This document shows positions 1 to 41,839 of a DNA stretch of 41,839 nucleotides, one piece after another. Source of the DNA: Gemmatimonadaceae bacterium (GTDB lineage Bacteria; Gemmatimonadota; Gemmatimonadetes; Gemmatimonadales; Gemmatimonadaceae); the NCBI GenBank assembly GCA_030647905.1, contig JAUSJA010000035.1, positions 1-41,839 on the forward strand, in the 5' to 3' direction. Both the position numbers and the translations under genes were made by a program. The notes under the pieces are model-generated. The model ran no database searches and was not told the origin of the DNA. It saw only the letters and a list, made by a program, of their open reading frames with translations. Numbering within the stretch: position 1 is the first letter of the stretch; each line of letters opens with the position of its first letter.

Positions 1-1092
1 GCCATTGACGGTCGCGGCAAGGAATACCTCAGCGACAGTCATCCGGAGCTGGCTCACGCCAAGCGTGAGAATCAGGGGGAAGTTGAATGTCGGAGAGGTG
101 CCCGGGTTGAAGTCGGTGGCGAGTGCGACCGCCGCCCCCGCCGCGATGAGCGCCCGCGCGGGCGCTTGCCGCTGCCGGCCAAGGAAGAGCATCGTGCCAG
201 GGAGCAGTGTCGCCACGGTTCCCGATGCCGCAAGAGCGGCGATCCCCTGCTCGGAGACGGCTCCGAGGTGGTCGGCCGAAACGGCGCCCAGATCGGCGGC
301 CAGCTCGGCGCCGCCGTGCGGCTCGAGCTCGTCGGCGTGCAGCTTGATTCCGAGACCGGCGGCGCGCGACGCCGAGAGAATGTCCCGCGTCTCGCTGAGA
401 GTGAAGACGCCGGGCTCGCAAAACACATCGGCAAATCGCGCCAATCCCTCACGGGCGACGGCCGGAAGCATCTCGTCCATGAGCAGCCGCACGTAATCGC
501 GGCGTCGTGTGTCGGAGCCGCTGAACTCCTGCGGGATCTCGTGTGCGCCGAGCCATGTGGGCACGAGTCGCACAGGCACCTCGCGGGCGAGGCGGGCGAC
601 GACGCGCAGCGACTTGAGCTCGTCATCGAGCGACAGACCGTAGCCCGACTTCACTTCGATCGTCGTCGAACCGTACGATGCGAGCCGGAGAATTCGCGGC
701 AGCGCGAGATCGAACAGCTCATCCTCGGTGCGCGCGCGCAGGTCGGCCACCGATGAGTGAATTCCACCGCCGCGCCGTGCGATCTCCATGTAGCCGACGC
801 CCGATGCGCGCAGCTCCTGCTCCTCGTACCGCGCGCGACCGAAGATGGCGTGGGTGTGCGAGTCCACCAGTCCCGGCGAGAGAACACGTCCTTCGCAATC
901 AATTACGTCGGCGCCGGCGTGAGAGCGCTCCAGCTCGTCCGGCGGGCCGACGGCGGCGATCTGCCCTTCATTCACGGCGACCGCGACAGCGGTGAGAACA
1001 CCGGCGTCGCGCATCTCCGCGCCGCGCCGCGCCCGGCCCGGGCCGGCGCACGTCACGACCTGCGCGGCATTGACGAAGAGAAGACGGCTCAT
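1..1092 (-). CDS. hutI: Imidazolonepropionase HutI (C-terminus cut by window edge)
   Basis: HutI hydrolyses 4-imidazolone-5-propionate to N-formimino-L-glutamate, the third step of histidine degradation, in the cytoplasm. The reading frame stays open to the left edge and gives 364 residues, so about 40 C-terminal residues of a normal ~400-residue enzyme are missing. It shows the amidohydrolase metal motif DSHTHAIFG, the family segment ADELEPHGGAELAADLGA followed by SADHL, and the late motif ATDFNPGTSPT. The ATG overlaps the stop of the upstream radical SAM gene as ATGA, which suggests translational coupling. hutU and hutH lie just upstream on the same strand. The family assignment is secure from these motifs; only the end is unseen. 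Confidence 0.96.
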   Translation of the reverse strand, partial: MSRLLFVNAAQVVTCAGPGRARRGAEMRDAGVLTAVAVAVNEGQIAAVGPPDELERSHAGADVIDCEGRVLSPGLVDSHTHAIFGRARYEEQELRASGVGYMEIARRGGGIHSSVADLRARTEDELFDLALPRILRLASYGSTTIEVKSGYGLSLDDELKSLRVVARLAREVPVRLVPTWLGAHEIPQEFSGSDTRRRDYVRLLMDEMLPAVAREGLARFADVFCEPGVFTLSETRDILSASRAAGLGIKLHADELEPHGGAELAADLGAVSADHLGAVSEQGIAALAASGTVATLLPGTMLFLGRQRQAPARALIAAGAAVALATDFNPGTSPTFNFPLILTLGVSQLRMTVAEVFLAATVNG

Positions 1093-2069
1093 CGCTGCGT
1101 CGCCATCACGTCGCGGATGCGCGATATGCGGATCGGCGCCTGCGCCTCGCCGCGACAGGCGTAGAAGCAGGCGTTGCATTGAATCGGCTCGTACTTCCTG
1201 AAATCACGCCAGTGGAAGTCGGTCGGAAAGTCGGGACACCGTTTCACATGGCCCGCCGGGTCAACGTGGATGGTGCGGATCCCGGAGCGGCACGGCTCGG
1301 TGATCTCGCCGCGAATGTAGCGCGGAATCTGCTCGAGATAGTAGTCGGAGTTCGTGATCACGCCGCGGTTCCGCTTCTTGTACGACAGCAGCTCCGCTGT
1401 CACCGCCTCGAGCTCGCGCAGCTTGTCCGATCCGATGAGACCGTCGCGGTTGCCGTTCTTGGAGTCGGTGTAGGTGCTGAAGTTGACGCCGACGCCGAGC
1501 TCGCGCGCACGCATCACGATCGGCATGAGCTGATCGAGATTCGAGTCGCGGATCACGGTGTTGAATCGAATGCTGTCCACGCCGAGCGCTCGCATGCACG
1601 GGATCACGTCGAAGATCTTCGACGACAGTCCGGGGATGCCGCGCGCCCGGTCGTGCCGCTCGTCGAGGAAATCGAGCGAAATGTTGAACTGGTGGATTCC
1701 CGCGTCCCAGAGCGACCTGGCGCGCTCGGCAGTGAGCATTCCACCGTGGGTTATCAGCGTCGAATACTGCACGCGTACCGCGCCGTCCACGGCCGCAACG
1801 ATGTCCTCGAGATCGCGGCGCAGGGTCGGCTCGCCGCCGGTGTAGGTGATCATCATCGGGTTGAAGAACTTCGCGGCGTCCACGAAGCTCTCGAGCTCGT
1901 GCGCGCGGGCTGACGGCTCGGTCTTCCAGTAGTCGCAGAAGCCGCAGCGCGCGTTGCACCGCAGGGTCACCTCGAAATGGACGAGAACGGGCTTTTTCAC
2001 GACGCTCAGATACGCATACTTCGCCAGGAACACGGGCACGTGCCATGGACGGAACTTGCTCGAGAGCAT
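1089..2069 (-). CDS. Radical SAM protein with C-terminal SPASM-like cysteines, within the hut genes
   Basis: A 326-residue radical SAM enzyme of unknown substrate. The 4Fe-4S/SAM motif is C38-x3-C42-x2-C45, followed by the SAM-contact segment TYTGGEPTLR (residues 75-84). Further cysteines at 260, 278, 298, 301 and 305, the last three in CNACFYAC, look like a SPASM or twitch-type region that binds an auxiliary cluster. The ATG directly abuts the hutU stop codon with no spacer, and its own stop overlaps hutI as ATGA, so it is almost certainly co-translated with the histidine-degradation genes. No known step of the Hut pathway needs a radical SAM enzyme. The N-terminus has no signal peptide. It could be a MoaA/HpnH-like or peptide-modifying enzyme; the sequence alone does not decide. 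Confidence 0.88.
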   Translation of the reverse strand: MLSSKFRPWHVPVFLAKYAYLSVVKKPVLVHFEVTLRCNARCGFCDYWKTEPSARAHELESFVDAAKFFNPMMITYTGGEPTLRRDLEDIVAAVDGAVRVQYSTLITHGGMLTAERARSLWDAGIHQFNISLDFLDERHDRARGIPGLSSKIFDVIPCMRALGVDSIRFNTVIRDSNLDQLMPIVMRARELGVGVNFSTYTDSKNGNRDGLIGSDKLRELEAVTAELLSYKKRNRGVITNSDYYLEQIPRYIRGEITEPCRSGIRTIHVDPAGHVKRCPDFPTDFHWRDFRKYEPIQCNACFYACRGEAQAPIRISRIRDVMATQR

Positions 2070-3767
2070 CTACTCTCGCATCGGCAGATCGATCCCGTGC
2101 GCTGCGGCGGTGGCGATGGCGGTCTCGTATCCGGCGTCGGCATGGCGGGCGACTCCGATTCCCGGATCGTTGGTGAGCACGCGCTCCAGTCGCGCGCGCA
2201 TCTCCGGCGTTCCGTCGGCGACGATCACCTGCCCGGCGTGCAGCGAGTTGCCGATGCCGACGCCACCGCCGTGGTGGAACGACACCCACGAGGCGCCGCT
2301 CGCCACGTTGAGCAGCGCGTTCAGGATCGGCCAGTCGGCGATTGCGTCGCTGCCGTCGAGCATTCCCTCCGTCTCGCGGAACGGTGAGGCGACGCTGCCG
2401 GTGTCGAGATGATCGCGGCCGATGACGATCGGCGCCGATATCTCGCCTGACGCGACGAGGTCGTTGAGCGCGACGCCGAACCGCGCGCGCTCGCCCTGCC
2501 CCAGCCAGCAGATTCGTGCCGGCAGTCCCTGGAAGCTGATTCTCTCGCGCGCCAGCGTTATCCAGCGCCGGAGATGCTCGTCATGCGGAAACAGCTCGAG
2601 AACGAGATCGTCGGTGCGCGCGATGTCGCGCGGATCTCCCGACAGAGCCACCCACCGGAACGGGCCCTTCCCTTCGCAGAAGAGCGGCCGCACATACTCG
2701 GGAACGAATCCGGGAATCCGGAACGCATCGCGAAGTCCGGCGTCGAATGCGACGGTGCGAATGTTGTTGCCGTAGTCGAAGGTGATGGCGCCGCGGCTCT
2801 GCATCTCCAGCATCGCCGTTACGTGGACGACCGCCGAGGCGGTCGAGAGCTCGACATAGCGCACGGGATCCGCGTCGCGGAGCGCGAGCGCCTCATTGAG
2901 CGGCATCCCCGCCGGGACGTAGCCGTTGAGCATGTCGTGCGCGCTCGTCTGATCGGTCAGCACGTCGGGCACGATTCCCCGCGACGCTATCGCCGGCAGA
3001 ATATCGGCGGCGTTGCCTACGAGGCCGACCGAAAGCGCGGTGCCGGACGAGCGTGCCTCGTCAATCCAGTCGAGCGCTTCGTCGAGCCGGGACGTCTTGC
3101 GGTCGCAGTACTTCGTCTCGATGCGCCTGTCCACGCGCGACTCGTCCACTTCCACAGCGAGCACCGCTGCGCCCTGCATCGTCGCCGCGAGCGGCTGCGC
3201 TCCTCCCATTCCACCGAGCCCCGAGGTCAGAACGAATCGTCCGCTCAACGAGCCGCCGAAATGCTTTCGCGCGACCGATCCGAGCGTCTCGTAAGTCCCT
3301 TGCACGATGCCCTGCGAGCCGATGTAGATCCACGATCCCGCGGTCATCTGCCCGTACATCGTGAGGCCTTGCTGCTCGAGCGCGCGGAACTTGTCCCACG
3401 TCGCCCAGCGCCCGACAAGATTGCTGTTGGCGATGAGCACGCGGGGCGCCGACGGGGTCGTGCGGAACACGCCGACGGGCTTGCCGCTCTGCACCAGCAG
3501 CGTTTCGTCGTTCTCCAGCCGTCTCAGCGTCCTGACGATCGCATCGAACGATTCCCAGTTTCGCGCTGCTTTCCCAGTCCCACCGTAAACCACCAGGTCC
3601 TCGGGCCGCTCGGCGACGTCGGGGTCGAGGTTGTTCATCAGCATCCGGAGGGCGGCTTCCTGGTGCCAACCCTTGCACGAGATGGTCGAGCCGCGCGGCG
3701 CGTGCAGCGGCGCGCGGTGGGCCCGCGCCGCATCGGGCGCGAGGCCGGGCCCGGCGACGTCAGTCAT
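2070..3767 (-). CDS. hutU: Urocanate hydratase HutU
   Basis: Urocanase adds water to urocanate to form imidazolonepropionate, using tightly bound NAD+ as electrophile; it is step two of histidine degradation. The 565-residue product has the usual family length. Recognisable segments are [15 protein letters not shown], the NAD-binding [14 protein letters not shown], the [10 protein letters not shown] segment with the family's catalytic cysteine (about residue 364), and [17 protein letters not shown]. The ATG at 3767 is chosen because GAGGAG lies just upstream and the first in-frame start (seven codons earlier) sits inside hutH with no better site. The chosen start overlaps the last 8 nt of hutH, and the gene runs with no gap into the radical SAM gene. 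Confidence 0.97.
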
Positions 3768-5307
3768 TTCGATCTCCTCTGAACACACCAGCGCCGATCG
3801 CGTCGGCGAGGGTTTCGATATCGGGGCTGAGTACGCGATCGCCTTCGAGGGGCCGCACGATCTCTCGAACCGCCGCGTGCGCGGGCGACACGCCTCGACC
3901 GGGCTTCAATGGCGCCCGATAGTCGAGGCCCTGCGCTGCGCACATCAGCTCGATGGCGAGAACGTTTCGCACATTGTTGACCACACGCCGCGCTTTCCAT
4001 GCCGCGCCCATGGACATCGGCACGACGTCCTCGCGATTTCCGTCGGTCGGGATCGTGTCCACCGTCGCCGGATGCGACAACACCTTGCACTCGCTGGCAA
4101 GCGCCGCAGCCGTGACCTGCGCCATCATGAAGCCGGAATTCACGCCCGCCTCGCGGGTGAGAAATGCGGGGAGCCCCTGGTTGAAATCAGGATGCACGAG
4201 CCGGTCAATGCGGCGCTCGGCGATCGTCGCGAGGTTCGTCATGACGATCGCCAGCATGTCGAGCGCGAGCCCGACGGCCTGGCCGTGGAAATTGCCCCCG
4301 CTCAGCGTCTCACCATTCGCGAAGACGAGAGGATTGTCGGTGGCGGCGTTCAGCTCGCGGGTGACGATGCCTTCGATCCAGTCGAGCGCGTCCTTCACCG
4401 GCCCGTGCACCTGAGGCATGCAGCGCAGGCAGTAGGCGTCCTGTACTCGCGGATCCCCATAACGGTGGGATTCCCTGAGCTCACTGTCGGCGAGCAGCTC
4501 GCGCAGCAGCGTCGCCGACGATGACTGGCCGGTCTGCCCGCGGGCATCGTGAATCCGCGGATCGAATGCGACAGGCGTGCCGAGAAGGGCCTCGAGCGAC
4601 ATCGCGCCGGCGACATGGGCCGTTCGCCAGAGCGTCATCGCGTCGTGAAGGGCCAGCGCGGCGATCGCGGTGTGCGCCTGCGTACCATTGATGAGAGTGA
4701 TCCCTTCCTTGGGCCCTAGCGTCACCGGCTCCAGGCCATGCGCGCGCAGAACTTCCGTTGCGTCGCGCTCCGGCGCGCCGTTCGCCGACAGCGTCCCTTC
4801 ACCGATGAGGGCGACGCCGAGCGCGGCGAGAGGGGCGAGGTCACCGCTGGCGCCGACGCTTCCCTGCTCGTGGATGGGCGGATGCAGGCCGGCATTCAGC
4901 ATGCCGAGCAGCAGATCCACCAGCTCCGGGCGGCCACCGGAGAATCCCTTGGCGAGGACGTTCGCGCGGAGAAGCATCATTGCCCGCACCTCGCGCTCGG
5001 GCAGGTACGGTCCGACACCCGCAGCGTGACTCCTCACGAGATTGACCTGCAGCTCGGCCAGCCGGTGGCGAGGTATCGCAATCTCGGAAAGCTTGCCGAA
5101 TCCCGTCGTCACGCCGTACACGACGTCCCCGCGCTCGACGATCCCGGCGACCACTTTCTGCGTCTCCATCATCCGTCCGCGCGCCGCAGGCGCCAGCTCG
5201 ACGCGTGCGCGGTCCACCGCCACCGCACGGACTGCTTCGATTGTCAGGCTCTCGCCATCGAGCCGGACTGTTCCAGCTTGTGAGGTCATGTGCAAAGTCG
5301 AGGGCAT
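3760..5307 (-). CDS. hutH: Histidine ammonia-lyase HutH
   Basis: HutH eliminates ammonia from L-histidine to give urocanate, opening histidine degradation. The protein is 515 residues from this ATG, or 509 if the internal ATG at 5289 is used. The [10 protein letters not shown] motif supplies Ala153-Ser154-Gly155, which cyclise to the MIO electrophile. YGVTTGFG and [14 protein letters not shown] are further aromatic ammonia-lyase signatures. The start at 5307 lies 3 nt after the lptD stop, with AGG just upstream, so coupling is likely; the 5289 start has no visible Shine-Dalgarno. The presence of hutU and hutI next door separates it from phenylalanine or tyrosine ammonia-lyase. Confidence 0.96.
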
Positions 5308-5310
5308 CGC

Positions 5311-8235
5311 CTACTGGTTGGACTGTCGGTAGCTCTGACGGTCGTAGTCGAACTTGATGTCGGGCTGCGCGTTCAGGGCGATAAAGAAATTGAACGCGAA
5401 GTTTCCATTGGGCGAGCGGGTGAAGGCGAAGATCGAGCGCCAGTCGTGCAACTCGCGTTGCAGCGTGACCGCATGACTGGCGAACTGGTGCTCGCGGAAA
5501 TCGTAGTTGGTGCCCCAGCTCGCCGACCACTTGGGGGTGATGTGGAAGCTCATCTGCGACCCGAGCGTCTCGCGAGGCGGCACTCTCACGAATGGCCCTC
5601 CGGCGGTGAGACGGCCGATCGGCTCGGCTCCGACTGGATTTGTGTTCTGCTGCTGGATGCAGGCGTCGTAGGTGAACGGCGAATTGACGTAAGGCGCGCA
5701 TTTGTCGCGCGGGTCTATCACGATGACCTGCCCGTTGCCGACGGGCGGACGCTGGCGGTTCGAGCTGAACGTGAACGCGGCCTGCCATGCGCCAGCAGTC
5801 GGTACCGCGAACTGCCTGTTGCGCACCGACGTCCCCGCTATCGGGGTGGATGCGACGCGCTGCTCCAGCGCATCCGTCGGGCCCCTCTCCAGACGCTCGG
5901 TCTGTGGGGATCCCTGTGGAACGGCGCGTCCGAAGATTCGCGTCAGCGCGCCGAAGATCCCGGAGCTGCCGTTCAGACTGAATGATGCGTCTATGGATGT
6001 CCGGTATGGCTTGAACCTGGACGTGTCGCTGAGGACGCTGCCCTGGAACAGCGAGTACTGCATCCCCATTCTGAATCCGGGGAGCAGATCGGAGTTGAAT
6101 TCCGCACCGAAGTTTTCGGTGGTGAAGCCGGAATGGCCGGTGACGCGCTTGCGCTCGAAGTCGTAGCTGAGCGGAGTGAACCCCACGCCGAGCAGCTTGA
6201 CCTTGCGCGCCTCGGCGGCGCGCGACGTGTCCTTCGCTTTCATCTTCGCCTCGAGAGTCTGCGACAGTTGCAGCGTCACCTGATTCGCCGCCAGGTCGCC
6301 GAGGTAGCCGCGCGGATCGATGTTGAGCGCGGAGAGAAACTCCGGGTTGACCTTCGCCGCCGGCGCGTAAGAGTAGCTGATCTGCGGCGACAGCGAGTGG
6401 CGGAACCTGCTGACTCCGAAAATTCCCGGGAAAAGGCCGAAGAACGTCGGCGACGAAGAGAGCCCGTACGTGAGGCGTTTCGACTGATGGACGTAGCGTC
6501 CGCCCGTCTGCTCGGTGCGCAGCCAGTAGGCGCGGGGATCGACGTTGTTGATCCCGATGCTCGGTGAGAGCTTCAAGGTCGTCGGTAGAAGCTGAGGCAG
6601 GCTGAACCCCGTCTGGAAATCAATCTCGGTGCTGTACGTCCGGGCGAAGATCCTGTCAGTCTTCTGCGACGGATCATCCTGATTGATCACGGCGATGCGG
6701 ACAGGTGTGTCGTTCTCCTGGTCGGAGACACGGACGCTGTTGCTGAGACTGAAGCCGAAGATCTTGAGCGGCGTCGTAAAGCCGAGCGACGTCGCCCGCG
6801 CGTCACTCTTGAGGCGCGTACTGTCGAGCACTCCGCCGACCCTGGTGTAGCGGTAGGCGAATTCGCCGTTCCGGTCCACCTTGAATTGCTGCTGGTTGCT
6901 GACATTGAGCGACGGAGTCCAGTCCAGCCAGCTGGCGAGAGCCAGCGTCGGCGTGCTGATGCTGAAGTTCGGGAAATCCTGCGTGATCTCGTCGCGCCCG
7001 GGGTACTGTCGCCGGCTTCCGCCGATGCTGAACGACGCCGGCCCGAACTGCTGCTGATATGAGGCGCGGCTCTGAATGGTCGCCAGCACCTGTTGCGGAT
7101 CGAAGCTGTTGCGGCGCTGGAGCGAAGTATTCTTGACGTAGTTGATGTCGGTCGTCAGATGGGTCGTCTGCGAGAAGTCCTGCTGGTGCGCCCACGACAG
7201 CGCGAGGTTGCGGTTGCCATCGCGCTGCCAGAGGCGCGAGACGCCGATTCGGCCTGTCAGAAAGCGATCGAGCCACCGGTATCGCCATTCTCCGTTTACT
7301 CGAAGCCAGCCCGGGTCGCTCACCGACGACGCAGCGCCGCTTCGCCAGTCGAGCGACACCTGCGTGTCCATGTAATCGCTGAATGCAAAGTAGTAGCCGA
7401 CGTTGTCCACATGCCGGCGGTACGACGGGCTGTTGCGGAAGATCTCGTTTACGCCGAATCGCGGTGTCAGGATGCCGCTGCGTCTGCCCGACCGCATGTC
7501 CTGGAAGATGAACGGCAGCCAGAACACGGGCACATCTCCGAGATAGAGAATCGCCGGCCGCGCGACAAGCAGGTTCCTGGAGACGAGCTTGATCTCCTTC
7601 GACTGGAAGTGGTAGTCGGGAATCGAGTCGTCGCAGCTGGTGATGGATCCGTTGCGGGCGTAGAACCTGGTGGGGCTGCCGCCGGTGGTGTCGTTGACGA
7701 ATCCCGCCGCTGCGCCGAAAACGAACCACTTTTCGCCGCTCTCCACCTGCGTGCTGATGTTGGTGACCGTGCCACGCCTCGATTCGACGTTGTAGCGCAT
7801 CTGGCCGAGCGCGACCACGTCCGCTCCGCCGCGCGATGGATCGCGCAGCACCAGCGTATCGCCGCGGGCAAGCACGATCTTTGTGGAGTCGTTGTAGATG
7901 ATGGTGTCGCCGATGAGTATCGTGCCACCGCGACCGACTCCCGCCGGTCCGCCTTCCATGTACAGCGTTCGCGACCTGGCGTCGAACGTGACTTTCACTC
8001 CCTGATAGCGCGTCACGCTGTAGCCGGGGCGCGCGAGCAGCGTGGAGGTCATGGAATCGGCGTCCGCCCACTTGATCAGCTCGTGCGCGCGTGCCGAGTC
8101 CGCGCGCGTCGAGTCGCCCGCCCTGCTGGTGTCGGCAGAGCTGCGCCCCGCGACCGGACGCTGCGGTCGGGGGCCCACCTGCGCACCGGCGGTCGCCGCT
8201 GCAAAAAGCGCCAGCAGCACGAGCGCCCTCTTCAC
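5311..8235 (-). CDS. lptD: LptD-like outer-membrane LPS-assembly protein
   Basis: Putative outer-membrane beta-barrel of the LptD/OstA type, which inserts lipopolysaccharide into the outer leaflet. From the GTG at 8235 it is 974 residues with a classic signal peptide (VKRALVLLALFAAATAGAQ). An OstA-like N-terminal part (about residues 75-210: repeated short beta strands such as TLYMEGG, TIIYNDSTKIVLARGDT) is followed by the barrel. The family-type junction reads VPVFWLPFIFQDMRSGRRSG then ILTPRFG. The long, aromatic-rich C-terminal half has alternating strands. The reading frame extends a further 185 codons upstream, but that part is the tatC gene in another frame. The GTG overlaps the tatC stop as GTGA. 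It is longer than the roughly 780-residue proteobacterial LptD. No LptE was recognised here. Confidence 0.85.
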   Translation of the reverse strand: MKRALVLLALFAAATAGAQVGPRPQRPVAGRSSADTSRAGDSTRADSARAHELIKWADADSMTSTLLARPGYSVTRYQGVKVTFDARSRTLYMEGGPAGVGRGGTILIGDTIIYNDSTKIVLARGDTLVLRDPSRGGADVVALGQMRYNVESRRGTVTNISTQVESGEKWFVFGAAAGFVNDTTGGSPTRFYARNGSITSCDDSIPDYHFQSKEIKLVSRNLLVARPAILYLGDVPVFWLPFIFQDMRSGRRSGILTPRFGVNEIFRNSPSYRRHVDNVGYYFAFSDYMDTQVSLDWRSGAASSVSDPGWLRVNGEWRYRWLDRFLTGRIGVSRLWQRDGNRNLALSWAHQQDFSQTTHLTTDINYVKNTSLQRRNSFDPQQVLATIQSRASYQQQFGPASFSIGGSRRQYPGRDEITQDFPNFSISTPTLALASWLDWTPSLNVSNQQQFKVDRNGEFAYRYTRVGGVLDSTRLKSDARATSLGFTTPLKIFGFSLSNSVRVSDQENDTPVRIAVINQDDPSQKTDRIFARTYSTEIDFQTGFSLPQLLPTTLKLSPSIGINNVDPRAYWLRTEQTGGRYVHQSKRLTYGLSSSPTFFGLFPGIFGVSRFRHSLSPQISYSYAPAAKVNPEFLSALNIDPRGYLGDLAANQVTLQLSQTLEAKMKAKDTSRAAEARKVKLLGVGFTPLSYDFERKRVTGHSGFTTENFGAEFNSDLLPGFRMGMQYSLFQGSVLSDTSRFKPYRTSIDASFSLNGSSGIFGALTRIFGRAVPQGSPQTERLERGPTDALEQRVASTPIAGTSVRNRQFAVPTAGAWQAAFTFSSNRQRPPVGNGQVIVIDPRDKCAPYVNSPFTYDACIQQQNTNPVGAEPIGRLTAGGPFVRVPPRETLGSQMSFHITPKWSASWGTNYDFREHQFASHAVTLQRELHDWRSIFAFTRSPNGNFAFNFFIALNAQPDIKFDYDRQSYRQSNQ

Positions 8236-9089
8236 GCGTTCACGCCCAGTCTGCGCGGCTCGCGCGGCGGAACCTCCGTGCGCGTGCGGGCTTCGCGCTC
8301 GCGTTGTTCCTCGAGCGCCGCCTCCCGCTCGCGCTTTCGGCGCTTTCGCGTGACCATGTACGACAGGATGATTCCCAGCTCGAACAGGAAATACAGCGGC
8401 CCGGAGAGGGCGATCAGCGTCGTCGGACTGGCGTCGGGGGTGATGAACGCCGCCGCCACTACGCAGACGACGATGGCGTGCCGGCGGTACTTCGTCAGCG
8501 TCTTCGGATTGATGATCCCGAGCGCGGAGAGAAGCAGAATGCCGATCGGCAGCTCGAACGCCAGGCCGAACGCCAGCATCATGCTGAAGGCGAAGTCGAA
8601 ATACTGGGTCGCCTCGATCATCGGCGTCAGCGTCGGCGACTCGAACCCGTGAAAGAATTTCAACGTGAACGGCATCACGATGAAGAAGCACAGCGCCACG
8701 CCGGCCAGGAAAAGCGCAACCATCCCCATCAGCGTCGGCACGATCACGCGCTTCTCGTTCGCGTGCAGAGCCGGCGCGAAGAACCCCCACAGCTGATACC
8801 CGATTACCGGAGTGGCGAGAAGCAGTCCCGATATGAGCGACGCGTTGAGAATGATCTTGAACGACGTCCCCGGATGCGTGTACACGAGGGTGCCATTCCG
8901 CAGGTATGGCTTGATCGGCCCCGAGAGGAGCCCGACAAGGTCGAGACGCTTCTGCGAGAGTACGACGAAGGCGGCGATGATTCCGATCAGGATCGCTCCG
9001 GCGATCCAGAAGAGACGGTGGCGCAGCTCCTCGAGGTGATCGAGGAAGGGCATCTCGGTGTCGGGTGCTACACGCGCCTTCGCCGCCAC
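8232..9089 (-). CDS. tatC: Twin-arginine translocase subunit TatC
   Basis: TatC is the six-helix inner-membrane receptor for twin-arginine signal peptides. The N-terminal MPFLDHLEELRHRL hallmark is followed by alternating hydrophobic segments, QLWGFFAPALHANEKR, FELPIGILLLSALGII and the last pair near KYRRHAIVVCVVAAAFITPD. The charged tail after about residue 245 (KRRKREREAALEEQREREAR) is longer than usual. The GTG at 9089 lies 4 nt after the cpoB stop; an internal ATG at 9053, right before PFLDHL, is an alternative start. The gene overlaps lptD by GTGA. tatA/tatB are not in the window. The identification is firm. Confidence 0.96.
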   Translation of the reverse strand: MAAKARVAPDTEMPFLDHLEELRHRLFWIAGAILIGIIAAFVVLSQKRLDLVGLLSGPIKPYLRNGTLVYTHPGTSFKIILNASLISGLLLATPVIGYQLWGFFAPALHANEKRVIVPTLMGMVALFLAGVALCFFIVMPFTLKFFHGFESPTLTPMIEATQYFDFAFSMMLAFGLAFELPIGILLLSALGIINPKTLTKYRRHAIVVCVVAAAFITPDASPTTLIALSGPLYFLFELGIILSYMVTRKRRKREREAALEEQREREARTRTEVPPREPRRLGVNA

Positions 9090-9093
9090 TCGA

Positions 9094-9921
9094 TCAATTC
9101 ATGACGCGCAGACGCTCGCGCGCCAGCTCTGCCTCGTCCGACGACGGATATCGCTGGATGAGGTCGTTGTAGAGGCGTTTCGCCGCCGTCGTCCGGCGAG
9201 CGGTCTGGGCGAGGACGCCGCGCTTGTACAGCGCCGTAGGCGCGCGCGGCGACTCGGCGTACTTCGACACGACGATCGCATACGCCGCGTCGGCCGCGGC
9301 GTTCGTGCCATCGGCGGCATATGACTCGGCAAGCAGGAACTGCGCGTCGGCCGCAAGCTCCGAATCGGGATATCGCTTCAGCAGGTCCATGAACGCGGCA
9401 CGTGCGGCGCTGTTGCCTCCGCGAGTCAGCTGGTCGCGTCCGATCCGGTAGAGCTCCTCGGCGGCGGGCGCGTCATCCACCGGCGCCGCGGGAACGGCAA
9501 CGGTGTCGGTTGGCGGTGCGGTCGGTGCGGCTGGCGCGGTGGATGGCGGAGTCTGGCGAATGCGCGAATCCACCTGCGACCGCAGCTCCTTCAACCGCTG
9601 CTCACTCCGCCCGCTGACTTCCAGTATCTGATTCACTTCCTGGCGCATCGAGCGTACGTCTGCCTGCGTCTCCGCGCGAAGTCTCGTGAGCCGCGAGTTC
9701 AGCGACGCAATCGAATCGTTCACCGCGCGCAGCGTGCTCAGGATCTGAACCAGCTGCATCGCGCGGACGGAATCGGCGGTGGCCGTTTCCGCCCGCGTCA
9801 CCGCTACTTCCTGGTGCACTTCGTCGAGCTGCGCGAGCGAAGCGAAGCATCCCGTCGTGGCGACGAACAGAAAAGCGAAGACGGCGCCCTTCGCGATCCG
9901 CGGTACAGCCAGGCGCGTCAT
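9094..9921 (-). CDS. cpoB: Tol-Pal cell-division coordinator CpoB/YbgF-like lipoprotein
   Basis: Periplasmic coiled-coil plus TPR protein of the Tol-Pal system. The 275-residue product from the ATG at 9921 has a lipoprotein signal ending FVATTGC (Cys25), unlike E. coli CpoB, which is soluble. A coiled coil follows (about residues 35-120, rich in R, E, Q and L), then a Pro/Ala/Thr linker (about 128-155), then TPR-like repeats with the pattern AADAQFLLAESY, YAIVVSKYAESPRAPTALYK and YNDLIQRYPSS. The start is fixed by the ATGA overlap with pal; an earlier in-frame ATG lies inside pal. It closes the tolQ-R-A-B-pal-cpoB order. Confidence 0.9.
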   Translation of the reverse strand: MTRLAVPRIAKGAVFAFLFVATTGCFASLAQLDEVHQEVAVTRAETATADSVRAMQLVQILSTLRAVNDSIASLNSRLTRLRAETQADVRSMRQEVNQILEVSGRSEQRLKELRSQVDSRIRQTPPSTAPAAPTAPPTDTVAVPAAPVDDAPAAEELYRIGRDQLTRGGNSAARAAFMDLLKRYPDSELAADAQFLLAESYAADGTNAAADAAYAIVVSKYAESPRAPTALYKRGVLAQTARRTTAAKRLYNDLIQRYPSSDEAELARERLRVMN

Positions 9922-10505
9922 TCGCCGCCAATCACCTCGAACTCGGCACGCCGGTTCAGCGCCCACGCTTCTTCCGTGTGGCCCTGCACCGCCGGCCTCT
10001 CCTCGCCCAATGTCACGATCTCGATCCTGTCTTCGGCGATTCCGAGAGCGGCCAGATACCGCTTGGCCTCAGCCGCGCGGCGAAGGCCGAGTGCGAGGTT
10101 GTATTCGTCCGAGCCGCGCTCGTCGGCGTGGCCGGTGATGCGGATCCGCAGGCCGGCGTGGCGCAGCATGATCGGCGCTTTCGCCTCAAGGGCCATGCGC
10201 GACTCGTCGGCGAGCGTGGACTCGTCGAGGTCGAAATAGATGACGTTTGCGAGCGCAGCCCGCTCACTCGAGCTCAGCGGCGCGCTCGTCGCCGGGCCCG
10301 CCGCGGCAGCGGCGGCGGCAGCGGCGGCGGCAGCGTTTCGCGCAGCCTCGGCGCGCGCGGTCGAATCGAGACGCGCCTGCTCCCGCACCAGGCTGTCGGT
10401 GTTGATTCGCCGTGGCGCCGGACGCGACGACGGTTTTCTGGCGCAACCTGCCGTTACGACCGAGGCCGCGACTACGATTCCGAAAACCCGTGCGATTTTA
10501 TTCAT
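9918..10505 (-). CDS. pal: Peptidoglycan-associated lipoprotein Pal
   Basis: Pal is an outer-membrane lipoprotein whose OmpA-like domain binds peptidoglycan and TolB. It has 195 residues with a lipoprotein signal ending VVTAGC (lipid Cys21). The OmpA-like domain covers about residues 80-195: VIYFDLDESTL, then ITGHADERGSDEYNLALGLRR carrying the conserved Asp/Arg peptidoglycan-contact residues. A run of 14 alanines (residues about 57-70), encoded by a GCG/GCA repeat at 10302-10340, joins the two parts. It lies 36 nt after tolB and overlaps cpoB by ATGA. Confidence 0.96.
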   Translation of the reverse strand: MNKIARVFGIVVAASVVTAGCARKPSSRPAPRRINTDSLVREQARLDSTARAEAARNAAAAAAAAAAAAGPATSAPLSSSERAALANVIYFDLDESTLADESRMALEAKAPIMLRHAGLRIRITGHADERGSDEYNLALGLRRAAEAKRYLAALGIAEDRIEIVTLGEERPAVQGHTEEAWALNRRAEFEVIGGE

Positions 10506-10541
10506 GATGGTATTGCCGGAGTGAGGTTGAAAGATCGCCGC

Positions 10542-12170
10542 TCAGGGAGTGACAGTTATCATCGGAGACCACGCCGACAGACGCGCGCCAGGATTGCGCG
10601 TGACCTGCCGAAACCTTCCGGATTCGGTATCCAGAATCCAGATCTGCTTGGAGCCGCCGCGCGTTGATGAGATCGCGAGATGCCGTCCGTCGGGCGCCCA
10701 TGACGGGCCCTCGTTCTCGCCTTCACTCGTCAGCCGCCGCGGCTCCCTGTCGCGAACGTTGATCATCCACACCTGAAAGTCGCCATTTTGCTGCTCGTAC
10801 GCGACTGCCCGGCCGTCCGGAGACCAATCCGGCGCGGCCCGATAGCTCCGCACTCCAGGAGTGAACGGGGTGAGCAGCTGCAGGTTCGCACCGTCCGCAT
10901 CTATCGTGTAGATCTGCGGATACCTCGAGCGCGACGAGAAAAACGCGATCTGGCGCCCGTCCGGACTGAACGTCGGCGAGCCGTTGTCGCTTCCCCGCCC
11001 GAACGTGAGCCGCTGCACCACTGCCGGGCTGTCCACCTTCACCATCATCAGGTCGGTCCCCGACTCCGAGCCGCTCGCATAGACGATATAACGGCCGTCG
11101 TGCGAATACGCCGGAGTGATGTTAAGCCCGCCGCCGCTGATGGTCTTCGTCCGTCCGGTGGTGAGACCCACTTCCTCCAGCTGCGTGCCGCCCCCGCCCT
11201 CCAGGAATTTCGAGTAGACGACGCGATCGCCCCGCGGGTGCCACGCGGGAGACATCGAGAGTCCCCGCTTCGTTATCGCCCTGTCGTTGTAGCCGTCGCT
11301 GTCAACGATCCTTATCAATCCGTTCTGGACGTACGCAAGACGGGTCGCTGCGATGCCGCCCCGCCCGGTGATCCACCGTTCGATCTCGTCGCTAATGCGA
11401 TGGATGCCGAGCCGTTGCGCGTCCGCCGCCGCGACGCGCGCCAGGGTGTCCTGCCTTGCCAGTCGCGTAGCCGTGCGCGTGATGGACAACGTGACCGAGT
11501 CACGCCGGTCGTCCTCCCATCTCGCGGTGTTGCGGCGCAGATATGCGGCGGCCGCGGAATCACGGCGCAGAGAGTCCCGAACGACGAACCTGCGGTCACG
11601 CGTATCCTTCGTGATGCGCGGGCGGCGCATGATGTCGGCGCGCACCTTGAGCGTCCGGTACACCGAGTCGCGGAACGCCTTCTCGCGCGCCGTCGTCGCC
11701 ACGGTGATCGAATCCACCAGAGTCGCGTCGCGGTTGCCCGGTATGCCGCCGATGCGGAATTCGCGCGCATCCAGACGCCTGGCGGCGCCAACATCGTAAA
11801 GCGCGACGTGGATTCCGCCCGGGGTTCGCTTCGCCTGGACGATTGCGGCCACGCCAAGATTCGCGAACAGCGAATAGTTGTAGTCCTGGCCTGGCGCCGG
11901 AGTCATCCCCATCAGCGTCATGTCGTCGAGGACGAGCGGCATGACCCGGTCGCCAAAATCGAGATCCCGCTGAATGATCGTTCGCACCGAGTCACCCGGC
12001 CTCGAGTCCACCGGCATCACGACGATCTTCGGAGTCGTACCGCGTGGATAGCTCAGCCCCAGTCTTACTCCGGGACGAACGGTGGTGGTGTCCTGGCCAC
12101 ATGCGCGCGTGCTGACGGCCGCGGCAGCCACAGCGACGAAGGCCGCGACCGTGAGATAACGTGGATTCAT
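10542..12170 (-). CDS. tolB: TolB-like beta-propeller protein with an enlarged N-terminal part
   Basis: TolB is the periplasmic propeller of the Tol-Pal system. The 542-residue product has a signal peptide (cleavage near AVSTRACGQ; the Cys makes a lipoprotein possible). The N-terminal TolB domain (about 45-140) includes KIVVMPVDSRPGD and GVAAIVQAKRTPGG. The propeller (about 275-542) carries the repeated blade motif YSHDGRYIVYAS, FSPDGRQIAFFSS, WSPDGRAVAYEQ, WAPDGRHLAISS. Between FRIGGIPG and HRISDEIERWITG sit about 110 strongly charged residues (about 143-255) not found in the 430-residue E. coli protein. Its ATG overlaps the tolA-like stop as ATGA. Flanking genes confirm the role. Confidence 0.93.
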   Translation of the reverse strand: MNPRYLTVAAFVAVAAAAVSTRACGQDTTTVRPGVRLGLSYPRGTTPKIVVMPVDSRPGDSVRTIIQRDLDFGDRVMPLVLDDMTLMGMTPAPGQDYNYSLFANLGVAAIVQAKRTPGGIHVALYDVGAARRLDAREFRIGGIPGNRDATLVDSITVATTAREKAFRDSVYRTLKVRADIMRRPRITKDTRDRRFVVRDSLRRDSAAAAYLRRNTARWEDDRRDSVTLSITRTATRLARQDTLARVAAADAQRLGIHRISDEIERWITGRGGIAATRLAYVQNGLIRIVDSDGYNDRAITKRGLSMSPAWHPRGDRVVYSKFLEGGGGTQLEEVGLTTGRTKTISGGGLNITPAYSHDGRYIVYASGSESGTDLMMVKVDSPAVVQRLTFGRGSDNGSPTFSPDGRQIAFFSSRSRYPQIYTIDADGANLQLLTPFTPGVRSYRAAPDWSPDGRAVAYEQQNGDFQVWMINVRDREPRRLTSEGENEGPSWAPDGRHLAISSTRGGSKQIWILDTESGRFRQVTRNPGARLSAWSPMITVTP

Positions 12171-12874
12171 CTGAGAAAACGGGGATCGAAGCTGAAGACT
12201 ACAGGGAGAGCGTCATCGCGAAATCCTTCCGGAAGCGGTCCGAACTCGCGAGCCGCCGCCTCGATTGCGCCCTGCGCCTCGAGGTCGAATGCGTAGGAGC
12301 CGGAGCGAGTGACGAATCCGATTCCGATTACCGAGCCGTCCCGGCGAATGACGAATCTAACCTCCGCGCGCCGGCCGGAGCCTGCGTCGGCAGGATTGAA
12401 CCGAAGAGCGATCTGTCGAACGATGTTGTTCAGATACCCGGGAAACGGAAAATCGATTCCCTCGGTCTGCACTGTGGCGACGTCTGTTCCCTTCCCGCCG
12501 ATCGGCCCACCTCCCGCTCTCGGGGCGGGCGCAGGCGGAACACGAGCAGCCGACTTCTCCGCCGGAGTCGCGCGTGCCGGAGCTTTCTGAGGAGTGACCT
12601 TCGCCGTGGGAACAGCGGCATCCTTCACCGGAGTGGGTGCCGGCGGAGTCACGGCGGGAGGTGTCACCGGCTGTGGCGTCGCCGGCTCCGGCTGAACCGT
12701 GCCGATCGCGCGCGGCCCCGGCGGCGCCGCAACAATGTTCACCCGGTAGATCGGCGGGAGCACTTCGGTCGGCCCTTTCCTGAAACTGAGAAGCACCAGT
12801 GCGACGAGCGTGAGATGAATCGCGAGCGACGCACTGGCCGGTCCCGTCAGACCACCGTTCCGGCCAACCGGCAC
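12167..12874 (-). CDS. tolA: TolA/TonB-type energy-transducing protein
   Basis: Inner-membrane anchored protein that transmits proton-motive force from TolQ-TolR to the envelope. The 235 residues start with GTG and contain one membrane segment (about 13-30, SASLAIHLTLVALVLLSF). A periplasmic Pro/Ala/Lys-rich stretch (about 50-125) follows, then a TonB/TolA-type C-terminal domain (about 145-235: VRFVIRRDGSVIGIGFVTRSG, FDLEAQGAIEAA). It lacks the long Ala/Lys/Glu helix of enterobacterial TolA, so the C-terminal fold could be called TonB. The position between tolR and tolB makes a TolA role most likely. It starts 2 nt after tolR. Confidence 0.85.
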   Translation of the reverse strand: MPVGRNGGLTGPASASLAIHLTLVALVLLSFRKGPTEVLPPIYRVNIVAAPPGPRAIGTVQPEPATPQPVTPPAVTPPAPTPVKDAAVPTAKVTPQKAPARATPAEKSAARVPPAPAPRAGGGPIGGKGTDVATVQTEGIDFPFPGYLNNIVRQIALRFNPADAGSGRRAEVRFVIRRDGSVIGIGFVTRSGSYAFDLEAQGAIEAAAREFGPLPEGFRDDALPVVFSFDPRFLR

Positions 12875-12876
12875 TT

Positions 12877-13284
12877 CTATCTCTCCTGCTCCGGCTCGGC
12901 CACGAGCCCGACATCCGGAGTTCCGCTCGCGCGCATCACCGCGAGCACCTTCACGACCAAGCCATACGGCACATCTGCGTCGGCCCGAAGATAGACGCCA
13001 TCGCGCCCTCTGTCCGCGGCGAGTGCCTTGTATGTCGCGCGGAACTCGGGGTACGTAAGCACCGTCTCGTCCACATGAATTCCACCCTTGAGGTCAATCG
13101 TCACGACGAGCCCGCTTTTCGGCTCGAGCGGACGCGCCTCGGCGCGCGGAAGGTTTATATCTATGCCGCCCTGCATGATCGGCGCGGTGATCATGAAGAT
13201 CACCATCAGCAGCATCATCACGTCAATCAGGCTGACGACGTTGATCTCGCCATTGAGTACCATCCGTTCTCTGCGTCGTCTCAT
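12877..13284 (-). CDS. tolR: TolR/ExbD-family proton-channel subunit
   Basis: Single-pass inner-membrane protein that, with TolQ, forms the proton-driven motor of the Tol-Pal system. The 135 residues begin with a basic MRRRRERM and continue into one transmembrane helix (about 15-37) carrying the conserved proton-path Asp21 in SLIDVMM. The periplasmic domain (about 45-130) includes INLPRAEARPLEP and VYLRADADVPYG. It overlaps the tolQ stop by one base (TGATG). The synteny tolQ-tolR-tolA-tolB-pal favours TolR over ExbD. Confidence 0.93.
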   Translation of the reverse strand: MRRRRERMVLNGEINVVSLIDVMMLLMVIFMITAPIMQGGIDINLPRAEARPLEPKSGLVVTIDLKGGIHVDETVLTYPEFRATYKALAADRGRDGVYLRADADVPYGLVVKVLAVMRASGTPDVGLVAEPEQER

Positions 13285-14003
13285 CAGATACGACCCTCGC
13301 GAACCATCAGCGCGATCAGCTCGGAACCGAATCCATCAAGCTCGCCGTCGAACCGGTTGAGACGGTGAGCGAAGATGTTGTACCCGAATACGGCCGGAAT
13401 GGCCACGCTCAGCGCGGCCGCCGTCGCGATCAGCGCTTCGGCGACGCCCGGCGCAACCGCTCCGATGTTGCCCGAGCCTTTCGTCGCGATGCCGACAAAC
13501 GCCTCGATGATACCGAGCACAGTTCCGAGAAGTCCGATGAGCGGGCTCACCGATCCGATCGTCGCGAGCGTGGGAACGAATCTGCCGAGTTGATCGCGTA
13601 CCGCGCCACTCTCCGAATCGAGCACCTGCCGCAGCGCCTCGACCTGTGACGCACTCAGCCGGGCGCGCCGCTCTCCGGTGGCGGCGAGGGCCGGCGTCGT
13701 CTCCGTGATGAAGCGCACGGCGCGGGTCATCACTCCCTTCTGCGGGCTCGATGGCGAGCGATTCGCCATCTCCGCGGCATCGTCGAGTGTATGGGCCCGC
13801 TCGAACTTGTCCATGAACTCGCGCCCCGCCTGCTCGGCGCGCTTGAACTCGATCCACTTCGCGATCATCACCGTCCAGCTCAGGAGAGACAGGACCACCA
13901 GCACCACGAGCACGACCTTCGTCGCCCCACTCGACTGCGTGACCAGATCCATCGGAGATGATGGAATCGCCGCTCCGATCTGAAGCATCATCGAGTCTCT
14001 CAT
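13284..14003 (-). CDS. tolQ: TolQ/ExbB-family proton-channel subunit
   Basis: Three-helix inner-membrane protein of the TolQ-TolR motor. From the ATG at 14003 it has 239 residues: a first helix (about 27-50, VVLVVLVVLSLLSWTVMIAKW), a cytoplasmic region, and two helices (about 150-172 and 185-210) with the conserved TLATIGSVSPLIGLLGTVLG and IATAAALSVAIPAV segments. The 14003 ATG overlaps the epimerase stop as ATGA; ATGs at 13991 and 13988, preceded by GAGAG, are possible alternatives. An earlier in-frame methionine (14084) lies inside the epimerase gene and is rejected. Confidence 0.94.
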   Translation of the reverse strand: MRDSMMLQIGAAIPSSPMDLVTQSSGATKVVLVVLVVLSLLSWTVMIAKWIEFKRAEQAGREFMDKFERAHTLDDAAEMANRSPSSPQKGVMTRAVRFITETTPALAATGERRARLSASQVEALRQVLDSESGAVRDQLGRFVPTLATIGSVSPLIGLLGTVLGIIEAFVGIATKGSGNIGAVAPGVAEALIATAAALSVAIPAVFGYNIFAHRLNRFDGELDGFGSELIALMVREGRI

Positions 14004-14965
14004 GCGCCCTGAGCCGCGTTCTGCGACTCGGACCACGCGAAGGTTTTCACCAGACCCTCGGAGAGAGTTACCTGCGGCGCCCATCCGAGCAGCATGCGCG
14101 CTTTGGTCGCGCTGAGGAAGCTCTCCTGCTGCTCTCCCGGCCGTCTCGGCGCGAACACGATCTCCGCGCTGCTGAGCGCTGCCTCCTGAAGAAGCCGGGC
14201 CAGCTCGACGACTGAAGTTCCGAGGCCGGTACCGACGTTGAACGCCCGCGCGTCCACGCGCTCCGACGGAGGAAGCGGCATCGTCGCGCCGAGCCAGACC
14301 GCGCGTGCCACGTCGCCGACATATACGTAGTCGCGAGTCTGCATCCCGTCCCCGAATATCGTCAACGGCTTTCCGTCGAGGATGCGGTTGCAGAAGATCG
14401 CTACCACGCCCGCTTCGCCGTGCGGATCCTGGCGCGGCCCGTACACGTTTCCAAACCGCAGCGTGACGTGCTCCATCTTGTGGACACGTCCGTAGTATGC
14501 GAGATAGTACTCCGCCGCGAGCTTCGATATCGCGTACGGCGACTCGGGATCCTTGGGAAACGTCTCGACGTTCGGGGGAGTGTTGAAATTGCCGTAGATC
14601 GCGCCGCCCGTGGATGTGAATGCAATGCGCGTTTGCCGGCCGCTGTGCCTGATCGCCTCCAGCAGGTTCAGAGTGCCAAGAATATTGGTGGATGCGTCGT
14701 ACAGCGGATCGGCGACGCTCTTCCTCACGTCTATCTGAGCAGCCAGATGGACGACGACGTCGAACGCGCCATCGCGAACGATCCGCGCGGCTTCCGGCGA
14801 CGAAATGCTCGTCTCGTGAAGCACCGCTTTCCCGGGAAGATTCGCGCGACGCCCGGTGGACAGATCGTCAATGATCTCTACGTCATATTCCTTTTCGATG
14901 AACAGGTCGGCGACGTGCGAGCCGATGAAGCCCGCACCGCCGGTAACGAGCGCGCGCGGACTCAA
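14000..14965 (-). CDS. NAD-dependent UDP-sugar epimerase (GalE-like SDR)
   Basis: Extended short-chain dehydrogenase, most like UDP-glucose/UDP-GlcNAc 4-epimerases. The 321 residues begin MSPRALVTGGAGFIGSH, a Rossmann GxxGxxG at 9-15, and include the catalytic Y144-x3-K148 (SPYAISK) with the partner Ser/Thr near 118-119 (TSTGG). FGDGMQTRDYVYVGDV and the C-terminal ETKAR-like SATKARMLLGW are typical of nucleotide-sugar epimerases. The start is a TTG that overlaps the stop of the upstream small ORF as TTGA; the Rossmann fold begins four residues later, so no other start fits. The exact substrate is not visible. Being co-transcribed with Tol-Pal suggests envelope polysaccharide supply, which is inference. 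Confidence 0.9.
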   Translation of the reverse strand: MSPRALVTGGAGFIGSHVADLFIEKEYDVEIIDDLSTGRRANLPGKAVLHETSISSPEAARIVRDGAFDVVVHLAAQIDVRKSVADPLYDASTNILGTLNLLEAIRHSGRQTRIAFTSTGGAIYGNFNTPPNVETFPKDPESPYAISKLAAEYYLAYYGRVHKMEHVTLRFGNVYGPRQDPHGEAGVVAIFCNRILDGKPLTIFGDGMQTRDYVYVGDVARAVWLGATMPLPPSERVDARAFNVGTGLGTSVVELARLLQEAALSSAEIVFAPRRPGEQQESFLSATKARMLLGWAPQVTLSEGLVKTFAWSESQNAAQGA

Positions 14966-15234
14966 GCGTCACCATCCCGGTCCGGCTGCGTGCCATTCGC
15001 ATCGCGCTCCAGCGCGAACAGATATCTTGCCGCGTCAACCACTCCCAACCCCCTGCCGTTTGCAGCCGCCGCACGAAGTCGCAGGCTCGGCTCATGAAGA
15101 AACTCGTTCATTCGGTCACCACCGGCACGGCCACCATTCACCGGCGCGCTGACGCGCCGGGCGAATGGCAGCGCGGCAAGGGCCGCTGCCGCGATATAGC
15201 AGGATATTGCGGTGAAGTGGGCGATCACGATCAT
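14962..15234 (-). CDS. Small hypothetical membrane protein, possibly a truncated CcsA/YpjD-like remnant
   Basis: Unrecognised 90-residue product. One N-terminal hydrophobic segment (residues 2-24, IVIAHFTAISCYIAAAALAAL) is followed by a basic hinge and a soluble, Arg- and Ala-rich tail. The N-terminus resembles the first helix of cytochrome-c assembly proteins of the CcsA/YpjD type, but the remaining helices are absent, so it may be a decayed remnant or an unrelated small protein. Support for a real gene: the ATG is in place, the stop overlaps the TTG start of the epimerase (TTGA), and that unusual start would need coupling to an upstream translated frame. The MITE-like element ends 53 nt upstream. 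Confidence 0.5.
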   Translation of the reverse strand: MIVIAHFTAISCYIAAAALAALPFARRVSAPVNGGRAGGDRMNEFLHEPSLRLRAAAANGRGLGVVDAARYLFALERDANGTQPDRDGDA

Positions 15235-15278
15235 AATCGCCGTAATTTAATCCCCTCAGCGTATTGGCGAAGAGACCG

Positions 15279-15286
15279 CAGAGTAG
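15279..15286. repeat. Left target-site duplication of the MITE-like element
   Basis: The 8-mer cagagtag directly precedes the left terminal inverted repeat and recurs in the same orientation at 15618-15625 directly after the right one. A ninth base (c) also matches but overlaps the element end. Confidence 0.75.
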
Positions 15287-15617
15287 CGTAGTGGGTCAGT
15301 TTCGAGTTGGCAGGATGGGGGCGAGCCGCCCTGCGTGCCACGGAGACACGAAGACACGGTGAAAAACGCCTCAATCTTCGTATGTCGATTCCAGCAATCC
15401 CGGTCCAGGATGCCGATGCACTTCTATCGCAGCGCCGATAATACGTTCCGTGAGGCTCTCAGTCTCCTGATGGCTCAGGCTCAGGCTCAGGCTCATGCTC
15501 AATGGAGGCCCTCAGCACCGCACTATGCGTGGTCCCGCAGTTCCCCCAACAACCGTTTTCCTCCGTGTGCTTCGTGTCGTGGCAAGTGCAGAGACATGGC
15601 TAAACTGACCCACTACT
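15287..15617 (+). mobile_element. MITE-like non-autonomous element with 15-bp TIRs and 8-bp TSD
   Basis: The sequence gtagtgggtcagttt at 15288-15302 is repeated as its exact reverse complement at 15602-15616. Immediately outside, cagagtag occurs in direct orientation at 15279-15286 and 15618-15625, an apparent 8-bp target-site duplication. The 331-bp interior has no transposase. It contains a second, imperfect inverted pair (15336-15368 and 15554-15584, built on the cacgaagacac motif) and a GGCTCA hexamer array (15472-15501). A related copy in opposite orientation starts at about 41588, so the unit is dispersed. The autonomous partner is not in the window. An IS21-like source is conceivable from the TSD length, but this is speculation. 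Confidence 0.82.
15472..15501 (+). repeat. GGCTCA hexamer microsatellite inside the MITE-like element
   Basis: Four perfect ggctca units followed by a degenerate tgctca. The corresponding place in the second copy (reverse strand near 41770-41790) has only one perfect unit flanked by two degenerate ones, so the array length differs between copies. Confidence 0.85.
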
Positions 15618-15625
15618 CAGAGTAG
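15618..15625. repeat. Right target-site duplication of the MITE-like element
   Basis: Direct copy of the cagagtag at 15279-15286. It lies immediately outside the right terminal inverted repeat, as expected from a staggered-cut insertion. Confidence 0.75.
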
Positions 15626-15650
15626 CCACCAAGGCATTGATAAATCGTTC

Positions 15651-15676
15651 AAAAGGGGAGAACTACGGACCTCCCC
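15651..15676 (-). terminator. Intrinsic terminator downstream of the LysM gene
   Basis: Read on the minus strand, a GGGGAG stem, a 10-nt loop and CTCCCC are followed by TTTT. It lies about 90 nt after the stop of the LysM gene and before the MITE-like element, so it probably ends that transcript. Confidence 0.65.
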
Positions 15677-15766
15677 GCCGATGCCTCGTGCGGGTTGACG
15701 CTTTTCCCTGAAGGGTTTGCCACACCAGAGGGCAGGCTGAAGCACAAGTACCTCGCGACATCGCGA

Positions 15767-16948
15767 TCAGGGCGCTCTGGCGCTCAGACGGGCAGTCATT
15801 CCCGCCCGAATCCGCGGCTGCTCGTGGTCCACCACGATGGCCGTCAGAGCGTACGGAGTGACGCGAACCACTTCGGCGATCGCCGCGGGCACCGGAGGCG
15901 CAGGATATTTCGGATCAATGCTGTCGTCAATGATCGTGAACTGGTCTCCGACCCGCACTCCGTTCGCCGCCTTCGCCGTGAGAATTACATAGCTCTGAAG
16001 CGACGGAAGAACCGGGTCGCCTGCAACGTACATGACCTTCTCGGCCGGGCCCGCCGGCACGGCTACGGGCGTTCCGACGGACGGCTGTACGTCCTCGAGA
16101 GGCATCAGCGACTGGTCGAGCCTGATCTCGCCGAACTGCCTTACCACGCGCGCCATCGCTGGTTGGCCTGGCGAGACGGTTTCGACGCGCACGATGCCGG
16201 TCGGAATGACGAGCTGCGCCACGTCGCTCAGCTCGGGTCCGAGGCGATACACGAGCAGCAGATCTCCGGGACGGCCGGGACTCGTCCGGGGAAGCTCCAC
16301 GAAGATGCGGTCCTTCAGCTGGAATCTCCGGTCGCCTGCCTCGGCCTTGATTCCGGGACGGTCCCACGCTGCCGCCAGTCGCCCGCTGCCCTGCGGCCCG
16401 CCGAAGCGCTGTCCGAACGGCGCCGACTCGATCTCGCCACGCGGGACGCCTCCTCCAGCGCCGCGACCGATCACGTCTCCATTCGACTGAACGCGGTCGG
16501 CGACTGTTCCGGACGCCGCAGAGAAAACCGTGCGATCGGACTGCGGTGCGGGCTGCGTTGCAATGCGAGCCAGCACCTCCGGCTTCACTTCACTGGCCGG
16601 GATGCGGATCGTCTCGCCGGGATAGATCCAGTGCGGGTTCTCCACGATGTCGGTGTTCCGCTGAAAGACCTCGGGCCAGCGGAACGGATCCTTGAGATAC
16701 GCCTTCGCGAGATCCCACAGGGTGTCGCCCTTCCTGACGACGTGCGTCACCTCGTTTGGCCCCGCCGATACCGGCGTGAGTGTCGGCCACGGTTTCTGCG
16801 CCGACGGCTTCGGCGGTTCGCCCCGAGTCTGCGCCCCGGCAGGCGACTCTATGGCTGCCAGCGCGAGGAAGCCCGCGGCAGCGATTGCGATTCGGGAGAA
16901 ACGGCGCGGGAAAGCGGCTTGAGGGACCAGCATCAGGATGCTCCGCAT
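15767..16948 (-). CDS. Secreted LysM-domain protein
   Basis: A 393-residue exported protein with a signal peptide (cleavage near ESPAGAQ, residue ~40) and one LysM domain at about 67-117: HVVRKGDTLWDLAKAYLKDP, then WPEVFQRNTDIVENPHWIYP and GETIRIP. LysM binds N-acetylglucosamine in peptidoglycan or chitin. The rest (about 130-393) has no domain I recognise; it is beta-rich, with repeated GDxxLVYRLG and GDQFTII-type segments that recall the body of long LysM proteins of the peptidoglycan-binding type. An internal ATG at 16933, with GGAG at good spacing, may be the true start and would give a shorter signal peptide. It is separated from ssb by a hairpin terminator. Confidence 0.85.
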   Translation of the reverse strand: MRSILMLVPQAAFPRRFSRIAIAAAGFLALAAIESPAGAQTRGEPPKPSAQKPWPTLTPVSAGPNEVTHVVRKGDTLWDLAKAYLKDPFRWPEVFQRNTDIVENPHWIYPGETIRIPASEVKPEVLARIATQPAPQSDRTVFSAASGTVADRVQSNGDVIGRGAGGGVPRGEIESAPFGQRFGGPQGSGRLAAAWDRPGIKAEAGDRRFQLKDRIFVELPRTSPGRPGDLLLVYRLGPELSDVAQLVIPTGIVRVETVSPGQPAMARVVRQFGEIRLDQSLMPLEDVQPSVGTPVAVPAGPAEKVMYVAGDPVLPSLQSYVILTAKAANGVRVGDQFTIIDDSIDPKYPAPPVPAAIAEVVRVTPYALTAIVVDHEQPRIRAGMTARLSARAP

Positions 16949-17050
16949 GATTCGGATTTGCCGGCCCGGATTGGTTTCCAGCCGGAGCGAGAGATTCGCT
17001 ACCGAAAGGACGGGTTTAAGGGGGGCGGCGTCACGGAAAAAGCGGAAAAG

Positions 17051-17106
17051 GCGGAACTTGGAACTACCCGGCGACCGGCTGATGGCTTGGTAGTTCTAAG
17101 TTCCGC
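17051..17106 (-). terminator. Hairpin after ssb built from a GGTAGTTCTAAGTT repeat
   Basis: The arms at 17051-17068 and 17089-17106 are 18 nt each and pair except at one position. On the minus strand the second arm is followed by CTTTTCC and CTTTTTCC. It starts about 13 nt after the ssb stop, so it probably terminates ssb transcription. The motif ggtagttctaagtt recurs at 38021-38034 in front of carB. Confidence 0.6.
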
Positions 17107-17118
17107 TTTTCTCTCCGC

Positions 17119-17613
17119 CTAAAACGGCAGGTCGTCGTCCTGGTTCCCGAGAGCGGCCGGGAAATCGTCGAAGCTGTTCTCACTCGCCGCGGCATGTCCG
17201 CCGGTGCGCGCGGGAGCGCGGGAGCGCGACCCCTCAGCATCAGAGTCGAAATCGCCACCGCGCCCACCAGCGCCGCCGAGCATCATCAGCTCGCGAACGT
17301 TGACCTCGGTGGTGTAGCGAGTCTGATTCTCCTTGTCCTGCCACTGGCGATACTCGATGCGCCCTTCGACATAGATGCGGTCGCCCTTCTTGCAGTACTT
17401 CTCGACGACGTCGGCCAGGCCCGAGCCCTTCCCGTTCCACACCACACAGCGGTGCCACTCGGTCTTCTCCTGCTTCTCACCACTGGCGCTGGTCCACGAG
17501 CGGCTGGTGGCGAGCGAAAACGTCGCGACCTTGCCGCCGCCTGTGGTGGTGCGGATCTCCGGATCGCTTCCGAGATTCCCGATCAACATCACCTTGTTCA
17601 GACTCCGACTCAC
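17119..17613 (-). CDS. ssb: Single-stranded DNA-binding protein
   Basis: SSB coats single-stranded DNA in replication, repair and recombination and recruits partners through its acidic tip. The 164-residue protein has an OB-fold (about 1-112: LNKVMLIGNLGSDPEIR, VATFSLATSRSW, TEWHRCVVW, KGDRIYVEGRIEYRQW), a Gly/Arg/Asp-rich linker, and the hallmark C-terminal DDDLPF. The start is GTG at 17613 with GGGAGG 4 nt upstream. It lies 86 nt after rimI. The terminal motif makes this certain at family level. Confidence 0.97.
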   Translation of the reverse strand: MSRSLNKVMLIGNLGSDPEIRTTTGGGKVATFSLATSRSWTSASGEKQEKTEWHRCVVWNGKGSGLADVVEKYCKKGDRIYVEGRIEYRQWQDKENQTRYTTEVNVRELMMLGGAGGRGGDFDSDAEGSRSRAPARTGGHAAASENSFDDFPAALGNQDDDLPF

Positions 17614-17699
17614 ATTGCCTCCCGGCGAGGGTTCTTGCGCTCGCCTTCAATGGTAAACCGGTGCTGCGACAGCGCGCACACCAGCAATTGCCTCCGTCA

Positions 17700-18194
17700 T
17701 CATTGCATCGCGCGCCGCAGTACGAGAGCATCCTCGACCGGGCTGCGGTAATACCCCTTTCTGCGCGACATCTCGGTGAATCCGCGCGATCCGTACAGCC
17801 TTCTCGCCGCTTTGTTCGACTCCCTCACTTCGAGAAATGTGGCCACAGCGCCAAGTTCCCGCAGCGAGGCGAGCGCTGCGTCGAGCAGATGCCCGCCCAG
17901 CCCGCGTCCACGATGTGCCGGATCCACGGCGATGTTCAGGATCTCCGACTCGTCCAGCACGGTGAGCGCCACCGCGTAGCCCGTGATCTCTTCGGACCCA
18001 GGATCGGTCACCACGAGAAAGATAGTCTGCGGAGAGTCCATCAACGCCCTGAAGTCGGCCGTTCCCCAGGGATCGCCGAACGACTCCTTCTCGATCCTCG
18101 CGATCGCGACAACGTCTCCCGGGCGAGCGTTCCGCAGTCCCCGCGACATTCCGCTCGCCGATGCCGCGTCGCGCGAATCCGTAGCCGCCGTCAT
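17700..18194 (-). CDS. rimI: GNAT acetyltransferase RimI (ribosomal protein S18 alanine N-acetyltransferase type)
   Basis: RimI-type GNAT enzyme; in E. coli it acetylates the N-terminal alanine of ribosomal protein S18. The 164-residue product carries the acetyl-CoA motif VDPAHRGRGLGGHLL, then FLEVRESNKAARRLYGSRGFTEMSRRKGYY, typical of RimI. The ATG at 18194 is chosen because it overlaps the tsaB stop as ATGA; a further 32 codons upstream in frame lie inside tsaB. Clustering with tsaB and tsaE is common in bacteria. The target protein in this organism is inferred. Confidence 0.9.
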   Translation of the reverse strand: MTAATDSRDAASASGMSRGLRNARPGDVVAIARIEKESFGDPWGTADFRALMDSPQTIFLVVTDPGSEEITGYAVALTVLDESEILNIAVDPAHRGRGLGGHLLDAALASLRELGAVATFLEVRESNKAARRLYGSRGFTEMSRRKGYYRSPVEDALVLRRAMQ

Positions 18195-18871
18195 CCCGCG
18201 GCCGTGAGCGGCCTTCCGTGCGCCGCCTCCCACTTCACCTGCGCCTCGGCGAGCCGGCCATACGATGGCTCCCACGTCGCGATGTCGCACGCCCCCTGGG
18301 CAAGCAGCGCCGGCAGCACATGCGCTACTCCGCGTGCGTGCGGGAGGACGGCGTCGTGAAGGCCCGGTCCGATGATCGTCGCGCCAAGGCGGTGCGCCTC
18401 CCCGGAAAGAGCTTCATCGTGAACGAGCCTTGTCCCCCCGATTTCCCGGATCTGATCGCCGGCGACCTCGAACAGCGCGGCGTACGATTCCCCGCGCATC
18501 GCCGGAATCGCCGCGAGCCACGATCCATCAAGCACCCGTGAACCAGCGACGATCAGCAGAAGCGACGATACCGCGAACAGCGGACAATCCGCGCCAACAG
18601 CGATCCCCTTTGCGACCGATGCCGCGACTCGCAAGCTCGTGAAGCTCCCCGGACCGGCACCGCAAACCACCCGCGCCAGATCACTCGTCCGTACACCGGC
18701 GTCCGCGAGACATTCCGCCACCATCGGCAGAAATCTTTCTTCCCGCCCGCCCCGCCCCGGCTTCGGCACGTTCTCGAGCGCGCGCTCGGCAATTACTTCG
18801 CCGCCCTGGATCACCGCGACGCTCCCGGCATACGTGGCTCCCTCGAGGGCCAGCGTGATGTCGTCGCTCAT
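18191..18871 (-). CDS. tsaB: tRNA t6A biosynthesis protein TsaB
   Basis: TsaB is the non-catalytic partner of TsaD and TsaE in making N6-threonylcarbamoyladenosine at position 37 of ANN-decoding tRNAs. The 226 residues have the ASKHA-type N-domain with the strong signature GPGSFTSLR (73-81) and later AIPAMRGESYAALFE. The usual N-terminal ALDTS reads ALEGATYAGS here, so the Asp-Thr-Ser is lost; TsaB does not need catalysis, so this is tolerable. ATGA overlaps join it to tsaE upstream and rimI downstream. Confidence 0.92.
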   Translation of the reverse strand: MSDDITLALEGATYAGSVAVIQGGEVIAERALENVPKPGRGGREERFLPMVAECLADAGVRTSDLARVVCGAGPGSFTSLRVAASVAKGIAVGADCPLFAVSSLLLIVAGSRVLDGSWLAAIPAMRGESYAALFEVAGDQIREIGGTRLVHDEALSGEAHRLGATIIGPGLHDAVLPHARGVAHVLPALLAQGACDIATWEPSYGRLAEAQVKWEAAHGRPLTAAG

Positions 18872-19323
18872 CCGGCGAGGAGAATGCGGCGATCAGGATC
18901 GCCCAATGCGTACCTGAGATCCATGTGCAGATGGCCCGCGGGCATTCGGTCCCCCGCCCGCTCGGGCCACTCCACGATGATCAACGCATGTTCTGCGAGG
19001 ATGTCGTCCCAGCCGATGTTCGTGAGCTGCGACTCGTTATCGAGGCGGAACAGGTCCACGTGATAGACCGGCGACCGCGCGGCGTCATACCGGTGCACGA
19101 GCGCGTACGTCGGACTCGTCACTGATTCCTTCACGCCGTATCCCTCGCAGATGGATTGCGCGAGCGTGGTCTTCCCCGCGCCGAGCTCACCGGTGATCGA
19201 GATGACGAGAGGTGGCGCGATCGCCTCGCCCAGCTCGCGTCCCCAATGCCGCAATTCGCTCTCGACGAGAGTGATGTGTCCCTTGCCGGCGAGCGGCGGA
19301 ACGACGTGCCGGTGCGTCTGCAC
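18868..19323 (-). CDS. tsaE: tRNA t6A biosynthesis ATPase TsaE
   Basis: TsaE is the P-loop ATPase of the TsaB-TsaD-TsaE t6A complex. The 151 residues include Walker A GELGAGKT (45-52), TSPTYALVH and the Walker-B-like LIIVEWPER, all standard for the family. The GTG start shares one base with the uvrB stop (TAGTG), and the stop overlaps tsaB as ATGA. TsaD and TsaC are not in the window. Confidence 0.94.
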   Translation of the reverse strand: MQTHRHVVPPLAGKGHITLVESELRHWGRELGEAIAPPLVISITGELGAGKTTLAQSICEGYGVKESVTSPTYALVHRYDAARSPVYHVDLFRLDNESQLTNIGWDDILAEHALIIVEWPERAGDRMPAGHLHMDLRYALGDPDRRILLAG

Positions 19324-21386
19324 TAACGCTGTACCCTGATGGCCGAGAGCGAGCCGCGCGTGCGGAGTCGCGGTCCGTCGGCCTTGGCACGAATCTCGAA
19401 CAGCTGGTCGCGAAGGCGTGCCGCCGTCTCGAAGTCGAGATTCGTGGCCGCTTCCTTCATCTCCTTCTCGAGCTGGGCGATGAGCTGCGCCGGATCCTTC
19501 GAGCCGTACGACGGCGACGATTCGGCGACCCGGCGCGCCTGCTCCTCGTGTCGCGCATCGCTCCCCTCGCGGGCATCGGCTACGCGGGTGATGAATCTCA
19601 CCTGCTCCGTGCTCTTGATGACTGTCTGCGGCGTGATCCCATGCTCGATGTTATGCGCGCGCTGCGTCTCGCGGCGGCGCTTCGTCTCCTCCATCGCGCG
19701 GTCCATCGAGCCTGTGATCCGGTCAGCGTAGAAAATCGCGCGGCCGTTCACGTGCCGCGCCGCGCGCCCGACGGTCTGGATCAGCGAGCGGTCGCTGCGC
19801 AGGAATCCTTCCTGGTCCGCGTCCAGAATCGCGACGAGCGAAACTTCCGGCAGGTCGAGTCCCTCGCGCAGCAGATTGATGCCGATCAGCACGTCGAACT
19901 CGCCAAGCCGGAGACCGCGTACGATCTCCATGCGCTCGATGGCGTCTATGTCGGAGTGCATGTACCTGACGCGCACGCCCATCTGCTGGAGATAGTCGGT
20001 GAGATCTTCGGCCATTCGTTTGGTGAGCGTGGTGACGAGCACACGCTCTCCCTTCTGCTCGCGGAGCCGGATCTCGTTGAGCAGGTCGTCCACCTGCCCG
20101 CGCACCGGGCGGACCTCGATCTCGGGATCGACCAATCCCGTTGGACGGATGATCTGCTCGACGACGACACCCTCGGATAGGCGCAGCTCGATCTCGCCCG
20201 GGGTAGCCGACACGTTGATCGCCTGCGGCGTCAGCGACAGGAACTCGTCGAACATCAACGGACGATTGTCGAGCGCGCTCGGAAGACGGAATCCGTAATC
20301 CACGAGGGTGAGCTTGCGCGCACGGTCGCCGTTGAACATTCCGCCAATCTGCGGGAGCGTGACGTGCGACTCGTCTATGACGACGAGGAAATCCTCGGGG
20401 AAATAGTCGAAGAGACACGCCGGCCGCTCGCCCGACGCACGGCCGGAGAGATGCCGCGAGTAATTCTCGATTCCTGCGCACGTGCCGATCTCAAGCATCA
20501 TCTCGATGTCGAAGTTGGTGCGCGATTCGAGCCGCTGCGCCTCGAGCAGTTTGCCCGTCGTGCGCAGCTCGCTCAGTCGCTCGGCCAGCTCCGAACGAAT
20601 CAGCTCGACCGCTCGCTGAATCGTCGGCCGCGAAGTCACGAAATGCTTCGCCGGATAGATCGCCGCCTTCTCGAGATCGGCGATCACTTCGCCGGTGAGC
20701 GGATTGATCTTGGAGATGCGCTCGATCTCGTCGCCCCACATCTCGACTCGCACGCCCTGCTCTTCGTACGCGGGTAGAATCTCCACCGTGTCGCCGCGCA
20801 CGCGGAACGTCGCCCGGTCGAACATGACGTCGTTCCGCGAGTACTGGATCTTCACCAGCGAGCGGAGGATGTCGTCGCGAGGAATGCGCTGCCCCTTCGT
20901 GAGCGTCACCATCTGCTCGCGGTAGCTGCGCGGATCGCCGAGTCCGTAGATGGCGGACACGGTGGCGACGATGACGACGTCCTCGCGCTCCATGAGGCTC
21001 GAAGTCGCGCGCAGCCGAAGCCGGTCAATGTCCTCGTTGATGGAGGCGTCCTTCTCGATGTACGTGTCCGTGGTGGGTACGTACGCTTCCGGCTGGTAGT
21101 AGTCGTAGTACGAGATGAAGTACTCGACCGCGTTGCTCGGGAAGAAGCTCTTGATCTCCCCGTACAGCTGCGCGGCGAGGGTCTTGTTGTGGGACAGGAC
21201 GAGCGTGGGCCGGCCGAAATTGCGGATGACGTTGGCGATTGTCATCGTCTTTCCAGATCCCGTGACGCCGAGCAGAGTCTGGAACCGGTCGCCCCGCTCC
21301 AGCCCGTGTGTCAGCTCGGCGATGGCCCTCGGTTGGTCACCCGCGGGTTGGAACGGCGCCTGGAGATTGAATTCGGCTTTTGGCAC
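19323..21386 (-). CDS. uvrB: Excinuclease ABC subunit UvrB
   Basis: UvrB is the damage-verifying helicase-like subunit of nucleotide excision repair, loaded by UvrA and cut-partnered by UvrC. The 687 residues have Walker A GVTGSGKT (40-47), the beta-hairpin region around [16 protein letters not shown]-like [12 protein letters not shown], helicase motifs [12 protein letters not shown] and [12 protein letters not shown], and the C-terminal UVR motif (about 636-670, [20 protein letters not shown]) that contacts UvrC. The start is GTG at 21386, where the family N-terminus begins. A strong dyad lies 61-93 nt upstream (21447-21479). Confidence 0.97.
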
Positions 21387-21446
21387 CTTGAAATATAATC
21401 AAATATCGGGGTTTATTCGGGGGATGCGATGTGGTGTCGCAGCCAG

Positions 21447-21479
21447 GTGCAAAGAACCACAGTCTGTGGTTATCTGCAC
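21447..21479. promoter_or_regulatory. Symmetric dyad between relA and uvrB: terminator or operator
   Basis: A 33-nt interrupted palindrome: GTGCA, 3 nt, AACCACA, 3 nt, TGTGGTT, 3 nt, TGCAC. Both inner 7-mers and outer 5-mers pair exactly and the two side spacers have equal length. It starts 17 nt after the relA stop. As RNA it would form a hairpin but lacks a clean T-run; as DNA it could be a repressor site for uvrB. The sequence does not decide. Confidence 0.55.
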
Positions 21480-21496
21480 TCGGGCCGCGCACCGAA

Positions 21497-23671
21497 CTAA
21501 TCGTCGCTGGCGAGCCGTTCCTTTCGGGTGACCTCTGTCACTCCCTTCACTCTCCGCGCGGCTTTCAGGACCTTCTGCAGGTGAGCCAGGTTCTCGACCT
21601 CGACGGCGAGCGCTCCGGTCACGTGGCCGTCCGCTGAGGCGAGCTCGAATGACCGGATGTCGGTGTCGGTCGCCGAGACTGCCGCCGCCAGGTCCGCATA
21701 CAGTCCCCGACGATCGGTGGCGTCGAGGACAAGGCGCACCATGAACCGCTCGCCCTCAAGCTCCTTCCAGTCTATGTCGAGCCGGCGCTCGGGCTCGAGG
21801 TCGAGCATCAGGAGATTGGGACAGTCCGCGCGGTGGATGCTCACGCCGCGGCCGCGCGTGACGTAGCCGACCACCGGGTCGCCGGGGACGGGTTGGCAGC
21901 ACTGGGCGTAGCGCACCATCAGCCCGTCCACGCCCTGGATGCGCACACCTTTCGGGCTTCCGCGCATCTTGTCCACCAGCCAGTCCAGCGGGCCGGTCTT
22001 CGGCAGCGCCGGCGGACTTTCTTCCTCGGGATACAGGTGCTTCATCACCTGCATCACACCAATGTCGCCTTGCCCAATGGACGCGATCAGATGATTGGAG
22101 TCGTTCAGCCCCATCGAGTCGGCGGCCGCCTTGAGCTGCGCATCGTCGGGTTTCGCCAGACGGCGGCGCTTCACCTCGCGGAGCAGAATCCCCCGGCCGA
22201 GGTTCGCCGACGTCGTCTGCTCCTCGATGCGGAGCCGCTGCCGGATCTTGTGCCGAGCGCGGCCGGTGCGCACGTGCTGCAGCCAGTCACGACTCGGGCG
22301 CGACGTCGGCGAAGTCAGGATCTCGACTGTATCGGAGTTCTTGAGCTCGCGCGCGAGCGTCGCCTGCCTTCCATTAATGCGCGCTCCATTGGCATGCAGG
22401 CCGACCTCGGTGTGCACGGCGAACGCGAAATCAATCGGCGTCGCGCCCTTCGGGAGCTGAATGACGTCGCCCGTCGGCGTGAAGACGAAGATCTCGTCCT
22501 GATACAGATCGAGCTTGAGGAACTCCAGGAATTCGTCGGGCGTCTTCGCATCGAGCTGCAACTCGAGCACCTGCCTGAACCAGTGAAGCGCGCGGTCGAG
22601 CTCGTCGGCGCTCCGCGCGTTCTCCTTGAAGCGCCAGTGCGCGGCGATTCCGTACTCCGCCGTGCGGTGCATCTCGCGCGTCCTGATCTGTATCTCGAAG
22701 AGCTGCTTGCCGGGACCGAAGATCGTCGTGTGCAGCGACTGGTATCCGTTCGACTTCGGCTGTCCTACGTAATCCTTGATGCGCTCCTGGAGCGGAGTGA
22801 ACCTCTCGTGAATCACGCCGAGCGCATGGTAGCAGTCGGGGACCGTCTCCACGAGCACGCGGATCGCCATGAGGTCGTAGATCTCCTCGTACGGCTTGTC
22901 CCACTTGGTCATCTTCTTGTAGATGGACCAGAGGTGCTTCGGGCGTCCAGTGACTTCGACGTTGGGAATTCCGGCGTCGACAAGCAGTTCCTGAAGCGGA
23001 TCTCTCAGCGCGGCGATCGTCGCTTCCCTCTCTCCGCGTCTCTTCGCGACGAGCTTCGCCAGCGACTTGTATTCCCCTGTTTCGAGATGCTTGAACGCCA
23101 GATCCTCCAGCTCCCATCTGATCCGCGCCATTCCGAACCGGTGCGCGAGCGGCGCGTACAGATCACGCGTCTCCTGAGCGATGCGCCGCCTCTTCTCCGC
23201 CGGCAGATAGTCGAGCGTGCGCATGTTGTGCAGGCGGTCCGCGAGCTTGATGAGGATGACGCGCGCATCCTTGGCGATGGACAGCAGCAGCTTGCGGTAG
23301 TTCTCGACCTGCCGCTCCTGCGACGAGTTGAGCGGGAGGTGGCCGATCTTCGTCAGCCCGTCCACGATCTGCGCCACCTCTGACCCGAAGTGCGACTCGA
23401 TCTCGGCCACCGAGATGTTCGTGTCTTCGACGACGTCGTGGATCAGGCCACTGGCGACGGTGACCGTATCGAGCTGCAGCTCGGCGAGGATCTTCGCGAC
23501 TTCGACGCAGTGCGACACGAAATTCTCGCCGGAGAGGCGCTTTTGTCCCAGGTGTGCCGTCTCGCTGAAGCGATAGGCGCGCAGGAGCAGCTCGTGATCG
23601 AGTCGCTCCGGCAACGGGTGCCCGTCGTCGTTCCATCCGGGGATTACAGCGTGCGATTCTACCGCAGTCAA
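21497..23671 (-). CDS. rel: Bifunctional (p)ppGpp synthetase/hydrolase (Rel/SpoT family)
   Basis: Long RSH enzyme that makes and degrades the stringent-response alarmone (p)ppGpp. The 724 residues contain the HD hydrolase (about 25-180; H54, H78-D79 in IHDVVEDT and D143 in KLADRLHNMRT). The synthetase domain (about 240-350) has RIKD (295-298), the RxKD form of bifunctional enzymes rather than the ExDD of RelA, and NGYQSLHTT. TGS (about 395-455), a Cys-Cys zinc-finger-type domain (YAQCCQPVPGD) and a C-terminal ACT domain follow. Both active sites look intact. The start is TTG overlapping the radC stop as TTGA, so expression may be coupled to radC. Confidence 0.96.
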   Translation of the reverse strand: MTAVESHAVIPGWNDDGHPLPERLDHELLLRAYRFSETAHLGQKRLSGENFVSHCVEVAKILAELQLDTVTVASGLIHDVVEDTNISVAEIESHFGSEVAQIVDGLTKIGHLPLNSSQERQVENYRKLLLSIAKDARVILIKLADRLHNMRTLDYLPAEKRRRIAQETRDLYAPLAHRFGMARIRWELEDLAFKHLETGEYKSLAKLVAKRRGEREATIAALRDPLQELLVDAGIPNVEVTGRPKHLWSIYKKMTKWDKPYEEIYDLMAIRVLVETVPDCYHALGVIHERFTPLQERIKDYVGQPKSNGYQSLHTTIFGPGKQLFEIQIRTREMHRTAEYGIAAHWRFKENARSADELDRALHWFRQVLELQLDAKTPDEFLEFLKLDLYQDEIFVFTPTGDVIQLPKGATPIDFAFAVHTEVGLHANGARINGRQATLARELKNSDTVEILTSPTSRPSRDWLQHVRTGRARHKIRQRLRIEEQTTSANLGRGILLREVKRRRLAKPDDAQLKAAADSMGLNDSNHLIASIGQGDIGVMQVMKHLYPEEESPPALPKTGPLDWLVDKMRGSPKGVRIQGVDGLMVRYAQCCQPVPGDPVVGYVTRGRGVSIHRADCPNLLMLDLEPERRLDIDWKELEGERFMVRLVLDATDRRGLYADLAAAVSATDTDIRSFELASADGHVTGALAVEVENLAHLQKVLKAARRVKGVTEVTRKERLASDD

Positions 23672-24336
23672 AGCAGCCCTGCCTCCGCGAAGCTCAGATA
23701 TCGTCCTCTTCCAATAATAATGTGATCGTGCACTGGTATGTCGAGTACCCGGCCCGCCTGTACCAGCTGCTCGGTCGTTATCCTGTCGTCGGGGGAAGGC
23801 GTGGGGTCTCCGCTCGGATGATTGTGAATCAGAATGATTGCCGCCGCATTCTCCGCGATCGCTTCGCGAAAAACCTCACGCGGATGCACCAGCGACGAGT
23901 TGAGCAACCCGCGCGTGATGGTGACGTCGCGCTCGAGGCGGTGCTGCGAGTCGAGCACGGCGACGTGGAACTCTTCGACCGGCAGGTCCTGCAGCCGCTG
24001 GCCAAAGATCTCGTGGACGTCGCGTGGTCCGCGCACGGGAATCCCGTCCTCGCGCTCCTCCGCCGCCATCCGCCTGCCGAGCTCGAGCGCCGCGTGAATC
24101 GCGACGGCCCGGGCATTTCCTACACCGGCTAGCGCCGTCAGTGCCGCGACGGGCTGCGACGACAGCCGCCTGAGCGACCCATGCGCGCTCGCCAGGATCT
24201 CGTGCCCGATCCGCATCGAGCAGCTGCCGAGGAGAATTGAGAGCAGCTCCGACGAGCTGAGCGCGCGTGCGCCGTGCGATTTCAGGCGCTCCCGCGGGCG
24301 TTCACCGTTGGGGAGCTCGCGGATACTCGGTGCCAT
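23668..24336 (-). CDS. radC: RadC-family JAMM/MPN protein
   Basis: RadC-like protein (222 residues) with an N-terminal helix-hairpin-helix-type region (about 20-85, LTALAGVGNARAVAIHAALEL) and a C-terminal JAMM metalloprotease-like domain carrying HNHPSGDPTPSPDD (His171, His173, Ser181, Asp184). Its biological role is unsettled; the historical DNA-repair name rests on a misassigned allele. The ATG at 24336 is chosen because AGGAG precedes it by 5 nt; a GTG two codons earlier would sit within that ribosome site. The stop overlaps the TTG of the (p)ppGpp gene. Confidence 0.93.
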   Translation of the reverse strand: MAPSIRELPNGERPRERLKSHGARALSSSELLSILLGSCSMRIGHEILASAHGSLRRLSSQPVAALTALAGVGNARAVAIHAALELGRRMAAEEREDGIPVRGPRDVHEIFGQRLQDLPVEEFHVAVLDSQHRLERDVTITRGLLNSSLVHPREVFREAIAENAAAIILIHNHPSGDPTPSPDDRITTEQLVQAGRVLDIPVHDHIIIGRGRYLSFAEAGLL

Positions 24337-24450
24337 TCGCACTCCTGTAGTTGAGGGGTGCGTAATGCTTATGTCGGCCCCGCGCGCAAACCCTCACCGC
24401 CATCGCGCGTCAGGAACACCTTTGCCGCAGAGAGCCGCCGGGAGCGGCTT

Positions 24451-24553
24451 TACCCGCTACCCGCTACCCGTAACCCGTTTCCCGTTTCCCGCTTCCCGTT
24501 ACCCGTTGCCCGTTGCCCGTTGCGGGTAACGGGTAGCGGGTAGCAGGTAACGG
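24451..24553. repeat. Inverted CCCGTTA-like heptamer array after secA
   Basis: About ten consecutive 7-nt units of the form tacccgy/ttcccgy/tgcccgt (24451-24521) are followed by the inverted form gggtaac/gggtagc (24522-24553). The two blocks are complementary, so a large hairpin is possible directly after the secA stop at 24554. A related inverted array lies at 39901-39966. It may act as a terminator or mRNA-end stabiliser for secA. Confidence 0.8.
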
Positions 24554-27835
<3,282 letters not shown>

Positions 27836-27868
27836 TCCTGGTTCCTCTTTCCCGTGCGAGCCAGCATG

Positions 27869-28474
27869 TCAGCCGGCCGCCGCCGGGGACCTGTATAGTT
27901 TCGCGGCGGAGATGAACGCCTCCACCGATTCTGCGACGAATCCTCTGATCGATTTTCCTGCCGCGAGCCGTTCGCGTATCTCCGACGAGGATACGTCGAT
28001 GCGCCTCGCCGTCACGATCGTCACACCGGACTGCAGATTGACGTCATCGCGCCGTTGGCCGTCGTGATCCTGCCTGCGGGTGAGCACGGCGATGCGCGCC
28101 AGTTCGCGAATCCGCTCCGGCCGCTTCCACCGGTCCATCGTCCTGAACGAGTCCAAGCCCACCAGAAGTGTCAGCTCCGCGCCTGCGTTCTGCGCCGCCA
28201 GCCCCTCGAGCGTATCAACCATGTAAGATAACCCACCGCGCTCGATTTCCATTGCGCTCACCTCGAACCGCGGGTCGCCTCCGAACGCGCGGCGGACCAT
28301 CTCCAGCCGCTGCTCCGGCAACGGCGAACGGCCATCCGTCGGCTTGAGCGGGTTGGCGAATGCGGGAACGATCAGCAGCCGGTCGAGCTTCAGCGCCTCA
28401 TGCGCGTCGGACGCGACGACGAGATGCCCGATGTGCGGAGGATTGAACGAACCGCCAAGGACACCGAGGCGCAA
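27869..28474 (-). CDS. nadD: Nicotinate-nucleotide adenylyltransferase NadD
   Basis: NadD adenylates nicotinate mononucleotide to deamido-NAD in NAD biosynthesis. The 201 residues have the nucleotidyltransferase signature GGSFNPPHIGHL (8-19) and the late SSSEIRERLAAGKSIRGFV motif. The TTG start lies 3 nt after the bamD stop, and the GVLGGSF strand begins four residues in, so no later start is acceptable. Length is normal for the family. Confidence 0.96.
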   Translation of the reverse strand: MRLGVLGGSFNPPHIGHLVVASDAHEALKLDRLLIVPAFANPLKPTDGRSPLPEQRLEMVRRAFGGDPRFEVSAMEIERGGLSYMVDTLEGLAAQNAGAELTLLVGLDSFRTMDRWKRPERIRELARIAVLTRRQDHDGQRRDDVNLQSGVTIVTARRIDVSSSEIRERLAAGKSIRGFVAESVEAFISAAKLYRSPAAAG

Positions 28475-28477
28475 CGG

Positions 28478-29230
28478 CTACTGCGACGCGGCAGGGGCCG
28501 GAGCCGGCCCGCAGGCGTCCCTCACGTCCCGGTCGGACGGATACGTCTTGCGCATCGTGTCGCACAGGTCGCGGGCGTCGTCCTTGTAGTTGATCGCCTT
28601 GTACGCCTCGTGCAACCGGAGGTATGCCTCGCGAGTCTTCTTCGCGTTTGGATGCAGCCGGATCACGTCCTTGAAGTAGATGATCGCCGAGTCGTACGCC
28701 TTTCGTTTCAGGTAGTGGTATCCGGTGAGAAAATCCTTCTCCGCGAACCACTCGTCGAGCTTCACCAACTGCGCGTTGGCGCGCGGGACCAGCGGAGAAT
28801 CGGGATACAGCGCAACAAGACTCTGGAACTGCGTCATTGCGTTGTCACCGTATTCCGCATCCAGAACGGGTTTCCGCCACATGTCCTCGTACGCGAGCCC
28901 TGACGCCAGCAGCGCGTCGTCGGCGAGCGTGTCCTGCGGCAGCAGCTCGTAGATCCTGCTATAGGACTTCGCCGCGAGAAGGTGGTCGCCCTGCTTCTGC
29001 TGCGACTTTCCGAGATAGAGATACGCCGTGGCGATCCGCGGATCTCTGGGTGACAGCTCCGTCGTCAGCCGCTCGAACGCATGCACCGCATTCTCCCAGC
29101 GCTTCGCGTTGTACTCCTTCATCGCAGCCTGGTAGAGATCGTCGGTGCTGGCGAACCCGCCGGCGTTGAACGCCGGCCTGCACGCCATCGCCGCCAGAAG
29201 TGCCAGGACCAGAAATCGCTTTACGTTCAT
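28478..29230 (-). CDS. bamD: Outer-membrane assembly lipoprotein BamD-like
   Basis: BamD is the TPR lipoprotein of the BAM complex that folds beta-barrels into the outer membrane. The 250-residue product has a lipoprotein signal ending LLAAMAC (Cys17) and TPR-like repeats over about 30-235: YQAAMKEYNAKRWENAVHAF, ATAYLYLGKSQQKQGD, ADDALLASGLAYEDMW, AYDSAIIYFKDVIRLHP. The ATG at 29230 overlaps the ugd stop as ATGA; an upstream in-frame start would lie inside ugd. The domain layout and lipobox support BamD, though generic TPR lipoproteins look similar. Confidence 0.87.
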   Translation of the reverse strand: MNVKRFLVLALLAAMACRPAFNAGGFASTDDLYQAAMKEYNAKRWENAVHAFERLTTELSPRDPRIATAYLYLGKSQQKQGDHLLAAKSYSRIYELLPQDTLADDALLASGLAYEDMWRKPVLDAEYGDNAMTQFQSLVALYPDSPLVPRANAQLVKLDEWFAEKDFLTGYHYLKRKAYDSAIIYFKDVIRLHPNAKKTREAYLRLHEAYKAINYKDDARDLCDTMRKTYPSDRDVRDACGPAPAPAASQ

Positions 29231-30570
29231 GCGAACTCTCCTACCCGTGGATGGGCAGGGCGTTCGGCACACGTGCGTCCGATCGAGTAGTAGCTGAAAC
29301 CGAGCTCCGTCATCTTGGCCGGGTCGTAGAGGTTGCGGCCGTCAATGACCACCGGACGCTTCAGACATTCCTTCACACGCCCGAAGTCGGGGTGGCGGTA
29401 CTCGTTCCAGTCCGTGACAACGACGAGCGCGTCTGCACCGGCGAGAGCATCGTAGTTCGTCTCGGCGTACGCGACGCGGTCGCCGAGCTTGTGCCGCGCC
29501 TCGTTAATCGCCACCGGATCGTGGGCGCATACGGTCGCGCCCGCTGCGAGCAGGTCCTCGATCAGCGTGAGAGACGGCGCGTCGCGCATGTCGTCGGTCT
29601 GCGGCTTGAATGCGAGGCCCCACACGGCAACGTGCATACCCGTGAGGTCGTCACCGAGCGCGTGCCGCAACTTCTCGCCGAGCCGGAGCTTCTGATTCTC
29701 ATTGACCTCCTCGACGGCGCCGAGAACCTTGAGCTCCATTCCCATCTCCGCTGCTGTCCGGACGAGCGCCTTGACGTCCTTGGGGAAGCAGGAGCCGCCG
29801 TAACCAGGGCCCGGGAAAAGGAATGACGAGCCGATCCTCGAGTCGCTGCCGATTCCGCGGCGAACCATGTCCACGTTGGCGCCGACCAGCTCGCACAGGT
29901 TGGCAACCTCGTTCATGAACGAGATGCGCGTCGCCAGCATTCCGTTGGCGGCGTACTTGGTCATCTCGGCGGAAGCGATGTCCATGAAGATGATCGGCTT
30001 TCCCGTCCGGACGAACGGCGCATAGATCTCCGTCATCACGTTGCGCGCGTAGTCGCTGTCCACGCCGAGCACGACGCGGTCGGGCTTCATGAAGTCGTCC
30101 ACCTCCGCGCCTTCCTTGAGGAACTCCGGATTGCTGCACATGTGGAACGGAAAGCGCGCTTCCTTCCTGATCTCGGCGGCCACCGTTCCAGCGGTGCCGA
30201 CGGGCACGGTGGACTTGGTCACGATGACCATCTCGCGCATCATGTGCCGTCCCACTTCGCGCGCGACGGCGAGCACGTGCTGCAGGTCAGCCGAGCCGTC
30301 CTCGTCGGGCGGCGTACCCACCGCGACGAAAAGAACGTTCGCCGCCGCGATGGCGGAAGCGATGTCGGTGGTGAAAGTGAGCCGTCCGTCCTGCTGGTTG
30401 CGCTCCACGAGATCTTCGAGGCCGGGCTCGTAGATCGGAAGCACGTTGCGCTTCAGCCCTTCGATCTTCGATGCGACCACGTCTGCGCACACGACGTCAT
30501 TGCCCGTTTCGGCGAGGCACGCGCCCACCACCAGTCCGACGTATCCGGTACCGATTACTGAAATATTCAT
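29227..30570 (-). CDS. ugd: UDP-glucose 6-dehydrogenase
   Basis: Oxidises UDP-glucose to UDP-glucuronate with two NAD+, for capsule, exopolysaccharide or LPS. The 447 residues show the Rossmann GTGYVG (7-12), the SNPEFLKEGAEVDDFMKPDR hallmark near 146-165, and catalytic Cys261 in GYGGSCFPKD. It lies 15 nt after the related WbpA-like dehydrogenase and overlaps bamD by ATGA. The C-terminal tail (YYSIGRTCAERPAHPR) is typical. A different uronic-acid dehydrogenase cannot be excluded, but the SNPEF and SCFPKD pairing favours UDP-glucose. Confidence 0.94.
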   Translation of the reverse strand: MNISVIGTGYVGLVVGACLAETGNDVVCADVVASKIEGLKRNVLPIYEPGLEDLVERNQQDGRLTFTTDIASAIAAANVLFVAVGTPPDEDGSADLQHVLAVAREVGRHMMREMVIVTKSTVPVGTAGTVAAEIRKEARFPFHMCSNPEFLKEGAEVDDFMKPDRVVLGVDSDYARNVMTEIYAPFVRTGKPIIFMDIASAEMTKYAANGMLATRISFMNEVANLCELVGANVDMVRRGIGSDSRIGSSFLFPGPGYGGSCFPKDVKALVRTAAEMGMELKVLGAVEEVNENQKLRLGEKLRHALGDDLTGMHVAVWGLAFKPQTDDMRDAPSLTLIEDLLAAGATVCAHDPVAINEARHKLGDRVAYAETNYDALAGADALVVVTDWNEYRHPDFGRVKECLKRPVVIDGRNLYDPAKMTELGFSYYSIGRTCAERPAHPRVGEFA

Positions 30571-30585
30571 TAATTGCTTCGTGTA

Positions 30586-31953
30586 TCAGGCGATTGCGAG
30601 GTCGGGCCGCTTCGCGCCGGGCGCCGCGACACTTTCCGGCCGCGCGAGTCCGGCGGTGGCGTTGCGCGTGTCCACGATGACGCGCGCGAGGCGCACAACC
30701 CGCTGATAATCGATCACCGAGTGATCGGTGATGATGACCACCGCGTCCGCACGCGACAGCTCCGCGTCGGTCAGCTCCACGCTGTGGCGCTCGTGCCCGT
30801 CCTCCCTGAACGACGGCACATGCGGATCATGGTAGACGACGTCGGCGCTCTGATCCTCCAGCAGCTTGATGATGTCGAGCGCCGGGCTCTCGCGCATGTC
30901 GTCAATGTCCTTCTTGTACGCCACGCCGAGCACGAGCACCCGGCTGCCGTTGAGCGGCTTGCGCTCGGTGTTGAGCGCCTGAGCCACGCGCTTTACCACG
31001 AGGGCCGGCATCTCGCTGTTGATCTCGCTCGCCAGGTCAATGAAGCGCGTCTTGTAGTTCAGCGTCCGCATCTTCCACGCGAGATAGTGCGGATCGAGCG
31101 GAATGCAGTGGCCGCCGATTCCCGGGCCGGGAGTGAACTTCATGAAGCCGAATGGCTTCGTCGCCGCCGCATCAATCACTTCCCACACATTGACGCCCAG
31201 CTTGTCGCACACGATCTGCATCTCGTTGACGAGTCCGATGTTCACCGACCTGAATGTGTTTTCCAGCAGCTTCACCAGCTCCGCCGTCTCGGTGCTTGAC
31301 ACTGGCACGATACTCTCCAGGCACGACGCGTAAAGTGCGCTCGCGACCTCGGTGCAGGCAGCGGTTATTCCACCGACGACCTTGGGCGTGTTCTTCGTGT
31401 TCCAGACCGTATTGCCCGGGTCCACCCGCTCGGGGCTGAAGGCGAGGAAGACGTCCTCGCCAACTGTCAGTCCCGCGGATTCGAGCCGGGGTTGCATCAG
31501 CTCGCGGGTCGTCCCCGGATAAGTCGTGCTCTCGAGCACGATCAGCAGGCCCGGATGGCAGTTGCGCGCGATGGCATCGGCCGCCGCGATGACGTACGTC
31601 ATGTCGGGGTCGCGAGTCTTCGCCAGCGGTGTCGGCACAGCGATGGATATCGCATCCATCTCCCGGAGCCGCGACTCGTCCGACGTCGCCTCGAACTTCC
31701 CGGACGCGATGACCGCGCCCAGCTCATCGCTCGAGACGTCCTGGATGTGCGACTTCCCTGTCGCCAGTCCGGCCACCACTCGCTCGCTCACATCGTACCC
31801 GATCACCCGGAAGCCGGCCTTGGCGAACTCGAGCGCCAGCGGCAGTCCGACATAGCCCAGTCCGACGACGCCGATACAGGCCGTCCTCCCTTCCAGCTTC
31901 TCCAGCAGCTGGCTCTTCATCGTCGTCGCGCCCTTCTTCGCCTCAGTCGCCAT
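30586..31953 (-). CDS. wbpA: UDP-N-acetylglucosamine 6-dehydrogenase (WbpA/WecC-like)
   Basis: Nucleotide-sugar dehydrogenase that oxidises the C6 hydroxyl of a UDP-N-acetylhexosamine. The 455 residues have the GLGYVGLPLA Rossmann motif (31-40), FSPERVDPGN (172-181), and catalytic Cys283 in GIGGHCIPLDPHYLAW, the form typical of WbpA/WbpO/WecC enzymes rather than of UDP-glucose dehydrogenases. Together with the aminotransferase, oxidoreductase and acetyltransferase just upstream it completes the WbpA-B-E-D set. The start at 31953 overlaps the aminotransferase by 11 nt with GAGAG upstream; M12 is an alternative. Whether the substrate is UDP-GlcNAc or UDP-ManNAc is inferred from context. Confidence 0.88.
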   Translation of the reverse strand: MATEAKKGATTMKSQLLEKLEGRTACIGVVGLGYVGLPLALEFAKAGFRVIGYDVSERVVAGLATGKSHIQDVSSDELGAVIASGKFEATSDESRLREMDAISIAVPTPLAKTRDPDMTYVIAAADAIARNCHPGLLIVLESTTYPGTTRELMQPRLESAGLTVGEDVFLAFSPERVDPGNTVWNTKNTPKVVGGITAACTEVASALYASCLESIVPVSSTETAELVKLLENTFRSVNIGLVNEMQIVCDKLGVNVWEVIDAAATKPFGFMKFTPGPGIGGHCIPLDPHYLAWKMRTLNYKTRFIDLASEINSEMPALVVKRVAQALNTERKPLNGSRVLVLGVAYKKDIDDMRESPALDIIKLLEDQSADVVYHDPHVPSFREDGHERHSVELTDAELSRADAVVIITDHSVIDYQRVVRLARVIVDTRNATAGLARPESVAAPGAKRPDLAIA

Positions 31954-33055
31954 AGAACTCTCTCACGGCCTCGATGACTTCGTCGAGCTGCCCCGTGGTC
32001 AGCTCGGGATAGATCGGGAGCGAGATGACCTCCCTCGCCGCCTTCTCGCTCTCCGGGAAAGCGCCCTCCGAGTATCCGAGATACGCAAAGCAGGGCTGGA
32101 GGTGCAGTGGAAGCGGATAATACACGGAGCTCCCGATTCCCTTCGACTTGAGACGCTCCTGCAGCTCGTCGCGGCGCGGTACGCGCAGCGTGTACTGGTT
32201 GTAGATGGACACGTTGGCAGGATCGATTACCGGCGTCCTTGCGTCGGCGAGCCCCGAGAACGCCGAGTTGTAGTACTCGGCGTTTCTGCGCCGTGCCGCG
32301 CTCCAGCTCTCGAGGTGCGGCAGCTTGGCAAGCAAGACCGCGGCCTGCAGCGCGTCGAGCCGGCTGTTGTATCCGACCTCGTCGTGATAGTACGTCTTCA
32401 TTCCGCCGTGGACGCGGAGACGCCTCAGCCGCGCGGCGAGCCCTTCGTCCTGCGTCACAATCATCCCGCCGTCGCCGTAACCGCCGAGATTCTTCGAGGG
32501 AAAGAAGCTGAACGTTCCGATCGTCGCCGCTTCTCCGGCACGCACGGTTCGGCCTCCAATCTGTCGAGTGGCGCCGATGGACTGCGCGGCATCCTCGATG
32601 ATCGGCATCCCCGGAATGGCCGCGGCGACCGCGTCCATGGGCGCGATCTGGCCGAAAAGATCCACCGGAATCACCGCTTTCGTGCGAGCGGTGACGGCCG
32701 ACGCCGCCGACTGCGGCGAGATGTTGAAGGTGTCTGGATCTATGTCGGCGAACACGGGGCGCGCGCCGACGTTATGGATGGCGCCGGCGGTCGCGAAGAA
32801 TGTGAACGGGGTCGTCACTATCTCGTCGCCGTGCCGGACGTCAAGCGCGCGCAGCGCCAGCAGCAGCGCGTCGGTGCCGTTGGCGCAGCCGATGGCGAAC
32901 TTCGTGTTCGACAGCGCCGCAACGGCGTTTTCCAGCCGCTCGACGGGCGATCCGAGGATGAACGCCTGATCGTCCACGACCTGCATCATCGCGGCGACTA
33001 CGTCGGCGCGGATCGTGGCGTGCTGGGCGCGAAGGTCTAGGAGAGGAACGGCCAT
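31943..33055 (-). CDS. wbpE: DegT/DnrJ/EryC1-family sugar aminotransferase (WbpE-like)
   Basis: PLP-dependent transaminase acting on a nucleotide-linked keto sugar; in the Wbp pathway it makes the 3-amino sugar from the 3-keto intermediate. The 370 residues contain NGTDALLLALRAL (59-71), DLFGQIAPMDA, the PLP-phosphate site EDAAQSIGA (154-162) and the Schiff-base Lys188 in FFPSKNLGGYGDGG. The length is standard. It starts 37 nt after the oxidoreductase gene and overlaps the dehydrogenase by 11 nt. Confidence 0.92.
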   Translation of the reverse strand: MAVPLLDLRAQHATIRADVVAAMMQVVDDQAFILGSPVERLENAVAALSNTKFAIGCANGTDALLLALRALDVRHGDEIVTTPFTFFATAGAIHNVGARPVFADIDPDTFNISPQSAASAVTARTKAVIPVDLFGQIAPMDAVAAAIPGMPIIEDAAQSIGATRQIGGRTVRAGEAATIGTFSFFPSKNLGGYGDGGMIVTQDEGLAARLRRLRVHGGMKTYYHDEVGYNSRLDALQAAVLLAKLPHLESWSAARRRNAEYYNSAFSGLADARTPVIDPANVSIYNQYTLRVPRRDELQERLKSKGIGSSVYYPLPLHLQPCFAYLGYSEGAFPESEKAAREVISLPIYPELTTGQLDEVIEAVREFYGD

Positions 33056-33092
33056 ATTTCGGGAGAAGGCATAGCCTGTAAAGATGACTGGT

Positions 33093-34139
33093 TCATACCT
33101 TCAGCGGGAGCGGCACGTCGCCCCCCGTCTTCGCGGATTCGTAGATGCCGAGGATGAGCTCGAGCGACTTGCGCCCGGCGCGGCCATCGGTGTCGGGCCT
33201 GGCGTCCCCGCGCAGCACGGCCAGCACGTTCCGGTAGTACCCCTCGTGCCCGTAGCCGTACACGTTCGGCGGATTGCTGTCGGCTGAATTCACCAGCTCG
33301 TCGTCGGGATCGCTGTCGGCGAATTCCCAGTGCTCGATCCTGTTGACGGCCGTGCCGCCGATCTTCACGGTCCCCTTCTCTCCGAGAACGGTGATGGATC
33401 CCTCCAGGTTCCGGGGATAGGTGAGCATCGTCACCTCGATCACGCCGAGCGCGCCTGACCGGAATCGGAGGATGGCGACTCCGGTGTCCTCGGTCTCGAT
33501 CCGACGGGCGAGCGTCGCCGTCTTGGCCATCACGCTTTCGACCGGTCCCATCACCCACTGAATCAGGTCCACGTAATGCGACGCCTGATTCATGAACGCC
33601 CCGCCGTCGAACTCCCACGTTCCGCGCCACTCGGCCTGATCGTAGTACTCCTGCGGCCGGGTCCAGAACACCGTGCAGTTCGCCATGTAGAGCCGCCCGA
33701 AGCGTCCCTTGTCCACCGCCCGTTTGAGCATCTGAACGGGAACGTTCAGCCGATTCTGCTTCACGACGAACAGGTGGACGTGAGCCGCGTCGCACGCATG
33801 TACGAGCTTGTCGGCGCTGCGAAGCGAGATTGACATCGGCTTCTCGGTCACGACGTGCTTTCCCGCCTGCGCCGCCATGACCCCCTGGGCGGCATGCAGT
33901 CCCGAAGGCGTCGCAATCGTCACCACGTCGCATTCGACTTCAGCGAGCATCTTCTCATACGAAGTGAACCACGAAATTCCCAGCGGCTCGGCGATCGCGC
34001 GCGCGCGGGCTGCATCGTTGTCACACGCGGCCACGAGCTGGAGCCCGTCAACACGCGCGATCGCCTCGACGTGATTCCTGCTGATCCGTCCGCACCCCAC
34101 GAGCGCGATGCGGAATGTCCGTCCGGGTTCCTCACTCAA
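33093..34139 (-). CDS. wbpB: Gfo/Idh/MocA oxidoreductase (WbpB-like)
   Basis: NAD-dependent sugar oxidoreductase; WbpB oxidises C3 of UDP-GlcNAc-uronate. The 348-residue product has the Rossmann [12 protein letters not shown] (12-23), the family EKPMS motif ([18 protein letters not shown]), and an acceptor domain with [21 protein letters not shown], matching the conserved GG-x(5)-H pattern of the family. The frame is open for 53 more codons upstream, but those lie inside the acetyltransferase gene. The TTG at 34139 overlaps that gene's stop as TTGA and puts the Rossmann strand at residue 10. An earlier start is therefore unlikely. Confidence 0.9.
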
Positions 34140-34768
34140 CTGCCGCTCACTCTTTCGATGGTCTCGCCCATGTTTTTGTAGCTCGTCCCGCACGCTGAGC
34201 AGGTCATGATCTTTGCGTCTGCGTCTGCGTCTGCGTTCGCCTCTGCGTCTCTGCGTGGCGCAGCCCTCTGCGCCTCGAGCTTCACCCCGCACTGGCACAT
34301 CCAGCCGATCCTGCGCCCCGGCACGCCAACGACGAGCGCGTAGGCAGGAACGTCAGCGGTGACGACGCTCCCCGCTCCAATGAACGCGTACTCCCCGAGG
34401 GTCACGCCGCACACGATCGTCGCGTTGGCGCCAATGCTCGCACCGCGCTTCACGAGCGTCCTGCGGTACTCGTCCTTCCGGGACACATGGCTGCGCGGAT
34501 TGATGACGTTCGTGAACACCATGGATGGCCCGCAGAAAACGTCGTCCTCGAGCTCGACCGCATCGTAGACCGAAACGTTGTTCTGGATCTTCACGTTGTT
34601 GCCGATGCGAACGTCGTTCATCACGACGACGTTCTGACCGAGGGAGCATCTCTCGCCGATCACGGCGCCGCCGTTCACGTGACAGAAGTGCCAGATCTTT
34701 GTGCCGGCACCGATTACGGCGCCGTTGTCCACGTACGCCGATTCGTGTATGAATGGCTGGTCGCTCAC
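34136..34768 (-). CDS. wbpD: Hexapeptide-repeat N-acetyltransferase (WbpD-like) with split C-terminal zinc ribbon
   Basis: Left-handed beta-helix transferase of the WbpD type, which N-acetylates the 3-amino group to finish UDP-2,3-diacetamido-2,3-dideoxy-glucuronate. The 210 residues carry hexapeptide repeats over about 10-150 ([36 protein letters not shown]). After [11 protein letters not shown] come C158-x-C160, then C190-x2-C193, which could bind zinc. The ligand pairs are separated by a low-complexity stretch (about 170-186) ending [10 protein letters not shown], encoded by a GCGTCT hexamer array (34215-34263). The GTG at 34768 overlaps the carB stop as GTGA; the upstream in-frame ATG lies inside carB. 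Confidence 0.9.
34215..34263. repeat. GCGTCT hexamer array translated inside the acetyltransferase
   Basis: Three perfect gcgtct units followed by degenerate gcgttcgcctctgcgtctct units within the coding region. On the coding strand they read as GCAGAC and give alternating Ala-Asp. The length is a multiple of three overall, as the frame stays open on both sides. The array resembles the cgcagagacgcag-type repeats dispersed in intergenic DNA of environmental bacteria. Confidence 0.85.
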
Positions 34769-37700
34769 GTGGTCGCCCCCGTCGCCAGCTCCGAGTGCCA
34801 TTCCTGGATGGACCGCACTTCCGGCTCCTGGGAGCGCATGGACTCGATTGCGTCGCACGCGGCCGCCGCCGCCGAAAGCGTCGTCGTGTACGCCACACCG
34901 TGCGCGATCGCCGCCTGTCGCAGCGTATAGTCGTCCTGCTGCGCATGCTTTCCGAACGGCGTGTTGATGAGCATCTGCACGTCGCCGTTCAGGATGAGAT
35001 CTATGCCGTGCGGCCTTCCCTCATGCACCTTGAATACGCGCGACACGGGAATTCCACTGGCGCTCAGGTACCGCGCCGTTCCCTCGGTGCCGAGGAGACT
35101 GAATCCCATTTCGTGGAAGCGGCGCGCGATGGGGACCACCGCCTTCTTGTCGAAGTCGTTGACGGTGAGAAGGATCGTCCCCTTCGACGGGAGACGGTTG
35201 TCCGCCGCGAGCTGCGCCTTTGCGAACGCCGTGCCGAATGACGACGCGACTCCCATGACCTCACCGGTAGAGCGCATCTCCGGCCCGAGGATCGGATCGA
35301 ACTCGCGGAACTTGGCGAACGGGAACACCGCCTCCTTCACCGATATGTATTCGGGCACAATCTCCTCGGTGAAGCCCATGTCGGCGAGCTTCTCGCCCAG
35401 CATTGTGCGCGCGGCGAGGGCGGCGAGAGGCACACCGATCGCCTTCGAGACGAACGGAACCGTCCGGCTTGCGCGGGGATTCACCTCCAGCACGTAAACG
35501 TTGCCGTCCTTGATTGCATACTGGACATTTATCAGCCCGATCACGCCGAGCGCCTTCGCGAACGCGACGGTGTGGTCGCGCATCGTCTGCATGTCCTCTT
35601 CGCCGATGCGATACGGCGGCAGCACGCAGGCCGAGTCTCCGGAATGGATGCCCGCGTCCTCGATGTGCTGCATGATGCCGCCGATCACGACGGTCTCTCC
35701 GTCGGCGAGGGCGTCGACGTCGGCTTCGAACGCGTCCTCGAGAAACCGGTCAATGAGCACCGGCCTTTCCTCGGATACGCGGGCGGCACGCTCGAAATAA
35801 TGCTCGAGCGACGGCGCGTCGTACACGATCTCCATCGCCCGCCCGCCAAGTACGTACGACGGGCGTACGAGCACGGGATACCCGATCCTCTCGGCAACGG
35901 CGACGGCTTCGGCGACGTTGGTCGCCGTGCCGTTGGGCGGCTGCATGACGCCAAGCTTCCGCGCGATGGCATCGAAGCGCCGCCGGTCTTCGGCGGTGTC
36001 GATCGCGTCGGAGGACGTTCCGAGAATCGTCACTCCCGCCGCCTCGAGCCCGTGCGTGAGCTTGAGCGGAGTCTGCCCGCCGAGCTGCACGATCACGCCG
36101 AGCGGCCTTTCCCGCTCGACGATCTCGAGAACGTGCTCGAGGGTGAGGGGCTCGAAGTACAGCTTGTCCGAGATGTCGAAGTCGGTGGAGACAGTTTCAG
36201 GATTCGAGTTGATCATGATCGTCTCGTAACCCTGGTCCCGAAGCGCAAGCGAGGCGCGGACGCAGCAGTAATCGAATTCAACTCCCTGCCCGATGCGATT
36301 GGGCCCGCTGCCGAGAATCACGACCGACTTCCGGCCGGAACGCGGCGCCTCGTCCTCCTCGTCATAGCTGCTGTAGAGGTAGGGGGTGGCCGACGGAAAC
36401 TCGCCCGCGCACGTGTCCACCATCTTGTAAGCCGGCCTGACGCCCAGGTCCCAGCGGTGACGGCGAACCGCTTCCTCCGTGCTGTCCCGCAAAGCGGCGA
36501 GCTGGCGGTCGGAAAACCCCATGCGCTTCATGCGGCGCATCTCGTCCGCGCCAACCTTTCCGAGCGCGGAGAACTCGTTCTCGGCCGCGACCAGCTCTTC
36601 CATCTGCGAGAGGAACCACGGATCGATCTGCGTCAGCTCGTGGATTTCCTTCGTCGTCATGCCCGCGTCGAATGCGCGCTTGATCTGATAGATCCGTTCC
36701 GGCGTCGGCTGCCTGAGCGCGCCGCGAAGTGCCTCGATGGAATCGTCGGGCAGACGGTCATCCGCGAGGAGCGCGCCGGTGGCCCAGCCCGGGCGGTCCG
36801 TTTCGAGAGCACGCAGTCCTTTCTGCAGCGCCTCCTTGAACGTCCGCCCGATGGCCATGGACTCGCCGACGGATTTCATCTGCGTCGTGAGCTGCGGATT
36901 GGCGGCGGTGAACTTCTCGAAGGCGAACCGCGGGCACTTGACGACGACGTAGTCGAGCACCGGCTCGAACGACGCTGGTGTCGTCTTCGTGATGTCGTTG
37001 GGGATCTCGTCGAGCCGGTATCCGACCGCAAGCTTGGCGCCGATGCGCGCGATCGGGAAGCCCGTCGCCTTTGACGCGAGCGCGGACGACCGCGACACGC
37101 GCGGGTTCATCTCGATCACCAGCATCTCGCCATTGGCTGGATTGACTGCGAACTGGATGTTGCAGCCACCCGCCTCGACGCCGATCTCGCGGATGACGGC
37201 GACCGCCGCGTCGCGCATCTTCTGGTACTCGCGGTCAGTGAGCGTCATTGCCGGCGCCACCGTGATCGAGTCGCCCGTGTGCACTCCCATCGGATCGATG
37301 TTCTCGATCGAGCAGACGATGACGACGTTGTCCGCTCCGTCGCGCATCACCTCGAGCTCGAACTCCTTCCAGCCGATGACGCTGCGCTCGACGAGCACCT
37401 GGCTCACCGGCGAGAGCTCGAGTCCGCGGCGCACGATCTCCTCGTACTCATCGCGGTTGTAGGCGATTCCGCCGCCGGTTCCGCCGAGCGTGAACGCCGG
37501 GCGGATGATCGCCGGAAAGTCGACCATCTCGACGAGCGCAAGCGCCTCGTCGAATGTCGTCGCGATCCCGCCCTGCGGCACCGCCAGCCCGATCCGCCGC
37601 ATCGCATCGGCGAACTGTCCCCTGTCCTCGGCCATCGCGATCGCGCGGGCGTCGGCGCCGATGAGTTGAACGCCGTACTTCGCGAGCACCCCGTTCTCGT

Positions 37701-38007
37701 GGAGCCTCATCGCGACATTGAGGGCGGTCTGCCCGCCCATCGTCGGGAGGAGAGCGTCGGGGCGCTCCTTCTCGATCACCAGCTCGACGTACTCGGGGGT
37801 GACCGGCTCGATGTAGGTTCGGTCGGCGAACTCCGGGTCGGTCATGATCGTCGCCGGGTTCGAGTTCACGAGGATGACCTCGTAACCCTCTTCCGTCAGC
37901 GCCTTGGCCGCTTGAGTGCCGGAGTAGTCGAACTCCGCTCCCTGCCCGATAACGATCGGGCCGGAACCGATGAGGAGGATGCGGTGGAGATCATCGCGAC
38001 GGGGCAT
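34765..38007 (-). CDS. carB: Carbamoyl-phosphate synthase large subunit CarB
   Basis: CarB makes carbamoyl phosphate from bicarbonate, ammonia (delivered by CarA) and two ATP, for pyrimidines and arginine. The 1080 residues contain two homologous halves, each with an N-terminal nucleotide-binding start: [17 protein letters not shown] near 14-30 and [16 protein letters not shown] near 568-583. ATP-grasp domains follow in each half, and the C-terminal MGS-like allosteric domain covers about 940-1080 ([29 protein letters not shown]). The stop overlaps the acetyltransferase GTG. carA is not adjacent. The gene starts downstream of the ribosomal-operon terminator, so it has its own promoter, not visible with certainty. 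Confidence 0.97.
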
Positions 38008-38020
38008 GGACCTAACTGCG

Positions 38021-38034
38021 GGTAGTTCTAAGTT
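38021..38034. repeat. GGTAGTTCTAAGTT motif upstream of carB
   Basis: A 14-nt exact match to the right arm of the hairpin after ssb (17089-17102). It is bracketed by aactgc (38014-38019) and gcagtt (38041-38046), a short inverted pair. It lies 14 nt upstream of the carB start, so it is in the carB leader or promoter. Confidence 0.6.
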
Positions 38035-38080
38035 GACTTTGCAGTTGCGCTTTCCTCAATCGTGTCTGGTTGGTGGGCAG

Positions 38081-38109
38081 AAAAAAGGGGAGCACGGAAC
38101 GCGCTCCCC
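38081..38109 (-). terminator. Intrinsic terminator of the ribosomal-protein operon
   Basis: On the minus strand, GGGGAGC, a 9-nt loop and GCTCCCC are followed by six T. It lies 24 nt after the rpmB stop and separates the ribosomal operon from carB. Confidence 0.92.
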
Positions 38110-38133
38110 TCTCTCGTCCGCCAAGGCAGGAAT

Positions 38134-38355
38134 CTACGCAGCCGAGACGCCACGTGGGGCACGCTGGACCTTTCCGGCGTGCAGGCAGCGGGTGCAGACC
38201 TTCACCTTGGTGATCTTCCCGTCCACCACGATGCGGGCGACCTGGAGATTCGGCTTCCACGTGCGGCGCGTCCTGTTGTTGGCGTGCGAGACGTTGTTGC
38301 CGAAAGCGACGCCCTTGTCGCACACATAGCAGCGGCTTCTGTTGATCGGTGCCAT
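38134..38355 (-). CDS. rpmB: 50S ribosomal protein L28
   Basis: Small basic large-subunit protein, 73 residues from the ATG at 38355, which is one base after the rplQ stop. The start [15 protein letters not shown] and the segment [16 protein letters not shown] are typical of L28. Cys9-x2-Cys12 and Cys54-x2-Cys57 give a complete four-cysteine zinc site, the zinc-binding form of the protein. An earlier in-frame ATG lies inside rplQ and is rejected. L28 is usually paired with L33 elsewhere; here it is the last gene after rplQ. Confidence 0.95.
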
Positions 38356-38356
38356 G

Positions 38357-38710
38357 TCAGTCCACCAGTTCGATGCGAGCCATCTCTGCGCCATCACCCT
38401 TGCGGTGGCTGGTCTTCAGGATGCGCGTGTATCCGCCGGCGCGCGAAGCGAACTTCGGGCCGATCTCGTTGAACAGCTTGTCGTTCAGACCGCGGACCTG
38501 GACGTGACGTCCGGTGAGGCGCCGGTCATGCAGCGTGCCCGAGCGGGCCTTGGTGATCAGTCTCTCGACGAACGGACGCAGTTCTTTCGCGCGCGCCTCG
38601 GTCGTCTCGATCGCGCCGCGCTCGATCAGAGCCATGGCGAGACCTCTCATGAGGGCCAGCTTCTGCTCGGCTGTGCGCTTGAGTGAACGGCCTTTCTTAC
38701 GGTGACGCAT
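38357..38710 (-). CDS. rplQ: 50S ribosomal protein L17
   Basis: L17, 117 residues, with the family N-terminus [20 protein letters not shown] and the segment [13 protein letters not shown]. It follows rpoA by 5 nt, the classic rpoA-rplQ pair, and ends one base before rpmB. Confidence 0.97.
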
Positions 38711-38715
38711 CTCTC

Positions 38716-39789
38716 TTACTCCTCGTCTTCGTCGGCAGCGGCCGTCGCGACGTTACGGTTGGGCGGAGTGCCGGGGTCGGTGATACGCACACCGTCCGGC
38801 GTCTCCTCGAACTTCATGCCGAAATTCAGCTTGTGCTTCTCGAGGAGATCCACGATCTCGTTGAGAGACTTCTTGCCGAAGTTCTTGACCTGCAGGACCT
38901 GGCTCTCGGTCATCTTCACCAGATCGCCGAGGGTCCGGATTCCCGAGTTCTTGAGCGAGTTGACCGACCTCACCGAAAGCTCGAAATCGTCGATCGGCGT
39001 GCGCAGATCGGTCGCGAGGCGCTGTGCGTCGCCGCCCGGCATCTCCGTTCCCGCGGTCAGCGGCGCCGACGAGTGCGAGCCGAAGCCCGCAAAGTACTGG
39101 AAGTGCGTCTGCGCGAGGGCCGCGGCGTAGCTCACCGCCTCTTCAGGTGAGATCGTGCCGTCTGTCTCGACGGTCAGCGTCAGGCGATCGTAGTCGGTGC
39201 GCTGTCCGACGCGGGTCTCGGCGACCGCGAAGTTGGCACGGCGGACCGGGTTGTAGATCGAGTCGATGCGGACGACGTCCACGGGAAGGCTCTTGTCCAC
39301 GACGTGCTGGTCGGCCTCGACATAGCCGCGTCCCTTGTTGACGTACAGCTCGACGTTGATGTCGCGGTCGTCCTGGAGCGTGAAGAGGTGTTGGCTGCGG
39401 TCGAGGATCGTGACGCCGGGATCAGCCTCGATGTCGCCGGATGTCACGGCGCCCGACTCTCCCCTGGAGATGCGGAGGATCGTGTCTTCCTTATCCTCGT
39501 CCAGCGCGAGCGTCAGGTTCTTGAGATTGCCGATGATCTGGTGCACGTCCTCGACGACTCCGGGAATCGTCTGGTGCTCGTGCAGCACTCCGTCAATGCG
39601 GATGCCCCACACCGCGGATCCGCGGAGGGACGACAGCAGCATGCGACGCATGGCGTTGCCCAGCGTGTGGCCGAATCCGCGCTCCAGCGGCTGGAGGCGG
39701 AACTCTGCAGCGTTCGGATTGTCTTCGCGCTTCGTCGCCTCGACGAGCTGCGGACGGACAAGTCCCTTGAGATCTATTGCGTTAGCCAT
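38716..39789 (-). CDS. rpoA: RNA polymerase alpha subunit RpoA
   Basis: The alpha subunit dimerises to nucleate RNA polymerase assembly and its C-terminal domain contacts UP elements and activators. The 357 residues comprise the alpha-NTD (about 20-250: PLERGFGHTLGNAMRRMLLS, VDSIYNPVRRANFAVAETRVG) and the alpha-CTD (about 265-330: ELSVRSVNSLKNSGIRTLGD, KNFGKKSLNEI). An acidic tail of about 25 residues (ending AAADEDEE) follows the alpha-CTD and is longer than in E. coli (329 residues in total). The ATG has GAGGAAAT upstream. A structured 177-nt gap separates it from rpsD. Confidence 0.98.
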   Translation of the reverse strand: MANAIDLKGLVRPQLVEATKREDNPNAAEFRLQPLERGFGHTLGNAMRRMLLSSLRGSAVWGIRIDGVLHEHQTIPGVVEDVHQIIGNLKNLTLALDEDKEDTILRISRGESGAVTSGDIEADPGVTILDRSQHLFTLQDDRDINVELYVNKGRGYVEADQHVVDKSLPVDVVRIDSIYNPVRRANFAVAETRVGQRTDYDRLTLTVETDGTISPEEAVSYAAALAQTHFQYFAGFGSHSSAPLTAGTEMPGGDAQRLATDLRTPIDDFELSVRSVNSLKNSGIRTLGDLVKMTESQVLQVKNFGKKSLNEIVDLLEKHKLNFGMKFEETPDGVRITDPGTPPNRNVATAAADEDEE

Positions 39790-39841
39790 TGTTCAGTATT
39801 TCCTCACGTCCCACCCCGCCCCTGACGCGCGGTGAGCCCGT

Positions 39842-39888
39842 ACGGGAGTCAGGGTCCCGTCATGGCGACTGCATCGCTTGCCGTCGCC
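39842..39888 (-). promoter_or_regulatory. Two hairpins in the rpsD-rpoA spacer
   Basis: ACGGGA/TCCCGT (39842-39847 and 39855-39860, 7-nt loop) and GGCGAC/GTCGCC (39864-39869 and 39883-39888, 13-nt loop) lie in tandem upstream of rpoA. No T-run follows, so they are not clear terminators; they may form a leader structure for rpoA-rplQ-rpmB. Confidence 0.45.
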
Positions 39889-39900
39889 TTCATATGTGAA

Positions 39901-39966
39901 ACCGTTACCTGTTGCCCGCTGCCGGTTGTCCGTAACGGGTAGCGGGTAACGGGTAACGGGTAACTC
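39901..39966. repeat. Inverted CCCGTTA-like heptamer array between rpsD and rpoA
   Basis: Left block (39901-39932) reads acctgttgcccgctgcc-type units; right block (39933-39964) reads gggtagc/gggtaac units. The blocks pair imperfectly and form a large hairpin starting at the rpsD stop. Same family as the array after secA (24451-24553). Confidence 0.8.
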
Positions 39967-40599
39967 TTACTTCGAGTAGAGCTCGACGACGAGTTGTTCC
40001 TGCGCCGCGATCGGAATGTTCGGGCGGGTCGGACGCTCCAGCATCCGGCCGCTGAGTGTGCCCTTGTCCACGGCGATCCACGAGAGCGGCGCGCCGCGGC
40101 TCGACTGGTCCATCGCGACCATGACGGAGACCTGCTCGCGGGACTTCATGCGCACGCGGACTTCCTCACCCGGAGCGACGATGTAGCTCGGGATGTCCAC
40201 CGGCTTCTGGTTGATCTCGACGTGGCGGTGGCTGACGAGCTGGCGCGCGGCCTTGCGGCTGGACGCGAAGCCCATGCGGTACACGACGTTGTCGAGGCGG
40301 CTCTCCAGAGCGGCGAGAAGATTGTGTCCGGTGATTCCGGGCTGCGATGCGACGCGCTCGAAAGTGTTACGGAACTGCTTCTCGCTCACGCCGTAGATGC
40401 GCTTGATCTTCTGCTTCTCACGGAGCTGCTTGGAGTACTCCGACATCTTGCGGCGGCGGGCAGTGCTCGCACCGTGCTGTCCCGGGGGCGTCGGACGACG
40501 CTCGACGGGGCACTTCTCGGTGAAACACTTGGTGCCCTTGAGGAACAGCTTGGTTCCTTCGCGGCGGCACTGACGGCAGCTGGGTCCTGTATAACGCAT
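39967..40599 (-). CDS. rpsD: 30S ribosomal protein S4
   Basis: S4 binds 16S rRNA early in 30S assembly and in E. coli represses the alpha operon. The 210 residues begin MRYTGPSCRQCRREG, with Cys8, Cys11, Cys25 and Cys30 forming the zinc-binding (C+) N-terminus. The S4 RNA-binding domain (about 98-160) includes RLDNVVYRMGFASSRKAARQ. The frame starts 3 nt after the rpsK stop. Confidence 0.98.
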   Translation of the reverse strand: MRYTGPSCRQCRREGTKLFLKGTKCFTEKCPVERRPTPPGQHGASTARRRKMSEYSKQLREKQKIKRIYGVSEKQFRNTFERVASQPGITGHNLLAALESRLDNVVYRMGFASSRKAARQLVSHRHVEINQKPVDIPSYIVAPGEEVRVRMKSREQVSVMVAMDQSSRGAPLSWIAVDKGTLSGRMLERPTRPNIPIAAQEQLVVELYSK

Positions 40600-40602
40600 C
40601 GG

Positions 40603-40980
40603 TCAGACTCTCCGGCGCTTGGGAGGACGGCAGCCGTTGTGCGGAATCGGCGTCACATCCTTGATCGATTTGACCTGGAGTCCGGCGGAGACGAGGGCCT
40701 GGATGGCTGACTCACGACCCGAGCCCGGTCCCTGCACGCGGACATGCACGCGGCGAACGCCGAGCGTGACGGCCTCGCGCCCAGCCTGCTCGCCGGCGAC
40801 GGTCGCCGCGAACGGGGTGGACTTCTTCGAGCCCTTGAAGCCGGCCTTGCCCGACGAGCCCCAGGAGATCGTGTTCCCGTGGGCGTCGGTAATTGTGATC
40901 GTGGTGTTGTTGAAGGTGGCGCTGACGTGAGCGACCCCTTCCGCCTCGATGATGCGCTTGGTCTTCTTTCCGATAGCCAT
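40603..40980 (-). CDS. rpsK: 30S ribosomal protein S11
   Basis: S11 of the 30S platform, 125 residues, with [36 protein letters not shown] and the C-terminal [13 protein letters not shown], all typical. Its ATG directly abuts the rpsM stop with no spacer. Confidence 0.98.
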
Positions 40981-41358
40981 TTACTTCGTAACCTTCTTCT
41001 TGCCCGCGATCGCGCGGCGCGGCCCCTTCTTGGTGCGGGCGTTCGTATGTGTGCGCTGACCACGGACGGGAAGGCCGCGACGGTGGCGGCTGCCACGGTA
41101 CGACCCGATGTCCATCAGTCGCTTGATGTTCATCGCCACTTCGGTGCGGAGAGCTCCCTCGACTCGGAAGTCCTTCTCGATTGCCTGGCGAAGGCGATTG
41201 GTGTCCGCGTCATTCAGATCGCGAACGCGCTGATCGGCGCTGACTCCGGTCTCCTTCAGGATCCGCTGGGCAGTTGCCCGGCCGATGCCGAAGATGTAGG
41301 TCAGCCCGATTTCCAGCTTCTTGTCGCGTGGAAGATCCACGCCAGCGATACGTGCCAT
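40981..41358 (-). CDS. rpsM: 30S ribosomal protein S13
   Basis: S13 of the 30S head, 125 residues, contacting the P-site tRNA and 23S bridges. [21 protein letters not shown] and the C-terminal [17 protein letters not shown] are diagnostic. It starts 3 nt after the rpmJ stop. Confidence 0.98.
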
Positions 41359-41361
41359 TTA

Positions 41362-41478
41362 TCAGCCCTGCCGCTGCTTATGCTTGGGGTTTCTGCTGCA
41401 GATGATGCGAACCACGCCCTTGCGCTTGATCACCTTGCAGTGCTCACAGATCGGCTTGACGCTGCTGCGTACTTTCAC
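41362..41478 (-). CDS. rpmJ: 50S ribosomal protein L36
   Basis: A 38-residue protein from a GTG with AGGAG 5 nt upstream, starting [20 protein letters not shown]. Cys11, Cys14, Cys27 and His33 form the zinc-ribbon ligands of the C+ L36. Position ahead of rpsM is canonical. It is the first gene of the operon within the window; infA or map, often next upstream, is replaced here by the MITE-like copy. Confidence 0.96.
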
Positions 41479-41505
41479 AAAAGCTCCTATGGACGCGCAA
41501 AGTCC

Positions 41506-41519
41506 CCGCGCTGGCGCGG
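41506..41519 (-). promoter_or_regulatory. Short GC hairpin in the rpmJ leader
   Basis: CCGCGC/GCGCGG inverted repeat about 28 nt upstream of the rpmJ start. The loop is only 2 nt, so five pairs with a four-base loop are more realistic. It lies between the proposed promoter and the start codon and could take part in leader regulation. Confidence 0.35.
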
Positions 41520-41544
41520 AGAGGGAATTCAGAGTTAGCCTTTG

Positions 41545-41573
41545 AAAATACCGAGTCCGCGAAACGAATGCAA
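41545..41573 (-). promoter_or_regulatory. Candidate sigma-70-type promoter of the rpmJ operon
   Basis: On the minus strand TTGCAT (41568-41573), a 17-nt spacer and TATTTT (41545-41550). The -35 matches the consensus at three of six bases and the -10 at four. It lies about 67 nt upstream of the rpmJ start and outside the MITE-like copy. Confidence 0.45.
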
Positions 41574-41587
41574 CCCAATGACACGGG

Positions 41588-41839
41588 CCGGGGGTCAGTT
41601 TAGCTCGGCAGTCGGTTCACAGGGTGGGAAACAGGCTAGCCGGTCCGATTTCACCTGAGAAAGTACTTGTCCTCTGCCATGTCTCTGCACTCGCCACGAA
41701 GACACGAAGAGCACGGAGGAAAACGGTTACTGGGGGAACTGCGCGGCCATGCAAAAAAGAGATGCTCAGTGCCTCCATTGAATATGAGCCTGAGTGATTG
41801 GGAGACAGAGAGCCTCATGGAACGTATTATCGGCGCTGC
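41588..41839 (-). mobile_element. Diverged second copy of the MITE-like element, truncated by the window edge
   Basis: The end gggtcagtttag (41592-41603) matches the terminal inverted repeat of the element at 15287-15617. From 41676 to 41839 the reverse strand closely follows 15429-15600 (shared blocks include cagcgccgataatacgttcc, aaccgttttcctccgtg and gtgcagagacatggc). Between them (about 41604-41675) is about 70 nt absent from the first copy. Orientation is opposite to the first copy. The other end lies beyond the window. With the leader it fills 41479-41839, which has no gene. Confidence 0.78.

Follow-up and report, generated by a model that had tools for sequence, protein, structure and literature searches.

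A probable IS1-type MITE with a GxxExxY nuclease relic inside it in a Gemmatimonadaceae genome

The element and its surroundings

The window, that is, the whole stretch of DNA analyzed here (41,839 nucleotides), is contig C35 of a genome assembly of 3.1 Mb in 37 contigs (G000). A short element of 331 bp, the features of which are listed in Table 1, lies downstream of a LysM-protein gene (15767–16948, minus strand) and upstream of an open reading frame (ORF) that starts at 15234, also on the minus strand. Its 15-bp inverted ends (TIRs), described in the first-pass annotation as perfect, are fully complementary, and the 8-bp direct repeats (TSDs) reported immediately outside them were recovered at the same positions. 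A single base separates the TSD from the TIR at either end (C at 15287, T at 15617), which is why the element is bounded at 15287–15617. The second, inner pair of inverted repeats is also real, but imperfect, its longest exact arms measuring 9 nt (15345–15353 and 15570–15578). The strand of the whole element folds 5.6 standard deviations better than 100 shuffles, and the inner repeats base-pair in the predicted fold. The reported lack of a transposase holds, given that 331 bp is too short for one, and the only coding remnant is that of a nuclease.

Table 1. Coordinates of the element in the window and of a second copy at the window's 3' end.
Feature	Position	Strand	Remark
Left TSD, CAGAGTAG	15279–15286	.	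Direct repeat
Whole MITE, 331 bp	15287–15617	-	Strand of the relic gene
Left TIR, GTAGTGGGTCAGTTT	15288–15302	+	
Inner repeat, CCACGGAGACACGAAGACACGG	15338–15359	+	Downstream flank of the relic GxxExxY gene
Relic of the GxxExxY N-terminus (TIGR04256 / PF13366)	15374–15496	-	HMM match plus ATG read by eye
Inner repeat, inverted partner	15563–15582	-	Upstream flank of the relic gene
Right TIR	15602–15616	-	
Right TSD, CAGAGTAG	15618–15625	.	Direct repeat
Part of a second, longer copy	41588–41839	-	Cut by the window's 3' end; other half on C19

The insertion had been placed 53 bp before the first gene of a block, the promoter of which it might alter. The distance is correct (ATG at 15234, minus strand), but the ORF (14977–15234) is a deletion fusion and not evidently an intact gene, in which the beginning of one gene runs into a C-terminus resembling glutamyl-tRNA reductase (PF00745, E 3.3e-4, just below the cut-off). 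Relatives hold approximately 2.4 kb more at this site, hemA included, and in three of them (G003, G006, and G012) hemA scores above the cut-off on the matching contig. The only hemA of the element's own genome is divergent (C17:135040–136248, 208 bits, cut-off 209.55). Since the ORF downstream is apparently a remnant, an effect of the insertion on a working promoter is doubtful. A consensus scan of positions 15200–15780 revealed no promoter-like or terminator-like site, and Rfam returned no match in 14800–16100.

The orthologous interval is readable in 13 genomes of the same genus, and in 12 of them the stretch examined is free of such an element. The expected empty site is thus found only at the level of the interval; the target word itself is not alignable, as these relatives are too distant. 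The thirteenth genome, G006, has a different MITE of approximately 320 bp in this interval (L099, 2998–3314 of G006:C256), with a related TIR pair and a 9-bp TSD, GCCCGCGCA, read by eye. This is an independent insertion, the same intergenic spot having been struck twice.

A further MITE of approximately 507 bp in the same genome (L100, 3093–3598 of G006:C330) has the same TIR, the other end differing by two mismatches, and the TSD TGTGAGTG. Long inner inverted repeats surround a possible four-helix-bundle C-terminus, a weak match (12–13 bits, E 0.07–0.14, cut-off 24). The interior of this MITE matched nothing in Pfam and no plasmid.

Copies, relic gene, and candidate mobilizer

The exact 15-mer TIR has 24 matches in the element's own genome (10 forward, 14 reverse), and none in a reversed control. 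The search for TIR-bounded copies and the alignment of their flanks, as proposed in the first-pass annotation, recovered the element at 17 places, which correspond to about 14 insertions once the pieces at the contig ends are joined. The distance between the TIR tips is 176 bp in copies C33b and C6, 329 bp in the window, and 374 and 389 bp in C32 and C18b, while the longest form, estimated by eye at approximately 440 bp, is split between C19 and the end of C35. These differences in length look like internal deletions. As C19 ends in the other half of this copy with 11 bp of shared flank, contigs C19 and C35 are probably neighbors; the right TIR of the pair is damaged. Nine contigs (C15, C16, C18, C19, C29, C31, C32, C33, and C35) end in or just past a copy.

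With rigid boundaries, six of nine flank pairs have an exact TSD (8 bp in five, 9 bp in one), C26 matches at 8 of 9 positions, and C2 and C29 fail. Twelve left and 13 right flanks were also compared (156 pairs), scoring shared words of at least 7 nt. Such words are shared within one copy at C35a, C26, C18b, C33b, C18a, and C6, and between contig-end pieces at C16/C32, C29/C31, and C19/end of C35, so that TSDs of 8–11 bp mark nine insertions, three of them assembled from contig-end pieces. C18a and C29 also share a word of this length, their right flanks being one and the same overlapping contig end. Copy C2 has no TSD in this comparison. The chance per flank pair is 0.0025 in GC-rich random sequence, which gives an expectation of about 0.4 among the 156 pairs. 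The 24 exact TIR matches against none in the control, together with the recurrence of the TSD rule at other copies, show that the structure is not due to chance.

When the sites are joined without the element, no ORF of at least 100 aa is interrupted at C35a, C26, or C6, and ORFs of this size cross the join at C18b, C33b, and C2, where the ORFs alone are no evidence of genes. A gene for an IS110-family transposase (L013, 2088–2924, minus strand) lies close to copy C24. The element has all the marks of a MITE: TIRs and TSDs, a short length (176 to approximately 440 bp), no transposase, and several copies. The kind is already known, and what is new is the broken nuclease cassette inside.

The minus strand of the element starts a GxxExxY gene (TIGR04256/PF13366, PD-(D/E)XK), which is not intact in the element, as a stop and a frame-shifted junction follow after about 50 codons (the other copies were read by eye). 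The N-terminal fragment of the relic scores 40.2 bits with PF13366 (cut-off 22) and 28.9 bits with TIGR04256 (cut-off 35). In a search of the genome with TIGR04256, the copies on C19, C32, C24, and C18b score above the cut-off (39.5–43.3 bits), and the window copy reaches 25.3 bits, below it, with a match at 15374–15454 and the ATG read by eye at 15496. The inner "cacgaagacac" repeats flank the relic, just as intact GxxExxY genes are flanked by theirs. In six copies (C32, C16, C19, C18b, C33a, and C29), reading by eye against the intact gene L047 of G013 recovers a frame-shifted C-terminal stretch similar to LINGMKRLSL. In the longer copies, these stretches appear to follow one common deletion, and the gene of the founder was therefore probably already broken.

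Within the relic gene, a short GGCTCA tandem (15472–15495) varies in copy number among the copies of the MITE. A second GxxExxY reading frame (L056, 405–725 of G000:C32; profile positions 9–115) lies next to copy C32, the insertion point of which is within CACGCAGAGGCGCAGAG-type sequence resembling the flanks of GxxExxY genes.

Within the bacterial family, 7 of the 179 genomes have the exact TIR, one of them being the element's own. In G076 (contig C6), the identical 15-bp TIR stands at both ends of a 2.2-kb segment with an 8-bp TSD, GCGCACTC, read by eye, and the pair encloses a 285-aa transposase (PF03400, 25.3 bits, cut-off 24.1; NF033558, E 6.4e-14). A second TIR pair, in G133, encloses a related transposase, which is also above the cut-off of PF03400. 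The NCBIfam IS1 model NF033558 gives the two transposases scanned 52.3 and 34.7 bits (cut-off 100), so that both are taken as divergent members of IS1. Next to a related transposase, the TIR also occurs in G067 and G013. In-frame stops interrupt the transposase genes of G133 and G067, and a relative of the G076 transposase is present in five of nine genomes tested. Both ends of the G076 element read GGTAGTGGG, and the left end of the MITE reads CGTAGTGGG; the two differ at the outer left base, which is C in the MITE (A in C8) and G in the G076 element. For an insertion sequence of the IS1 family, ends starting with GGTGGTG and 8-bp TSDs have been published (PMC6382973).

Some IS1-type transposons of the family carry passengers (L091, 1485–4764, in G133; L093, 3027–6609, in G013). 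The passenger of the former is an antitoxin ORF of the HigA type that weakly matches IrrE, and HTH/IrrE-like and DNA-methyltransferase-like genes, read by eye at contig ends, lie beside the latter. A mini-element made of the TIR only (L103, 3938–3969 of G133:C141) consists of two TIRs back to back, 2 nt apart, one of them mismatched.

The element's own assembly yielded no relative of the G076 transposase and no other element bearing the TIR; a tolerance of up to two mismatches adds six sites, against 11 in the control. The suggested comparison with insertion sequences of the same genome thus came out negative, an autonomous partner that shares the TIR having been found in other genomes of the family and not here. 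The lack of a resident partner lowers the completeness of the case, not the name MITE, as not every MITE has one.

The element is very probably an IS1-type MITE, mobilized in trans, with a founder derived from a broken GxxExxY cassette. The assignment to IS1 follows from the TSDs and from the presence of the same TIR in the IS1-type transposons of related genomes, and the earlier proposal of a non-autonomous element moved by a transposase encoded elsewhere gains support from these elements, from the common ends of the copies, and from the nine insertions with TSDs. We infer transposition in trans, a certain order of events, and a transposase either lost or unassembled in this genome. A GxxExxY PD-(D/E)XK cassette, i.e., the gene and its own CACRRAGR-type flanks, would have come between such TIRs, its gene would then have been broken by an internal deletion, and the family would subsequently have reached about 14 sites, while further internal deletions shortened its members from approximately 440 to 176 bp. 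An IS1-type transposase, supplied in trans, would recognize the TIR plus one outer base, move the element, and leave TSDs of 8–9 bp; this transposase would since have been lost from the genome, or may be unassembled. This reading accounts for the repeat at which nine contigs break off, and assigns its mobilizer to a class.

Duplications of about 8 bp are also produced by the IS66, IS256, IS21, and ISL3 families, and the absence from this genome of an IS1 transposase with this TIR would fit the action of one of these families, with the resemblance to the IS1 ends being coincidental. This is improbable, however, given that IS1-type elements in two genomes of the family have the same 15-bp TIR at either end, that this TIR lies beside an IS1-type transposase in two others, and that both of the TIR pairs that enclose a transposase hold one of IS1 type.

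It is less probable still that the GxxExxY nuclease and the inner repeats move the element while the outer TIRs remain passive. The inner repeat does occur by itself, scattered over related genomes, and GxxExxY genes elsewhere are bracketed by it, but the boundaries and the TSDs of the copies fall at the outer TIR and not at the inner repeat, and some copies of 176–178 bp (C33b and C6) have lost most of one inner repeat and still have TSDs. Around the inner repeats themselves, no TSD at a fixed offset was found at 21 loci. Ordinary intergenic sequence, repeated by chance or as a terminator, as the position between the 3' end of a gene and the start of an ORF might suggest, is refuted by the copies at 17 places and the nine TSD-marked insertions, and is also opposed by the 12 of 13 relatives in which the interval has no copy and by the lack of a terminator-like site in the consensus scan.

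Repeats around GxxExxY genes

GxxExxY genes in general are bracketed by related repeats, which are mostly, but not only, inverted. A first sample was taken from named genomes of many bacterial phyla and a few archaea; 70 of its 80 loci had 250 nt on both sides and were scored, and 10 fell short on one side. In this sample, drawn from the best 80 of at least 584 loci, the median inverted flank score is 17.5, against 9.5 in cross-locus pairs, a score of at least 14 is reached at 50 of the 70 loci (12.7% of the cross pairs), and 23 loci exceed the 99th percentile of the cross pairs. As a control, 154 other ORFs of comparable size were scored in the same contigs, and 5 reach 14. A second sample, from the same bacterial family, retained 45 of 48 loci (one frame was not open and two were too short), with a score of at least 14 at 33 loci (6.2% of the cross pairs) and 29 above the 99th percentile. 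The inverted score is higher than the direct score at 49 of the 70 loci from the best 80 of at least 584, and at 30 of the 45 in the family. Direct repeats also reach 14, at 19 of those 70 loci (again from the best 80 of at least 584) and at 11 of the 45, and some are long, so that the bracket is not purely inverted. Long direct repeats (scores of 60–134) occur instead of, or besides, inverted ones at L170, L197, L199, L206, and L133.

A frequent form of the flank is led by ACC[AG]C, with a period of 8–9 (CACRRAGR). Both neighbors are co-oriented at 49 of 66 GxxExxY loci, compared with 55 of 107 other genes, a modest difference under crude ORF calling. The TIGR02436 (four-helix-bundle) genes have even stronger inverted flanks, which are long and locus-specific (L216–L245). 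In 26 of 30 loci (two partial matches and two out of frame at the assumed start were left out), the median is 40, against 8.75 in cross pairs, with 25 loci reaching 14 and 20 above the 99th percentile.

The repeat also occurs in dispersed form. The pattern CACRRAGRCACRRAGRCAC matches in 26 of the 179 genomes of the family, with a maximum of 117 matches, in G173; the backward control is uninformative, as the CACRRAGR pattern is nearly symmetric. Both orientations are present in 14 of 20 chosen stretches, namely in all 10 selected as pairs and in 4 of the 10 selected as lone hits. Two stretches, L318 and L321, are compact hairpins, and several seem, by eye, to begin just past a stop codon or to enclose terminator-like sequence.

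A single GxxExxY gene, with the repeat on both sides, is found in each of G169, G173, and G184, and some relatives have dozens of copies of the repeat and a single gene, as in G173, with its 117 repeats. A GxxExxY gene is present in 22 of 25 genomes with the repeat and in 15 of 25 without it, a mild association in hand-picked sets, and a profile search found no GxxExxY match in three genomes with repeats (G113, G116, and G158).

Alignment of 48 GxxExxY proteins shows no variation at E22, D62, E72, K74, Q86, and Y90, and 76 of 77 fit a loose E-D-ExK pattern. The fold is predicted with a pLDDT of 94.7, and its nearest structures, which match weakly (best E 3.7e-3, none below 0.001), are SSO0001 (a Cas4 protein), Hjc, and lambda exonuclease. 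No sequence relative was found in the PDB.

These observations allow the hypothesis that the nuclease spreads the repeat by which it is bracketed. The GxxExxY nuclease and the CACRRAGR repeats may possibly pair in the manner of RAYTs and REPINs, with the nuclease, or an activity that it recruits, recognizing and spreading the repeat or its hairpin. The gene-less genomes with repeats, the many repeats per single gene, and the mild association among genomes call for caution, and keep this proposal tentative. If it were true, the common CACAGAGACACAGAG-type intergenic repeats would gain an owner, the MITE would be the fossil of one nuclease-repeat cassette captured by IS1-type ends, and the TIGR02436 genes would be a second family on the same plan. 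More broadly, the present results link an intergenic repeat that is common and has lacked an explanation to a nuclease family of unknown role, and make the origin of the repeat testable with a single small protein and a single hairpin. The family is named in PMC8934634, PMC12085832, and PMC9756366. No report of a link between the gene and the repeat was found in the open-license PMC literature, which is weak evidence of absence.

Comparison with known systems

A close published parallel is MITEAba12 (PMC6382973), which is likewise short, with TIRs in common with an insertion sequence, TSDs, several copies, and a mobilization in trans that is also inferred. That element measures 111–114 bp, has 9-bp TSDs, and resides with its partner, ISAba12, whereas the present element, whose partner is of IS1 type and was not found in the genome, holds a broken nuclease cassette that has inverted repeats of its own. 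In G076, G133, and G013, of the same bacterial family, IS1-type transposons have the identical 15-bp TIR, and an 8-bp TSD in G076, but carry a transposase, and in some cases passengers, where the MITE has no transposase.

The REPINs and RAYTs (PMC3733652, PMC3116915) resemble the GxxExxY system, in which apparent hairpin repeats, dispersed in several genomes, accompany one gene that has such a repeat on either side. They differ in that the bracketed gene encodes a tyrosine transposase rather than a PD-(D/E)XK nuclease, and for the CACRRAGR repeat, mobility is only hypothesized.

In the 23S rRNA intervening sequences that encode S23p (PMC4990558), a small ORF of similar length also lies between complementary, long-stem ends. 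GxxExxY, by contrast, is a nuclease, and no rRNA is present at the two GxxExxY loci tested. A location of GxxExxY within 23S rRNA was considered and rejected, given that a 15-mer signature, with up to two mismatches, matched two loci at which Rfam found no rRNA; none was detected at L134, at L135, or near the element of the window, the other loci having been checked by short signatures only. The strong inverted flanks of the TIGR02436 genes in relatives recall the intervening sequences of S23p, which is a four-helix bundle.
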